Below are positions 1 to 64,000 of a stretch of 64,000 nt of DNA, piece by piece. The stretch lies in the NCBI GenBank assembly GCA_028689635.1, contig JAQVCU010000002.1, positions 20,570 to 84,569 on the forward strand, read 5' to 3'. Positions within the stretch are counted from its first letter, which is position 1. Each line of letters starts with the position of its first letter. The position numbers were made by a program, and so were the translations under genes. The notes under the pieces were generated by a model. It saw nothing but the letters and a program-made list of their open reading frames with translations. It did no database searches and was not told where the DNA came from. The DNA comes from Oscillospiraceae bacterium (GTDB lineage Bacteria; Bacillota; Clostridia; Oscillospirales; Ruminococcaceae).

Positions 1-351
1 GGCGGGCAACTGCAGCCCGATGGTCCACCAGACGGCAGAGCCGATCATATCGCTTACCGTGCGGGGATAGTTGATGAAGGAGACGCCCAGGTCCCCAGTG
101 AAGAGTTTTCCAACCCAAATGAAAAACTGCTGATAAACTGGCTTGTCAAGGCCAAAGGCCTCCGCATATTCGTCGTAGATCTGCTGTGCGGCGGTGCGGT
201 CGGTAAGGCCGGCGGCGCTATTGGCCGTAATGGCGGCTACCGGATCGCCCGGCATCAGGCGCGGAAGCATGAAGTTCAGTATGACGGCGATCACCAGCGT
301 GATCAGATACCATACGATCCTTTTGCGGAAATATTTTTTGTATCCCTTCAC
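1..351 (-). CDS. Peptide/dipeptide ABC transporter permease (DppB/OppB-like), partial at window edge
   Basis: Reverse-strand translation from GTG at 351: VKGYKKYFRKRIVWYLITLVIAVILNFMLPRLMPGDPVAAI...FIWVGKLFTGDLGVSFINYPRTVSDMIGSAVWWTIGLQLPA; typical DppB N-terminus; no stop before window edge. Confidence 0.85.
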   Translation of the reverse strand, partial: MKGYKKYFRKRIVWYLITLVIAVILNFMLPRLMPGDPVAAITANSAAGLTDRTAAQQIYDEYAEAFGLDKPVYQQFFIWVGKLFTGDLGVSFINYPRTVSDMIGSAVWWTIGLQLPA

Positions 352-379
352 TTCTCGTTACCTCACTCATTTTGCTTAA

Positions 380-418
380 AAAGCAAGTTGGCTGGGGCTG
401 TTAATCCCCAGCCAACCT
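380..418 (-). terminator. Intercistronic GC-rich hairpin (terminator/attenuator) between substrate-binding protein and permease
   Basis: GTTGGCTGGGG ... CCCCAGCCAAC inverted repeat followed on minus strand by TTGCTTTTTAAG. Confidence 0.7.
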
Positions 419-468
419 TACTTCAGAGATCAGATGCTTCTTTGGTCATAACGGCTGAAAATATCCGG

Positions 469-2319
469 TTACGGGTTGACCAGCTCGAGGTTCCAGAAAG
501 CATCAAAGCCAGCGGACAGATCGGGCGGAATGTTGTCGCCGTCGCCCTGCTGCTGGAAACCAGTCCAAACCTGCTCGTTGACGATGAACCAAGACTGAGG
601 TCTGTACATCAAAGACAGGGAAGGAACGTCTTCCAGATAGATGCGGCTGAGTTCGGTGTAGTATTCTTTCAGTTTGGCCTGATCGGTCTCGTGGGGGATC
701 AGAGCCAGGATCTCGTCCACTCTGGCATTGCTGTAGTGGCCGTAGTTGCCCATGAGGTTGGTGCTCAGATCGTTGTAGGTGGAGCTCATCAGAGACATAC
801 CGCGTTTCCAAGGAGAAGAGATAGCGGCGGAAGCGGAGTACTGCATGATGATGTCAAAGGTACCGGTGCTGTAGTCCTGAACCTGAACGGCTCTCTCGGG
901 ATAATAGGTCTGGATGTCGATGCCGATGTTCTTGCCGGCCTCGGCGACCATCTCGATAGCAGCCTGCCAGTCACTCCAACCGTTGGGGCACTCAGCCTTG
1001 AAGGAGAGGTTCTGGCCGTTGAGTTCACGGATGCCGTCGCCGTCGGTATCGACGATGCCAGCGTCATCCAGCAATTTCTTAGCGCCTTCGATGTCGTTGC
1101 CCTCGTAAGCGACATCCTTAATGGCCGCCTCGTCCAGCAGAGCGCGCTCGCCGGGAGTCGGGTTGAGGATGGAACGGGGGTAATCGCGGAAGGAAGGAGC
1201 CTGATTGGTCATGGCGTTGGAGAGGATCTTGTCGTAGTCGATGGCCCAAGCGATGGCCTTTCTGACATTGACGTTGTCAAGTCCTGGTTTGTTCAGATTG
1301 AACCACAGGGTGGGCATCTGAGTGGCAACGCCGTAAGGAGGCTCGCTGTCGTAGGTGGCGATGGGCAGGCCATCGTCTTCCCACAGAGTCTGAACGTTGG
1401 CGTAGTAGAGCTCGACTTCGTCGATCTCGCCGGCCTTCAGAGCAACGGCTTTCGCCTCGTTGTCTTTATAGATGTTGGTGACAACATATTTGGGGGTAGG
1501 CAGAGAGCCGTACATGGAAGCGTCCTGGCCCCAGTAGTTGTCGTCGCGCATCAGAACGTGTTTCTGATCGGAGTAGAACACCACCCAGTAAGGAGCGGTG
1601 GTAGGAGCGTCTTCGAAAACGGCGGTTTTGATCTTCTCAGCATCGCCGGCGCAGTCGGCTTCCACTTTTTCCAGGTAAGCTTTCTGCATCATGTAGATTC
1701 TGGGGAGATATTCCATCACGCACAGGGGGTTGATGGACTGGCCGTTGGCGTCGAGCTTCGCATTGATCTTGACGGTGTTGTCATCGACCTTTTCGAAGTT
1801 TTCGATGTACTGGGCATAGTTCAGACCATCGGCGGTGGAATATTTCACATGGGTGTCGAAGGTGTAGACGACGTCGTCAGCGGTGAAGGGGGTGCCGTCG
1901 TTCCAGTGGGCGGCGGGGTTCAGCTTGACGGTCATCACGGTCTGATCCTCGTTCCAGGTATACTCGGTAGCCAGTTTCGGCTGCAGAGAACCGTCGAGGA
2001 AGTTATAAGCGAACAGGCACTCCCACATGATTTGCGGAGAGGTGTCGCTGTGGGTGGCAAAGGAGTTGGCGGAGTTCGCAGACATGGGGTTAAAATCATT
2101 GGGTTTCTGGAAGATCCAGCCCGCCAGATAAAACGTTTCATTTCTGGGAGTCTCGCCAGAGAAATCGGTGACCTCCGGAGCCGGAGTGGAAGCGGGCTCA
2201 GAGGATGGGGTGGAAGCGGGCTCGGAAGAAGAAGTCGGTTGAGTTCCGCAGCCAGCGGCCATTGTAACGATCATTGCCGCCACCATAGCCAGTGCGATCA
2301 GTCGTTTGATATTTTTCAT
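469..2319 (-). CDS. ABC transporter substrate-binding lipoprotein, peptide-binding family 5
   Basis: 616 aa; lipobox MVAAMIVTMAAGCG; family 5 solute-binding features (NDGTPFTADDVVYTF, RKAIAWAIDYDKI); followed by DppB-like permease. Confidence 0.93.
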   Translation of the reverse strand: MKNIKRLIALAMVAAMIVTMAAGCGTQPTSSSEPASTPSSEPASTPAPEVTDFSGETPRNETFYLAGWIFQKPNDFNPMSANSANSFATHSDTSPQIMWECLFAYNFLDGSLQPKLATEYTWNEDQTVMTVKLNPAAHWNDGTPFTADDVVYTFDTHVKYSTADGLNYAQYIENFEKVDDNTVKINAKLDANGQSINPLCVMEYLPRIYMMQKAYLEKVEADCAGDAEKIKTAVFEDAPTTAPYWVVFYSDQKHVLMRDDNYWGQDASMYGSLPTPKYVVTNIYKDNEAKAVALKAGEIDEVELYYANVQTLWEDDGLPIATYDSEPPYGVATQMPTLWFNLNKPGLDNVNVRKAIAWAIDYDKILSNAMTNQAPSFRDYPRSILNPTPGERALLDEAAIKDVAYEGNDIEGAKKLLDDAGIVDTDGDGIRELNGQNLSFKAECPNGWSDWQAAIEMVAEAGKNIGIDIQTYYPERAVQVQDYSTGTFDIIMQYSASAAISSPWKRGMSLMSSTYNDLSTNLMGNYGHYSNARVDEILALIPHETDQAKLKEYYTELSRIYLEDVPSLSLMYRPQSWFIVNEQVWTGFQQQGDGDNIPPDLSAGFDAFWNLELVNP

Positions 2320-2663
2320 TCCTCGTTATATCCCCTTTCTAAAATGAGCTTCCGTGTTGTCCAATATTTTTTTGCAGCCCCCCTTTTCGGTCTTATTTAT
2401 GGCATTGACGCGGCTTCGCGGGCCCCGTCATATGACTCGCCATAAGCTAAACTGAAAAAATTAGAGAAAATATTTGCATATTTTCTGCAACCTTCTCTAA
2501 TTTTCATTTTACCAGAACAAAAAATGAAAACAAGCAATAAAAATGATAACCTTTCCTTAAAATTACTGTAAATAATACACAAAGATGAGTAGAGATGATT
2601 TGCTGTTTTTGAAAAAGTGTGCGAAAAAATGAAAATTTTCAAGCGGTTTTCACGTAGATTTCA

Positions 2664-2683
2664 GAAAACGAAACGTTTTAATG
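2664..2683. promoter_or_regulatory. Candidate LacI-family operator (AAACGTTT dyad with central CpG)
   Basis: GAAAACGAAACGTTTTAATG upstream of the substrate-binding protein and next to a LacI-family gene. Confidence 0.4.
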
Positions 2684-2747
2684 TTAAGATCGACAGGGTG
2701 CTGTCGTGCAAATGATATGCGCTGCACCGAAAAAAAAGAACAAAAAG

Positions 2748-2797
2748 AAAAACGCCTCCCCGGGGCCGCGGACGGCCGGAAGGGGAAACGTCTTTGA
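2748..2797 (-). terminator. Rho-independent terminator of the LacI-family gene
   Basis: GC-rich inverted repeat CGTTTCCCC...GGGGAGGCG then TTTTTCTTTTTG on minus strand. Confidence 0.6.
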
Positions 2798-2820
2798 CGG
2801 CGTGCGAAGCGGGGAAGCGT

Positions 2821-3849
2821 TTAAAGCAGCTGGGTGGATTCCCGGATGATCAGCTCGGTGCCGAGGACGATCTTTTTGTTGGGAATAGAGGGATTGGAGA
2901 TTTTTTCGATCAACAGCTCGCAGGCCATGGAGCCCAGCTGTACCTTGGGCTGGTTTACCGTGGTGAGGGCCGGGATCAGCATGGAGGAGAACTGGATGTT
3001 GTCGAAGCCGGCGACCAGGATATCCTGGGGCACCCGCAGCCCGGCCATATAAGCGGCGCGGATCACGGCGGCGGCATGGATATCGGAGCAGGCAAAAAAA
3101 GAATCGGGCGGATTAGCGGTGTTGAGCAGCTGGACGGCGGCGGAGAGGGCCAGGTCGTAATTGACGCCGGGCAGATGGACGGTCAGGCTGGGATCCAGGG
3201 GGATGCCGGCCTTTTTTAGGGCGTTTTGATACCCATGCAGGCGGCAGCGGGCATACTTGTAATCCTCGGGGCCGTTGATGAGCGCAATGCGGCGCCGCCC
3301 CAGGGAAAGAAGATAGTCGACCACATCGGCGGCGGCGGCCGCATCGTCGATGGTAACGTAGGGAAGATCGACATTTTCGTTGTATTCACAGCACTGGACA
3401 AGGTTGGTGCAGCCCATGAGTTTTTGCAAAATGGCGGTGGGCACGTGGTTGGTGGTAATGATGCCGGCGGCCCGGGTGTGATGGATCAGGTCGATCACGT
3501 CGTAGAGGGTACTGCGGTTGACATGGCTTTTGTTGATGAGCAGGTGATAACCGCAACGGGCGGCGGAGGATTTTGCCCCGATAACGAGCTCGTCGTAAAA
3601 GGGGTTTTTCAGGGACGGGATGTTAAAGATGATCGGTCCACTGCCGGACTGGGTCTTTATCATATCCTCCGTTTCTTCCGGGAGGGAATAACCGAGTTTG
3701 TTCATGGAGTCGACGACCCGCTGATAGGTGCTGGATTTGATGCTGCCCTTCTGATTGATCACGCGGGATACCGTGGCGAGGGACACATCGGCGTCGGCGG
3801 CGACCTGCGCAATGGTGACATCGCCGTGTTTTCTTGGCATGGCTTTCAC
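2821..3849 (-). CDS. LacI family transcriptional regulator
   Basis: 342 aa; HTH VTIAQVAADADVSLATVSRVINQ and periplasmic-binding-like sensor domain. Confidence 0.93.
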   Translation of the reverse strand: MKAMPRKHGDVTIAQVAADADVSLATVSRVINQKGSIKSSTYQRVVDSMNKLGYSLPEETEDMIKTQSGSGPIIFNIPSLKNPFYDELVIGAKSSAARCGYHLLINKSHVNRSTLYDVIDLIHHTRAAGIITTNHVPTAILQKLMGCTNLVQCCEYNENVDLPYVTIDDAAAAADVVDYLLSLGRRRIALINGPEDYKYARCRLHGYQNALKKAGIPLDPSLTVHLPGVNYDLALSAAVQLLNTANPPDSFFACSDIHAAAVIRAAYMAGLRVPQDILVAGFDNIQFSSMLIPALTTVNQPKVQLGSMACELLIEKISNPSIPNKKIVLGTELIIRESTQLL

Positions 3850-3956
3850 TCCTTTGATAAATTAGTTTACACTACTTTCCTGAAATTGTAAATCGGACAA
3901 AACAACCAGAAAACAACGGTATAAAATGTCCTTTTGACAATATCCGCCTCCGGACG

Positions 3957-3999
3957 GCAAAAAACCGGCCCCTCCGCATGGAAGGGGCCGGTTTGCCAA
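3957..3999 (-). terminator. Terminator of the antiporter operon
   Basis: AAACCGGCCCC...GGGGCCGGTTT followed by T-run on minus strand. Confidence 0.75.
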
Positions 4000-4003
4000 A
4001 GAA

Positions 4004-5959
4004 TCAGCAGAACAGCAGATAAAGCAGGGTGATGCTGAGGCCGATGCCGAACAAAAGCAGGCTGTAGGCAAGGGAATTGGAAATGGTATGGGGATGGGGC
4101 CGCTCGGGATAGACGCCAAAATAATCGTCTGTGGGCGGCTCGACCTTTTCCGGGGCTTTCCAGAAAAGCAGGGCGCGCAGCCCGGCCACAGCCCAATCCA
4201 CCAAAGAGCAGGCAAAGCGGGCTGCCAGGGCGCCCAGGAAGGGCAGGATCTTCAGCAGCACGGGGCGGTACAGGCCGTATTCCAGATTGAGCCAGCGGGG
4301 CCAGCGATCCAGATAAGCCCAGGAGCCGTCGGGCTGCTTTTTCATCAGCAAGGGGCGCACCAGCAGCAGATAGACCGCCGCGCCGATGGCGATGGAAATG
4401 GCGGCGCCCTTGAGGTTCGTAAGGGAGAAGTACTCCACCGCGTGGGCGGGGGCTTCGCCGTTCATAAAGCCGCGGCAAAGCCCGGCAATGCTGTCCATGG
4501 TAAGCCCGGGGGTCATCCCGAGCACCGGGAGGATGGCGGCGGAAACCGCCAGGACCACCGCAGTGGGCCGGGAGACATAACGCTTCATGCCGTCGTAGCG
4601 CTGCTGCTCCGTAGGGTTTTTCTCCACAAACAGGGCGACAAAGATCTTGGTCATATAGGCCACCGTCAGCCCGCCGGAGATGAGGAACAGCCATTCCACC
4701 CAGCGGTAATAGGCCGCCTGCCCGGCGGAGAGGCCCGCCGCGGCGATATATTCCACAATGCTTTCATGGATCAGGGTCTTGCTGACGTAGCCGTTCCACA
4801 GGGGGACGCCAGTGACGCCGAGAATGCCCATCAGGAACACAAACATCAGCAGGGGTTTTTTGCGCCCAAAGCCGCGCAGCCGGTTCAGGTCAAAGGTGCC
4901 GAGGTTTAAAAAGACGACTCCGGCGGCCATGAACAGGGCGGTCTTGATGAGGGAGTGGTTGAGCAGATGGAGCATGGAGCCTCCCACAGCCAGGGCATTT
5001 TCCTCACCCAGCAGGCACTGCATGGCAACGCCCACCAGAATAAAGCCGATCTGGGACATGGAGGAGCAGGCCAAAGTGCGCTTGAGGTTGGCGGAAAAGA
5101 CCGCCAGCACCGCACCGGTGACCATGGTGAGCACCGCCAGCACCAGGATCAGATCGCCCCAGGGGGCGTCGTGGAGGAAAATGTTGCAGCTGACTGCGAG
5201 GATGCCGAAGACCCCCGCTTTGCTCAGGACTGCGGAGAGCAGGGCCGTAGCAGGCGCGGGGGCCGCCACGTAGGAATCCGGGAGCCAGATGTGCAGAGGA
5301 TACATACCGGCCTTGACGCCAAAGCCGACCAGGATCAGGACGCCGGCGGCGTAGAGCGGGCCTTTGTCGGCAGTCTGGGCGGCAAGGCCCGTCAGGGCGG
5401 ACATCTCCAGAGTGCCGGTGCGGCTGTAGAGCAGGAACAGGCCCATCAGGGTGACCAGGCCGCCCAGCACAGCGACGCCCAGATAGGTGCCGGAGGCTTT
5501 TTTGGCGTCGGGGGTCTCCTCCTGCGCCACCATCACCCAGGAGGTAAAAGACATGACCTCAAAGAAAACGAAGGTGGTGTACAGGTCGGACGAAAGAAAG
5601 ATCCCCATGGTGGAGCCGAGGGTCATAAGCAGGAAGAGGTAGTAGCGGTTGCGGTTGTGGGCGGCCGCAAAATATTCTTTGGAGCTGATCGTGGTCAGCA
5701 GCCAGATAAACGCGGTGAGCACAGCCATGGTCAGGCGAAAGCCGTCGGCGGCAAAGTGAAGCCCCAGGCCGCAGAAACCCTCCCAGGAAAAAGAGGCGCC
5801 TAAAGAGCCCGCAAGGCCAAGGGCAGCCAGCAGCTCCAGCAGGCAGGAGGCCTGCACCAGGGCGTCGCGGCCAGCCTTGCTGCGGCGGCCGGTCAGGTAG
5901 CCTGCAAGAGCGGCGGCAAAGGGAAAGAACACCAGAAACGCCAAAAGAAATTTACCCAT
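4004..5959 (-). CDS. Proton-conducting antiporter/complex I NuoL-like subunit (651 aa)
   Basis: Multi-TM; conserved VFFEVMSFTSW (TM5 Glu) and FGVKAGMYPLHIWLPDSYVAAPAPATALLSAVLSKAGVF (TM7/TM8 Lys). Confidence 0.88.
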   Translation of the reverse strand: MGKFLLAFLVFFPFAAALAGYLTGRRSKAGRDALVQASCLLELLAALGLAGSLGASFSWEGFCGLGLHFAADGFRLTMAVLTAFIWLLTTISSKEYFAAAHNRNRYYLFLLMTLGSTMGIFLSSDLYTTFVFFEVMSFTSWVMVAQEETPDAKKASGTYLGVAVLGGLVTLMGLFLLYSRTGTLEMSALTGLAAQTADKGPLYAAGVLILVGFGVKAGMYPLHIWLPDSYVAAPAPATALLSAVLSKAGVFGILAVSCNIFLHDAPWGDLILVLAVLTMVTGAVLAVFSANLKRTLACSSMSQIGFILVGVAMQCLLGEENALAVGGSMLHLLNHSLIKTALFMAAGVVFLNLGTFDLNRLRGFGRKKPLLMFVFLMGILGVTGVPLWNGYVSKTLIHESIVEYIAAAGLSAGQAAYYRWVEWLFLISGGLTVAYMTKIFVALFVEKNPTEQQRYDGMKRYVSRPTAVVLAVSAAILPVLGMTPGLTMDSIAGLCRGFMNGEAPAHAVEYFSLTNLKGAAISIAIGAAVYLLLVRPLLMKKQPDGSWAYLDRWPRWLNLEYGLYRPVLLKILPFLGALAARFACSLVDWAVAGLRALLFWKAPEKVEPPTDDYFGVYPERPHPHTISNSLAYSLLLFGIGLSITLLYLLFC

Positions 5960-5974
5960 TTGATACCGCCTCCT

Positions 5975-7450
5975 TTATAAAATTCCACCGGCGATCCAGC
6001 CAAAGAGCCGGAGCAGCGGCGCGGGATAAAGACTCAGCAGCAAAAGCAGCAGGATGAGCAGGACAAAGGGCGTTTTCATCAGCCCGTTGGGATCCGTTAC
6101 GTCTTTGACAGAATCCCGGGAGAAGCCCTTTCCGGGGAAGTATGCCTTTACCACCACCTGCATCAGGTACAGGGCGGTGAGCAGGGCGGAGACGATCAGG
6201 GCCCCGGCACCGGCCCATGCCAGAGGGGTCCCGGCCTCCACGGCGGCGGCGCCCAGAGACCATTTGCTGGTAAAGCCGGCCAGGGGCGGGATGCCCATCA
6301 GCGCCAGAGAAGCGATGGTAAAGGCGCCCATGGTAACGGGCATGGCCCGGCCAAAGCCCTCCAGCTCGTAGACATATTCCCGGTGGGTTTTATAAAGGAT
6401 GGAACCCGCGGCAAAGAAGAGGGTGATCTTGATGACCGCGTGAAAGATCATATGCAGCAGGCCTCCCGTCAGCCCCGCCGTCGTCATCAGCGTGACGCCG
6501 AAGAGGATATAGGAGAGGTTGCTGACCGTGGAATAGGCCAGACGGCGCTTGAGGTGCGGGGTGCGCAGGGCCATGGCGGAACCGAACAGGATGGTGACGA
6601 TGGTCAGGAGCATCACGGTGTTCTGGGCCCAACTGCCGCGCAGCAGCTCGGTGCCGTAGCTGTAATAGGTAAGGCGGATGATGGCAAAGACGCCGGCTTT
6701 GACTACCGCCACCGCATGCAGCAGGGCGGAGACCGGGGTGGGGGCTACCGAAGCCGACGGCAGCCAGCCGTGCAGCGGGAAGACTGCCGCCTTGACGCCA
6801 AAGCCAAGGAAGGTGAGCACGTAGCCCAGCCGCATGAGATCTTCATTGCCGCGGATGCGGGAAGCGGGCAGCACGCCGCCCATGACAAAATCCAGGGAGG
6901 AGCCGTACCGCATGAGCAGCACCATGCCGATAAAGACCAGGGCGGCCCCGGACATGGAATAGAGCAGGTATTTTTTTCCGGCATAAAGGGCTTTTTCATC
7001 CATGGAGTGCATCACCAGGGGCAGGGTAGCCAGGGTGAGCAGCTCGTAGAACAGATAGAGGGTAAGCATATTGGCGGAAAAGGCGATGCCGATGACCACA
7101 CCAAAGGTCATGACAAACCAGCCAAAAAACTTGTTCTCCCGCCCCTCGTGCTTCATATACTCAAAGGAGTAGAAGGTGGCGATGGGCCAGAGCACGGAGA
7201 CCATGGCGGCAAACACCATGGAGAGCCCGTCAAGGCGCAGGGCAAAGCTAAGGCGCCCGCCAAGGTCGAGAAACACAAAGGAGTCCCTGGGGGCAAAGAC
7301 GACGAGGGTAAGGGCCGCAGCCGCGGTAAGCAGCACCGAGACGGCGACAAAAACCTCCCGCGCGCGGCGGGACTTAAAATTGAGCAGCAGCTCGGCTGCC
7401 CCGGCGAGGAGCGGGAACAACACAGGCAGTAAAAGCCAAGCGGAATTCAT
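5975..7450 (-). CDS. Proton-conducting antiporter/complex I NuoM/N-like subunit (491 aa)
   Basis: YLFYELLTLATLPLV, FGVKAAVFPLHGWLPSASVAPTPVSALLHAVAVVKAGVFAI. Confidence 0.88.
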   Translation of the reverse strand: MNSAWLLLPVLFPLLAGAAELLLNFKSRRAREVFVAVSVLLTAAAALTLVVFAPRDSFVFLDLGGRLSFALRLDGLSMVFAAMVSVLWPIATFYSFEYMKHEGRENKFFGWFVMTFGVVIGIAFSANMLTLYLFYELLTLATLPLVMHSMDEKALYAGKKYLLYSMSGAALVFIGMVLLMRYGSSLDFVMGGVLPASRIRGNEDLMRLGYVLTFLGFGVKAAVFPLHGWLPSASVAPTPVSALLHAVAVVKAGVFAIIRLTYYSYGTELLRGSWAQNTVMLLTIVTILFGSAMALRTPHLKRRLAYSTVSNLSYILFGVTLMTTAGLTGGLLHMIFHAVIKITLFFAAGSILYKTHREYVYELEGFGRAMPVTMGAFTIASLALMGIPPLAGFTSKWSLGAAAVEAGTPLAWAGAGALIVSALLTALYLMQVVVKAYFPGKGFSRDSVKDVTDPNGLMKTPFVLLILLLLLLSLYPAPLLRLFGWIAGGIL

Positions 7451-7465
7451 GTCGTTTCACCCTCC

Positions 7466-8935
7466 TTACAGTAAAGAGCCGCAAAGGCTCTGGATAAAAG
7501 CGGACAGGGGGCCGGGGAACATCCCCAGAAGCACCGCCGCCGCAGCCAAAAGGATCAGGGGGACGGTCATGCCGGGGCCGGGTTCGCTCTTTTTGAGCTT
7601 TGCGAAGTCAAAATCCTTGCCGGGGAAGAAACCCTCGGCCACCACCGGCAGCAGATACCCGGCAGTGAGCAGGGCGCTGACGAGCAGCACCGCCGCCCCG
7701 ACGACGCCCCAGGCGCCCAGCTCCGGCGTGAGGGCCCCCATGGCCAGATACCATTTGCTGACAAATCCCGCCGTGGGGGGGATACCGATGAGGGAAAGGG
7801 AGGCCAGGGCGAAGCACCACATCACCACCGGCATTTTTTTGCCCATACCGGCCAGCTCATAAGTATAGGTCTTGTGGGTCTTATAAATAATGGCGCCGGC
7901 GCAGAGGAAGAGGATGTTTTTGGCGACGGCGTGGAAAACGATCTGCAGCAGCGCGCCCAAAAAGCCCGCCGGGGTCAGCAGCATCAGGCCGAACAGCACA
8001 TAGGACACCTGGCTCACCGAGGACCAGGCCAGCCGCTTTTTCAGCAGCTTTTCTTTATAGGCCAGCATGGAGCCGGCGAAAACGGTGCACAGGGTGAGGG
8101 TCAGCATGGTGTACTGTACCCAGGTGCCGCGGATAAAATCGGCGCCGTAGATGTAATAGGTCACCCGCACAATGGCCAGCACGCCGGCCTTGGTGATGAT
8201 GCCGGAAAGGACGCCGGAGGCCGGGGCCGGGGCCACTGGGTGCGCCGTGGGGAGCCAGGCCTGCAGCGGCATCATACCGGCTTTACAGCCGAAGCCCACC
8301 ATAATGAGCAGGAAGACCACCAGCAAAAGCGGTTCCCGTCCCGCGGTTTTGGCGGGATCCAAAACGCCGCCGGGGACGAAATCCATGGTCTTAAGGGAGG
8401 GGGAGAGGAAGAAAAAGCCCAGCAGCGCAAGACCGGCGCCAAACACCGAATAGCCCAGATATTTCATACCGGCGGCGACAGCCTCTTTGGTGCCGGTGTG
8501 AATGACCAGGGGGACGGTGATCAGGGTCATAAATTCATAGAACAGATACAGAGTGATCAGGTTGCCGGCAAAACCGACGCCCATCAAAACGCCGAACGTC
8601 ATGACGTAAAAAGCGAAAAAGCGCTCGTCGCGCCCCTCGTGGCGGATATATTCAAAGGCGTAGACGCCCACCAGGACCCAGATGACCGATGTCAGGCAGA
8701 CGAAAAACCGGCCGAAGCCGTCGATGCGAAGGGCAAGGGAGATGTTGTCGGTCAGCTGCCAGATGGTAAAATGGCTGTCCGGCTGGAAGCAGAGCCAAAA
8801 GGCCGATAGGGCTCCGAGCACCAGCACGGCCGAAACGTAGATCTCCCGGCTTTTGGGCCTGTGCAGGCCAAAGACCACCAGGCCCGCCAGCACCGGGAAG
8901 AGAATGGGCAGCAAAAGAGCCGCGTTCTCAGTCAT
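7466..8935 (-). CDS. Proton-conducting antiporter/complex I NuoM/N-like subunit (489 aa)
   Basis: YLFYEFMTLITVPLV, FGCKAGMMPLQAWLPTAHPVAPAPASGVLSGIITKAGVLAI. Confidence 0.88.
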   Translation of the reverse strand: MTENAALLLPILFPVLAGLVVFGLHRPKSREIYVSAVLVLGALSAFWLCFQPDSHFTIWQLTDNISLALRIDGFGRFFVCLTSVIWVLVGVYAFEYIRHEGRDERFFAFYVMTFGVLMGVGFAGNLITLYLFYEFMTLITVPLVIHTGTKEAVAAGMKYLGYSVFGAGLALLGFFFLSPSLKTMDFVPGGVLDPAKTAGREPLLLVVFLLIMVGFGCKAGMMPLQAWLPTAHPVAPAPASGVLSGIITKAGVLAIVRVTYYIYGADFIRGTWVQYTMLTLTLCTVFAGSMLAYKEKLLKKRLAWSSVSQVSYVLFGLMLLTPAGFLGALLQIVFHAVAKNILFLCAGAIIYKTHKTYTYELAGMGKKMPVVMWCFALASLSLIGIPPTAGFVSKWYLAMGALTPELGAWGVVGAAVLLVSALLTAGYLLPVVAEGFFPGKDFDFAKLKKSEPGPGMTVPLILLAAAAVLLGMFPGPLSAFIQSLCGSLL

Positions 8936-9014
8936 GGGATGTTCACCTCAATCCTGCGCGGAAAAACCGCGCGTTTTAAAAAGAACCGGAACGGAGAAAA
9001 GGCGGGACGCGGGG

Positions 9015-10517
9015 CTATAGAAGGGAAAGCCCGCTTTCGATGACGCGGATCACCGGGGCAAAGCCGACGCCCAGCGCGAAATTGGCGATGAGGAACAGCA
9101 CCACGGAGAACACAAAGGCAAGGCCCGGACGAACCTTCTGGACCGGCGCGTCCGCGCCCTTTTTCACAGGGGTCCAGATGGCGATGACCGCCGGGATGTA
9201 ATACAGGGCGTTGAGCACCGAGCTCGCGGCCAAAACAAGCAGCGTCCACCACATGCGCCCGGGCTCGTCCAGGCTGCCCATGGCGAAATAAAGCTTGGAG
9301 ACAAAGCCCGCCAGCAGCGGCATGCCGACCATGGAAAGCGCGCCGACGGTAAAGCCGACGCCGGCCAGCTTGTTGTCATAGGCGGAGCCTTTCAGGTCGT
9401 GAAATTCCTTTTTGTGGCCGCGGGTGGCGGAAAGGGCGCCCGCCGTGGCAAAGAGCATCGGTTTTGTGAAGGCGTGGGCCAGAATGTGGAAGCAGGCGGC
9501 CACCACGCCCAGGCCGGTGCCCATGCCAATGCCCATATAGATGTAGCCGATCTGGGCGACGGAGGAATAGGCCACCATGCGTTTGATGTGGGTCTCCTTC
9601 ATGGCGCGCAAAGATCCGGCGATCATGCCGGCCAGGCCGAAGAAAAACAGGATGTTGTTGACGTGCAGCTCCCGGATGACCTCGATGGTGAACACCCGGT
9701 AAAACAGTTTGATGAGCAGGATGATATAACCTTTGAGCACCAGTCCGGAAAGGATGGAGCTGGAGGCGGTGGTGGCGGAGCCGTGGGCGCCGGGCAGCCA
9801 GCTGTGGAAGGGGAACAGGGCGCTTTTGATGGAAAGTCCCAGGGCGATAAGCCCCACCACGACGGTGAGGGGCATCGCGTAACGCCCGGTACTGGCCAGC
9901 TGCACCACCTGGTTTTGGATATCGCTCATCAGCAGGTGGCCAGTGATGCCGTAAAGCAGGATGATGCCGATGAGGAACAGGCCGGAGCCCAGCAGACTCA
10001 TGATGAGATACCGCAGGGTGGCCACAATGGTCTCGCCGGAATCCTTCGCCATGACGATGGCGCAGGCGGCGATGGTGTTGATCTCGATGAACACGTAGGC
10101 GGTGAACACGTCGTTGGTGTAGACCAAGGCCAGCAGGGAGCTGAAGAGCAGATTGATCATGATGAAGTAGAACTTCTGCTTTTCGGGCAGGATATCCTCA
10201 AAAATATCTTTCAGGCCGCCGCACAGGCAGAGCAGCATGACCAGAGAAAAGGCCAGCGCCATCAGCGCCTCCAGAGGGCCCGCCCGCAGCTCGTTGCCCC
10301 AGGGGGCGGGGAAATGGCCCATCATATAGGTGTAGCTGGCGCCGCCGTCCTGCATCAGGGAAAAAAGCAGGATGCCGGACATGGCCCCCACCAGGGCGAT
10401 CATGACAAAGCTGACCCGCTGCGCCATTTTTCCGTTTTTGAGGAAGGGTGTGATGATGCCGGCGAGCATGGCCAGGAAAATGGAGAAGAAGGGAAAGTTA
10501 TAGACAAAAGGCATCAA
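9015..10517 (-). CDS. MrpD/MnhD-like antiporter subunit (500 aa)
   Basis: YVFIEINTIAACAIVMA, LSIKSALFPFHSWLPGAHGSATTASSSILSGLVLKGYIILLIK; directly downstream of MrpC-like gene. Confidence 0.88.
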   Translation of the reverse strand: MMPFVYNFPFFSIFLAMLAGIITPFLKNGKMAQRVSFVMIALVGAMSGILLFSLMQDGGASYTYMMGHFPAPWGNELRAGPLEALMALAFSLVMLLCLCGGLKDIFEDILPEKQKFYFIMINLLFSSLLALVYTNDVFTAYVFIEINTIAACAIVMAKDSGETIVATLRYLIMSLLGSGLFLIGIILLYGITGHLLMSDIQNQVVQLASTGRYAMPLTVVVGLIALGLSIKSALFPFHSWLPGAHGSATTASSSILSGLVLKGYIILLIKLFYRVFTIEVIRELHVNNILFFFGLAGMIAGSLRAMKETHIKRMVAYSSVAQIGYIYMGIGMGTGLGVVAACFHILAHAFTKPMLFATAGALSATRGHKKEFHDLKGSAYDNKLAGVGFTVGALSMVGMPLLAGFVSKLYFAMGSLDEPGRMWWTLLVLAASSVLNALYYIPAVIAIWTPVKKGADAPVQKVRPGLAFVFSVVLFLIANFALGVGFAPVIRVIESGLSLL

Positions 10518-10897
10518 TGGTTATCCGCTCCCTTCTCTTTTTTGGCCAGGATCATGATCTCGTCCAGATTGAGGGTGCGGTACTTGAGATAAAGGCGCTG
10601 CACCAGGGCGAGGGAAAAGGCGGTAACGCTGACGGAAACGACGATGCCGGTGAGGACCAGGCCGCTGGGAATGGGGTTGACGTAGTTCTCCACACCGGTG
10701 ACCCCCTCCACCAAAATGGGCGCCAGGCGGCCCTGGATATAGCCTTTGGCGGCGAGGAAAAGATAGATGGCCGTATCCATAATGTTAAGGCCGATGATTT
10801 TTTTGATGAGGTTTTTATGAAGCAGCAGGCCCATAAAGCCAATGCCAAAGAGGATCACAGCCACCGCTTCGTAGTGGTCGATCAGAAGGTTTCCCAA
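10514..10897 (-). CDS. MrpC/MnhC/NuoK-like subunit
   Basis: 127 aa, 3 TM; IKKIIGLNIMDTAIYLF...NPIPSGLVLTGIVVSVSVTAFSLALVQRLY. Confidence 0.88.
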   Translation of the reverse strand: MGNLLIDHYEAVAVILFGIGFMGLLLHKNLIKKIIGLNIMDTAIYLFLAAKGYIQGRLAPILVEGVTGVENYVNPIPSGLVLTGIVVSVSVTAFSLALVQRLYLKYRTLNLDEIMILAKKEKGADNH

Positions 10898-10898
10898 C

Positions 10899-11804
10899 TC
10901 AGATCTCTCCTTTCGTGAACATGGCGTAAAAGCCGTACATGGTGCAGGTGACGATGAGGCCGACGCAGATATCCAGCGGAAGGATCAGGCCGGAGCTCAA
11001 AATGGCGCCGGGGGTGCCCAGGGGAATGCCGGTGGGCAGATGGTTGGCGCCGGTAAAGAAAGAGTAGCCCTTGGAGCAGGCGTACACCAGCAGGCAGGAG
11101 GTGGTGACGGCGGTAAAGGTCTTCTGGCTGAAAAAGCGGTGGAGCCGGATCATGCCGAAGGAGGAGGCGTAAAGGATCAGCCCCGCCCCGGCGATGGCGC
11201 CGCCGGAAAAGCCCCCGCCGGGGGAAAGGTGCCCGTTGAGGATGACATAAATGCCGTAAAGCAGGATACAGGGCACCAGGATCACGGCGATGCGCTGCAG
11301 GATCACGTCTTCGGATTTGTTTTCCACAATGAGCTCGCGGGCGGTGCGCAGATCCTCCTCGCGGTCGGTGTTGTTCTTATCGCGCAGCAGCAGGATCATG
11401 ACGCTGGTGACGGCCAAAAACAGTACGGAGGATTCGCCGAAGGTATCGAAGGCACGGTAATCGAGGATCATACCGGCCACGATATTGACGGCGCCGGTCT
11501 CCTCCAGGCCGCTTTCCACATAGCGCTGCACCACCTCGTTGGAGGCGGGGTTGTCCGCCCGGCCGAAGAGGGGCAGGGCGTTTACGGTGGCCATAAGCAC
11601 GCCGATGATGACGACGCAGAAAACGACGGCCATCACCCGGTAAAACGCGATAAAGCGGCGCATTTTTTTCACAGGGGGCTTTTTCTCCCGGGGGGCCGAA
11701 GGCGCCGGGGCCGCGGCTTTTTTCTCCCGGGGCAGGGGATCTCCCTCCACCCAGGCGGAAAGGCGGCCCCAGAGGGTGTGGGAGGCGGAATTTATCTTAT
11801 TCAT
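10899..11804 (-). CDS. MbhE-MnhB fused subunit of Mrp/Mbh-type antiporter
   Basis: 301 aa; N-terminal VVQRYVESGLEETGAVNIVAGMILDYRAFDTFGES (MbhE-like) followed by NGHLSPGGGFSGGAIAGAGLILYA (MnhB). Confidence 0.87.
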   Translation of the reverse strand: MNKINSASHTLWGRLSAWVEGDPLPREKKAAAPAPSAPREKKPPVKKMRRFIAFYRVMAVVFCVVIIGVLMATVNALPLFGRADNPASNEVVQRYVESGLEETGAVNIVAGMILDYRAFDTFGESSVLFLAVTSVMILLLRDKNNTDREEDLRTARELIVENKSEDVILQRIAVILVPCILLYGIYVILNGHLSPGGGFSGGAIAGAGLILYASSFGMIRLHRFFSQKTFTAVTTSCLLVYACSKGYSFFTGANHLPTGIPLGTPGAILSSGLILPLDICVGLIVTCTMYGFYAMFTKGEI

Positions 11805-12048
11805 CTCGGGTACCTCTCAGCTGATGGACTTTTTTAAGCGTCAAAAAGAACAGCACGCTGGTGACGCCGGCGCCCACGGCGGCCTCGGTAATGGCCAGAT
11901 CCGGGGATTGCAGCAGCATCCAGATGATGGACATGATAACGCTGTAGGACATATAGATCAAAACCGCGTTGAGCAGATTTTTGGAGAGGTTTGCCGCGAC
12001 GGCGCAGACAAGCAGGAACCCCAGCAGGATGTATTCCAAAATGGTCAT
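11797..12048 (-). CDS. MbhD-like (DUF4040) subunit
   Basis: 83 aa; LLQSPDLAITEAAVGAGVTSVLFFLTLKK. Confidence 0.85.
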   Translation of the reverse strand: MTILEYILLGFLLVCAVAANLSKNLLNAVLIYMSYSVIMSIIWMLLQSPDLAITEAAVGAGVTSVLFFLTLKKVHQLRGTRDE

Positions 12049-12359
12049 TTCTCGATCACCTCATATTCTTTGTCCAGATGGCGGCAGGTCATGGTCTCCG
12101 CCTTGGCGATGATGTGGCTTGCCACGGGGCTTGCCAGCCACAGGAAGATGATGATGAGCAGCATCTTGAGGGAATGGAAAGAGAAGCCGCACAAAACGAT
12201 GAGCCCCAGCAGGATGGAGAGGGCTCCCAGGGTGTCGCCCTGGGCCGCCACATGCATCCGGTTCAGGACATACTTAAAGCGGAAAATACCGATGGTGGAA
12301 ACGATGTAAACAAACAGGCCGACGGCGATGAGGGCCGCGGCGATCAGGATACGGATCAT
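12045..12359 (-). CDS. MnhG-like subunit
   Basis: 104 aa; GIFRFKYVLNRMHVAAQGDTLGALSILLGLI. Confidence 0.87.
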   Translation of the reverse strand: MIRILIAAALIAVGLFVYIVSTIGIFRFKYVLNRMHVAAQGDTLGALSILLGLIVLCGFSFHSLKMLLIIIFLWLASPVASHIIAKAETMTCRHLDKEYEVIEK

Positions 12360-12688
12360 TGTTGTTCCTCCTCCTTCTGTCGGCGGGCCTTTTCCTCCAT
12401 TTCATGTACCCGGCGGCGGGTCATGACCAGGCGGCAGAGCACCACCACGGCGATAAAGCTGAGCATGGCGTAGATGATGGCGATGTCCACCAGGAAGCTC
12501 TCGTCAAAGTAGACGGAGAGCAGGCACACCACCATGATGGTCATGGTGCCGATCATATTGGTGGCTACGATGCGGTCGGTAAAGCGAGGGCCGCGGATGA
12601 CGCGGATCAGGCAGCAGACGATGGTGACCGCAAGGACCAGGATGGCCGCCAAAAACATGATATCGGTAAATTGATTGGGCTCAAACAT
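12356..12688 (-). CDS. MnhF-like subunit
   Basis: 110 aa; CCLIRVIRGPRFTDRIVATNMIGTMTIMVVCLLSVYF. Confidence 0.87.
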   Translation of the reverse strand: MFEPNQFTDIMFLAAILVLAVTIVCCLIRVIRGPRFTDRIVATNMIGTMTIMVVCLLSVYFDESFLVDIAIIYAMLSFIAVVVLCRLVMTRRRVHEMEEKARRQKEEEQQ

Positions 12689-13151
12689 GCAGCGACTCCT
12701 CCATTTCCTTGAGCTGTTTTTGAAAAACCAGGTCTTCTATGCCCTGGGCAAAGGAGCTGTCCAGCGCGTGGACGGTGAACTCGTCATCCTCCAAAGAGAC
12801 GGTGATGGTACCGGGAGTGATGGTGATGGCGTTGGCCAGGGCTACCCGGGCCATCTCGGTCTTGAGAGGGGACCGGAAACGCACCAGCTTTGGCTCCACA
12901 ATGGGTTTGGGAGAGAGGACGATCTTCATCACCTGGGCATTTGCCTTTAAGATCTCCCAAAGCAGGGTAAAGCCGTAACGGATCAGCCGCAGGATCAGGC
13001 GGGCGGCGTTGAGGTCATACCGCGGGCTGTAGCCCATCACCTTGCAGGTAAACCAGTACAGCGCGGCGGAGATCACCAGCCCGAAAATGCAGATCTCTAC
13101 CGTGACCTTTCCGTTGAAGATGATCCAAAGAACGAAGAATAAAATAAACAT
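12681..13151 (-). CDS. MnhE-like subunit
   Basis: 156 aa; PKPIVEPKLVRFRSPLKTEMARVALANAITITPGTITVSLEDDEFTVHALD. Confidence 0.87.
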   Translation of the reverse strand: MFILFFVLWIIFNGKVTVEICIFGLVISAALYWFTCKVMGYSPRYDLNAARLILRLIRYGFTLLWEILKANAQVMKIVLSPKPIVEPKLVRFRSPLKTEMARVALANAITITPGTITVSLEDDEFTVHALDSSFAQGIEDLVFQKQLKEMEESLHV

Positions 13152-13368
13152 ATCCTCACCTCTGACAATTGTTGTTTTCTGCCCGGCAAAAAAGGGCCAA
13201 AAGCCGGCGCATAAAATTAGCCCCGGCCCGGCTTTTTGAAAACCCGGAGCAGAGCTGGAGCCGCGGAACCTCCACGGGAAAAAGCGGAAAAGAGATTTCC
13301 ATTCTATACATATTTATATAGGGGGTCATCTCGTTTTTGCCACAACTGATTATGGAGGAAGAAAGACG

Positions 13369-13406
13369 AAAAGTCAAGGGCCGGAGTTGACTTTTCTGTT
13401 TTTTTG
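13369..13406. terminator. Hairpin terminator between HD-domain gene and antiporter operon
   Basis: AAAAGTCAA-GGGCCGGAG-TTGACTTTT then CTGTTTTTTT; T/C-rich on the other side. Confidence 0.6.
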
Positions 13407-13466
13407 ACGGATTCGGCGGATTTGTGCAATCTAACTGACGGCAGGACGTCCCTTTTGTCACTCCTG

Positions 13467-13988
13467 TCAATCAAAAGCGCCCTCCAAAGTGGGCTGCGGC
13501 ACGCTTAAAGAGGAAAGCCATCGCCAGGCCCCAAAGGCACGGTAGAGATGCAGCATCTCGATGGAAGCGCACAAGGTATCCACCAGATTTACCACAAAGG
13601 ATTCCCGATGGCGGGGGACGCGGCGCAGGGTGAGAGGCCACATGTGCTTGAGGATAATATCCCGCTCCAGGTCGGAAAGGCCGTGGGCCTCCGCGTTTTC
13701 CAGCGCCATCTGCGGATGGATGAGCAGCCGCCGCCAGCGCCCTACGGAGAGGGAGTTCCAATCGCAGAGGTAAAGGTCGTGAAGCAGGCCCGCCCGGGCC
13801 GCCGCCACAGAGTTGAGCCGAAGCCTGCGGCAGATGGAAAAGCTGAGATAAGAGACAAAAATGCAGTGATCCAGACAGCTGATCTTCCCGCTGTGCTGGC
13901 GGATCCGCTCCATCGAGCGCACATCCGGCTCAAGAAGCAGGTCCTTGACGCAGCTCTGGAATTCCTCCAGAGTTTTATGGTTCCACAT
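13467..13988 (-). CDS. HD domain-containing phosphohydrolase-like protein
   Basis: 173 aa; DHCIFVSYLSFSI...AGLLHDLYLCDW. Confidence 0.75.
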   Translation of the reverse strand: MWNHKTLEEFQSCVKDLLLEPDVRSMERIRQHSGKISCLDHCIFVSYLSFSICRRLRLNSVAAARAGLLHDLYLCDWNSLSVGRWRRLLIHPQMALENAEAHGLSDLERDIILKHMWPLTLRRVPRHRESFVVNLVDTLCASIEMLHLYRAFGAWRWLSSLSVPQPTLEGAFD

Positions 13989-14514
13989 GGACGGTGGTCA
14001 CTCCCCTGTTTTGATAGACGGCGAATTTTCTTTCTCTCGGCGCAAAACAGCGCCTGATGAAGAAAGTATACGCGCTCCCGCAGGCGGTTGCAACAGAAAA
14101 ACTGTAAATTTTTTGCGCGGGCCGGTTATTCTAAAACGCGGCGGGACGGCGCGCCGCCCCGCCGCGTTCCATGAGCCTCCCCCCAAAAAGACGGAGGCCG
14201 CCGCCCCGGCAAAAAACAAGAGGATATCAAAACAAAAAATACAAATTATGAAATATTTTTACAAAACTTGTAACAGATGGAAGGGGTAAGTAGTTATATA
14301 GGGTGAAAACAGCAAAAAGCGTTTTCGGGTTCCCCGCACAGGCGATTTCATCCGTGGGGAACAGCGTATCAGCATGCTCTGGCGGCCGCCGCGCCGCCGC
14401 GCAAAAAAGCTTTATCCCCCGCGTTTACGGGTGGCATAAGGACAAAGAGGGAGGGAGAGCCCCTCTTTGGCATAGAGAGAAAAATCTCGAAAACTTAAAG
14501 GAGGAAACAGACTT

Positions 14515-15519
14515 ATGAAAAAACTTTTGGCTTTGATCCTGGCTTTGGCGATGTGCGCCGGCATGGGCGTTATGGCCTTCGCCGCCGTCGAGGACATCGA
14601 GTTGGACGGGGAAACCGATTCTTATGAGATCGAGTTCCCGCTCGGCGATTACAAATTTGGCGATCTGAAAGTCACCGCCAAATGGGATGACGGCAAAAAA
14701 TATGTGGACAGCGTCGAGCTGAAAAAAGACGGCAACACCTATCTGGCCGTCGTCAACCTGGCCGACTACTACGGCACCGACGATCAGGATATCTCCGGTA
14801 CCCTCACCATCAAAAAGGGCTCCAGCAAAGCGAAGAACATCAATAGCGACGGCTGGGCCGAAGGCGAGTATGATGTGGACCTGAACATTGCCTGGAAATC
14901 TCAGGAAGGCCCGGACGACGAGGACTTTGAGGCGGATATCGACAAAGCCAGCGGCTATGTTATCGCCCCCGACAACGCCAACAAAAACGGCGTGTTCACC
15001 TTCACCGAGAACGATGCGCAGTATGAGGTCAAGCTGGCCAAGCAGGACGACCTGAACCTGTACTACACCAGCAAGCCCACTTCCGACATCAAAAAGCTGA
15101 TCGTGAAGAACAGCTCTGCCAGCATCGAAGTATTTTCTTTCCCTGGCAAACCCTCTTTCGATTTCTCCGGCACCCTGACCTATTATGTCAGCGACGGCGA
15201 TGAGAAATGGTATATGTACGAGTACGACGACGGCAACCTGAAGGAAGTTGGCAAGTACGACAAGGACGACGAGTGCTTCACCCTGAAGACCCGCACCCTG
15301 GGTACCTACCTCATTTCCGACAAGAAGCTGAAAGAGACCGCTTCCAGCGACGCTTCCAGCAGCGAGGACGCTTCCTCTTCTGGAAATTCCGGCACCGGTA
15401 GCGGCAGCGGTACCACCGGGAACCCCAGCACCGGCTCCAGCGATTTTGTCGGCGTGGCTGTGGCTCTGGGCGCCGTTTCTCTGGTAGCTGCAGGCGCAGT
15501 TGCCCTGAAAAGAAAATAA
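14515..15519 (+). CDS. Secreted surface protein with C-terminal NPxTG sorting-like signal (paralog 1)
   Basis: 334 aa; signal peptide MKKLLALILALAMCAGMGVMAFAA; Ser/Gly linker; NPSTGSSDFVGVAVALGAVSLVAAGAVALKRK; SD AAAGGAGG. Confidence 0.85.
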   Translation: MKKLLALILALAMCAGMGVMAFAAVEDIELDGETDSYEIEFPLGDYKFGDLKVTAKWDDGKKYVDSVELKKDGNTYLAVVNLADYYGTDDQDISGTLTIKKGSSKAKNINSDGWAEGEYDVDLNIAWKSQEGPDDEDFEADIDKASGYVIAPDNANKNGVFTFTENDAQYEVKLAKQDDLNLYYTSKPTSDIKKLIVKNSSASIEVFSFPGKPSFDFSGTLTYYVSDGDEKWYMYEYDDGNLKEVGKYDKDDECFTLKTRTLGTYLISDKKLKETASSDASSSEDASSSGNSGTGSGSGTTGNPSTGSSDFVGVAVALGAVSLVAAGAVALKRK

Positions 15520-15560
15520 TTTCCCCGCTGACCTTGGATAAAGGATAATAGCAGCACCCC

Positions 15561-15597
15561 AGCCCCGGCCACTCTCCAGGCCGGGGCTCTTTTTTTG
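15561..15597 (+). terminator. Rho-independent terminator after surface protein 1
   Basis: AGCCCCGGCC-ACTCTCCA-GGCCGGGGCT then CTTTTTTTGC. Confidence 0.9.
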
Positions 15598-15702
15598 CTT
15601 TTTTGCGCCGCCGGGGTCTGGAAAGATGAGGGGACGCCGGGAGAAAACGGAAAAAACCGGCGCAAAGTGGAAAAAACCTCCTGAAAAGGGAAAAAGCTTG
15701 CA

Positions 15703-15731
15703 TTGAGGGCGGCCCTCCGGCCCCGTATAAT
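15703..15731 (+). promoter_or_regulatory. Candidate sigma-A promoter of surface protein 2
   Basis: TTGAGG-17 nt-TATAAT. Confidence 0.55.
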
Positions 15732-15799
15732 GCATTTACCGGCGGAAGAACGGAGAGCTTCCGCGGAAAACAACATACCCGATACAGGAGGAAAACACA

Positions 15800-16768
15800 T
15801 TGAAAAAGACAATGTCTGTTCTTTTGGCCGCAGCCTTTGCCGCCACCAGCGGCCTGACTGCCTTTGCGCAGGGGGAAGAAGCGTATACCGTAAAACAGAA
15901 CCCCTGCGCTACCGTAGAGATCCCGCTGGGGCTGGAAGAGAGCGTGGATCTTGACGATCTGCGGGTTTACAACAAGCTCACCTCCGGCAAATCCGCCGTG
16001 GAATCCATCGAGCTGGACCGCGGGGAAAACGGCGAGGATTCCCTGATCCTCACCCTGAAATCCACCTATGGGGTGGAGACCGAGGAGATCGAGGGCGAGC
16101 TTCAGGTGAAGAAAAAGACTTCCGGCACCCTGGTCAAAACCTTTGCGGTGGATTTTGACGTCAACTGGGACAAAGCCGAGCTGAGCCAGGACGCCGAGCT
16201 TGCAGAGACGGTGGACAATGAGGCCCCGGTATACGAGTTCCATTCTTCCAACAAAAACGTGACCTTCTCCTTCGACGGCGTGGACGCCAGCTTTGAGGTT
16301 CGCCTGGAGGATCAGGACGCAGTAAACATGCATTATTCCACCAAGGCGGATAAGGCCATCACCCAGGCCAACGAGGACGCGGATCTCGCGTTCCTGAGCT
16401 TTGACGGCGCGCCCACGTTCGATTTCCGCGGCACCCTGACCTATTATGTGGAGGATACCGATAAGGACTGGTACCTCTATGAGATCGGCAGCAAAGGGGC
16501 CCTGAAAGAGAGCGGCGCGAAATACGACGAGGAAGAGGGCGCTTTCCTGCTGAAGACCAGCACACTGGGCAGCTATGTCCTCTCCGACACCAAGCTGAAA
16601 GCTTCCAGCGCCGCCGCCGGTGAAAATACCGATCAGGATGACGGCGAGGATAAGACCGAGAACAACCCCAACACCGGCTCGCGGGATTTTGTCGGGACCG
16701 CCGTGGCCCTGGGCGTGATCTCCCTTGTGGCCGCCGAAGCCCTTGCCGTAAAGAAAAACAGCAAATAA
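15800..16768 (+). CDS. Secreted surface protein with NPxTG sorting-like signal (paralog 2)
   Basis: 322 aa; signal peptide; NPNTGSRDFVGTAVALGVISLVAAEALAVKKNSK; clear similarity to neighbour. Confidence 0.85.
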   Translation: MKKTMSVLLAAAFAATSGLTAFAQGEEAYTVKQNPCATVEIPLGLEESVDLDDLRVYNKLTSGKSAVESIELDRGENGEDSLILTLKSTYGVETEEIEGELQVKKKTSGTLVKTFAVDFDVNWDKAELSQDAELAETVDNEAPVYEFHSSNKNVTFSFDGVDASFEVRLEDQDAVNMHYSTKADKAITQANEDADLAFLSFDGAPTFDFRGTLTYYVEDTDKDWYLYEIGSKGALKESGAKYDEEEGAFLLKTSTLGSYVLSDTKLKASSAAAGENTDQDDGEDKTENNPNTGSRDFVGTAVALGVISLVAAEALAVKKNSK

Positions 16769-16795
16769 GCCTTTTGGCGCGATCCCCAAAAAGAA

Positions 16796-16829
16796 CCGTT
16801 CGGCCCCTCTCCAGGCCGGACGGCTTTTT
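16796..16829 (+). terminator. Rho-independent terminator after surface protein 2
   Basis: CCGTTCGGCC ... GGCCGGACGG CTTTTT. Confidence 0.8.
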
Positions 16830-16874
16830 GCGCGTTTTCAGCTGTTCTTTTTGCGGGGAAGGAGCAATTATCCA

Positions 16875-16902
16875 TTGAATTTTATGGAATATCAGGTATA
16901 AT
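16875..16902 (+). promoter_or_regulatory. Candidate sigma-A promoter of surface protein 3
   Basis: TTGAAT-16 nt-TATAAT. Confidence 0.6.
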
Positions 16903-17004
16903 GATATTAACAGCCCGCCGGGAAAATCGTTCTCAGGCGGCGCGTCGAGCAAGGACGCCGCGGCAAAATTTTTGCCGCCGGCCTGCGAAGGAGAGGTATG
17001 ACAG

Positions 17005-17958
17005 ATGAAAAAGATACTGGGATTGGCTTTGGCGGCGGTGGCCTGCCTGACGACCTGCATCTGCGCCTGGGCGCTGGACCTGGAGAGCGTGGATGATTTT
17101 AACGATTACATCGTAGCGCCCGGCAGCATCATCGATCTGGAGATCGACGGAGATTTCAGCGATAAGGTGAACCAGCGCAACCAGATGCGCGTAAAAATGG
17201 ATTACGACGACGGGAAATCCCTGGTGAAAAGCGCCACGATCTACCGGGATGACGACGATGACTACTTTGTCCGCATCCGCCTGGTGGAGGCCGAGATCAT
17301 GACCCCAAAAGAACTGCAGGCCACGGTGATCGTATCCACCTCCACCAGCGAAGTGGAAGGATATATCGACACCCTGGTCGGCTATCGGGAGACCTATACC
17401 GACAAGGACAGCCGGTCGGTGAGCCTGGCGGTGGACAACGAGAGCCCGGTGATCGTTTTTGACGAGTATAACACCTTTGCCTCCCTGTATATCCGGGATC
17501 AGGGGGAGTTTCAGGTAAAGCTTACGGATCAGGACGCGGTGAACATGCGTTACAGCACCGATCTGATCAAAGAAGTGGAGCAGGCCCACGAGTACGCCAC
17601 CCTCCGTTACCTTACCTTTGAGGGCGCGCCGCAGTTCGACTATGTGGGTACGATGGAGATCTATGCCAACAAGGGTTCCTATCTGTACCAGTACGACGGG
17701 ACAAAGCTCGCTCAGGTCTCGACGACCTACAGCGGCGGCGCCCTGGTGTTTAAAACAGACGCTCTGGGCTGCTATGTGATCTCGGACCGTGCGCTGAAAA
17801 ATGTAGACGCCGCGGTGCAGCAGCCGGTGGAGACCCCTGCCGCCGAGAGCGGCGAGACGGGCGCCAATTCCGGGAAGGTGAACCCCGAGACCGGCGCCGG
17901 CGCTGCCGCGGCGGTGCTGCTGGCCGCTTTGGCTGGCGCTTCCCTTTTGAAAAAGTAA
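17005..17958 (+). CDS. Secreted surface protein with NPxTG sorting-like signal (paralog 3)
   Basis: 317 aa; signal peptide; NPETGAGAAAAVLLAALAGASLLKK; shared QVKLTDQDAVNMRYST and FEGAPQFDYVGT blocks. Confidence 0.83.
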   Translation: MKKILGLALAAVACLTTCICAWALDLESVDDFNDYIVAPGSIIDLEIDGDFSDKVNQRNQMRVKMDYDDGKSLVKSATIYRDDDDDYFVRIRLVEAEIMTPKELQATVIVSTSTSEVEGYIDTLVGYRETYTDKDSRSVSLAVDNESPVIVFDEYNTFASLYIRDQGEFQVKLTDQDAVNMRYSTDLIKEVEQAHEYATLRYLTFEGAPQFDYVGTMEIYANKGSYLYQYDGTKLAQVSTTYSGGALVFKTDALGCYVISDRALKNVDAAVQQPVETPAAESGETGANSGKVNPETGAGAAAAVLLAALAGASLLKK

Positions 17959-17976
17959 ATCTTGAAATGACCGCAG

Positions 17977-18016
17977 CAAAGCCTCGCCCGTGAGTGACTC
18001 TGGGGCGGGGCTTTGT
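17977..18016 (+). terminator. Terminator-like hairpin between surface proteins and pilus-like locus
   Basis: CAAAGCC(T)CGCCC...GGGCGGGGCTTTG; weak T-tract. Confidence 0.5.
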
Positions 18017-18068
18017 TGGGACAGGGGGCGTTGGCCCCTTTGCCCGGCGACGGAAAGGATGGTTCAAC

Positions 18069-19118
18069 ATGGCGGATACGGCAAAGGCTTTAACGCCCAG
18101 CGAGACGGCGGCGTTCTGTTCCCAGGTGACGCTGCTGCTGCGGGCTGGGATCCCTCTTTATGAGGGGATCTCCCTGCTTTTAGAGGACGCGGAGGACGAG
18201 AGGACCCGCAGTATCCTGCGGGTGATGACGGAGAAACTGGATGAAAACGCGCCGCTGTATCTGGCCCTGCGCGCCACGGGCGTATTCCCGGATTATATGG
18301 TGAGCATGGCGGAGATCGGGGCGGCCTCCGGCCGGCTGGAAGAAGTCATGAGCTCCCTTTCCGCTTATTACGAGCGTGAACAGGCCATGCAGGCCCGCAT
18401 CCGCAGCGCCGTGGCCTATCCGGTGCTGCTTTTCGCCATGATGTCGGCGGTGGTGATCCTGTTGGCGGCCAAGGTGCTGCCCATGTTCCGCCAGGTGTTG
18501 GAGCAGCTGGGCGGAGAAATGCCCGCCGCGGCCGGTGCGGTCATGCAGGTGGGAATGTCCGCCGGGACGGTGTTGGCCTGGGTGCTGCCCGGGCTGCTGG
18601 TGCTGATCCTGTTGGGGGCCCTGTGGGGCAAGACGGCGCCGGGCAAGGCCTTTTTCGGCCGCCTGGCCGCGACCTCGGTGTTCACCCGAAAGATCGCCTC
18701 CAAATCGGCGGCGGGGCGCTTTGCGTCCGCCATGTCCCTGATGCTGGCCAGCGGGATGGATACCGACGCGGCGCTGGAAATGGTGCCCGCGGTGCTGGAA
18801 AACCCCTATCTGGGCCGCAAGGTGGAGGAATGCCGCCGTATGATGAAGGAGGGCAGCTCCTTTTCCGAGGCGGTGGCAAAGGCCGGTATCTTTCCGGCGC
18901 TGTTTGCCAGAATGCTGACTGTCGGCGTGAAGACCGGCGCCACCGATACGGTGCTGGCAAAGCTGGCGGGCCTATATGAGGACGAGCTGGAAGAGGCTCT
19001 GGACCGGGCGGTCTCCCTGGTGGAGCCGCTTCTGATCGCGGTGCTTTCGGTGGTGGTCGGGGTCATCCTGATCTCGGTCATGCTTCCGCTGGTGGGCGTT
19101 ATGTCCTCCATCGGGTAA
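18069..19118 (+). CDS. Type II secretion/type IV pilus inner-membrane platform protein (GspF/PilC family)
   Basis: 349 aa; SYYEREQAMQARIRSAVAYPVLLFAM; duplicated T2SSF architecture; ...VEPLLIAVLSVVVGVILISVMLPLVGVMSSIG. Confidence 0.92.
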   Translation: MADTAKALTPSETAAFCSQVTLLLRAGIPLYEGISLLLEDAEDERTRSILRVMTEKLDENAPLYLALRATGVFPDYMVSMAEIGAASGRLEEVMSSLSAYYEREQAMQARIRSAVAYPVLLFAMMSAVVILLAAKVLPMFRQVLEQLGGEMPAAAGAVMQVGMSAGTVLAWVLPGLLVLILLGALWGKTAPGKAFFGRLAATSVFTRKIASKSAAGRFASAMSLMLASGMDTDAALEMVPAVLENPYLGRKVEECRRMMKEGSSFSEAVAKAGIFPALFARMLTVGVKTGATDTVLAKLAGLYEDELEEALDRAVSLVEPLLIAVLSVVVGVILISVMLPLVGVMSSIG

Positions 19119-19131
19119 AAGGAGGGGTTCT

Positions 19132-19470
19132 ATGCGTGCGTTCAAGGCGCCCCGCCGTTCCCTTTTTTCCCGCCAGACGGCGTTTTCCGCCCTCTTGTTC
19201 GCCGCGGTCCTGCTGGTGGCCCTGTGGGCAGTGGGGGGGATAAGCGGCCGCACCTCCCAGGAGCAGGAGGATATCCTGCGAAACGCGGTCAAACGGGCGG
19301 CGGTACAGTGTTACGCCATCGAAGGGGCTTATCCCTCCGGGGTCGACTACCTGGAGGAGCATTACGGCCTGGTGGTGGATCATGAAAAATACGAGGTCTT
19401 CTACAGCACCTTTGGCTCCAATATCATGCCGGATGTGGATGTGTTCCGGAAAGGCGGTGCCGCAGGATGA
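19132..19470 (+). CDS. Pseudopilin-like membrane-anchored hypothetical protein
   Basis: 112 aa; single N-terminal TM then small soluble domain; inside pilus-like operon. Confidence 0.6.
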   Translation: MRAFKAPRRSLFSRQTAFSALLFAAVLLVALWAVGGISGRTSQEQEDILRNAVKRAAVQCYAIEGAYPSGVDYLEEHYGLVVDHEKYEVFYSTFGSNIMPDVDVFRKGGAAG

Positions 19471-19940
19471 AGAAAAAACACGCGCTGGGGACGGAGTTCC
19501 TCTTCGCTTTGGCACTGCTGTGCGTTTTTGCCCTGTGCTCGGTGCTGCTGGTGACCATTGGCGGCGGCGTTTACCGGGATATCGTCGCGGGGATGGATGA
19601 AAACTATGCCCTGCGCACATCCCTTTCCTACGCGGCGACCAAAGTGCGCCAGGGAGACCGGGAGGGCGGCGTCAGCTTGCGGGATGCAAACGGCGTGGAG
19701 GCCTTGGTGCTGGAAGAACCTCTGGGGGATCGAACCTTCGAGACCTGGATCTATCACAAGGATGGAAAGCTGTGGGAGGTTTTTATGGAGCAAGGCGGTG
19801 AATTTGACCTCTCCGGCGGCATGGAGATCATGGAGATCGAGCGCTTTGCTTTTGATTGGGAAAACGGCTGGCTCACCTTTACGGCGGGGGACGGCGAAGC
19901 CGAGGAATCGCTGTCGGTTTTTCCGAGAACAGGAAGGTGA
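19467..19940 (+). CDS. DUF4860-like pseudopilin-like protein
   Basis: 157 aa; LGTEFLFALALLCVFALCSVLLVTIGGGVYRDI; ATGA overlap with preceding gene. Confidence 0.65.
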   Translation: MKKKHALGTEFLFALALLCVFALCSVLLVTIGGGVYRDIVAGMDENYALRTSLSYAATKVRQGDREGGVSLRDANGVEALVLEEPLGDRTFETWIYHKDGKLWEVFMEQGGEFDLSGGMEIMEIERFAFDWENGWLTFTAGDGEAEESLSVFPRTGR

Positions 19941-19944
19941 GCGG

Positions 19945-20370
19945 ATGAAACAGAGGACAAAAGATCCCATACGTTCCGGGGCTCCGTTGGCGGAGCTGAT
20001 CGTCGCCATCGGCGTTTTTGCCTTTGCCGGGGCGCTGGCCTTACAGCTGTTTGTTGGGGCCAGGTTCACGGCGGAAAAGGCCCGGGACATGACCCGGGCG
20101 GTGACGGTGGCCCAGACCCTGGCGGAACGCTTTAAAGCAGGAGAAGCCGGGGCGGGAGCTTTTTATTATGACAAAAACTGGGAAGAAACGGTGGCCCCCG
20201 ATCTTTTTGAGATGGAGCTGTCCGTAACGCAGGAGGACGGCCTGCGCCGGGGCGAGATCCTGGTGCGCAGAAGCCGGCCCTATCCCTTTTTGAAAAATGA
20301 CGGCGGCGCGGTGCTGCTTTACACCCTGGAAACGGCGTGTTATGACCAGGAAGGGGGCGGGGCGGCATGA
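19945..20370 (+). CDS. Prepilin-like protein with variant N-terminal signal (GAPLAELIVAIGVFAFAGALALQLF)
   Basis: 141 aa; motif resembles GFTLxE prepilin signal. Confidence 0.7.
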   Translation: MKQRTKDPIRSGAPLAELIVAIGVFAFAGALALQLFVGARFTAEKARDMTRAVTVAQTLAERFKAGEAGAGAFYYDKNWEETVAPDLFEMELSVTQEDGLRRGEILVRRSRPYPFLKNDGGAVLLYTLETACYDQEGGGAA

Positions 20371-20849
20371 ATGGGAAAGCCCATGTGGGCACCGCCACCA
20401 TCCTTACGGTTTTTATGGTGCTGTGCCTTTCTATTTTTGGGGTGCTTTCGGTGGTCTCCGCTCAGGCGGATCTAAAGCTCGCGCAGAAAACAGGGGAGGC
20501 GGTGCGGGATTACTACGCCGCAGACGCCCGCGGGGAGGAGGACCTTGCCCGGGTGGACGCCATCCTCAAAGCGCAGCTGGAGGAAACCCAGGGCCAGCCG
20601 GGGCTGGATGATCTGCAGCGGGCAAGCCTTAAGCTGACCCAGGCCGGTTTTACGGCGAACTTGGGGGAAGAGGGCCTGCTGATCTCCTGGTCGGAAGAGG
20701 CCGGGGAAGGGCAGACGCTGGAGATCGAGCTGGCGGCGCCCCTGTCGCCCTCATCTGTCCGCTGGGATATTCGCCGCTGGCAGCTTGTTCGGACGGCACA
20801 GGAGGAAGAAGAAGATTTCGGGGTCGATCTCTGGGACGGGGTCTCCTGA
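20367..20849 (+). CDS. Hypothetical membrane-anchored protein of pilus-like operon
   Basis: 160 aa; single N-terminal TM; ATGA overlap with preceding gene. Confidence 0.65.
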   Translation: MNGKAHVGTATILTVFMVLCLSIFGVLSVVSAQADLKLAQKTGEAVRDYYAADARGEEDLARVDAILKAQLEETQGQPGLDDLQRASLKLTQAGFTANLGEEGLLISWSEEAGEGQTLEIELAAPLSPSSVRWDIRRWQLVRTAQEEEEDFGVDLWDGVS

Positions 20850-20871
20850 AAAAGGAAGGAAGAGGCTGGGC

Positions 20872-21933
20872 GTGGAACTGGAAAAAATATTGGAAGAAGC
20901 AGTGGAAAGAGGCGCCTCCGATGTATTTATCGTAGCGGGCCTTCCCATCTCGTTCAAGATACAGGGGAATATCCTCCCCGTGGAGGAACGCCGCTTGCAG
21001 CCAGGGGATACCGAACTGCTGCTGCGCAGCATCTACGCGGCGGCGGACGGGCGGGACTATGCGGCTTTCCGGGCAAGCGGGGATGACGATTTTTCGTTTT
21101 CCATCAAATCGGTGGGCCGTTTTCGCGTCAACGCCTATCAGCAGCGGGGTTCTTTGGCCGCGGTGATCCGCGTGGTGCTCTTTGAGCTGCCAGATCCCAG
21201 CGAGTTGGGGATCCCGGAGGAGGTCATGGAGCTGGCGAAAAAGACCAAAGGGATGATCCTGGTCACCGGTTCCGCCGGAAGCGGCAAAAGCACCACCCTC
21301 TCCTGCCTGGTGGATCGGATCAATTCCACCCGCAACTGCCATGTGCTCACGTTGGAAGACCCCATCGAATATCTGCACCGGCACAAAAAAAGCATTGTCA
21401 GCCAGCGGGAGATCACGGTGGATACCAAAAGCTACAGTCTGGCCCTGCGCTCGGCCCTGCGCCAATCCCCCGATGTGATCCTGGTGGGGGAAATGCGCGA
21501 CCAGGCCACCATCGAGATCGCCCTGACGGCGGCGGAGACCGGCCATCTGGTGCTTTCCACCCTGCATACGGTGGGGGCTGCCAATACCATCGACCGCGTG
21601 ATCGACGCCTTTCCGCCGGAACAGCAGCACCAGGCGCGCATCCAGCTCTCCATGGTGCTGCAGGCGGTGGTTTCCCAGCAGCTGGTCCCATCCCCCGTCA
21701 AGGGGCGGATCCCCGCCTTTGAGATCATGATGGGTACCCCCGCCATCCGCAACATGATCCGGGACGCCAAGATCCATCAGATTGATTCGGTGATCTATTC
21801 CTCGGCGGATCAAAAAATGCGCACCATGGATTCCGATCTCCTGCGGCTGTACCGCCAGGGGGATATTTTGGCGGAGGACGCCCTGCTTTACAGCGCCAGC
21901 CCCGAGATGATGGCCAAAAACCTTCAGCGCTGA
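20872..21933 (+). CDS. PilT-like secretion/retraction ATPase
   Basis: Walker A GSAGSGKSTTL, VILVGEMRDQATIEIALTAAETGHLVLSTLHT; GTG start at 20872 judged likely. Confidence 0.93.
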   Translation: MELEKILEEAVERGASDVFIVAGLPISFKIQGNILPVEERRLQPGDTELLLRSIYAAADGRDYAAFRASGDDDFSFSIKSVGRFRVNAYQQRGSLAAVIRVVLFELPDPSELGIPEEVMELAKKTKGMILVTGSAGSGKSTTLSCLVDRINSTRNCHVLTLEDPIEYLHRHKKSIVSQREITVDTKSYSLALRSALRQSPDVILVGEMRDQATIEIALTAAETGHLVLSTLHTVGAANTIDRVIDAFPPEQQHQARIQLSMVLQAVVSQQLVPSPVKGRIPAFEIMMGTPAIRNMIRDAKIHQIDSVIYSSADQKMRTMDSDLLRLYRQGDILAEDALLYSASPEMMAKNLQR

Positions 21934-21958
21934 CCTTGGCGCCCCATGGACGGAAACG

Positions 21959-21998
21959 AAAAAGCACCGCCCGCTTATCAAAGCGGGCGGTGCTTTTA
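21959..21998. terminator. Bidirectional terminator
   Basis: AAAAGCACCGCCCGCTT-ATC-AAAGCGGGCGGTGCTTTT. Confidence 0.92.
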
Positions 21999-22010
21999 CC
22001 ATATCGGGGG

Positions 22011-22973
22011 TTATTCGACGTTGGGAAGGGTGGTGCGCAGCAGGCGGCAGGCGCCGGATATCCGGTATTCGCCGCAGCTTGCGGGCACAAACAGGGTTTT
22101 GCCTTTGGAAAAGGAGAGATAACCGGCGGCGCTTTGCAGCTCGCCGGAGCCATCGGCGCAGAGCAGGGCGTGGAAGGTGCTGCCGTCGGTGGAAAAAACC
22201 TTTTCGCCGTCGATATCAAGGCGATGGACGGTAAAATAGGGGGAGCGCACCAGCGGGACAGAGCCGTTCCCGTCAGGGCAGGCCATGGGCCGGTAAGAGG
22301 GGGAGGGGAGAAAGTTGATGACGTCCAGGGCCTTTTCCACATGGAGAGGGCGCAGACGGCCGTCTTTATCCGGACGGTTGTAGTCCCATACGCGGTAGGT
22401 CACGTCGGAGCTTTGCTGGATCTCGGCCAGGACGATGCCACGGCCGATGGCGTGGAGGGTGCCGGGGGTGATGTAGAAAATATCGCCGGGCTTTACCTCC
22501 ACCCGGTTGAGCAGGGTCTCCACAGTCTCTCTTTCCAGATGCAGCAAAAACTCCTCCCGGGAGACGGGGCGGCACAGCCCATAGTAGAGGTATGCGCCGG
22601 GTTCACATTCCAGAATGTACCAGAGCTCTTCCTTGCCATATTGGCATTCATGTTTCAGGGCATATTCGTCCGAAGGGTGCACCTGGACGGAGAGGTTTTC
22701 ATCGGCGTCAATGAGCTTGATGAGAATGGGAAAATCGTCAAAATGGGCGGCACGGGTACCTGTTACAGCGGTTTTGAAGCGCTGGACGTAGGCGGAGAGC
22801 GGGGTGCCTTTGTAGGCGCCGCTTCCCACGATGGAGCAGCCGCTGGGATGACAGGAAAGCTCCCAGGTCTCGGCCAGAGGTTCCAGTTCCGTCTCTTTAT
22901 CATATTCGTTTTTTAGCCGGTGGCCGCCCCAAAGGACGGAACGGCAGTAAGGGATCAGGCGAAAGGGTTCCAA
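22011..22973 (-). CDS. manA: Class I mannose-6-phosphate isomerase
   Basis: 320 aa; WGGHRLKNEY, VQVHPSDEYALKHE, KEELWYILECEPGAYLYYGL, ITPGTLHAIGRGIVLAEIQQSSDVTYRVWDYNR. Confidence 0.92.
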   Translation of the reverse strand: MEPFRLIPYCRSVLWGGHRLKNEYDKETELEPLAETWELSCHPSGCSIVGSGAYKGTPLSAYVQRFKTAVTGTRAAHFDDFPILIKLIDADENLSVQVHPSDEYALKHECQYGKEELWYILECEPGAYLYYGLCRPVSREEFLLHLERETVETLLNRVEVKPGDIFYITPGTLHAIGRGIVLAEIQQSSDVTYRVWDYNRPDKDGRLRPLHVEKALDVINFLPSPSYRPMACPDGNGSVPLVRSPYFTVHRLDIDGEKVFSTDGSTFHALLCADGSGELQSAAGYLSFSKGKTLFVPASCGEYRISGACRLLRTTLPNVE

Positions 22974-23093
22974 TTTTTTTCAAACCTCCCAAATCGGGCC
23001 AGAATAGATTTTAAAACGCCATTGTTTATTATAGCGGCTGGCGCGCAAAAAGCAAAGAGAAAAAACACCGTTTGCGTAAACTTTTCACAAAAA

Positions 23094-23126
23094 AACGGCG
23101 GGGGGTCCATTACAGACCCCCCGCCG
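23094..23126 (-). terminator. Terminator downstream of CofE-like gene
   Basis: GGCGGGGGGTC...GACCCCCCGCC then GTTTTTTT on minus strand. Confidence 0.85.
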
Positions 23127-23155
23127 CGGGGAAAACCGGAACGCGCCGATTCCGG

Positions 23156-24358
23156 TCAGATGGAATAATTGTCAAAATACCCCTGGATCCATACGATGGG
23201 GGTGCCCTTGTCGCCGCTGCCGGAGGTGAGGTCGCAAAGGGAGCCGATCAGGTCGGTGAGCTGGCGGGGCGTGGTGCCCTGGGAAGCCATGGAACCCTTG
23301 AGATCCCCGTCTTTCTCCCGAATGGCCTGGGCGATGGCCGCTTTGAGGGCGTCGCCGTGCAGGTGGGCAAACTTATTGTCGGCCAGATATTTCAGCTTGA
23401 GCTCATTGGGGGTACCGGCAAGGCCGGAGGTATAAGCCGGGGAGACCACCGGGTCAGCCAGCTCCCAGATCTTGCCCACAGGGTCTTTAAAAGCGCCGTC
23501 GCCGTACACCATGACCTCCAGGGTCTTGCCGGTGGCCTCAAACAGGGAGGCCTGCACCTTCTCCACAAAGGCCTGGCAATCCCGAGGGAAAAGTTTGACG
23601 GTGGTTTCAGTGGCCTTGTTGGAACCCAGCAGGCCACAGAAATCGTTGCAGCCGCTGCCGTTTACCGGGGAGGTGAGCAGATCGTCCAGGCCCAGGACGA
23701 CGCCAGCCCCGGCGGCCTTTAAGATGCGCTTGGTGCGGCGGCGGGTGTGGATGTCGCAGGCGAGCACATCGCCGGCGTAGGCCAGCACCGTGGCGGGATG
23801 GTTGGAGAAAATGACCTCCACTTCGGCGCCGCAGGCGGTGATGAGCTCCTTGTAATATTCCACGTAGTCCACACCGGTAAAGGGATGGAGCTGGAAGCCG
23901 AACAGCTCGCGGTACTGCTTTTCGCTCAGGGTATCCGTCCAGGGATTGACCCCTTTTTCATCCAGCATATCCGGATCGATGAGATGGTTGCCCACTTCAT
24001 CGGAGGGATAGCTCAGCTGCAATACTACCTTTTTGACGCCGGAGGCGATGCCCTTGAGGCAGATGGCGAAACGGTTGCGGCTGAGGATGGGGAACACCAC
24101 GCCCACGACGCCGCTGGGGAATTTGGCGCGCACATCGGCGGCGATATCTTCCACGCTGGCATAATTGCCCTGGGCGCGGGCCACCACAGCCTCGGTGACG
24201 GCGACGATATCCTTGTCGTGGAAAGCGACGCCCTCGCTTTTCCCGCAGTTTAAAATGCTCTCGGTGACGATAGCGGCCAGGTCGTCGCCCTGGCGGATAA
24301 TGGGTGCGCGTACGCCGCGCACAACGGTACCGACTGTTCTTTCCATAGTTTTCTGCAT
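23156..24358 (-). CDS. Coenzyme F420-0:L-glutamate ligase (CofE)-like protein
   Basis: 400 aa; VRAPIIRQGDDLAAIV, KDIVAVTEAVVARAQGNY, MVYGDGAFKDPVGKIWELADPVVSPAYTSGL. Confidence 0.82.
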   Translation of the reverse strand: MQKTMERTVGTVVRGVRAPIIRQGDDLAAIVTESILNCGKSEGVAFHDKDIVAVTEAVVARAQGNYASVEDIAADVRAKFPSGVVGVVFPILSRNRFAICLKGIASGVKKVVLQLSYPSDEVGNHLIDPDMLDEKGVNPWTDTLSEKQYRELFGFQLHPFTGVDYVEYYKELITACGAEVEVIFSNHPATVLAYAGDVLACDIHTRRRTKRILKAAGAGVVLGLDDLLTSPVNGSGCNDFCGLLGSNKATETTVKLFPRDCQAFVEKVQASLFEATGKTLEVMVYGDGAFKDPVGKIWELADPVVSPAYTSGLAGTPNELKLKYLADNKFAHLHGDALKAAIAQAIREKDGDLKGSMASQGTTPRQLTDLIGSLCDLTSGSGDKGTPIVWIQGYFDNYSI

Positions 24359-24435
24359 CCTTTCTGCTGCCGCCGGGGAGGGGGGCGGCTGTCCGCCGGG
24401 CGGGCAATAAATTTCCGTTGCGCTTTGTCTTTATC

Positions 24436-24449
24436 TTTATTATAATAAA
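24436..24449. promoter_or_regulatory. Perfect 14-bp palindrome in divergent promoter region, candidate LysR-type operator
   Basis: TTTATTATAATAAA between divergent CofE-like and LysR genes; T-N11-A spacing possible. Confidence 0.4.
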
Positions 24450-24505
24450 AACGTTAGTATAAGTAAAATTATTATTTTTGATGGATGCGATAAGGAGAAC
24501 TCATA

Positions 24506-25402
24506 ATGGATAAAAATCTGGAGCTTTATCGCACCTTTTGGATGGTGGCGCGTCTGGGGAGCTTTTCCGCCGCCGCCCGGGAGCTGTACGTCAGCCAGCC
24601 GGCGGTGAGCCAGGCGGTGCGGCAGCTGGAGGAGTGCCTGGAGGTGCGGCTGTTTGTGCGCCGGGCCCGCGGGGTGGCCCTCACCGAGGAGGGGCGCCAG
24701 CTGTTCCATTATGTGGAACCGGCCATGGGCCTGTTGGAAGCCGGCCGGGACAGGGTGCTTCAAATGAAGCAGCTGTTGGGAGGGGAACTGCGCATTGGCG
24801 CGGGGGATACCATCTCCAAACATTTTCTGCTGCCCTACCTGCAACGGTTCCATGAGGCGTACCCCGGGATCCATCTGCATGTGACCAACCGCACCAGCGC
24901 GGAGACTTTGGATTTGCTGTACAGCGGCGCGGTGGAGTTGGCGCTGGTGAACGCGCCGGTGGAGGGGGAGAACCTGGAAGTATGGGAATGCCTGCAGCTT
25001 CACGACGTCTTTGTGGCCGGTCCGGCTTTTGAGGAGCTGCGGGGCAGGCCGGTCTCCCGCGGGGAGCTGGCCCGGCAGCCCCTCGTCATGCTGGAAAGGC
25101 TTTCCAACACCCGGCGGCAGATCGACCAGTGCTTTTTGCAAAGCGGGGTGGAGCTCTCGCCGGAGATCGAGCTGGGCGCCCACGACCTGCTGCTGGATTT
25201 TGCCCGTTCCGGCCTTGGGGTGGCTTCGGTGATCCGAGAATTTGCGAGGGAACCGCTGGAAAACGGGGAACTGTTTGAGGTGGATCTGCGGGAGCCGTTG
25301 CCCGTTAGGGCGGTGGCCCTCTGCCGCCGGTCGGATCTGGAGCCCGGGCCGGCGGCCCAAAAATTTTCGAAGATGCTGAAGGGGGAGGAAAACGGTGGTT
25401 AA
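24506..25402 (+). CDS. LysR family transcriptional regulator
   Basis: 298 aa; FWMVARLGSFSAAARELYVSQPAVSQAVRQLEECLEVRLFVR. Confidence 0.95.
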   Translation: MDKNLELYRTFWMVARLGSFSAAARELYVSQPAVSQAVRQLEECLEVRLFVRRARGVALTEEGRQLFHYVEPAMGLLEAGRDRVLQMKQLLGGELRIGAGDTISKHFLLPYLQRFHEAYPGIHLHVTNRTSAETLDLLYSGAVELALVNAPVEGENLEVWECLQLHDVFVAGPAFEELRGRPVSRGELARQPLVMLERLSNTRRQIDQCFLQSGVELSPEIELGAHDLLLDFARSGLGVASVIREFAREPLENGELFEVDLREPLPVRAVALCRRSDLEPGPAAQKFSKMLKGEENGG

Positions 25403-26279
25403 AAGCGAACTGATCTGCCCGATCTGCGGGCGGGAGCTGGAAACGCTTCCGGGGGGATTCCGGTGCAAAAACCGCCATACCTTTGACCGCGCGGCCAAGG
25501 GATATACCAATTTCCTGCTGCCTTCCCAGACAAAGGGAAAGATCCCGGGGGATAACAAGCAGATGGTGGACGCCCGGAGGGATTTCCTCGACCTGGGGCT
25601 CTACCGGCTGCTCAGCGATACGCTGAACCGGGAGGCGATCCGCTGGCTTCGGGCGGAGGGGATCGCCTCCCCCCGCATCCTGGACGCCGGCTGCGGGGAA
25701 GGGTATTATACAGCGGGGCTGCGGGCCGCTTTGGACGAAGCGGGGATCGGGGGCAGCATGGTGGGGATGGATATCTCCAAATTTGCCCTGGCGGCGGCCT
25801 GCCGCCGCACCCGCGGGGTGGAATGGGGCGTGGCGAGCCTGTTTGAGATGCCGGTGGAAAACGGCTGGGCGGATCTTCTTCTCAACATCTTTGCGCCTTA
25901 TTCTGAGGAGGAATTCGGCAGGGTGCTGCGAAAAAACGGCCTGCTGATCATGGTGTTTCCCGGCCCGCGGCATCTGTACGGCCTGAAGGAGATCCTTTAC
26001 GAGGTCCCTTATGAAAACGATGTCAAGCATTACCAGCTTAAGGATTTTACCTTTACCGGCCGGGTGACGGTGGGGGATACGGTCACGGTGACAGGCGCGC
26101 AGAACATCCAAAACCTTTTTTCCATGACGCCCTACTATTGGAAGAGCTCTCCCGAGGCGTCGGCCAGGCTGGCGCGGCAGGAAAGCCTGGTCACTGAGAT
26201 CCAGTTTGACCTGCTGTTCTATCGCAAAGAGAAAAACCCCGGCAAACGGAAAATGCCGGGGAGGGAGGGCAAAAAATGA
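25395..26279 (+). CDS. rlmA: 23S rRNA (guanine-N1)-methyltransferase RlmA-like
   Basis: 294 aa; Zn motif CPICGRELETLPGGFRCKNRHTFDRAAKGYTNFLL; SAM motif ILDAGCGEGYY; GTG start. Confidence 0.85.
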   Translation: MVKSELICPICGRELETLPGGFRCKNRHTFDRAAKGYTNFLLPSQTKGKIPGDNKQMVDARRDFLDLGLYRLLSDTLNREAIRWLRAEGIASPRILDAGCGEGYYTAGLRAALDEAGIGGSMVGMDISKFALAAACRRTRGVEWGVASLFEMPVENGWADLLLNIFAPYSEEEFGRVLRKNGLLIMVFPGPRHLYGLKEILYEVPYENDVKHYQLKDFTFTGRVTVGDTVTVTGAQNIQNLFSMTPYYWKSSPEASARLARQESLVTEIQFDLLFYRKEKNPGKRKMPGREGKK

Positions 26280-27649
26280 TGGATTTTACGGAGACGGTGC
26301 GTTTGCAGCGGGAATTTTATGAGAGCGGGATCACCAGGGACCTGGGCTACCGCCGGGCGGCCCTGGCCCTTTTGGCGGGGGAGATCCGCCGTCGGGAGGG
26401 GGAGATCGCCCGGGCGCTGCAGGAGGATCTGGGCAAACCGGCCCTGGAGGGATACGTAACGGAGACCGGTATGGTGTTGGAGGCCATCCGCTATCTGCGC
26501 AGGTATTTGGAGGGGTGGTCAAAGCCGCGGCGGGTAAAAGGCAGCCTTTCTCAGTGGCCGGGATATGGCCGTGTGGAGGCGGCGCCCTATGGGACGGCTC
26601 TGGTGCTGTCCCCCTGGAACTATCCGCTGCAGCTGGCCCTGATCCCCCTGGCGGAGGCCATGGCCGCGGGCAACTGCGTCACCCTCAAGCCCTCGGAGCA
26701 GGCTCCCGCCACGGCAAAGCTGATCGGGGAGCTGCTGGACGGGCTGTTTGAGCCCTGTTATATCCAGGTGGTCACCGGGGGGCCGGAGGAGTGCGAAGCC
26801 CTGACCAGGGCGGGCTTTGATAAGATCTTTTTTACCGGCAGCCCCGCGGTGGGCCGCCGGGTCATGGCCGCCGCCGCAGAGACCCTGACGCCGGTGACCC
26901 TGGAGCTCGGCGGGAAAAGCCCCTGTCTGGTGGACAGTACAGCGGATCTTTCCCTCGCGGCCAAGCGCATTGTCTGGGGAAAACTGCTCAACGCGGGCCA
27001 GACCTGCGTGGCGCCGGATTATGTCCTCGTCTGCAACGACGTGAAGGAGGCCCTGATCGAACAGCTGATCCATTGGACAAAGGTTTTTGAAGGGCCGGAG
27101 CCCTTGCAAAACCCGGATCAGACCCGCATTGTGAGCGCACGCCATTTTGACCGTCTGGAAGGGCTCACGCAGGGGGAGAAGGTGCGCTTTGGCGGACAGA
27201 GGGATCGGGAGCGGCTGGCCATGTCCCTGGCCATTCTGGAGGATCCGCCGGAAGATTCCGCGGTGATGCAGGAGGAGATCTTCGGGCCGGTTTTACCGGT
27301 GACCGGCTGCGAGAACCTGGAAGCGGCAGCCCGGCGGGTAGAGGCGGGAAGCCATCCGCTGGCGCTGTATCTGTTTAGCCGCGATAAAAAAGCAGCCCGG
27401 GCCCTGATGCGCCAGCTGACCTTTGGCGGGGGCTGCGTCAACGATACCGTGCTGCATCTGGCTTCTTCCCGGATGCCTTTTGGCGGTGTGGGCGGCAGCG
27501 GCATGGGCGCCTGTCACGGCAAGGCCGGTTTTGAGGCCTTCAGCCGGGAAAAGAGCGTATTGTACCAGCGCCGCTGGCCGGATCTTTCCCTGCGCTACCG
27601 GCCTTATAGCGAGAAAAAATACCGCAGCGTGAAAAAAGTGATGAAATAA
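26276..27649 (+). CDS. Aldehyde dehydrogenase family protein
   Basis: 457 aa; VTLELGGKSPCLVDSTADL, LNAGQTCVAPDYV, EEIFGPVLPV. Confidence 0.95.
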   Translation: MMDFTETVRLQREFYESGITRDLGYRRAALALLAGEIRRREGEIARALQEDLGKPALEGYVTETGMVLEAIRYLRRYLEGWSKPRRVKGSLSQWPGYGRVEAAPYGTALVLSPWNYPLQLALIPLAEAMAAGNCVTLKPSEQAPATAKLIGELLDGLFEPCYIQVVTGGPEECEALTRAGFDKIFFTGSPAVGRRVMAAAAETLTPVTLELGGKSPCLVDSTADLSLAAKRIVWGKLLNAGQTCVAPDYVLVCNDVKEALIEQLIHWTKVFEGPEPLQNPDQTRIVSARHFDRLEGLTQGEKVRFGGQRDRERLAMSLAILEDPPEDSAVMQEEIFGPVLPVTGCENLEAAARRVEAGSHPLALYLFSRDKKAARALMRQLTFGGGCVNDTVLHLASSRMPFGGVGGSGMGACHGKAGFEAFSREKSVLYQRRWPDLSLRYRPYSEKKYRSVKKVMK

Positions 27650-27686
27650 ACGCCTCAGGGCGCATAATAAAAGGAGACGCGGCAAC

Positions 27687-28694
27687 ATGAAAATTCTTTT
27701 GATCGGCGGTACCGGCAACATCAGCAGCTCCCTGACCCGGCTTTGTCTGGAACGGGGGGACGACGTCTGGCTTCTTAACCGGGGTTCCGCCCGGGAGTGG
27801 GAAGCCCTGGGCGCCCACAGCATCCTCTGCGATATCCGCCAGCCGGAGGAGGCCCGCAAGGCCCTGGCTGGGATGGAGTTTGACGCGGCGGTGGATTTTA
27901 TCTGCTATACCGAGGAACAGGCCCGGCTGGATGTGGAACTGCTGCGGGGAAAGGTGCGCCATTATGTCTTTATCAGCACCTGCATGGTCTATCAAAAGCC
28001 CTGCTTCCAGACGCCGGTCACCGAGGACGTGCCGCTGAAAAACGCCTTTAGCGATTACGCCAAGAATAAGATTGCCTGCGAGCTTTATCTGCAGGAGCGC
28101 TACCGGGAAGAGGATTTTCCCGTGACCATCGTCCGCCCCTCCCATACCTACGGGGAACACCGCCTGGTGGTGGGCCCGGTATTGGGGTGGCAGGTGTCGC
28201 ACTGGAACCTGGCGGACCGGATCCTCCGCGGCAAGCCTGTCATCGTCCACGGCAACGGCCGTACCCTTTGGACGGTGACCCACAGCGACGATTTTTGCCG
28301 TGGCCTGTATGGGCTGCTGGGCAATTACGCCGCCCTGGGCCATGCTTTCCACATCACCAGCGACGAAGCCCTCTCCTGGGATGAGATCATGGAGACCTAT
28401 GGCTGGGTGCTGGGCCGCCGCCCGGTGGTGGCGCATCTTTCGGAAGATTTTATTATCCGGGAGATGCCGGAAAAATTGGGCGCTATCCGCGGCGACATGG
28501 CGGAAAACGGTGTTTTCGATAACAGCAAGCTCAAGCGTTTTGTCCCCGGCTTTCGCGCGGAGATCCCTCTGCGGGAAGGGCTGGCAAGGTCGGTGGCCTG
28601 GTACCGGGCGGATCCGGCCCGCATGGCGGTGAGCGCAGAGGAAGACCTGCGGACCGACCGCATGATCGAAAAATGGGAATCGCTTTTAAAATAA
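27687..28694 (+). CDS. NAD-dependent epimerase/dehydratase (extended SDR) family protein
   Basis: 335 aa; ILLIGGTGNISSSLTRLCLERGDDVWLLNRG. Confidence 0.9.
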   Translation: MKILLIGGTGNISSSLTRLCLERGDDVWLLNRGSAREWEALGAHSILCDIRQPEEARKALAGMEFDAAVDFICYTEEQARLDVELLRGKVRHYVFISTCMVYQKPCFQTPVTEDVPLKNAFSDYAKNKIACELYLQERYREEDFPVTIVRPSHTYGEHRLVVGPVLGWQVSHWNLADRILRGKPVIVHGNGRTLWTVTHSDDFCRGLYGLLGNYAALGHAFHITSDEALSWDEIMETYGWVLGRRPVVAHLSEDFIIREMPEKLGAIRGDMAENGVFDNSKLKRFVPGFRAEIPLREGLARSVAWYRADPARMAVSAEEDLRTDRMIEKWESLLK

Positions 28695-28728
28695 GCTGCA
28701 AAAAAAGGACGGAGCAACGGAGACGGGC

Positions 28729-29574
28729 TTACTGTCCGCGAAAGCCCTTGCCGATGATCTCGCTGGAATTGGTGATCATAATAAAAGCGTGGGGATCCAC
28801 CTTGCGGGCAAACTGCCGGAGATGGACGGCCTGGGTGCGGTTGAGCACCGTGAGGATCACTTTTTTGGGCTCGTGGTGAAAGGCTCCCTCGCCATCCTGT
28901 ACCGTGGCGCCGCGGTGCAGCTCGTGGGTGATGTAATCGATGATCTCGTCCGCCTTGACGGTGACGATGGTGAAATACTTGCAGAGGTTGATGTTTTCGA
29001 TCACGGAATCCACCAGCATGGATTTCATCAGCAGGCCGAGGATGGAATAAAGCCCTGCTTTGATGCCGAACACAAAACAGGTGCTGACAGTGATCAGCAC
29101 GTCGGAACAGAACAGGGCGTGGCCGATGTTGAGATTGGTATATTTTTTCAGGATCATGGCCACCACGTCGGTGCCGCCGGTGGAGGCGTTGACGTTGAAC
29201 AAAAGGGCAGAGCCGATGGCGGGAAGGGTGACGGCGAACATCAGCTCCAACAGAGGCTCATCGGTGAGAGGCTGCTCTAAAGGGAGGATCTTCTCCAAAG
29301 CCCAGGTGGAAACAGACATCAAGGTACTGGCGTAGGCGGTTTTCAGGCCAAAGCCGCGGCCAAAGATCAAAAACCCCACCAGCAGCAGGCCCATGTTGAT
29401 GATGAACACCAAGGCGCCGGGGCTCAGGGCCGGAATGAAAGGGGCCAGCAAAATGGAGATACCGGTGACGCCGCCGGTGGAAAAATGGTTGGGGAATTTG
29501 AAAAAGTAAACGCCGACGGATACCATCAGTGTGGCGAAGGTAATGAGGGAATATTCTTTGAACTTTGCCTTCAT
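28729..29574 (-). CDS. YitT family membrane protein (DUF2179 C-terminal domain)
   Basis: 281 aa; FKFPNHFSTGGVTGISILLAPF, NASTGGTDVVAMILKKYTNLNIG. Confidence 0.92.
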   Translation of the reverse strand: MKAKFKEYSLITFATLMVSVGVYFFKFPNHFSTGGVTGISILLAPFIPALSPGALVFIINMGLLLVGFLIFGRGFGLKTAYASTLMSVSTWALEKILPLEQPLTDEPLLELMFAVTLPAIGSALLFNVNASTGGTDVVAMILKKYTNLNIGHALFCSDVLITVSTCFVFGIKAGLYSILGLLMKSMLVDSVIENINLCKYFTIVTVKADEIIDYITHELHRGATVQDGEGAFHHEPKKVILTVLNRTQAVHLRQFARKVDPHAFIMITNSSEIIGKGFRGQ

Positions 29575-29714
29575 AGTATGCTCCTCCGAAGATCAAAAAG
29601 GTCAGCGAGGAATGGCTGATTCGCCGCCATTGGTATTATAGGCCCGGACGGCGGCATTTACAAGCGGTTTTTTCCTTTTTTGCAGAATAGGGGGTTCCCC
29701 AGCCGAAAAGCGCA

Positions 29715-29746
29715 AAAAAGGAGCGGCTGTAACACAGCCGCTCCCA
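29715..29746 (-). terminator. Terminator downstream of flavodoxin-like gene
   Basis: GGAGCGGCTGT-AAC-ACAGCCGCTCC with T-run on minus strand. Confidence 0.8.
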
Positions 29747-29761
29747 GGAAAAACAGGGGGA

Positions 29762-30187
29762 TCAGTCCGCCAGGGCCTGGATGGTCTTATCCGTCCAGTC
29801 CTTCAGGTCTTTCAGGTTCTGCTCGGTGGGCTTGCCCTTTTTGAACAGGGAGGAAGCGACCTCGCAGAGGAAGGTCTCGCCGACAACGTCCACGCCGTTT
29901 TCGGCAAGGATCTTTTTCAGCTCGTTGGTGCTCTCGGCAGCTTTGGCGTTGGTGGCGAAGAAGGCGACATGTTTGGCGCGGGCGGGTTTCAAATCACGGA
30001 TGAAATCCAGGAAAGGCTTCTCGGGGGAAGCTTTGGCCACGTCAGTGCCGATGATCAGCAGCTTCTCGTTTTCCATGGGATAAGCGGGGGGGATGGAATC
30101 GGCCTTGATCCGGTATTCCCGGGAAAGATAGGTGATCATGTTTTCAGAAATTCCGGCTTTGGTGTAGTAAAGAACACGCAGTTTCAT
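29762..30187 (-). CDS. Flavodoxin-like protein
   Basis: MKLRVLYYTKAGISENMITYLSREYRIKADSIPP...KLLIIGTDV...KHVAFFATN; start at 30187 judged likely. Confidence 0.75.
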   Translation of the reverse strand: MKLRVLYYTKAGISENMITYLSREYRIKADSIPPAYPMENEKLLIIGTDVAKASPEKPFLDFIRDLKPARAKHVAFFATNAKAAESTNELKKILAENGVDVVGETFLCEVASSLFKKGKPTEQNLKDLKDWTDKTIQALAD

Positions 30188-30621
30188 AAGGTGGTTTCCT
30201 CCATTTTCCAATTTCTTATTTTGATGCCGTCATCCGGGACCCCCGACTCAAAATAAGGGAGGCAAGAGATCGTTCCGAATTTAAGCTTACCCATCTATTA
30301 TAAAAGCATTTGAGGAAAAAACCAACCCAAAATTATAAATTATTTGTAAAGATTGAAATGCTTTTGTATATTTTCACAAATCGGCGCTAAAGTTTTGGCG
30401 CTTCTGCGAAGAAAATACGCGGCCGCGGTTTTCCACAGGCCGGCTTTCGCGCTGTGGAAAGCTGGACAATGGATCTTTTACCGGAAATTTACCCTGGGAC
30501 GATGGCCGGTTTACAAAAAAAGCGCTACATTATAGATGCGGCGAGATGGGCGCGGAACGGGAACACCGGGGCCGAAGGCACCGCGTATGGTATGATTTTT
30601 TTCAGTTTGCTTCCAGAAAAA

Positions 30622-30650
30622 CAAAGGCGGGCCGTTTGGCCCGCCTTTGT
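30622..30650 (-). terminator. Terminator downstream of pgsA
   Basis: CAAAGGCGGGCC-GTTT-GGCCCGCCTTTG. Confidence 0.88.
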
Positions 30651-30696
30651 TTTATTTTCCCCGGCGAGGGGCTGGGTTTTTGAAAAAGGCAAAGCC

Positions 30697-31257
30697 TTAT
30701 TTTACGTCCCGCAGAAGGGCGCGGTTGCCCCAGAGATAGTTGACGCCGCTGAAGACGGTAAGGGCCGTCACCAGCCAAAGCAGAAGATCGAGGAAAAACC
30801 CGACAGCGCCTGGCAGGGCAACCAGCCCCCCCAGCCAGGAAAAGAACAGCACAGCGATGATCCAGACCATCTGCGTGACGGTTTTCCACTTTCCCCAAAT
30901 ATCGGCGGCGATGACCGCCCCTTTCCCGGCGCCGATGAGCCGCAGGGAGGTAACGGTAAATTCCCGGGCGATGATGCCCGCGATGAGCACGGCGGGGGCG
31001 AACCCCAGCTCGATAAAACAGATCATAGCGCTGGTCACCAAAATCTTATCCGCCAGGGGATCCATAAATTTCCCAAAATCCGTCACAAGGCCGTCCCGGC
31101 GGGCCAGATAACCGTCCAGCAGGTCGGTCAGGGAGGCGGCGGTAAAGACGGCCAGGGCCAGAAGGTAGTGATGGGGGATCGCTTCGATCATGAGCAGCGC
31201 CACAAAGACCGGCACCAGGCAGACGCGCAGGACGGTAAGCTTATTGGGCGTATTCAT
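30697..31257 (-). CDS. pgsA: CDP-diacylglycerol--glycerol-3-phosphate 3-phosphatidyltransferase
   Basis: 186 aa; MNTPNKLTVLRVCLVPVFV; CDP-alcohol transferase motif SLTDLLDGYLARRDGLVTDFGKFMDPLADK. Confidence 0.95.
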   Translation of the reverse strand: MNTPNKLTVLRVCLVPVFVALLMIEAIPHHYLLALAVFTAASLTDLLDGYLARRDGLVTDFGKFMDPLADKILVTSAMICFIELGFAPAVLIAGIIAREFTVTSLRLIGAGKGAVIAADIWGKWKTVTQMVWIIAVLFFSWLGGLVALPGAVGFFLDLLLWLVTALTVFSGVNYLWGNRALLRDVK

Positions 31258-31260
31258 GGG

Positions 31261-32595
31261 TTATTCTTCCACCACCGATCCGATCAGGTCGTAATCCAGC
31301 ACTTCCTCCACCCGCATGGTAACATATTCGCCGATGGAGAGCTTGCGGCGGGGGCTCGTAAAAAACACCTTCCCGTCGATATCAGGGGCGTCCGCGGCGG
31401 TGCGGCCAAAATAGCTTTCCGCCAGACGGTCAAAGCCCTCCACCACGGCGGTGAGCTCTTTCCCCAGCATTTTTTCGTTGTTTTCTTCCAAAATACGCAT
31501 CTGTTCGTCCATGATGATCTCGGCGCGGCGGCGTTTTGTCTCCTCGTCCACCTGGTCCTCCCGTGCGGCGGCGGGGGTGTCCTCTTCGGCGGAATAGGTA
31601 AAGCAGCCCAGGCGGTCAAAGCGGATCTCCCGGACAAATTCGCACAGCTCGCCGAACTCCTCCTCAGTTTCCCCGGGAAAGCCGGTGATCAGGGTGGTGC
31701 GCAGGACGATGCCCGGCACCATTTCGCGGATGTGGTGCATCAAGGCGGTAAGGCTTGCCCGGTCGCCGCTGCGGTTCATCTCCCGCAGGACCCGGCCGCT
31801 GGCATGCTGCAGGGGAATATCCAGATATTTGACGATTTTTTCTTCCCGGGCAACCACCTCCAACAGCTTGTCGGTGATGCGGTCGGGATAAGTATACAGG
31901 ATGCGGATCCAGCGGATGCCGTCGATCCGGCACAGCTCGGTGAGCAGCTCGGCCAGGCGCGGTTCCCCGTACAGGTCGCTGCCGTAGCGGGTGGTATCCT
32001 GGGCGATGACATTGATCTCGGTGACGCCGTTTTCGGCCAGATGGCGGGCTTCCCGAAGCACATCTTCCATGGGGCGGCTGCGAAAACGCCCCCGGATGAG
32101 AGGGATAGCGCAGTAGGTACAGCGGTTGTCACAGCCGTCGGCTACCTTCAGATAGGCGAAAAAGGGCAGGTTGGAGATGACGCGGTCGCCGGAGAGCAGC
32201 AGCTTTTCCTTATCGGCAAAGCGGTATACCTGTTCCCCGCCCAAAGCCTTTTCAATGGCCTCCACGATATCTTCGTTGGAGCCGATGCCGAGGATGACGT
32301 CGGCTTCGGGGATCTCCTTGGCCATTTCCATCTGGTAGCGTTCCGCCAGGCAGCCGGTGATGACCACCACCTTGATGCGGCCCTCTTTTTTGAGGGTGAT
32401 AAACTCTAAAATATTTTCGATGGACTCCTTTTTGGCGTCCTCAATAAACCCGCAGGTGTTGATGATGACCACGTCGCACAGCCCCGCGTCGGTGCAGAGC
32501 TCCCACCCGCGTTTTTTGAGCATGGAGAGCATGATCTCGGCGTCTACCTGGTTTTTGGAGCACCCCAGGGAGACCATTCCAACTTTAATCGGCAT
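31261..32595 (-). CDS. rimO: 30S ribosomal protein S12 methylthiotransferase
   Basis: MPIKVGMVSLGCSKNQVDAEIMLSML; radical-SAM CDNRCTYCAIP; C-terminal TRAM-like region. Confidence 0.95.
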   Translation of the reverse strand: MPIKVGMVSLGCSKNQVDAEIMLSMLKKRGWELCTDAGLCDVVIINTCGFIEDAKKESIENILEFITLKKEGRIKVVVITGCLAERYQMEMAKEIPEADVILGIGSNEDIVEAIEKALGGEQVYRFADKEKLLLSGDRVISNLPFFAYLKVADGCDNRCTYCAIPLIRGRFRSRPMEDVLREARHLAENGVTEINVIAQDTTRYGSDLYGEPRLAELLTELCRIDGIRWIRILYTYPDRITDKLLEVVAREEKIVKYLDIPLQHASGRVLREMNRSGDRASLTALMHHIREMVPGIVLRTTLITGFPGETEEEFGELCEFVREIRFDRLGCFTYSAEEDTPAAAREDQVDEETKRRRAEIIMDEQMRILEENNEKMLGKELTAVVEGFDRLAESYFGRTAADAPDIDGKVFFTSPRRKLSIGEYVTMRVEEVLDYDLIGSVVEE

Positions 32596-33226
32596 AATCT
32601 TCTTCCTCACTGTGATCGTAATATTGCAGCGCACGGCGGATGTCTTCATAGGCGTAGCCCAGGCGCTGCAGTGCCTGGATGGTTTTGTTCCGGCCCTTGG
32701 GATCGTCCAAAAAACGAAGGTATTTGCGGTCGATCAGGGCGCAGAGTTTCTGAGCCACGTCTTCTTCGGTGTTTTCTTCCCCCAGGCGCTCCAGCTCACG
32801 GGAGATGAGCTCTCGGTCAAGGCCTTTGCGGGACATTTCCTGGCGGATGCGCCCGGCGCCGTAGCCTTTAAAGCGCCAGAGATGGTCGGCAAAACGACGG
32901 GCGTAATCCTCGTCGTTTAAAAGGCCCAGTTCCTCCATCCGCGCCGCCACAGTTTCGGCGGTTTCCCGGCAAGAAGTGCGGGCCAGTTTTTGCGTCAGCT
33001 CCTCTTTGGCGTAGCTCTTTTTTTCCAGCAGATATAAGGCCCGTTCCCGGGTGCGGCGCAGCTCCGCTTTTTTTTGGAGCTCGTCCAGCCGCTGGGGCGT
33101 GACCTCGACCCCGGCCCGGATCTTTTCGGTCAGCAGGGTCTCCTCGTTGAGCATGAGGGCGTATTCCCCCTCCACGAAGACGGCGTAACCCTCGCCTTTG
33201 CGTTTTTCCACGGCGGTGACCAGCAT
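32585..33226 (-). CDS. recX: RecX regulatory protein
   Basis: 213 aa; RALYLLEKKSYAKEELTQKL, DEDYARRFADHLWRFKGYGAGRIRQEMSRKGLDRELI; upstream neighbour is recA. Confidence 0.92.
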   Translation of the reverse strand: MLVTAVEKRKGEGYAVFVEGEYALMLNEETLLTEKIRAGVEVTPQRLDELQKKAELRRTRERALYLLEKKSYAKEELTQKLARTSCRETAETVAARMEELGLLNDEDYARRFADHLWRFKGYGAGRIRQEMSRKGLDRELISRELERLGEENTEEDVAQKLCALIDRKYLRFLDDPKGRNKTIQALQRLGYAYEDIRRALQYYDHSEEEDYAD

Positions 33227-33229
33227 GGC

Positions 33230-34366
33230 TTACTCCTCGACCTCTACGTCGATGTCCGCCTCGCTCCCGGCGTCGTCGTTATCCGACGCGTTGGCGCCAG
33301 CGGAAGTGGCCTTTTTGCTTTTCCCCCCGCGGGAGAAATTGAGTTTGTCGGCGTTGGCGCGGATCTGTTTATCCAGCTCGTCGCAAAACTCGGGGTGCTG
33401 CTGCAGATAGATCTTTACGTTGTCGCGGCCCTGGCCGAGGCGCTCGTCGTGATAGCTGAACCACGCGCCGCTTTTGTTGATGATATCCAGCTTCACCGCC
33501 AGATCCAGAAGCTCTCCGGCCCGGGAGATCCCCTGGCCGTACATGATATCGAATTCCGCCTCTTTGAAGGGCGGCGCCACTTTGTTTTTGACGATCTTGA
33601 CCCGGGTGTGGTTGCCGATGATGTCGGTGCCGCTCTTGAGCTGCTCGACGCGGCGGACATCCAGGCGCACGGAGGAATAGAACTTGAGGGCCCGTCCGCC
33701 GGGGGTGACCTCCGGGTTGCCGTAGACCACGCCCACTTTTTCACGCAGCTGGTTGATAAAAACAGCTACGCAGTTGGATTTGGAGATAACGCCGGTGAGC
33801 TTTCTCAGGGCCTGGGACATCAGGCGGGCCTGCAGGCCCACATGGGAATCGCCCATTTCGCCTTCGATCTCCGCCCGGGGCACCATGGCGGCGACAGAGT
33901 CGATGACGATGACGTCGATGGCGCCGGAGCGCACCAGCGCTTCGGTGATCTCCAGGGCCTGCTCGCCGGTATCCGGCTGAGAGACCAGCAGGGAATCGGT
34001 ATCCACCCCCAGGGCTTTGGCGTACACCGGGTCCAGGGCGTGCTCCACATCGATGAAAGCGGCTTCGCCGCCGGCCTTTTGGGCCTGCGCCACGATGTGG
34101 AGGGCCACGGTGGTCTTACCGGAGCTCTCTGGCCCGTAGATCTCTACGATGCGTCCGCGGGGCACGCCGCCGATGCCAAGGGCCAGATCCAGGGCGATGG
34201 AGCCGGTGGAGATGGCTTCGACGTTGAGGGCGGCGGAGGAGCCAAGCTTCATCACAGCGCCCTTGCCAAACTGTTTTTCGATCTGGCTGATAGCGGAATC
34301 CAAAGCCTTCTGTTTGTCGTCCCGGGTCATTTTATCTTTTGCTGCGGTCGTTTTTTCAGTTGCCAT
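33230..34366 (-). CDS. recA: Recombinase RecA
   Basis: [13 protein letters not shown]...[22 protein letters not shown]; Walker [10 protein letters not shown]. Confidence 0.98.
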
Positions 34367-34456
34367 GTTGTTTGAACCTCCATCGTGGCCCGTTCCGCCG
34401 CGGCGGAGGGCAGGCTGCGCGCCCAAACGGGCCCGCGGGGCGCTTCTTTTCTATTT

Positions 34457-34485
34457 ATTATAGACGATTGGCCGGTAAAGTGCAA
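34457..34485 (-). promoter_or_regulatory. Candidate sigma-A promoter of recA
   Basis: Minus strand TTGCAC-17 nt-TATAAT. Confidence 0.75.
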
Positions 34486-34502
34486 TAAGTTACGGAAAAT
34501 TT

Positions 34503-34516
34503 AAAAACGTATGTTC
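34503..34516 (-). promoter_or_regulatory. Candidate LexA/SOS box upstream of recA
   Basis: Minus strand GGAACATACGTTTT versus Firmicutes LexA consensus CGAACRNRYGTTYC (12/14). Confidence 0.6.
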
Positions 34517-34523
34517 CTGCTCT

Positions 34524-34556
34524 GGGATGCCGCCGGAAAACCCGGCGGCATCCCCA
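34524..34556 (-). terminator. Terminator downstream of nrdJ
   Basis: GGGATGCCGCCGG...CCGGCGGCATCCC. Confidence 0.75.
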
Positions 34557-34574
34557 AAAAGTCCCGTAAAACGA

Positions 34575-36839
34575 TCAGTTGCATTTAGAGTAGCCGCAGG
34601 AGCGGCAGGCCACGCATCCTCCCTCGTGTTCCAAAAGGGCGCCGCATTCCGGGCAGTGGCGCATGGCGTCCAGGGGATCCCCGGCGGGGGCGGCTGGGCT
34701 GGCGGCGGGAGCGGCAGGTTCCTGGCCGGTGAGCATCACCAGGTCGTTCATCTCCCGATGGGCTTTTTGAAAATCCGCCACCTTGCGGATGACCCGGGCG
34801 ATGGCGTCGGGGCAGGAGGTGCATTTCATGCCGGGCTGGCGGATGGTGGAGGGGCAGCGGATGCCGCGCAGCTGGGCGATGATCTCATCCGCGGAGACGC
34901 CGGAGCGCAGGGCGATGGAAACAAGGCGGGCAGTGGCCTCCGACTGGGAGGGACAGCCCCCCGCTTTGCCGGTGCTGGTGAACACCTCGCAGATACCGCG
35001 GTCGTCGTAATTCACCGTCACATACAGGTTGCCGCAGCCGATCCTCATGCGCTCGGTAATGCCGCTGGTCACCTCGGGGCGCGGGCGGGGGGTGATGGCC
35101 GCCGGGGCCGCCCCGGCAGCCTCGCCGGTTTTGACCTCTCCGATGTTGAGCACCTGGTTGTCCCGGCTGCCGTCCCGGTAGATGGTAACGCCTTTGCAGC
35201 CCAGCTGCCAAGCCAGCTGATAGACCCTTGCCACGTCCTCGCGGGTGGCGTCGTGGGTGAAATTGACCGTTTTGGAGACGGCGTTATCGGTGTGGCGCTG
35301 GAAGGCCGCCTGCATCCGGATGTGATATTCCGGGCTGATGTCGTGGGAGGCGACGAAAAGCTCCCGCAGCTCCCGGGGGAGGGCGTCGATATGGGCAAGG
35401 GAGCCCGCGGCGGCGATCTGCTTCATCAGCTCGTCGGAATAAAGGCCGCAGGATTCCAAGGCGGCCTTGAGCACCGGGTTCACCTCGATCATTTCGGTGT
35501 TGTCCATGATATTGCGGATGAACACATAGGCAAAGACCGGCTCCACGCCGGAGGAGCATCCGGCCAGGATAGAAAGGGTGCCGGTGGGGGCGATGGTGGT
35601 GATGGTGGCGTTGCGCAAAGGCTCTTGACCTGCGTAGACGCTTTCGTCAAACAAGGGGAAAGCGCCGCGGATTTTGGCCAGCCGGCGGCTTTCCGCCCGG
35701 CCCGCTTCGGTGATGTGGCCCATGATCTGTTCCGCCAGCTCCACCGCCCGGTCGGAATTGTAGGGGATGCCCAGCATCAGCAGCATATCCGCCCAGCCCA
35801 TAACGCCAAGGCCGATCTTGCGGGTCTGCCGGGTGACAAAACCGATGCGTTCCAGAGGATACTGATTCACGTCGATGACGTTATCCAGAAAATGGACCGC
35901 GTCCTGCACCAGGGCGGTGAGCTTTTCGTAATCGATCACTGGGCCGGCGGCGGAGGTCTCCACGATCCGGGTCAGGTTGATGGACCCCAGGTTACAGGAT
36001 TCATAGGGCAGCAGGGGCTGCTCGCCGCAGGGGTTGGTGCTTTCGATCTCGCCCTGGGAGGGGACCACGTTGTCCCGGTTGAGGCGGTCTAAAAAGATGA
36101 TGCCGGGCTCGCCGTTGCGCCAGGCGCTGTCCACGATCTTCCCAAGCACTTCCCGGGCGTCCAGTTGGGCCACGGGCTGCTGGGTATGAGGATCCACCAG
36201 GTCGTAGGGCAGGCCCTGGGAGGCGGCTTCCATAAAGGCCTCGGTGACGCCTACGGAGAGGTTGAAATTGGTGATCTCGGCGTTATCCTTTTTGCAGTCG
36301 ATAAACTGGAGGATATCCGGGTGATCGATGCGCAGGATCCCCATATTGGCGCCGCGGCGGGTGCCGCCCTGTTTGACGGCTTCGGTTGCCATGTTGAACA
36401 CCCGCATAAAGCTGATGGGGCCGGAGGCCACGCCGCCGGTGCTGTGCACGCTGCTGCCCGCCGGGCGCAGGCGGGAGAAGGAAAACCCTGTGCCGCCGCC
36501 GGATTTATGGATGAGGGCGGCCTGCTTTACCGCCTCAAAAATATCCTCCATGGTGTCCTCCACCGGCAGCACAAAACAGGCGGAGAGCTGGCCCAGGGGC
36601 CGCCCCGCGTTCATCAGGGTGGGGGAGTTGGGAAGAAATTCCAGATCGGTCATCATCTGATAAAAACGCTCTTCCAAAGCGGCGCAGCCGGCGTCCGGGC
36701 TATAGGCCAGGTCCGCCGCGGCGATGGTGTGGGCAACCCGGCGGAACAGATCCTCCGGAGTCTCCAGCAAAACGCCGGCCTCGTCCTTTTGCAGGTAGCG
36801 GCGGCGCAGCACCGTAAGGGCGTTGGGAGACAGGTTCAT
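34575..36839 (-). CDS. nrdJ: Adenosylcobalamin-dependent (class II) ribonucleoside-diphosphate reductase
   Basis: LEFLPNSPTLMNAGRPLGQLSACFVLPVEDTMEDIF, NPCGEQPLLPYESCNLGSINL; C-terminal CPECGALLEHEGGCVACRSCGYSKC; start at 36839 judged likely. Confidence 0.95.
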   Translation of the reverse strand: MNLSPNALTVLRRRYLQKDEAGVLLETPEDLFRRVAHTIAAADLAYSPDAGCAALEERFYQMMTDLEFLPNSPTLMNAGRPLGQLSACFVLPVEDTMEDIFEAVKQAALIHKSGGGTGFSFSRLRPAGSSVHSTGGVASGPISFMRVFNMATEAVKQGGTRRGANMGILRIDHPDILQFIDCKKDNAEITNFNLSVGVTEAFMEAASQGLPYDLVDPHTQQPVAQLDAREVLGKIVDSAWRNGEPGIIFLDRLNRDNVVPSQGEIESTNPCGEQPLLPYESCNLGSINLTRIVETSAAGPVIDYEKLTALVQDAVHFLDNVIDVNQYPLERIGFVTRQTRKIGLGVMGWADMLLMLGIPYNSDRAVELAEQIMGHITEAGRAESRRLAKIRGAFPLFDESVYAGQEPLRNATITTIAPTGTLSILAGCSSGVEPVFAYVFIRNIMDNTEMIEVNPVLKAALESCGLYSDELMKQIAAAGSLAHIDALPRELRELFVASHDISPEYHIRMQAAFQRHTDNAVSKTVNFTHDATREDVARVYQLAWQLGCKGVTIYRDGSRDNQVLNIGEVKTGEAAGAAPAAITPRPRPEVTSGITERMRIGCGNLYVTVNYDDRGICEVFTSTGKAGGCPSQSEATARLVSIALRSGVSADEIIAQLRGIRCPSTIRQPGMKCTSCPDAIARVIRKVADFQKAHREMNDLVMLTGQEPAAPAASPAAPAGDPLDAMRHCPECGALLEHEGGCVACRSCGYSKCN

Positions 36840-36862
36840 AAAGCACACTCCTTCAAAATAAT

Positions 36863-36908
36863 TCGATATATTGTATAAAAATATGGCAAAAGATACTATA
36901 TATTGTAT
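36863..36908 (-). promoter_or_regulatory. Candidate pair of NrdR boxes upstream of nrdJ
   Basis: CGATATATTGTA (36864-36875) and CTATATATTGTA (36896-36907), 32 bp apart. Confidence 0.7.
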
Positions 36909-37064
36909 CACATTTTTCGCTCTTTGCAATGGGGACGGGGCGGAAACGAAAAGAATATTTAAGGGAGCGCGGGGGAAATCTTCGGCACAGATTGTATTCC
37001 GGCAGGGGTTATGGTACAATTTAAATATTACAATTCAACGCTTTTCCGCGCAAAAGGAAAGGAA

Positions 37065-37811
37065 ATGCTTTTCATGAAAAAATTGCTGGAATCCAAACAG
37101 ACAAAAATCGTCCTGGTAGCGGTCATGCTGGCGTCGCTGCTGCTGACGATCATCGCGGTGACCCTGCCTCTGGCCCGCCGGGCGGAGAAGATCGATCTGC
37201 TGGGCGCGAACGCCCTTTCCACCGGGGAATCCGTCGCCATCTCCGTGGGCCACTACAGCGGGGCGCAGATCAAGGCTCTGGCGGCGAACCCACAGGAGAG
37301 CGCCACCTACGGCGACCTGTGCGATCTGCTTACCAAACTGAAAGGCCATTATGGGCTAAAAGACCTTTACACGGTGAATAAGGGCCTTGGCGGCGCGTAT
37401 TTTTACCTGTTGGACGCCAACTACCGCAGCAACGCCACCCCGGGGACGGATTATAAAGAGGTGGGCAGCCCCATGGACGCCGCCGGAATGAGCCGGGATC
37501 TCAAGACCCTGCTGGATAAGATCGATAGCGGGGCGCTGCCGTCGGGGTATACCAAAAACATCGTCAAAGAGGGCGCAGGCGGATACATCGTCGTCGCCAT
37601 CCCTGTGGCGGATCGCAGCGGAGAGACCGTCACCATCCTTTGTATGAACGTGGCGCTGGACAACGTGGAATTTAACCAGTTCTATTTTATCGATCTCAAT
37701 TATGTCGCGTGGTTCTTCGGCGCGCTGTCTGTCCTTTCCCTGGGGGCGCTGCTTCTGCTTCGCCGCCGGGCGGCAAAGGCAAAACAGCAGGAAATGGAAG
37801 AGGAAGAATAA
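37065..37811 (+). CDS. Membrane-anchored hypothetical protein with sensor-like extracytoplasmic domain and no output domain
   Basis: N- and C-terminal TM segments flanking ~160 aa; no cytoplasmic signalling domain. Confidence 0.65.
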   Translation: MLFMKKLLESKQTKIVLVAVMLASLLLTIIAVTLPLARRAEKIDLLGANALSTGESVAISVGHYSGAQIKALAANPQESATYGDLCDLLTKLKGHYGLKDLYTVNKGLGGAYFYLLDANYRSNATPGTDYKEVGSPMDAAGMSRDLKTLLDKIDSGALPSGYTKNIVKEGAGGYIVVAIPVADRSGETVTILCMNVALDNVEFNQFYFIDLNYVAWFFGALSVLSLGALLLLRRRAAKAKQQEMEEEE

Positions 37812-37830
37812 CAGCGGTGCTGGCAACGGG

Positions 37831-37866
37831 GCCGGCCGGGGCGTTTTGCCCCGGCCGGCGTTTTTG
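37831..37866 (+). terminator. Rho-independent terminator
   Basis: GCCGGCCGGGGC-GTTTT-GCCCCGGCCGGC GTTTTT. Confidence 0.9.
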
Positions 37867-37881
37867 CGCCGGGCCCCGGCC

Positions 37882-37910
37882 TTGCCTGCACCGCGCATTT
37901 GTGATACAAT
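37882..37910 (+). promoter_or_regulatory. Candidate sigma-A promoter of trmB-queG
   Basis: TTGCCT-17 nt-TACAAT. Confidence 0.55.
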
Positions 37911-38008
37911 AGCGCAAAACGGCCCCATCCCCGCTTTGGGGGGATAGGCCCGCCGGCGGCCGGCGTTTCGCTGGCCGCGCCAGAGAAAAACACAGGAGAT
38001 GGCTGCTG

Positions 38009-38674
38009 TTGCACATCAGAAGAAAACCCTGGGCACGCCCGGAATTGGCGGCCTGCGATTTTTATATTTCAGACCCGACCGCCCGGCGCGGGGAATGGGC
38101 GGGCTGCTTTGCCCGCCGTGCCCCGCTGCATCTGGAGCTCGGCTGCGGCAAAGGCGGCTTTTTATCGGAGCTGGCCCCGGAGCATCCGGAGATCAATTTT
38201 TTGGGCGTGGATATTAACAGCGACGTGCTGGGCCTTGCCAAGCGCAAGCTGGAAGCCGCCTACGCGGCCAGGGGCCTGACGGCGGATAACGTGCGCATCC
38301 TCTCCTGGGATATCGAACGCATTGGGCTGATGCTGGCGCCGCAGGACAGGGTCGAGCGCATTTACATCAACTTCTGCAACCCCTGGCCTAAGCGGGCCCA
38401 GCACAAAAAGCGGCTGACCCATCCCCGGCAGCTGCGCTCCTACGCCGCATTTCTGGCCCCGGGCGGGGAGATCCGCTTTAAAACCGACGACGATGGCCTG
38501 TTTGAAGATTCCCTGGGCTATTTTGAGGAGAGCGGCTACCAGGTGGTTTGGATGACCCGGAATTTGGCGGCGTGCGCCCCCGCGGATAACATCGTCACCG
38601 AGCACGAGCGCATGTTCAGTGAAATGGGGATCCCCATCAAAGCCTGTATCGCACGGCTGGAGGCCCGGCCGTGA
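38009..38674 (+). CDS. trmB: tRNA (guanosine(46)-N7)-methyltransferase
   Basis: 221 aa; LELGCGKGGFLSELAPEHPEINFLGVDI, INFCNPWPKRAQHKKRLTHP; TTG start. Confidence 0.93.
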   Translation: MHIRRKPWARPELAACDFYISDPTARRGEWAGCFARRAPLHLELGCGKGGFLSELAPEHPEINFLGVDINSDVLGLAKRKLEAAYAARGLTADNVRILSWDIERIGLMLAPQDRVERIYINFCNPWPKRAQHKKRLTHPRQLRSYAAFLAPGGEIRFKTDDDGLFEDSLGYFEESGYQVVWMTRNLAACAPADNIVTEHERMFSEMGIPIKACIARLEARP

Positions 38675-39570
38675 CCGCGGCGGACAGGGTGGTCATGGCG
38701 GCGCTGGAAAAGGCTGGCATTCGCCGGGCCGGGGTGTGCCGATTTGCCGATGTCCTGCCCCTGATCCCCTGCCGGGCGGTTTCCCGCCTTCCAGCGGGGG
38801 CGGAGTCGGTCATCGTCTGCCTGTTGGGCTACTGGGTGGGGCCGTCGCCCCGCAATGTGGCAAGCTACGCGGTGGTGGATGATTATCACCGCGTGGCGCG
38901 GGAACTGTTCGTCCCAGTGCTTCAGGCTCTGGAGAAGGACTTTCCCGGCCGGTCGTTCGCGTTTTTTACCGATAGCTCCCCGCTGCGGGAGGTGGAGGCC
39001 GCCCGGCTGGCGGGCCTTGGATTTGTGGGAAAAAACGGGCAGCTGATCTGCCGTGGCGCCGGCAGCCGCCATTTTATCTGCGAGATCGTCACCGACCTGC
39101 CCCTGACCCCGGGGACGCCGCAGCCGGATGGCTGTGGGGAGTGCAGACGCTGTCTGCGCGCCTGCCCCAACGGGGCCATCGGCCCGGAGGGCGTCATCGA
39201 CCGGGAACGCTGCCGCTCTCACATCACCCAGAAAAAAGGGGAGCTGACCCCTTGGGAGCGGGAAAACATCCGCCTGGGCGGCCTTGCGTGGGGCTGCGAT
39301 ATCTGCACCGACGCCTGTCCCTACAACCGGGAGGCGCCTCTGACCGATATCCCCCGGTTTTATGAGGAGACGACGGGGATACTATCAGAAGAGAACTGCG
39401 AGGAAATGGTTTCCAGAAAGGCCTTTGGCTGGCGCGGCGTCCAGGTGCTGCGGCGCAACCTCGCCATTTTGGCGCAGGGGGGCCTTGCTTCAAATAACAC
39501 AGCGGCCGCAGACCCGGCCGACAGGAGGGAAACAGATGAAAGCGGAAATTTTACCGAAGGAACGGTATGA
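38671..39570 (+). CDS. queG: Epoxyqueuosine reductase-like iron-sulfur protein
   Basis: 299 aa; GLGFVGKNGQLI, CGECRRCLRACPNGAI, WGCDICTDACPYN. Confidence 0.78.
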   Translation: MTAADRVVMAALEKAGIRRAGVCRFADVLPLIPCRAVSRLPAGAESVIVCLLGYWVGPSPRNVASYAVVDDYHRVARELFVPVLQALEKDFPGRSFAFFTDSSPLREVEAARLAGLGFVGKNGQLICRGAGSRHFICEIVTDLPLTPGTPQPDGCGECRRCLRACPNGAIGPEGVIDRERCRSHITQKKGELTPWERENIRLGGLAWGCDICTDACPYNREAPLTDIPRFYEETTGILSEENCEEMVSRKAFGWRGVQVLRRNLAILAQGGLASNNTAAADPADRRETDESGNFTEGTV

Positions 39571-40681
39571 AGAATACGAAGCCTTTGTCCAAAGCCATCC
39601 GGCGGGCGGGTTTACCCAATCCGTCCATTGGGCGGGGGTGAAAAACAACTGGGATTTTGCCGTGGTGGCCGTGCGCGATGACAAGGGGGATATCCTGGGC
39701 GGCGCGTCGGTGCTGATCCAGAAGATCCCTTTTATCGGGACGTCCTTTCTTTACGCGCCCCGGGGCCCCGTGTGCGACCTGCACGACCGGGCGGTGATGG
39801 AAGAGCTCAAACGCGGAGTGGACCTGCTGGCGAAGGAGCGCCGGGCCCATGTGTTCAAAATGGATCCGGATATTTTGATGTCGGACAAGGATTTTATCTC
39901 CCTGACCCAGCAAATGGGGTTTACCCAGATCGCGGGGAGCCTGGGGTTTGAGACGATCCAGGCGAGGTTCAATTACCGGCTGTACCTACAGGGAAGAAGC
40001 GAGGAAGAGCTTTTTGCAAATCTCACCCAAAAGACCCGATACAACGTCCGGGTGGCCCTCAAGCGCGGGGTGGAGATCCGGGTGGCGGGGCCGGAGGAGC
40101 TGGACGAGTTTGTCCGCATCATGCGGGTGACCGGGGAACGGGACGGTTTCAATGTGCGCCCTAAGGCATATTTTGAGCGCTTTTTGTCCGCGCTGGGAGA
40201 ACATGCCCGCCTGTATATGGGCTATTACGAAGGCAAGGCGGTCTGCGGCGCCATCACCACCAATTACGCGGGGAAGACCTGCTATGTCTACGGCGCTTCC
40301 GACAACGCCTACCGCAATGTGATGCCCAATTATCTCATCCAGTGGGAAATGATCCGCTGGGCGGTGGAGACGGGCTGCACGGTGTACGATTTCCAGGGCG
40401 TCTCCGGGAACATCACCGACGAGGAAGACCACCTTTACGGGCTGTACCGATTTAAAAAGGGCTTCAACGGGCAGCTGGACGAGCTGGCCGGGGAATTTGA
40501 TTTTGTCTACCGGCCTTTTGCCGCCCAGTTTGTGGATACGGCCATCGACGCCAAGGAAAAGCTGGCGGCCTGGAAACGCCGCCGCGCCCTGAAAAAAGCG
40601 GCCGCGGAAGAGCGGGCGCAGAAAAAGGCGGAGCCCGCAGCCAAGGCGGAGGAGCCGCAGGAACCAAAACCAGAAGCATAA
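39536..40681 (+). CDS. Peptidoglycan bridge-forming aminoacyltransferase (FemA/FemX family)
   Basis: 381 aa; QSVHWAGVKNNWDFAVV, KTRYNVRVALKRGVEIR, YGLYRFKKGFNGQLDELAGEFD. Confidence 0.9.
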   Translation: MKAEILPKERYEEYEAFVQSHPAGGFTQSVHWAGVKNNWDFAVVAVRDDKGDILGGASVLIQKIPFIGTSFLYAPRGPVCDLHDRAVMEELKRGVDLLAKERRAHVFKMDPDILMSDKDFISLTQQMGFTQIAGSLGFETIQARFNYRLYLQGRSEEELFANLTQKTRYNVRVALKRGVEIRVAGPEELDEFVRIMRVTGERDGFNVRPKAYFERFLSALGEHARLYMGYYEGKAVCGAITTNYAGKTCYVYGASDNAYRNVMPNYLIQWEMIRWAVETGCTVYDFQGVSGNITDEEDHLYGLYRFKKGFNGQLDELAGEFDFVYRPFAAQFVDTAIDAKEKLAAWKRRRALKKAAAEERAQKKAEPAAKAEEPQEPKPEA

Positions 40682-40683
40682 AC

Positions 40684-40723
40684 GCGCCCCGCGCCGGGCA
40701 TTAGCCGGGGCGGGGCCTTTTTC
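40684..40723 (+). terminator. Rho-independent terminator
   Basis: GCCCCGCGCCGGG...CCGGGGCGGGGCCTTTTT. Confidence 0.75.
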
Positions 40724-40771
40724 TGCCGGACGGACGAAAGCCGCAGGAGATAGAAAAGGAGGAAACGCCAA

Positions 40772-42106
40772 ATGGATACGCCGCTTTTTCGCGCCGTAGA
40801 GGAATACCGGGCCAAGGGATACGCCCGCTTTCACATGCCGGGGCATAAGGGAGCCCCCCAGGGCTTCGGCCCGGAGCTGGATGCGATCTTTCCGGTGGAT
40901 CTGACAGAGGTTGGCGGAGTGGACAGCCTCTACCACGCCGATGGGCCCATTCTGGAGCTGGAGCGCCGCTGGGCGGCGCTTTACGGGGCGGCGGCCTCGG
41001 TGCTTTCGGCGGGGGGATCTACACTTTGCATCCAGACCATGCTGGCCCTGGCCTGCCGCCCGGGGGATACGGTCATCGCCGGGAGAGGGGTGCACACCAG
41101 TGCCGTCAACGCCATGGGGCTGCTGGGCCTGACGCCGGTGTGGCTCTGGCCGGACGGTTCCGCCGGGGCCGGGATGGGTGGGCGCATCCGCCCGCAGGAT
41201 GTGGAGGCGGCCCTGAAGGCCTATCCGCAGGCCTCGGCGGTCTATCTGACCAGCCCGGACTACTTCGGCGCCATGAGCGACGGCGCCGCCATTGCGGAGA
41301 TCACCCATCGGTACGGCAGGCGGCTTTTGGTGGATAACGCCCACGGAGCCCATCTTAAATGGATGGGAAAGGGGCTGCACCCCATGAAGTTTGGGGCGGA
41401 TCTTTGCTGTGATTCCCTGCATAAGACCCTGCCGGTGATGACCGGCGGGGCTATGCTGCAGGTGGGGGACCCGGCCCTGGCCGGGGACGCCAAAGGCCGG
41501 ATGTCCTTTTTCGGCTCCACCAGCCCCAGTTATCCGGTGATGCTCTCCATAGACCGCTGCCTGGGCCTTTTGGAAAATGGGTACGGGGAGCGCCTGCGCC
41601 AGGTGGCGGTACCGTGCGGAGAGGTGGAGGCCCTGGCGCGGCGCAGGGGCTTTGCCTGTGTGCTCGGCCCCCGGGATCCCAGTAAGATCGTCCTCAATGT
41701 GGGCCAGAGCGGCCTGAATGCGGAGGAATACTGCGACAGGCTCCGCCGCTTTGGCATAGAGCCGGAATACGCTGACGCGAGCTGGGCCGTGCTGATGGCG
41801 GGCCCGGACAACGGGCCGGAAGACTATCGCCGGGTGGAGCGGTTTTTGGAGGGGCTATCCCCGGTCTGCGCCGAAAAGACCCAGTCCCCGGTGCCCCGCC
41901 CCGCCGTCGCCATGCCTTTGCGGGAGGCGATGCTGGGGGATTGGCGCGCCGTTATGGTGGAGGAGAGCTGCGGCTGTACCGCTGCGGGGATGGTATGCCC
42001 CTGCCCGCCCGGGATCCCGGTGGTGATGCCGGGGGAGGTGATCGACGGGGCAATGATGAATCTATTAAAAAAGAGTGGCTTTTTTACGATAAAAGTGGTA
42101 AAATAA
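40772..42106 (+). CDS. Orn/Lys/Arg decarboxylase family (aminotransferase fold I, YaaO-like) protein
   Basis: 444 aa; FHMPGHKGAPQGFG, VDNAHGAHLKW, DSLHKTLPVMTGGAML. Confidence 0.92.
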   Translation: MDTPLFRAVEEYRAKGYARFHMPGHKGAPQGFGPELDAIFPVDLTEVGGVDSLYHADGPILELERRWAALYGAAASVLSAGGSTLCIQTMLALACRPGDTVIAGRGVHTSAVNAMGLLGLTPVWLWPDGSAGAGMGGRIRPQDVEAALKAYPQASAVYLTSPDYFGAMSDGAAIAEITHRYGRRLLVDNAHGAHLKWMGKGLHPMKFGADLCCDSLHKTLPVMTGGAMLQVGDPALAGDAKGRMSFFGSTSPSYPVMLSIDRCLGLLENGYGERLRQVAVPCGEVEALARRRGFACVLGPRDPSKIVLNVGQSGLNAEEYCDRLRRFGIEPEYADASWAVLMAGPDNGPEDYRRVERFLEGLSPVCAEKTQSPVPRPAVAMPLREAMLGDWRAVMVEESCGCTAAGMVCPCPPGIPVVMPGEVIDGAMMNLLKKSGFFTIKVVK

Positions 42107-42177
42107 AACTGGAAACAAAGAAAGCGCGCCTGCCGCATCATGCGGGCGTCCGTATTTCTATAAAGGAGGATGATTTT

Positions 42178-42501
42178 ATGAAATTGATTCTTGCCATCGT
42201 CTCCAGCGACGACAGCTCCGTGGTCTCTGCGGCCCTTACCAAAGCCGGTTTTTCCGTCACCAAGCTGGCTACGACCGGCGGCTTTTTGATGAGCGGCAAC
42301 ACGACCTTCCTCATCGGAACCGAGGATGAAAAGGTGGAAGAAGTGATCGAAGTCATCGGCCGTCACAGCAAAAAACGCAAACAGATGGTGCCCTCCTCCG
42401 CCTCCTATGGCGTTGGCATGTACACCTCCTTCCCGGTGGAGGTTACCGTGGGCGGCGCCACGATTTTTGTCATGAACGTGGAACAGTTCAAAAAGCTCTG
42501 A
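42178..42501 (+). CDS. darA: Cyclic-di-AMP receptor PII-like protein
   Basis: 107 aa; MKLILAIVSSDDSSVVSAALTKAGFSVTKLATTGGFLMSGNTTFLIG; SD AAAGGAGG. Confidence 0.94.
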   Translation: MKLILAIVSSDDSSVVSAALTKAGFSVTKLATTGGFLMSGNTTFLIGTEDEKVEEVIEVIGRHSKKRKQMVPSSASYGVGMYTSFPVEVTVGGATIFVMNVEQFKKL

Positions 42502-42504
42502 TCT

Positions 42505-43470
42505 ATGAACAGCTTCCTGGATACTTTTTACGGCAATCGAACAGCAAAAGAGGCGCTCGTCTTATACAAGCAAGACGGGCGCTTTCCGCATGCAATTTTA
42601 CTGGAGGGGGAGCCCGGCTGCGGCCGGAAGACCTTTGCGCGATATCTGGCCTGCGCCGTTGAGTGCGGCGAGGAGTCAGGCCCCTGTGGGCGCTGCCTGA
42701 CCTGCCGGAAGATCCTCTCCGGCATCCACCCAGACGTCGTCCTCATCGACGGCGCGGGCTGCTCCCGGTCGTTTCACATCGATGAGATCCGTCGGCTGAA
42801 AAGCGGCGTTTACATCCGGCCCAACGAGGCGGAGAGAAAGATCTATATTTTAGCGGAGGCCCAGAACATGACGGTGCAGGCCCAAAACGCCCTGCTCAAG
42901 GTGTTGGAGGAGCCTCCCGCGGGGGTGATGTTCCTCCTCACCTGCGATAACCGCGCCCGCCTGCTGGATACGATCCTCTCCCGGGTGACGGTGATCCCCC
43001 TGGAGCCGCTGACGCCGGAGGAATGCCGGCGCGCTTTGGGGGAAAGATATCCTGGGGAGCCTGCGCAGCGGCTGGACTGGCTGTGCCGGGTGTTTGGCGG
43101 AAACCTGGGCCGGTGCGTCGCCGGGGTGGAGGACGAGAAGGTCCGCAGCCAGGCAGAGCGGACGGCGAGGCTGCTGGAAAAGATCTCCCGCGGGGACGAT
43201 TACGGCCTTTTGACGGAGCTTTCCGCCCTGGAGGGCAGCCGGGGAGAGCTTGACAGCTGTCTGGAACAACTGCACCGGGCCTGCTCCGCCGCTTACGTAA
43301 GCGCCTGGCGGGGGGAGCGGGCGGGGGAGGATAGTTTTTCCCTTGCACCGTTGCAGTGCAAAAAGATTCTTGCTATAATAGAAAAGGCGGCGGAATTTTC
43401 CCGGCAGAACATGGGCCTTTCGCTGCTGATCACCTGGCTGTCCGCCGAGCTGCAGCTGGCGGCGCGGTAG
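42505..43470 (+). CDS. holB: DNA polymerase III subunit delta'
   Basis: 321 aa; HAILLEGEPGCGRKTFARYLA, NALLKVLEEPPAGVMFLLTCD. Confidence 0.93.
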   Translation: MNSFLDTFYGNRTAKEALVLYKQDGRFPHAILLEGEPGCGRKTFARYLACAVECGEESGPCGRCLTCRKILSGIHPDVVLIDGAGCSRSFHIDEIRRLKSGVYIRPNEAERKIYILAEAQNMTVQAQNALLKVLEEPPAGVMFLLTCDNRARLLDTILSRVTVIPLEPLTPEECRRALGERYPGEPAQRLDWLCRVFGGNLGRCVAGVEDEKVRSQAERTARLLEKISRGDDYGLLTELSALEGSRGELDSCLEQLHRACSAAYVSAWRGERAGEDSFSLAPLQCKKILAIIEKAAEFSRQNMGLSLLITWLSAELQLAAR

Positions 43471-43523
43471 GAAGAAAAAGCTTCCGGAGCCTTCCGGAAT
43501 GGAAAATAGAAGCGGAGGATGCC

Positions 43524-44393
43524 ATGGCAGAGGTAATTGGGGTGCGTTTTAAAAACGCCGGGAAGATCTATTATTTTGACCCGGACGGTCAGACCATGCA
43601 AAAGGAGCAGAAGGTCATTGTGGAGACGGCCCGCGGCGTGGAATGCGGCGAGGTCGCCATGGAAAACCGTCAGGTGGAGGATCGGACCATTGTAAAGCCC
43701 CTGAAAAAGGTGATCCGGATCGCCACGCCGGAGGATATGGCCCAGGCGGAAAAGAACCTGGAAAAAGAGCGCAACGCCTTCCGGGTCTGCGAAGAGAAAA
43801 TTGCCGCCCACAAGCTGGATATGAAGCTGGTGGACGTGGAATACACCTTTGACAACAACAAAGTGTTGTTTTATTTTACCGCGGATGGGCGGGTGGATTT
43901 CCGGGAGCTGGTCAAGGATCTGGCTTCGGTGTTCCGCACCCGCATCGAACTGCGGCAGATCGGCGTGAGGGATGAGGCGAAAATGCTGGGTGGCCTGGGG
44001 ATCTGCGGCATGCCCTTTTGCTGCACCCGCTTTTTGGGCGAGTTCCAGCCCGTCTCCATCAAAATGGCCAAAGAACAGGGCCTTTCCCTAAGCCCGACAA
44101 AGATTTCCGGTACCTGCGGCAGGCTGATGTGCTGCCTGAAATACGAACAGGCGGCTTATGAGGATCTGTTGCGCACGACGCCAAAAAACGGCGCCATCGT
44201 CAGCACGCCGGAGGGCCGCGGCAAGGTGGTGGAGGTCAATCTGCTTACCGGGCTGCTGAAGGTGCGGCTGGATAAAAACAGCGACGCTCCACCCAAAATA
44301 TTCCCCAAGGACGAGGTCAAGGCGGTGCGGGACGCGCCGATCCGGGTGGACAAAAAAGAGGCCGAGGCCCTGAAAGGGCTGGAGGATAAATAA
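43524..44393 (+). CDS. ricT: PSP1 domain protein RicT (YaaT)
   Basis: 289 aa; MAEVIGVRFKNAGKIYYFDP, LGGLGICGMPFCCTRFLGEFQPVSIKMAKEQGLSL, CGRLMCCLKYEQ. Confidence 0.95.
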   Translation: MAEVIGVRFKNAGKIYYFDPDGQTMQKEQKVIVETARGVECGEVAMENRQVEDRTIVKPLKKVIRIATPEDMAQAEKNLEKERNAFRVCEEKIAAHKLDMKLVDVEYTFDNNKVLFYFTADGRVDFRELVKDLASVFRTRIELRQIGVRDEAKMLGGLGICGMPFCCTRFLGEFQPVSIKMAKEQGLSLSPTKISGTCGRLMCCLKYEQAAYEDLLRTTPKNGAIVSTPEGRGKVVEVNLLTGLLKVRLDKNSDAPPKIFPKDEVKAVRDAPIRVDKKEAEALKGLEDK

Positions 44394-44442
44394 AATGGCC
44401 GCCCGTTTGGGAAGGCTGCTGTAAAGCGTAAGGAGGGGCTAT

Positions 44443-45013
<571 letters not shown>

Positions 45014-45075
45014 TTGGATTGTAACTGCATATGCCGGGCGGACACTTTGGTGTCCGCCTTTTTCTGTCCGGAGTT

Positions 45076-45103
45076 TTGAAAATACGGGCCCCTATGGTAT
45101 AAT
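45076..45103 (+). promoter_or_regulatory. Candidate sigma-A promoter of trmN6, -10 inside first palindrome
   Basis: TTGAAA-16 nt-TATAAT. Confidence 0.6.
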
Positions 45104-45330
45104 AACTACATTGTAGTTATTATACCTGATTTTTATGGCCGCCCTACGGGCATGGCCAATGATACCATTTGCGCTTCGCGCTTATGGTATCATGACTACA
45201 ACGTAGTTATGATACCTGATTTTTATGGCCGCCCTACGGGCATGGCCAATGATACCATTTGCGCTTCGCGCTTATGGGATCATAACCACAACCACAACGT
45301 AATTACGATCCTTGATTATATGGCAGGCCT
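45094..45330 (+). repeat. 90-bp tandem repeat of nested palindromes (2 full copies plus a degenerate third)
   Basis: Copies start at 45094, 45184 and 45274; each has a 31-nt dyad (GGTATAATAACTACA-T-TGTAGTTATTATACC in copy 1) and ATGATACCAT-N15-ATGGTATCAT. Confidence 0.95.
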
Positions 45331-45355
45331 ACGGCCGGGGCGGAGGGAGAAAAAG

Positions 45356-46084
45356 GTGAAATTGCAGTGCAGTTATGAACGGCTCGGTACCGGGTTAGAG
45401 GTCTGCGTTACCGGGGAACACCGGTTTGGCACCGACGCCTTCCTGCTCTCCGATTTTGCCGCCCCCCGCCGGAAAGATCTGGCCTGCGATCTCGGCTCCG
45501 GCTGCGGGATCATCCCGCTGCTGTGGTTTCGGGAAGAGGGGCCGCAAAAGGTTTGGGCGGTGGAGATCCAGGAGCAGGCGGTAGAGCAGATGAAAGATTC
45601 GGTCCGCCGCAGCGCCCTGGAGGGGCGGATGATCCCGGTGCAGGCGGATCTAAAAGATTTGCCTCCCGAACTGCCCAGGGGCGCCTTTGATCTTGTCACC
45701 TGCAACCCGCCTTACAAGGCGGCGGGCAGGGGGATCCTCAGCGAAACGGGGGCGGAGCGCGCCGCGCGTCACGAGGTGCTGTGCACCTTGCCGGACGTCT
45801 GCCGGGCGGCGGCGTCCCTGCTGCGCTTTGGCGGCCGGTTTTGCCTGTGCCAGCGGCCGGAACGGCTGGCCGATGTGATCTGCGCCCTGCGGGAGAACGG
45901 CATAGAGCCCAAGACCCTGCGCTTTGTCCAAAAACGCCCGGATACCGCCCCCTGGCTTTTTCTGCTGGAAGGGAAAAAGGGCTCCCGCCCTTTTTTGAAG
46001 GTGGAGCCGCCGTTGGTGGTGCAGGGGGAAGGCGGCTTCTCGGAAGAGATGCTTCGCATTTATCACAAAGAGCACAACCTTTAA
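45356..46084 (+). CDS. trmN6: tRNA1(Val) (adenine(37)-N6)-methyltransferase-like
   Basis: GTG start after SD-like GGAGGGAGAAAAAG; GEHRFGTDAFLLSDFAAPRRKDLACDLGSGCGIIPLLW, LVTCNPPYK. Confidence 0.88.
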   Translation: MKLQCSYERLGTGLEVCVTGEHRFGTDAFLLSDFAAPRRKDLACDLGSGCGIIPLLWFREEGPQKVWAVEIQEQAVEQMKDSVRRSALEGRMIPVQADLKDLPPELPRGAFDLVTCNPPYKAAGRGILSETGAERAARHEVLCTLPDVCRAAASLLRFGGRFCLCQRPERLADVICALRENGIEPKTLRFVQKRPDTAPWLFLLEGKKGSRPFLKVEPPLVVQGEGGFSEEMLRIYHKEHNL

Positions 46085-46103
46085 TGGGGAAAGGCGGAGA
46101 AAA

Positions 46104-46931
46104 ATGGCCGGAAAGCTGTATGTGGTGGGGACGCCCATCGGGAACCTGGGGGATATGAGCCCCAGAGCGCTGGAAATATTGCGCCAGGTAGATTTTGTGG
46201 CGGCGGAGGATACCAGGGTCAGCGGAAAGCTGCTGAACCTTTTTGAGATCAAAAAGCCTTTGGTGAGCTATTATCAGCACAACATGCGGGAACGCGGCGA
46301 GATGCTCCTAGAGCGCATCCTCGCCGGGGAGGACTGCGCTGTTGTCACCGACGCCGGGATGCCCTGCATTTCCGACCCCGGGGAGGATCTGGTGCGGCTT
46401 TGCGCCGAAAACGGCGTGGAGGTGGTGACGGTGCCGGGCCCTTCGGCAGCCATCAGCGCCCTGGCTGTCTCCGGGCTGCCCACCGCCCGATTTTCCTTTG
46501 AGGGGTTCCTCAGCACCAACCGGCGCGGGCGGATGGAACACCTTCAAGAGGTGAAAAACGACCGGCACACGCTGATCTTTTACGAAGCGCCCCACAAACT
46601 GGTGGGGACTTTGGAGGATATGCTGGAAACCCTGGGGGACCGGCGGGTCTCCCTGTGCCGCGAGCTGACGAAACTCCACGAGGAAGTGATCCGCACCACC
46701 TTTTCCGGCGCCCTGGAGCGATATCGGGAAACAGCGCCCCGGGGGGAATATGTGCTGATCGTGGAGGGCGCGCCGGAGCCCCAAAAGGGGGAGGGCGTCA
46801 CCCTGGAAGAAGCGGTGGAGCAGGTGAAGGCCCTGCAGGCGGCGGGCGAATCCATCTCCGCCGCGGCCAAAGCCGTGGCACAGCAGACCGGATTCAAAAA
46901 GGGCGAGCTTTACCGTCTGGCTCTGCAATAA
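46104..46931 (+). CDS. rsmI: 16S rRNA (cytidine(1402)-2'-O)-methyltransferase
   Basis: 275 aa; GKLYVVGTPIGNLGDMSPRALEILRQVDFVAAEDTRVSGKLL. Confidence 0.96.
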   Translation: MAGKLYVVGTPIGNLGDMSPRALEILRQVDFVAAEDTRVSGKLLNLFEIKKPLVSYYQHNMRERGEMLLERILAGEDCAVVTDAGMPCISDPGEDLVRLCAENGVEVVTVPGPSAAISALAVSGLPTARFSFEGFLSTNRRGRMEHLQEVKNDRHTLIFYEAPHKLVGTLEDMLETLGDRRVSLCRELTKLHEEVIRTTFSGALERYRETAPRGEYVLIVEGAPEPQKGEGVTLEEAVEQVKALQAAGESISAAAKAVAQQTGFKKGELYRLALQ

Positions 46932-46956
46932 CCGCCAAGACTTTTTTGCCGTTTTT

Positions 46957-46983
46957 CCGCATAGAATGGATCATTCTATGCGG
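46957..46983. repeat. Perfect 12-bp inverted repeat with 3-nt loop immediately upstream of PiT gene
   Basis: CCGCATAGAATG-GAT-CATTCTATGCGG, abutting SD-like GGGGAGG. Confidence 0.9.
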
Positions 46984-46998
46984 GGAGGCGGCTTTTTT

Positions 46999-47988
46999 AT
47001 GGGCAACGGGCTTGCGGCGCTGGCCCTGGTCACGGTGACGGCGGTGATTTTTGTCAACGGCTGGACCGACGCACCCAACGCCATTGTCAATGCGGTGACC
47101 ACCGGCAGCCTTTCCTACCGACGCGCGGCGGCGTTGGCGGCGGCCTGCAACCTGACGGGAACCCTGGTTTTCTCTCTGCTGCTGCCCCGGGTGGCCCTGA
47201 CGGTGGCCGATCTGGTGCGCTTTGAAGGGGCCTTGCCCTGCGAGGGCATGTTGGCCCTGTGCGGCGGATTTTTGGGTGTGATCCTGTTCTCCGTAGCGGC
47301 GTGGTGGTTTGGCATCCCCACCAGCGAAAGCCACGGCCTTGTGGCGGGCCTTGTGGGGGCTGGGCTGGGCCTTTCCCGCCCTCCGGATATGGAAATCCTG
47401 GCGCTGGTGCTGGCGGGTCTGGCCCTTTCTCTGATGGGGGGATTTCTGGCCGGCTGGGCGCTGCAAAGGGCCCTGGGCCGGGCCCTTTCCCGGGCGGGCG
47501 GGCAAAAGCTGGACCGGCTGCAGGCCTGGGGCGCCGCGGGAATGGCTTTTATGCACGGCGGGCAGGACGGGCAAAAGTTTACGGCGGTGCTGTGCATGGT
47601 GCTTTCCATGGCGGGCGGTGGGAAATTATCGGGCGGGCGCTATGCGCTGGCGGCCCTGTTTTGCTCCGGGGTCATCGCCGTGGGGACAGCTTTGGGCGGC
47701 GGAAGGATCATCCGCCGGGTGGGGGCGGCGGCGCCGGTGGGGAAAGGCCAAGGAGTGGCGGCGGATCTTGGCAGCGCGGCGGCTTTGGCGGGGCTTACCC
47801 TGCTGGGCGTTCCCGTCAGCACCACCCACACCAAACCGGCGGCCCTGGCGGGCAGCTGCGCCGCCGGTTCCCGGGGGGCGGTGGGGGTGCGTTCCCTGTT
47901 GGAGATGGCCGGGGTGTGGCTGCTGACCTTCCCGGCCTGCGGGCTGATCTCCTTTTGTTTGACCAGGCTGTTTCTGTTCCTGCTGTAA
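46999..47988 (+). CDS. Inorganic phosphate transporter (PiT family)
   Basis: VNGWTDAPNAIVNAVTTGSLSYRRA, PTSESHGLVAGLVGAG, VPVSTTHTKPAALAG; ATG 46966 is an alternative start. Confidence 0.9.
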   Translation: MGNGLAALALVTVTAVIFVNGWTDAPNAIVNAVTTGSLSYRRAAALAAACNLTGTLVFSLLLPRVALTVADLVRFEGALPCEGMLALCGGFLGVILFSVAAWWFGIPTSESHGLVAGLVGAGLGLSRPPDMEILALVLAGLALSLMGGFLAGWALQRALGRALSRAGGQKLDRLQAWGAAGMAFMHGGQDGQKFTAVLCMVLSMAGGGKLSGGRYALAALFCSGVIAVGTALGGGRIIRRVGAAAPVGKGQGVAADLGSAAALAGLTLLGVPVSTTHTKPAALAGSCAAGSRGAVGVRSLLEMAGVWLLTFPACGLISFCLTRLFLFLL

Positions 47989-48113
47989 AAAGGATGGGGA
48001 CTGGGCCCCTGGGGCCCTGCCCGCCGCAGGGAAGATCCCCAGCAAGGGAGTCCCCTTGCCCTTTTGAGCGGGGTATGATACAATCACCGAAAAAGGGGAA
48101 GGGGGCGGAGAAA

Positions 48114-48605
48114 ATGGAAAACAGGAAGGCGGCTTTGGCCGCAGGGGCCATCGCGGCGCTGTGCCTGCTGGCATGCGGCTGCGCCAAAACGGAAAAGAAT
48201 AGCTCCAGCGCGTATACGCCGGCCTGCGGATGGACACAATCTTCCACAGAGGGGGAAAGCGAAATGAAAGAGACGGAAAATCCCGGTTTTCTGACGCCGG
48301 AAAAAGCGAAGGCGAGGATGGATTCCGGGGATGAGATCGTTATTTTAGACGTGCGGACAGAGCAGGAATATGCCGAAGGGCATATTCCCGGCAGCGTGCT
48401 GATTACGGACAGTCTCCTTCCGGAGCGGGCGGCCCAGTGCCTGCCGGATCTGGACGCGGAGATCCTGGTCTATTGCCGCAGCGGGCGGCGCAGTGCCGCC
48501 GCCGCCCAGGTGCTGGCGGAAATGGGATACTCTAACGTGTGGGATTTTGGCGGCATTCTGGACTGGCCCTATGAAGTGGAGAGGGAAGAGGAACAGGGAA
48601 CCTAA
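48114..48605 (+). CDS. Rhodanese-like domain lipoprotein
   Basis: Lipobox LCLLACGCA; IVILDVRTEQEYAEGHIPGSVLI...VYCRSGRRSAAAAQVLAEMGY. Confidence 0.9.
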   Translation: MENRKAALAAGAIAALCLLACGCAKTEKNSSSAYTPACGWTQSSTEGESEMKETENPGFLTPEKAKARMDSGDEIVILDVRTEQEYAEGHIPGSVLITDSLLPERAAQCLPDLDAEILVYCRSGRRSAAAAQVLAEMGYSNVWDFGGILDWPYEVEREEEQGT

Positions 48606-48615
48606 GGGGACGCAA

Positions 48616-48660
48616 AATAAAAGCGGGGACGCCGCCTGTTTTCAGGCGGCGTCCCCGCTG
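48616..48660. terminator. Bidirectional terminator
   Basis: AGCGGGGACGCCGCCTG-TTTTC-AGGCGGCGTCCCCGCT. Confidence 0.85.
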
Positions 48661-48687
48661 CGTTTGTCGCCCGGCCTTGTGATGCGG

Positions 48688-49200
48688 TCAGGCCAGGCTG
48701 CCGGATATTCGCCGCAGGATATAGCCCTCTACCGCCTCCGGCGGCAGGCCGAGGGCCACGGATAATTCCCCATCCAGCAGCTCTTTGGCGCGCCGGAAAT
48801 AATGCTCGTCCACCTGGCGGGGCTTTTTTCCTTCCCGGAGGGATTCCTCCCGGCTGCAATAGACGATTTTCAGCAGCCGCACCAGATCCTCGCAGCGGTG
48901 GGTCTCCAAAAAAGAGCGGTAATGGCTGGAGACCAGTTTTTGATCCCGAAGGTCGCAGCGGCCACCGCCGATCTCGGCGATACGCCCGATCAGATCTTCG
49001 GCTTTTTCTCGGGAGAGAGCAGGGCGCATGGGCGCGGTGGAATCCACCGGCACATAGACAGCCCCGGATTGGCACAGGGGGATCAGCGTATAATAGATCC
49101 GGCCGCGCTGTGCCCGCCGGATATTTTCCAGCGGGCCGATCTTCTCTACGCGGCAAACGCCGGTTCCCCCGCATACGATCCAATCACCTGTCTGGAACAT
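48688..49200 (-). CDS. CarD/CdnL-like transcriptional regulator
   Basis: MFQTGDWIVCGGTGVCRVEKIGPL...RGRIYYTLIPL and helical C-terminal domain. Confidence 0.9.
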   Translation of the reverse strand: MFQTGDWIVCGGTGVCRVEKIGPLENIRRAQRGRIYYTLIPLCQSGAVYVPVDSTAPMRPALSREKAEDLIGRIAEIGGGRCDLRDQKLVSSHYRSFLETHRCEDLVRLLKIVYCSREESLREGKKPRQVDEHYFRRAKELLDGELSVALGLPPEAVEGYILRRISGSLA

Positions 49201-49335
49201 CTGAATTCTCCTCCTTTTTCCTGGGTCACGGCCGGGGGCCGTGGCTGTCATTGGGCAAAGCAGCGGCAAAAGGACTCCGGTCCCATGGCGGGATCGAAGC
49301 CTTTTGCCGCCTGTTATGCAGCTGTAAAATCGGGA

Positions 49336-49575
49336 TCAGTCCAAATAATTTCCCACGTCGATCCGGTTGTACTGCTTGATGATCTTGATCACGATGGAAC
49401 CGTCCGGCTGGGTTTCTTCCCCGGTGATTTTATACCGGATCCGTTTCTGCTCCAGCTGGCGTTTGTAATGCTCGTATTCTTCCCGGACGGCCCGCGTCGC
49501 CGCGTCATGCCCCAGTTCCTCTTTCAGCTGGAAATGGAGCGTCTGCTGGATGCACGCCGATTTGACCCGTTTCAT
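49336..49575 (-). CDS. Conserved small protein of unknown function
   Basis: 79 aa; MKRVKSACIQQTLHFQLKEELGHDAATRAVREEYEHYKRQLEQKRIRYKI; SD GAGAGG. Confidence 0.75.
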   Translation of the reverse strand: MKRVKSACIQQTLHFQLKEELGHDAATRAVREEYEHYKRQLEQKRIRYKITGEETQPDGSIVIKIIKQYNRIDVGNYLD

Positions 49576-49741
49576 CTGAAATACCTCTCTTCTAACGTTG
49601 GACGGCGGGCTTGCGCCGTCCTTTTTTCTTTATTTTAGCACCTTTTGAAGAAACGCCGCAAACGAAAAAAAGCCTCCGGCGGGAACTTTGTGGATTCTGC
49701 GCAGAGGAAGCCGGGGGAAAATTGGTCAGGATCCCCACAAA

Positions 49742-49774
49742 AAAATCCGCCGCAGGTTCCCCTGCGGCGGATAA
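49742..49774 (-). terminator. Terminator downstream of cysS
   Basis: ATCCGCCGCAGG-TTCC-CCTGCGGCGGAT with T-run on minus strand. Confidence 0.88.
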
Positions 49775-49790
49775 AAAATGCGCGGCGCGG

Positions 49791-51185
49791 TTACGCCCGG
49801 GACCACTGTACTCCCTGGGGCGTATCTTTGAGGACGATGCCCATGGCGGAAAGCTGATCGCGGATCTCGTCGGCCTTTTTATAGTCTTTGTTTTTTCGGG
49901 CCTCCTGGCGGGCGGCGATCAGGGCTTCCACCTCGCTGTCCAGGGAATCCGTCTTGCGGTTATAGAGGATGCCCAGCACGTCGGCCATGCCGTCGAAAAG
50001 GCCGGCCGCCTTTTGGCAGAAGGCCTTGGAGCGGGGCTCGGCCAGGGCGGTGTTGATCTCCCGGGTCAGGTCAAATAGGGCGGAAAGGCCGTCGGCGGTG
50101 TTCAGGTCGTCGTCCATGGCCTCGATGAACCGGGCCTGCCAGGCGTCCATGGCGCCGGAAAGCGCTTCCTCGCCGGGGGTCGTCTCCGGCAAACCGTTCT
50201 GGATGGCGAATTCCAGCTTTTCCCGGCAGTTGTAAAGGCGTTCCAAAGAGGCCTTGCAGGCCTCCAGCACCTCTAACGTATAGTTGAAGGGGCTGCGGTA
50301 GTGAGATTGGATCATCATCAGTTTGATGGGCTCATAGCCGTATTTTTCCCCCACTTCCCGCACGGTGAAGAAGTTCCCCAGGGATTTGCTCATTTTTTTG
50401 TTGTCGACGTTGATGTAGCCGTTGTGCATCCAGTAACGGGCGTAGTCTTTGCCGGTGCAGCATTCGCCCTGGGCGATCTCGTTTTCGTGGTGGGGGAAGA
50501 TCAGATCCTGGCCGCCGCCGTGGATGTCAATGGTCTCGCCCAAAAACTTGCGGATCATGGCGGTACACTCGATGTGCCAGCCGGGACGGCCGTGGCCCCA
50601 GGGGGAATCCCAGTAGGGCTCGCCTTCCTTGGCGGCTTTCCAGAGGGCAAAATCCATGGGGTCTTCCTTTTGGCTGTTGACCTCGATGCGGTTGCCGGCG
50701 TCCAGTTCCTCCATGGGCATATGAGAGAGCTTGCCATAATCCCGGAATTTTTTGGTGCGGAAATATACATCCCCGCTGGATTCATAGCCGTAGCCCTTTT
50801 CCACGATCTCCCGGATGATGTCGATGATGACGTCCATGGTCTCGGTGGCTTTGGGATGGATGGTGGCGGGGCGGACGCCCAGGCCCTTGACGTCGGTCCA
50901 GTACTCGGCGATGTATTTTTCAGAGACGTCTTTGTAGGTGCTCCCTTCCTCAATGGCCTTTTTGATGATCTTGTCGTCGATATCGGTAAAATTCTGTACG
51001 AAGGTGACCTCATAGCCGCGATACTCCAGGTAGCGGCGCAGGGTATCGAACACGCAGATGGGGCGCGCGTTGCCGATATGGATGTAGTTGTATACCGTGG
51101 GGCCGCAGGCGTACAGCTTGACGCGGCCGGGTTCTATGGGGACGAATTCTTCCTTTTGGCGGGTGAGAGTGTTGAATATTTTCAT
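49791..51185 (-). CDS. cysS: Cysteinyl-tRNA synthetase
   Basis: 464 aa; [51 protein letters not shown]. Confidence 0.98.
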
Positions 51186-51199
51186 GGCGGCAGCCTCCT

Positions 51200-51847
51200 T
51201 TATTTTTTCTGTTCAGCCTGGGATAACCGTTTTTCCAGTTGCTCCACCTGGTAGCGCAGGCGGCACAGCTCCTGGCTGACGGGATCCGGCATATGCACCT
51301 GATCCATATCCTGTTTGCAGGGCACCCGTTCCGCGGCGCGGCGCACCACCCGGGCGGGGACGCCGACGGCGGTGCAATCGGCGGGGATGGGATCCAGCAC
51401 CACGGCCCCGGCGGCGATCTTGGCGTTATCGCCCACGGAAAAAGGCCCCAGGATCTTGGCGCCCGCACCCACCATGACGTTGTTGCCCAGGGTGGGGTGG
51501 CGTTTGCCCTTATCCTTTCCGGTACCCCCCAGGGTGACCCCCTGGTAGATGGTGCAGCCGTCGCCCACCACGGCGGTCTCGCCGATGACCACGCCGCTGC
51601 CGTGATCGATGAGCACGCCGCGGCCGATCTGGGCCCCGGGATGGATCTCGATGCCCGTGAGGAAACGGGCCAGCTGCGAGGTCAGGCGGGCGAAGAAAAA
51701 CAGATGATGGCGGTAGAGAAAATGGGACCACCGGTACCACATCAGGGCGTGGAGCCCAGAATAGAGCAGCAGCACCTCCAGGGAGCTGCGAGCGGCGGGA
51801 TCCCTTTCCCGGATGGCCCGGATATCGGTGCGCAGACCTTTGAACAT
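51200..51847 (-). CDS. cysE: Serine O-acetyltransferase
   Basis: [40 protein letters not shown]; hexapeptide repeats [37 protein letters not shown]. Confidence 0.96.
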
Positions 51848-51889
51848 GACGATCCTCCTGATCCTTTCAACGGGAAACCTGAGACCGGA

Positions 51890-52128
51890 AAAACAAAAAC
51901 CGCCTGCGCCCCCGCAACTTGGGGACGGAGGCGGCATAAAAACCACGGTTCCACTCCGGTTTCTTACTCAAAGCCCCTTAACGCGGGGAGATCGCGCAAA
52001 GGATACTGCGGAGAGCCGGTTCACCTTCGCGTGCTGGCAGGTGCATTCGCCGGGCGGTTTTGGCGGGGAGCGCTTTCAGCGTGTCACGCTCCGTCTCTGT
52101 CGGCTTCCGCTTCCGGTTACTGGTCCTG
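51890..52128 (-). promoter_or_regulatory. T-box riboswitch, Cys-specific (UGC specifier), controlling cysE-cysS
   Basis: Minus strand T-box GGAGTGGAACCGTGG (51943-51957), terminator CCGCCTCCGTCCCC...GGGGGCGCAGGCGG-TTTTTG, AGTAA near 5' end, specifier GAATGCACC (TGC at 52043-52045). Confidence 0.92.
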
Positions 52129-52196
52129 ATAAACGCATTTTATTTTATGGTATGCCGCCGTCATAGCGGCGGTTCCGGCTTAGCCGGATTGCTGTA

Positions 52197-52225
52197 AGCA
52201 TAGCACAGAACCCGCCGTTTTTCAA
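52197..52225 (-). promoter_or_regulatory. Candidate sigma-A promoter of T-box-cysE-cysS
   Basis: Minus strand TTGAAA-17 nt-TATGCT. Confidence 0.6.
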
Positions 52226-52235
52226 GAGGAGACCG

Positions 52236-52267
52236 CAAAAAAGCAGGGGAATTCCCCTGCTTTTTGT
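52236..52267. terminator. Bidirectional terminator
   Basis: AAAAAGCAGGGG-AATT-CCCCTGCTTTTT. Confidence 0.9.
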
Positions 52268-52293
52268 GCTTTTTTATGATGCCTGCGAAAGGG

Positions 52294-53163
52294 TCATTCA
52301 AAGGAAATGCCGCTGAATTTGCCGAAAGCGGCCATACTGGTGCGGATGGAATCCAGCTCATCCAGCTGGGTGTGATCCTGCTCCAGAAGCATATACTGCA
52401 AATGGGGGGCCTTCTGAGCGGCGTTGATGATGTTCTGAATGGGCAGCACGCCGGTGCCGATCTCGGTAAAGCACAGAGGGTTTTTGGTGGCGCCGAAAAC
52501 CGCGTGGCTGATGTTGGCGCCGGGGTTGATGATGCCGTTGTACATGCAGATGGGCTGAGGCGCCTCTTTCGGGAAGTCCTTTTGATGGAGCAGCACCAGG
52601 CGGTCGCTGTATTTTTCGATCATCTTGACCGGATCGTAGCCGCCGCGGGTGATCCAGTAGGTGTCCATCTCCACAAACACAAGGTCTGGGTCGGTGTTTT
52701 CCAGGATGATCTCATAGACCGGTTTATCCCCAAATTTCTGGAATTCCTGGTAATGGTTGTGATAATAGTATTTCATGCCCCGCTCTTTGCACAGCTGTCC
52801 CACCTTGTTGAACAGTTCGCAGCGGCGCAGGACGAAATCCAGGTCGTTGTAGGGGAAAAACTCGATGTCGCAGCCGATCTGGGGGTTGCCCAGCTCCTGA
52901 TGGTAATCCAACACGGCGGTGAGACGGTCGGGGTCCAGAGGGTTGATGTGGCAGCCGACGATGGACATCCCCAGGTCGTCAAGGGCCTTTTTCATCTCTT
53001 TGGCGGAAAGGCCGAAGCCTACGCCGTCGTCTACCGAGGCGTTGTGATTGGCCGCCTCCACATATTTGTAGCCTGCCTGGGCTACCTTGGCCAGAGTGCC
53101 GAAGGGATCTTTTTTGAGGGATTCGCGGACAGAATAGAGCTGGATACCGATCTTAAGAGCCAC
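52294..53163 (-). CDS. Sugar phosphate isomerase/epimerase (xylose isomerase-like TIM barrel)
   Basis: GTG start; MALKIGIQLYSVRESLKKDPFGTLAKVAQAGYKYVEAAN...KYYYHNHYQEF...FVEMDTYWITRGG. Confidence 0.9.
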   Translation of the reverse strand: MALKIGIQLYSVRESLKKDPFGTLAKVAQAGYKYVEAANHNASVDDGVGFGLSAKEMKKALDDLGMSIVGCHINPLDPDRLTAVLDYHQELGNPQIGCDIEFFPYNDLDFVLRRCELFNKVGQLCKERGMKYYYHNHYQEFQKFGDKPVYEIILENTDPDLVFVEMDTYWITRGGYDPVKMIEKYSDRLVLLHQKDFPKEAPQPICMYNGIINPGANISHAVFGATKNPLCFTEIGTGVLPIQNIINAAQKAPHLQYMLLEQDHTQLDELDSIRTSMAAFGKFSGISFE

Positions 53164-53284
53164 AAAACAACATCCTTTCCAAAAAACATTTTTCGGGGCA
53201 AAGCGCTTGCCCCGGGCCGGGCCGCCGCTTTGGCGGCCCGGCGGCAGACGCACACAAGAAACTGTATTCCCAGTATAACAAGAA

Positions 53285-53300
53285 TTGAAAACGATTACGA
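53285..53300. promoter_or_regulatory. Candidate cre/LacI-family operator upstream of sugar isomerase
   Basis: TTGAAAACGATTACGA, near match to TGNAANCGNWNNCW-type cre. Confidence 0.4.
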
Positions 53301-53707
53301 TGCCCATAATGAACAAAAAGCAAAAGAAAAACTTAGAGGATATGACAGGCCAAAAGAGGGTCGAACGATCCTCCTTTTTGGGATCCGGCCGGATCCCAAA
53401 AAGAGTGGGCCCGGCCGGCGCTGGCCAAGGATTTTAGAGCAAACCCCGGAAAAAGCGGAGGATTCCTGCGGGAGCAGGGGGGTAACCTCGCCAAATCGCG
53501 GACAGACAGCGGTTTCTGCAGGGCAATCCCGAAAAAAACAGTTTGACCATGCACCCGGGGAAAGGGGTATAATAAAGAGGTAGAAAAAAGCCAATCGGGG
53601 CTCTCCCAAAGGAATTGCTTTTTTGTTAGCGCGCTGCGGCAGAGCGGCGGCCGATGGGAAACAACCCTTCCGAGCGGGGCCCGGAACAAAATGAAAGAGG
53701 AGTTTTT

Positions 53708-54931
53708 ATGACAAAAAGTACCATTCGAGAGCGGCTTGCCATCAAACCGCTGGAAATGGAGCATCTGGCACAGTTTAACGATCTGCTGCGTTATGCTTTC
53801 CAGGTGACGAATCAGGAATTGAGCGAGATCGGCTGGGAGGAGGACGAGATCCGGCAGGCCAAATCCCCGGTGCTGAAAAAGGCGGACGTCCTGGGCTGGT
53901 TCGACGGCGATAAGCTGGCGTCTCAGATCGCGGTCTATCCCATGAAGGTCAACGTCCACGGGAAGATCTATTCCATGGGCGGGGTCACAGGGGTGGCAAC
54001 CTACCCGGAATACGCGGCCATGGGCCTCATGCACGACCTGATGATGCAGGCGCTGGAGGATATGCGCCGCCGTGGCCAGAGCATCTCCTTCCTGTATCCC
54101 TATTCCATCCCCTTCTACCGCAAAAAGGGATGGGAGATCGTATCGGATAAAATGACCTTTACCATCAAGGACACCCAGCTGCCCAAGCGCGTGGAAGTGC
54201 CCGGCATGGTGGAAAGGGTCCCCCAGGATCATGAGGATTTTAAAAAGCTTTACAGCGAATTTTCGGCCCAGCGCCACGGCGCCCTTCAGCGGGACGACCT
54301 GGCCTGGGAGGAATACTGGCGCTGGGATGTGGACGACATGATCGTCGCCATCTACTACGATGGGGAGCATCGCCCCACCGGCTATGTGGTCTATCTTTTG
54401 GAAAACGACACCTTCAAGATCAAAGAGATCGTCTACCTCAACCAGGAGGCGCGCCATGGGATCTGGAACTATATCAGCGCCCATTTTTCTATGGTCGACA
54501 GCGTAAAGGGAGATAACTTTACCGGGGAAGCCATGGCGTTTTTGCTGGAGGACAGCGAGATCAAAGAGACCATCTGCCCCTATATCATGGCGCGCATTGT
54601 GGATGTGGAGCGGTTCCTCCGCGATTTTCCCTTTGCGGCGGCGCCTGCCGGAAAGAAGATCCACCTAAAGCTGACAGACCCCATGGCAGCTTGGAACCAG
54701 GACGATTTTTCCATCGCCTGGAACGAGGACGGGGAGGCGGTATGCACCCGCGGTTCCACAGAAGGCGAGGAGGTGCGGATCGATATCCAGACCTTGACCA
54801 CCATGCTGATGAGTTACCGCCGGCCAAGCTATCTTGCCCGGATCGAGCGGCTGCACGCCGCGCCGCGCACCGTCAAGCTTTTGGAGCAGGTGATCCCCTC
54901 CGAGCAGCCCTATTTTTCCGATTACTTTTAA
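53708..54931 (+). CDS. GNAT family N-acetyltransferase with Eis-like/SCP2-like C-terminal region
   Basis: 407 aa; GVTGVATYPEYAAMGLMHDLMMQALEDMRRRGQSISFLYPYSIPFYRKKGWEI. Confidence 0.9.
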   Translation: MTKSTIRERLAIKPLEMEHLAQFNDLLRYAFQVTNQELSEIGWEEDEIRQAKSPVLKKADVLGWFDGDKLASQIAVYPMKVNVHGKIYSMGGVTGVATYPEYAAMGLMHDLMMQALEDMRRRGQSISFLYPYSIPFYRKKGWEIVSDKMTFTIKDTQLPKRVEVPGMVERVPQDHEDFKKLYSEFSAQRHGALQRDDLAWEEYWRWDVDDMIVAIYYDGEHRPTGYVVYLLENDTFKIKEIVYLNQEARHGIWNYISAHFSMVDSVKGDNFTGEAMAFLLEDSEIKETICPYIMARIVDVERFLRDFPFAAAPAGKKIHLKLTDPMAAWNQDDFSIAWNEDGEAVCTRGSTEGEEVRIDIQTLTTMLMSYRRPSYLARIERLHAAPRTVKLLEQVIPSEQPYFSDYF

Positions 54932-54954
54932 TAGACGGGGCATCTCCGCAAAAA

Positions 54955-54996
54955 GCCGCCCGCAGGATGGGATCCATCCTGCGGGCGGTTTTTCTT
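54955..54996 (+). terminator. Rho-independent terminator
   Basis: CCGCCCGCAGGATGG-GAT-CCATCCTGCGGGCGG-TTTTTCTTTTT. Confidence 0.92.
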
Positions 54997-55004
54997 TTTG
55001 CGGG

Positions 55005-55217
55005 TTACCCCTCTTTTGTGGAGGGATCGATCAGCAGCTGCACCCGCCCCACCTGGCCGTCCTCCAACATCACCTTGATGCCGTGGGGATGGGTGGGGCT
55101 GTTTGTCAGGATGCGCCTGACCCTGCCCCGGGTGAGTTTCCCGGTAGGCTGATCCTTTTTGAGGACGATATCCACCAGGGCGCCGGGGCGGATATCAGCG
55201 CGGCGTTTTCCATCCAT
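55005..55217 (-). CDS. YwbE family protein
   Basis: 70 aa; RADIRPGALVDIVLKKDQPTGKLTRGRVRRILTNSPTHPHGIKVMLEDGQVGRV. Confidence 0.9.
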   Translation of the reverse strand: MDGKRRADIRPGALVDIVLKKDQPTGKLTRGRVRRILTNSPTHPHGIKVMLEDGQVGRVQLLIDPSTKEG

Positions 55218-55581
55218 GGGGCGCTTCCTTTCCGGGGTGGTTTTTCCGGCCGGCGCCGGGGAGGGTCAGCTCCCAGCTGCGGCGGATCAGCCCCTTTAAC
55301 GTTTCCTCGGCGGTGACGGCGGGATCCGCCGTCACCCAGTGGGCTTTGTTCATATGGTAGGCGGGCAGAATGCCGGGACAGGCGCGGCGGAGAAAATCCC
55401 CTTCCGCCGGCTCGCATTTCAGATTGATCAAAAGCTTGCCCAGCCGTTCGTAGGCCAGGGCGAAGATCTTCTGCCCCTCCCGGTGGCGCAGGGCCGTCCA
55501 GTTGAGGTCATCGAAGGGGTAATCTTCGTAAGCGCCCGGCAGGGTAAGGCAGTAGGCGATCCATTTGGCGCGCTCTTCCAT
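55195..55581 (-). CDS. MmcQ/YjbR family DNA-binding protein
   Basis: MEERAKWIAYCLTLPGAYEDYPFDDLNWTALRHREGQKIFAL; LRRACPGILPAYHMNKAHWVTA. Confidence 0.88.
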   Translation of the reverse strand: MEERAKWIAYCLTLPGAYEDYPFDDLNWTALRHREGQKIFALAYERLGKLLINLKCEPAEGDFLRRACPGILPAYHMNKAHWVTADPAVTAEETLKGLIRRSWELTLPGAGRKNHPGKEAPHGWKTPR

Positions 55582-55606
55582 GGAAAGGCTCCTTTCCCGC
55601 GGAGGG

Positions 55607-56689
55607 TCACTCCACGATCTGCAGCTCCTTGGGGTAGGCATTGAGGTTTTCGCAGCCGTTTTCGGTGACGAGGACCAGGTCCTCGATGCGCACGCCAACG
55701 GAGCCGGGCAGATAGATGCCGGGCTCGATGGAGAAGATCATGCCGGGGACGATCTCGATTTCGCAGCGCGGGCCGATATCCGGAAACTCATGGACGTCGA
55801 TGCCGATGTTGTGCCCGGTGCGATGGGTAAAATATTCGCCGTAGCCCGCTTTTTCGATGACGGCGCGGGCGGCGCAATCCACGTCGCAGCAGCGCACGCC
55901 GGGGCGCACCGCCGCGATGCCCGCCAGATTTGCCTCCAGCACGATCTGATAGATCTTTCGCTGCAGATCCCCGGCGGAGCGGTAGGCCACGGTGCGGGTC
56001 ATGTCGCAGTTGTAGCCGTCTACGCTTTTGCCGATGTCGAAGAGCACGTTGTCCCCGGGCTGCAGGCGGGTGTCATCCGGGCCGTGATGGGGCTCGGCGC
56101 AGTGGGCGCCATAGGCGACGATGGGGGTGTTGCGCAGGTTTTTGACATGAAGCTTGGCATAGGCCTCGGTGGTGGCGCGGCTGAGCTCCAACTCGGTCAA
56201 TTCGGGGGAGATCATGCCGATGGCCATGGCTACGGCCTGGTCGTTGATGCGGGAGGCGCGGCGCATGAGCTCCTGCTCCTCCTGATCCTTGACCATGCGC
56301 ACCAGATCCACCACCGGCGAGCCGTTGACCATGACGGTATCCGGCACCCTGGGCATAAGGTCGATGAAAAAATGGGAAGGCCAGGTTTTATCCACGCCCA
56401 GCTTTCCGGGGCGGATATAGCGGGCCAGAAGGGCCATGGGGTCGTCGCTGTCGCTGTACAGCACCGTTTCGGAGCCGCATACCTCCGGGATGGCAAAGAG
56501 GGTGTTGAGGAAGGTAACAGAGCGGCCTTCCCCGGTGATGTACACCGCCATAAAACGTTCGCCCGGGTCGATGCGGCGGCCGGTGAGATAAAACAGGGAG
56601 GACATGGAGGTCACCAACAGCTGGCTAAGGCCCTGGCGGTTCATCTCCTGCGCAATGCGCCCGACGCGGCTTTGATTGATAGAGGTCAT
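55607..56689 (-). CDS. M24 family Xaa-Pro aminopeptidase
   Basis: 360 aa; DVHEFPDIGPRCEIEIVPGMIFSIEPGIYLPGSVGVRIEDLVLVTENGCE. Confidence 0.93.
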   Translation of the reverse strand: MTSINQSRVGRIAQEMNRQGLSQLLVTSMSSLFYLTGRRIDPGERFMAVYITGEGRSVTFLNTLFAIPEVCGSETVLYSDSDDPMALLARYIRPGKLGVDKTWPSHFFIDLMPRVPDTVMVNGSPVVDLVRMVKDQEEQELMRRASRINDQAVAMAIGMISPELTELELSRATTEAYAKLHVKNLRNTPIVAYGAHCAEPHHGPDDTRLQPGDNVLFDIGKSVDGYNCDMTRTVAYRSAGDLQRKIYQIVLEANLAGIAAVRPGVRCCDVDCAARAVIEKAGYGEYFTHRTGHNIGIDVHEFPDIGPRCEIEIVPGMIFSIEPGIYLPGSVGVRIEDLVLVTENGCENLNAYPKELQIVE

Positions 56690-56762
56690 GAAGTTCGCTT
56701 CCTTTCCGTAATACTTCCCTTATTTTACTGCGAAAAAGAGCCAGATGCAACGCGGCGGGGGA

Positions 56763-57635
56763 TCATTCGCTTTTTTCCCCCACGGTAAAGGTGGAAAAGC
56801 CCTCGCCGTGCACTTCGTTGGATTCCAGCACCACCAGGAAGGAGGAGGGATCCGCCTCCTTGACCGCCTTTTGCACCTCGTACATCTGCTTGTTGTTGCA
56901 GGCGCACATGACGACGCCTTTTTGATCCCCCTGGTAGCCGCCTTCTGCCCGCAGCACCGTGGCGCCGCGGGAGCAGCAGCGGTCGATGGCCTCGATGACC
57001 TCCCGGGGGTGTTCGGTCACGGTGAGGGAGAGCTTGCCGGCGTTGCTGCCATACATAATGCGGTCGATGACGGCAGACATGAGAAAGCTGATGATAATGC
57101 CGTAGATCAGGCCGTTCATATCCTTAAAAATAATGCCGCTTGCAACCACCACCGAGACGTCGATCACAAAGGTGATCTTCCCCATGGAGAGGTGGGGCCG
57201 CAGGGCCTTGACGGACATGATGATAAAATCGCTGCCGCCGGTGGAGGAGTTTTGCATGTAGATGATGGCGTAGCCCAAGCCGGAAAATGCGCCGGTGCAC
57301 AGGGCGGCCAGCATCCGGTCGCCGCTGTAAAGGGGGAACAGGGGCGCCACACAGTCGATGATCAGGGAGGAGATCAGGGTGCAGCGCACCGAGCGAAGGA
57401 AAAAGCCCTTCCCCAAAAGGCGATAGGAAAAAATGGCCACCGGGATGTTGAGGATCACGGTGGAAAGGCCGATGGGAAAGCCCCACAGCCGGTAGAAAAT
57501 CAGGGCGATGCCGGAAAAACCCGTCATGGGAAATTGGGCAGCTACGGCAAAATTATAGACGCCAATGGCCACAAAAACGCTGCCGAGGATCTCCATGGCG
57601 ACATTTTTGGCCCAGGAAAACCTGTTGTGATTCAT
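56763..57635 (-). CDS. YitT family membrane protein (second copy in window)
   Basis: MNHNRFSWAKNVAMEILGSVFVAIGVYNFAVAAQFPMTGFSGIALIFYRLWGFPIGL; QNSSTGGSDFIIMSVK. Confidence 0.92.
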   Translation of the reverse strand: MNHNRFSWAKNVAMEILGSVFVAIGVYNFAVAAQFPMTGFSGIALIFYRLWGFPIGLSTVILNIPVAIFSYRLLGKGFFLRSVRCTLISSLIIDCVAPLFPLYSGDRMLAALCTGAFSGLGYAIIYMQNSSTGGSDFIIMSVKALRPHLSMGKITFVIDVSVVVASGIIFKDMNGLIYGIIISFLMSAVIDRIMYGSNAGKLSLTVTEHPREVIEAIDRCCSRGATVLRAEGGYQGDQKGVVMCACNNKQMYEVQKAVKEADPSSFLVVLESNEVHGEGFSTFTVGEKSE

Positions 57636-57663
57636 CTGTTTATCCTTCTTTCTTGCGCGCTTG

Positions 57664-57712
57664 CGCAAAAAAGCCGAGGCGCATCATAAAAGTATGATAG
57701 GCCAAGGCTCTT
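57664..57712 (-). terminator. Imperfect hairpin with T-run, terminator of ZIP gene or leader attenuator of yitT-like gene
   Basis: AGCCTTGGCCTATCATA-CTTT-TATGATGCGCCTCGGCTTTTTTG on minus strand. Confidence 0.55.
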
Positions 57713-57788
57713 TTACGCTGTCTATTCTACTCCGGGCACTTTGGACTGTCAACCCCCGGGGCCGGACAAAAGCTTTGCGGGCGAGGGA

Positions 57789-58583
57789 TTACCCCAGGGA
57801 GATGTCCAGCACCATCATGACCAGAAAACCCAGCATGACGCTGACGGTACCGGTGTGGGAATGCTCGCCCAAATGCGCTTCCGGGATCAGCTCCTCCACC
57901 ACCACATAGATCATGGCGCCGGCGGCAAAGGCCAGCAGCCAGGGCATGAACCCCACGACCGAAGAAGCCAGCAATGCGCCGATAACGCCGGCCACCGGCT
58001 CCACCGCCCCGGAGAGGGCGCCGTAAACAAACGAGCGGGTACGGGATATCCCCTCCCGGCGCAGGGGCAGGGAGATGGCCGCCCCCTCGGGGAAATTCTG
58101 AAGGGCCATGCCCAGGGAGAGGGCCACGGCCCCGGCCAGGGAAACCGCCCCGCCCCCCTTTCCCGCCAGGGCAAAGGCAAGGCCCACGGCCATCCCCTCG
58201 GGGATATTGTGCAGGGTGACGGCCAACACCAGCATGGTGGTGCGCTTCCAATGGCAGGAAAGGCCTTCCGGTTCCTCCGACCCGGCATGGAGATGGGGAA
58301 GCAGGCGGTCCAGCAGCATGAGGAACAGCCCTCCCAGGGCAAAGCCGCCCGCGGCGGGCAGCCACCCGGCCATGCCTTGCTCCTGGGCCATTTCCACGGC
58401 GGGGATCAGCAGGGACCACACCGAGGCGGCGATCATCACCCCGGCGGCAAAGCCGAGAAATGCGCGCTGAAAATCCGCAGGGACGGAATCCCGCACAAAA
58501 AAGACCATGGCGGCGCCCAGGGCCGTAGCCAAAAAGGTAAACCCGGTGCCGATGAGGACCAAAGTCATGGAAGAAATTTCCAT
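57789..58583 (-). CDS. ZIP family metal transporter
   Basis: MEISSMTLVLIGTGFTFLATALGAAMVFF; TLHNIPEGMAVGLAFAL, GAVEPVAGVIGALL; SD GGGAGGTG. Confidence 0.94.
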   Translation of the reverse strand: MEISSMTLVLIGTGFTFLATALGAAMVFFVRDSVPADFQRAFLGFAAGVMIAASVWSLLIPAVEMAQEQGMAGWLPAAGGFALGGLFLMLLDRLLPHLHAGSEEPEGLSCHWKRTTMLVLAVTLHNIPEGMAVGLAFALAGKGGGAVSLAGAVALSLGMALQNFPEGAAISLPLRREGISRTRSFVYGALSGAVEPVAGVIGALLASSVVGFMPWLLAFAAGAMIYVVVEELIPEAHLGEHSHTGTVSVMLGFLVMMVLDISLG

Positions 58584-58675
58584 AGGGAAAAACACCTCCC
58601 GCCGGTAGAACGGCTTCATTGATGCTTTCATTATACCGCCGGATCAGGATCCGTTCAAGGGGCCCGGCGGCAGAG

Positions 58676-59245
58676 TCAAAGCTCCGGGAAGGGGATAACG
58701 GGGGAGGGGGAATCGGGATGCTCTGCGATGATCTTTTCCATCCAGACCATATCGTACCAACGGCCGAATTTATAGCCGCACTGGTGGAAATGCCCGACGG
58801 TCTGGTAGCCCAGCTTTTGATGGAAAGCGACGCTGCCCAGGGTAAGGTAAGGGTCGTCCCCCCGGGGGAGGGCGATGCAGGCGTTGAGGTTTAAAATGCC
58901 CTGCCGCCGCAGCAGATCCTCCATGGCGTCATACAGCACACGGCCGATCCCCTTGCCGCGGCAGCTTTGATCCAGATAGATGGAGACTTCCGCCGCCCAG
59001 CCGTAGGCCTCCCGGGGATGGAAGGGGGAAGCGTAGGCGTAGCCCACCGCCGTCCCGTCCCGTTCCGCCACAAGATAGGGGTAGCGCTCCAGCGTGCGGC
59101 GGATGCGCTCGGAAAACTCCTCCTGGGTGGGGATCTCGTACTCGAAGGTGATGGCGGTGCCGGTGACATAGGGCCCGTAGATCTCCAAAAGCCGCGGGGC
59201 GTCCGCGGGGGTGGCGCTGCGCAGGGTAACGGTTTTGTCGTTCAT
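58676..59245 (-). CDS. GNAT family N-acetyltransferase (phosphinothricin-acetyltransferase-like)
   Basis: MNDKTVTLRSATPADAPRLLEIYGPYVTGTAITFEYEIPTQEEFSERI; SCRGKGIGRVLYDAM. Confidence 0.92.
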   Translation of the reverse strand: MNDKTVTLRSATPADAPRLLEIYGPYVTGTAITFEYEIPTQEEFSERIRRTLERYPYLVAERDGTAVGYAYASPFHPREAYGWAAEVSIYLDQSCRGKGIGRVLYDAMEDLLRRQGILNLNACIALPRGDDPYLTLGSVAFHQKLGYQTVGHFHQCGYKFGRWYDMVWMEKIIAEHPDSPSPVIPFPEL

Positions 59246-59642
59246 CAAAGATTTCCCTCCCAAGGCTGAAAAAGATCTGTACAGTCAATGCTTTCCGGTT
59301 ATTATAGCACCTTTGGCGGCAGAAGCAAGCCCCGCCGGAAAAAAACATTTCCGGCCGCCGGAAAAAAGGCTTTTTGCGGAAAGCGGCGCCGGGCCGTCGG
59401 GCATATTTTTGAACAAAACCGCGGCGAAGGAAAAATGAATTGGTAGAAATGGTCAAAAAACGACACTTTTGGCGAGAAATTTCGTCGGGATAATTGATAA
59501 TATGCGACAACTGTGATACCATACAAACGTATACACATTAACGGGAGAATCAAGTTTTAAAAACGATATACCGTGCCGGGGAAAACAGTGGGACCGGCTG
59601 CGGAAACGGCGAAAGCCGGGGCAGGCACAGAGGAGGGAACGG

Positions 59643-60290
59643 GTGAAACGGGAAGAGAACAATTTGATGAAAACGGCCATCCTCGACGCCGTGATCAGCT
59701 GTAAAAAGGAAGCGATGGGCAGGGAAGTGTCCCGGTCGGAGATTGCCTCCCGGGCGGGGATCTCGGAGCGCACCCTCAGCCGCTATTACCCCGATAAAGA
59801 CCTGATGGTCTATGAGGCGGCGGTGCGGTACCTGCGCAGCCGGTACGAGGCCGTTGCCGGCCAGTACCGGGCGGTAGACACTTCCGGTATGAACGGGCTG
59901 GAACGCCTGCTGCTTCTGGCGCAGATCCGGATCCAAAACTACGAAAAAGATACCGAAAGCGCGCAGATGTTTGTGCGGGCCTACATCACGGCCCTCAACA
60001 CCGCCGTGTACCACCGGCTGCCAAGCGCCGGTTTTGACGCACCGGCCAGGGAGATCGTCCTCTCCTGCATCCGGGAGGGTGTGCGGGACGGCTCCATACG
60101 CGGCGATGTTGTGCCGGTGGACGCCTATCTGATGCTTTCCTCCAACTTTAACGGCCTGGTGTTCAGGCTGATCTATATGTGCAGCATCGAATTCTCTCCG
60201 GAGGAGCACAAAAAGGAACTTCTGCTGGTGTTCCGGCAGTATCTTGAAATGCTAAAAGGGTATTTGGAGCCTCAAAACGGAAAGCGCTGA
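59643..60290 (+). CDS. TetR/AcrR family transcriptional regulator
   Basis: 215 aa; GREVSRSEIASRAGISERTLSRYYPDKDLMVYEAAVRYL. Confidence 0.88.
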   Translation: MKREENNLMKTAILDAVISCKKEAMGREVSRSEIASRAGISERTLSRYYPDKDLMVYEAAVRYLRSRYEAVAGQYRAVDTSGMNGLERLLLLAQIRIQNYEKDTESAQMFVRAYITALNTAVYHRLPSAGFDAPAREIVLSCIREGVRDGSIRGDVVPVDAYLMLSSNFNGLVFRLIYMCSIEFSPEEHKKELLLVFRQYLEMLKGYLEPQNGKR

Positions 60291-60451
60291 GGACTGGGGG
60301 CTTTCCGCCTGGGGCTTTGTGCGGGCAAAACATGACAGTCGACAGACAGCTGTCGGATAAGGCGCCGGCCGGCGCCTTCCCGACGGGCCGATCGTTTCCA
60401 AGCGGGAAAAGGCATACTCATAAATTGCGGCAATAAGGATGGGTAGCAAAG

Positions 60452-62116
60452 ATGAACAAACACACAGTGTTGATCGTGGAAGACGAGCCGGTAAACCGAA
60501 AAATCCTCAAAAAGATCCTTCAGGACCAGTATGAGACCATAGAAGTTGAAAACGGCGCGGCGGCCTGGGATATCCTGGTGCGCCAAAAGGACGGGATCTC
60601 CGCCGTCCTTTTGGATATCGTGATGCCGGTGATGAACGGCTATGAGCTTCTGACTAAAATGCAGGAGGCCCATATGGAGGACATCCCGGTGATCGTGACC
60701 ACCGGGGCCACCGACGAGGACGCGGAGCATAAGGCGCTGGACGTTGGCGCGTGGGATTTCGTGACGAAGCCCTACAACGCCAAAGCCCTTTTTTCGCGGC
60801 TGCGCAACGCCATTGCCCGCAGCGAGCTTTCGGCTTACGAAAAATCCCGTTATATTTTGGAACACGACACCCTGACCGGGCTTTACAACCGGGGCAAGAC
60901 CTTTGCCGAGACCCGGCGGCTGCTGGACAGCCATCCGGACAAGACTTTTGTGTTCATGCGGGTGGATATCGACCATTTTGCCCTGTTCAACACCTCCTTT
61001 GGAGAGCGGGAGGGCGATAAGCTGATCAAATTTTTGGCGCAGTGCATCGCCGATGAAGCCAAAGGGCGGCCGTACTGCGTTTACGGGCGCATCAACGCGG
61101 ATGTGTTCGGCGTCTGCGACCTTTACGGCGGGACGCCGGACGAGCTTTTGCGGCGGATCGAGCGCATTCAGGAGCGCCTGACGCGGTACCGCCAGGATTA
61201 CCGGCTGGAGGTCTCGGTGGGGGCGTTCGCCATCGACGCCCCGGGGCGCAACGTGGAGGACTGCTATTTCCGCGCCTCTGTGGCCGCGCAAAACTGCAAA
61301 GATAAGGTCGATACCCATCTTTCCTTCTACGACAAATCCTCCGGCGAAAGGCTTGCGGCGGAAGTTGCCATTGCCAACGAGATGCAGACGGCCTTGGAGC
61401 AGCGGCAGTTTGTCGTATATCTGCAGCCGAAATTCGACGTTGCCACCGAACAGGCCTGCGGGGCCGAAGCCCTGGTGCGTTGGAAGCATCCGGTAAAGGG
61501 AATGATCCCCCCGGGGGAATTTATCCCCATTTTTGAAAAGAACGGCTTTATCCCGAAGCTAGATTATTATGTATGGGAAGAAACCTGCCGGATGCTCAGC
61601 CAGTGGCAGAGCGAAGGCCGGACCATGTATCCCGTCTCGGTTAACATTTCCCGCATCAGCCTGTACAACCCGCAGCTGGCGGAGATGATGACAGAGCTGG
61701 TGAAAACCTATCAGATCCCGCCCTCCCTGCTTCATCTGGAGGTGACGGAGAGCGCCTATATGACCAACCCCGAGCTGATGGAAGGAACCATCCGGGCGCT
61801 GCACGAGGCCGGTTTCACCATTATGATGGACGACTTTGGCAGCGGTTACTCCTCCCTGAACACCCTCAAGCGCATCCGGGTGGATGTGCTGAAGGTGGAT
61901 ATGAAGTTCCTGCCGGTCAAGGATGAGGCGGGCCGGGGGGAGATCATCCTCTCCAGCGTGATCCGCATGGCCAATTGGCTGGGCATGAGCGTTGTGGTGG
62001 AAGGGGTGGAGACCCGGCGGCAGAGGGACTTCCTGGCGGGGGCCGGCTGCGATTTCATCCAGGGATTTTACTATTCCAAGCCCATTCCCGGGAGGAATAT
62101 GAGGAGACCTATCTGA
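60452..62116 (+). CDS. REC - degenerate GGDEF - EAL c-di-GMP phosphodiesterase-type protein; 3' end appears frameshifted
   Basis: VLIVEDEPVNRKIL; GGDEF site replaced (GRINADVFGV); EAL motif AEALVRW and DDFGSGYSSL intact; stop shortly after ...FYYSKPIPGR. Confidence 0.9.
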   Translation: MNKHTVLIVEDEPVNRKILKKILQDQYETIEVENGAAAWDILVRQKDGISAVLLDIVMPVMNGYELLTKMQEAHMEDIPVIVTTGATDEDAEHKALDVGAWDFVTKPYNAKALFSRLRNAIARSELSAYEKSRYILEHDTLTGLYNRGKTFAETRRLLDSHPDKTFVFMRVDIDHFALFNTSFGEREGDKLIKFLAQCIADEAKGRPYCVYGRINADVFGVCDLYGGTPDELLRRIERIQERLTRYRQDYRLEVSVGAFAIDAPGRNVEDCYFRASVAAQNCKDKVDTHLSFYDKSSGERLAAEVAIANEMQTALEQRQFVVYLQPKFDVATEQACGAEALVRWKHPVKGMIPPGEFIPIFEKNGFIPKLDYYVWEETCRMLSQWQSEGRTMYPVSVNISRISLYNPQLAEMMTELVKTYQIPPSLLHLEVTESAYMTNPELMEGTIRALHEAGFTIMMDDFGSGYSSLNTLKRIRVDVLKVDMKFLPVKDEAGRGEIILSSVIRMANWLGMSVVVEGVETRRQRDFLAGAGCDFIQGFYYSKPIPGRNMRRPI

Positions 62117-62184
62117 AAGCGGCGGGGGCCAGCGGGGAGGAAGAACCGGTCCCTGCCGTGGGAGAGGCCGTTCCCCGCTACAAC

Positions 62185-63537
62185 ATGACCATCCTTGTCA
62201 TCGACGACAGCGAGACCGACCGCATCGTGCTGCAGGAGATATTCAAAGACAAATACCATGTCCACCTGTGCGAAAGCGCGGAGGAGGGCCTGGCTTACCT
62301 GCAGTATAGCGGCAGCAAGGTGCGCCTGATCCTGGTGGACAACATGATGGAGGGCATGAGCGGGCTGGAATTTCTGCGTTACTGCCGTCACGACAGCGCC
62401 CTTGCCGCCATCCCCAAGGTGATGATCACGGCCAACGACACCCAGGAGGATCAGATCGAGGCCTTCCGGGAGGGCGCTTACGACTACATCACCAAGCCCT
62501 TTGTACAGGAGATCATCGCTGCCCGGGTGGGACATATCATGGAGATCAGCCGCCGGAGCTCTGTCTTCGATTCCGTCGAGCTGGAATATACCAAAAAAAG
62601 CGAACTGGACGCCTCCACCAGCCTGCTGAACAAGATGTCCTTCAAGTCCCTGGTCGTCAGGATCCTGGAAAGCCTTCCGGATGACAAGGAGGCTTTGATG
62701 GTGCTGGACATCGATAACTTTAAAGAGATCAACGACCGCTATGGACATCTGACCGGGGATGCCGTGATCAACTGCGTCGCGGGGGAGATGGTCGGCGTTT
62801 TTCGGAAAACGGATATTCTGGGGCGGTTTGGCGGCGATGAGTTCGTGGTTTTGATGACCCGCCTGCCCAATGTGGAAGTGGCCAAACGCAAGGCCGTGGA
62901 GCTGATGAAAAATATCACCCTGAGCTGCTCCAAGCTGCTCAACGTCAGCGTCAGCGTCAGCATCGGGCTTTCCCACTCCGAGAGGGGAGACACGGTGGAG
63001 ACGCTGTTTGGGCGCGCCGATCAGGCCCTGTACGAGGCCAAAAACAACGGAAAGAGCCAGGTGGTGGTGTATGGGGAACGGGTGCCGCCGATCGTGGACG
63101 ACGACAAACCCATCGTGCTGGTCTGCGGGGAGGACCCGCAGCTTTATCCGGCCATCGCCCTTGCCTTTGGGGAAGGAGCGGCCTTTGCCAGCATCACCAG
63201 CTACAAGGAGCTGGCAAGCGCCTTTGAGCATTACCGCGAGCGCATCCGCGTGATCTGCATGGATACGGCCAAAAAGGTGATGGAAGATTCCGACGAATTT
63301 TACCGCTATATCCTGGAACAGGGCGGCGGGGAACGCGTCCCGATCCTGGCGGTGTGCCGGGAGGGGAATATGGAACAGCTGAGAGAAGCAATGCAGCTGC
63401 GGGTCAAGGATGTCCTTACCCTGCCGCCGCAGATGGAGGTCATCCAGCGGCGGCTCTCCCGGGCGCTGATCAACGCGGCGGCCACCAGCGGCGAGATGCG
63501 CCAGACGGCCCCTCAACTTCAGGGGGAATCAAAATGA
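62185..63537 (+). CDS. REC - GGDEF - REC-like diguanylate cyclase-type protein (possibly 3' part of the preceding gene)
   Basis: MTILVIDDSETDRIVLQEIF; GRFGGDEFVVLM intact; C-terminal degenerate receiver-like segment; the open frame extends upstream of 62185. Confidence 0.85.
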   Translation: MTILVIDDSETDRIVLQEIFKDKYHVHLCESAEEGLAYLQYSGSKVRLILVDNMMEGMSGLEFLRYCRHDSALAAIPKVMITANDTQEDQIEAFREGAYDYITKPFVQEIIAARVGHIMEISRRSSVFDSVELEYTKKSELDASTSLLNKMSFKSLVVRILESLPDDKEALMVLDIDNFKEINDRYGHLTGDAVINCVAGEMVGVFRKTDILGRFGGDEFVVLMTRLPNVEVAKRKAVELMKNITLSCSKLLNVSVSVSIGLSHSERGDTVETLFGRADQALYEAKNNGKSQVVVYGERVPPIVDDDKPIVLVCGEDPQLYPAIALAFGEGAAFASITSYKELASAFEHYRERIRVICMDTAKKVMEDSDEFYRYILEQGGGERVPILAVCREGNMEQLREAMQLRVKDVLTLPPQMEVIQRRLSRALINAAATSGEMRQTAPQLQGESK

Positions 63538-64000
63538 AAAGCGCCTTAGAACTGGTCAAAAGTTTTTGCGTAAGCTTTTTTGGGGAGCGGGACGTCGAAA
63601 AGGCGTTTGCGCTTCTTTCGGATCGGGACTGCTGGATCGGCGCCCCGGACGGCGTGGAGATCCAGGGGCCGGAGCGGGCGCGGGAGGCTCTGCGGAGGGA
63701 ATCCGCGTGGTTCCCCGAGGCCTGCCGGGTAGAGGTATTGGAGGAACGCGCCTTTTCCCTGGGAGAAGGGCCCGGCAGCGCCGTCCTCAAAGCAAAGATA
63801 TGCGGAACCGGCTGGGAAAGGGTCGTCTGCATCTCGGCAAGCGCCGCAGAGCAGGAGGGCGAAAGCCGGCTGGTGACGGTCCACATGATCCTATCCGCAG
63901 AAGCGAAAAAGGGGGAGCCGCCCCTGCTGCAGCTGCGGCAGGAGCTGTTTTCCGACGCGGTGGCCGGGGGCATGATGGGCGGATACAACGAGGAGGGCTT
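63534..64000 (+). CDS. SnoaL/NTF2-like plus PAS-type signalling protein, truncated at window end
   Basis: MKSALELVKSFCVSFFGERDVEKAFALLSDRDCWIGAPDGVEIQGPERAREAL; ATGA overlap with previous gene; open at window edge. Confidence 0.7.
   Translation, partial: MKSALELVKSFCVSFFGERDVEKAFALLSDRDCWIGAPDGVEIQGPERAREALRRESAWFPEACRVEVLEERAFSLGEGPGSAVLKAKICGTGWERVVCISASAAEQEGESRLVTVHMILSAEAKKGEPPLLQLRQELFSDAVAGGMMGGYNEEG

Follow-up and report, generated by a model that had tools for sequence, protein, structure and literature searches.

Organization of the locus

Six collinear genes on the plus strand span positions 18069-21933 of the window (the whole stretch of 64,000 nucleotides that was analysed), as determined from open reading frames together with domain and profile searches. 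The genes and their flanking signals are as follows.

17975-18017, plus strand: terminator-like hairpin in the gap between the last NPxTG gene and pilC (fold -30.9 kcal/mol, z -5.2)
18069-19118, plus strand: pilC, PilC/GspF-like platform protein of 349 aa and conserved first gene of the operon; PF00482 158 bits across two repeats
19132-19470, plus strand: orf2, pilin-like protein of 112 aa; 51-sequence alignment, AF2 pLDDT 88.7, weak PDB matches
19467-19940, plus strand: DUF4860 protein of 157 aa; PF16152 88 bits, AF2 pLDDT 93.6
19945-20370, plus strand: orf4, GspI/PilV-like prepilin with G-1/E+5 (SG↓APLAE); weak GspI/XpsI/PilV matches
20367-20849, plus strand: orf5, possibly PilX/GspK-like, with an N-in TM helix and a YYAADxxA motif; 38-sequence alignment
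20872-21933, plus strand: pilT, PilT-family ATPase with a GTG start; TIGR01420 420 bits
21960-21997, plus strand: intrinsic terminator at the operon end (fold -32.4 kcal/mol, z -9.8)

The first-pass annotation had proposed a platform, four small single-TM proteins and a PilT-type ATPase, and the six genes with their PF00482 and TIGR01420 matches bear this out; a single hydrophobic segment lies at the start of each of the four small ORFs. Of the filament superfamily, the operon thus holds a platform (T2SSF, 158 bits) and a T2SSE-family ATPase. Profile searches of the organism's own genome found no other T2SSE, T2SSF, Peptidase_A24 or PilM_2 match on the contig carrying the operon.

Upstream, at 14515-17958, three tandem genes encode secreted proteins, mutually 24-39% identical, with NPxTG-like ends (Rumino_NPXTG below cut-off). 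The suggestion that these proteins belong with the operon did not hold: the terminator-like hairpin separates them from pilC, and no NPxTG-protein homologue was found beside other operon copies. A scan of the window for the sortase motif TL[ST]TC gave no match. A role in anti-phage defence was likewise rejected, given only weak ATPase cross-matches.

Conservation and distribution

Gene order was identical in every operon copy examined (about 50). The comparison drew on the GTDB loci L008-L019 except L010, ten of them complete on their contig and one truncated within pilC, together with loci of 39 other Oscillospirales genomes, a few of which end at contig edges (e.g. L107, L082, L087/L088). 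The conserved neighbourhood that was to be sought across Oscillospirales is therefore present, and the recurrence of this six-gene arrangement in other species' loci indicates that the operon goes beyond chance. Its marker, DUF4860, was detected in 40 of 197 Oscillospirales genomes and in 44 of the 393 genomes of the class sampled; the carriers are gut Clostridia. A literature search returned no paper mentioning DUF4860 and, among the titles and abstracts listed, no account of this pilus-like module. Together, the data support the notion of a discrete, conserved and under-described pilus-like module, apparently a surface machine, as the first-pass annotation had anticipated.

Two loci depart from this arrangement. 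In G010 (L106) five operon genes are present and pilT is missing, with neither a T2SSE ATPase nor a transglutaminase found in the genome, and in L010, from a Blautia MAG, an orphan operon-type pilT is the sole operon gene of that stretch. The operon may also be multi-copy, since three DUF4860 matches lie on three contigs of G520 in the class sample. Among the flanking genes, a gene of one similarity cluster occurs near the operon in L098, L109, L113 and two more loci (a sortase by Pfam in the scanned example, L098), lying 14 bp downstream of the operon in L109 and L113. Two other flanking families recur, one in L078 and 13 other loci (BTAD regulator domain in the scanned example, L078) and one in L099 and 8 others (PAS/GGDEF/HD domains in the scanned example, L099).

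The small proteins resemble pilins

Orf2 carries an N-in TM helix and, across its 51-sequence alignment, the conserved stretches CYAxEGxYPxxxxYLxExYG and MPDITV. Its AF2 model comprises a helix (14-64) and a small globular domain, and that of the DUF4860 protein a long N-terminal helix and an eight-strand domain; as modelled, both proteins show pilin-like anatomy. Foldseek against the PDB gave no match at E<=0.001 for either protein, the weak rows including type IV pilins and EpsI:EpsJ. For the DUF4860 protein, the highest-probability row among the matches listed was the type IV-like pilin TTHA1219 (E>0.001).

In the window, orf4 reads ...IRSG↓APLAELIVAIGVFAF, which fits the prepilin motif, position -1 being G and position +5 being E. 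Among its homologues E+5 is retained in 50 of 51 and G-1 in 14 of 51. G-1 occurs in 4 of 21 genomes without and in 9 of 19 with a peptidase; the association sought between the two traits did not reach significance (P 0.09). N_methyl (PF07963) was detected in 7 of 46 orf4 members, and several type IV pilins are among the weak PDB-profile matches. PilX_N matches, all weak, in 3 of 38 orf5 members hint that orf5 is possibly PilX/GspK-like. The G-1/E+5 motif recognized by A24 peptidases was not found in orf2, the DUF4860 protein or orf5, and some of these could therefore be stationary membrane proteins.

The operon ATPase belongs to the PilT family

The ATPase scored 420 bits against the PilT/PilU family profile TIGR01420, for which the cut-off is 319. 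A GGAAGGAAGAGG stretch precedes the GTG at 20872, which is most likely the start of pilT. In the window's PilT we found the signatures ASDVF and GSAGSGKST, with intact catalytic Glu and His boxes. Relative to 22 other PilTs, a set drawn from a single similarity scan and unevenly sampled, the operon PilTs share the signatures ASDxF and GxAGSGKS, with F replacing H of ASDxH in 46 of 49 and A replacing T in the Walker A motif in 47 of 49, and they carry K for R at position 29. All 49 retain the catalytic Glu and the second His. In the tree, support for the cluster of operon PilTs is 98/92 with one Defluviitaleaceae T4P PilT counted in and 96/91 with it left out; because one orphan falls inside the cluster, the label operon PilT does not denote strictly one clade.

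A secreted transglutaminase-like protein accompanies the operon

The gene directly upstream of pilC encodes, in 39 of 52 loci, a secreted, mostly lipid-anchored-looking transglutaminase-like protein. This family is present in 38 of 40 DUF4860 genomes versus 1 of 157 genomes without DUF4860 (P 4.6e-37, a nominal value, the genomes being related by descent and not independent). The two operon genomes without a match are G010 and G042, the operon of the latter lying on a 3.5-kb contig. Unlinked copies occur in G000, G025, G053, G111 and G124. The partner in the window's own genome, G000, is such a stand-alone secreted gene (L117:1372-2205 on contig C103), scoring 366 bits against the family profile. 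A Cys-His-Asp triad (C187/H219/D248) is invariant in 36 transglutaminase-like sequences, PF01841 was above cut-off in all five members scanned, and at least 23 of 39 proteins have a lipobox; the proteins carry their own export signals. The secreted transglutaminase-like protein is thus a seventh component of the system, which the first-pass annotation had missed.

PilB and prepilin peptidase in operon genomes

The annotation had noted that PilB, PilD and PilM/N/O were not nearby. This is correct for the neighbourhood as regards PilB, PilD and PilM, but not for the organism, which encodes all of them on another contig, C102. Two further T2SSE ATPases above the family cut-off, two T2SSF repeats of another PilC and one A24 peptidase lie there, in the order pilB-pilT-pilC-pilA-pilD-pilM-pilN-pilO, a conventional T4P locus (L005), in which pilN and pilO are named by position and general look only. 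The pilB reaches the contig end and its first part looks unlike PilB, perhaps a misjoin. Of the two possibilities offered earlier, namely that PilT acts alone or that the missing parts are elsewhere, the latter is the case in this organism; 'PilT alone' is a live option in many species, since in these no second ATPase of the superfamily accompanies the operon PilT.

In the survey of the 40 operon genomes (headed INDEPENDENCE), a PilB-type ATPase over 400 bits was present in 15 and an A24 peptidase in 19, and neither was detected in 21, where absence of A24 means no PF01478 match and a peptidase too divergent for that profile is possible. Leaving out G059, which ends at a contig edge, and G010, which has no pilT, 19 of these 21 carry the operon PilT. 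No other T2SSE ATPase accompanies it in 17 of the 19, if a 25-bit partial match within a 767-aa reading frame of G152 is disregarded as noise; G058 and G116 each encode a second T2SSE ATPase. Assembly gaps are not the explanation, as the peptidase-less carrier G138 consists of one contig and G141 of seven. In the GTDB genomes G205 and G208, too, just one T2SSE exceeded the cut-off and A24 gave no match. Full-length PilM_2 matches occur mainly in PilB genomes, and among the 21 peptidase-less genomes only in G048. On a tree of 48 operon PilTs, A24 presence changed at least 12 times and PilB presence at least 13 times. We take the operon machine to be independent of T4P in many hosts.

Interpretation

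The T4P locus on C102 raises the question of whether the operon is an accessory of that pilus, supplying an additional PilC, minor pilins and another PilT that modify the C102 filament, with PilD cutting orf4. The full locus itself, the G-1/E+5 retained by the window's orf4 and the PilB found in 15 of 40 operon genomes agree with such a role. It is nevertheless disfavoured by the 19 operon-PilT genomes without both PilB and A24 and by an operon that stays while A24/PilB presence changes 12-13 times on the PilT tree, and the operon brings a platform of its own and PilTs that form a separate cluster; we regard the accessory role as quite unlikely. The search for pilB and pilD, which could have exposed the operon as an obvious satellite, accordingly returned a complete T4P locus but not that relationship, because the 19 related genomes have no detected PilB or A24 and the operon neighbourhood is conserved. 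A decaying remnant of a T4P locus would fit the reduced gene set, the G010 operon without pilT and without the transglutaminase, and the orphan pilT of L010. An order conserved across families, catalytic Glu and second His intact in 49 of 49 PilTs and the spread of the marker (40 of 197 genomes in one sample, 44 of 393 in the other) make this extremely improbable.

The near-perfect co-occurrence with the transglutaminase, often encoded directly upstream of pilC, and the weak GspI likeness of orf4 would suit T2SS-like secretion, in which a pseudopilus-like stalk would transport a substrate, or the transglutaminase-like protein itself, across the cell wall. This is unlikely, though it deserves mention, as no GspE was found and the proteins, having export signals of their own, need no further motor to arrive on the outside of the membrane. 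A ComG-like DNA-uptake pilus with a swapped motor has the layout in its favour, a platform followed by several small pilin-like proteins. However, 17 of the operon-PilT genomes contain just the one T2SSE ATPase, 19 lack an A24 (ComC-type) peptidase, and the transglutaminase-like partner is, to our knowledge, no known Com part; we give this alternative little credence.

Based on sequence comparison, we consider it somewhat probable that the operon encodes a self-contained, reduced and divergent relative of type 4 filament machines with its own motor, platform and subunits, a reading against which the availability of PilD and PilB in the window's own genome has to be counted. In such a machine, the PilT-type hexamer would dock beneath PilC and turn it, and the four pilin-like proteins would assemble into a short stalk or a tip complex like that of GspH-I-J-K or ComGD-GG, the E+5-bearing orf4 being its core. 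The subunits may work uncleaved, because most orf4 copies have no G-1 and no peptidase was found in many of the genomes. Rather than building a long pilus, the motor might move a short stalk in and out like a piston or drive both directions like CpaF, and the transglutaminase-like protein would act outside the membrane, on the stalk or on envelope material handled by it. More tentatively, a PilT-clade motor alone could drive a peptidase-independent type 4 filament branch with uncleaved subunits and a secreted transglutaminase-like enzyme. In a large share of its hosts the module is without two of the four universal type 4 filament components, and it keeps E+5 although no enzyme that would cut there was detected. 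The module therefore allows one to ask directly if assembly can be powered by a PilT-type motor and if pilin-like subunits can function without cleavage.

Comparison with known systems

Four components are described as common to all type 4 filaments and as enough to assemble them (PMC10790768); assembly by a PilB-type ATPase is treated as essential in all families, PilT serving only in retraction (PMC6668835, PMC6916266). As two superfamily-defining features, an ATPase in the PilB role and an A24 peptidase, were not found with the operon, we take it as a divergent offshoot and not as a member of the superfamily. The type IVa pilus (PilB/PilT/PilC/PilD/PilMNO), whose PilT is a retraction motor dispensable for piliation (PMC6916266), shares PilC and PilT homologues with the operon but differs in that no PilB, PilD or PilM lies beside the latter. 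The T2SS pseudopilus (GspF, GspG-K) shares the platform and a pilin-like set; in contrast, the operon has no GspE-type ATPase and a monoderm setting.

In Tad, the motor CpaF is a single ATPase for both extension and retraction (PMC11300603), but it belongs to another ATPase clade and works with a platform pair, TadB/TadC, and its own peptidase. In E. cellulosolvens, which also carries the operon, two additional T2SSE ATPases lie close to A24 genes and may belong to Tad. With its four minor pilins, Com has been called the simplest T4F known (PMC10790768). The Com pilus (ComGA-GG, ComC) shares with the operon the monoderm host, a short operon, one platform, several small pilin-like proteins and one ATPase; the motor, however, is an extension ATPase in Com and a PilT-clade ATPase in the operon, and where Com relies on the prepilin peptidase ComC, operon genomes often have no peptidase, and the operon has a transglutaminase-like partner. 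CpaF for 'one motor' and Com for 'few parts' are thus the closest parallels, both with other ATPase types and a peptidase.
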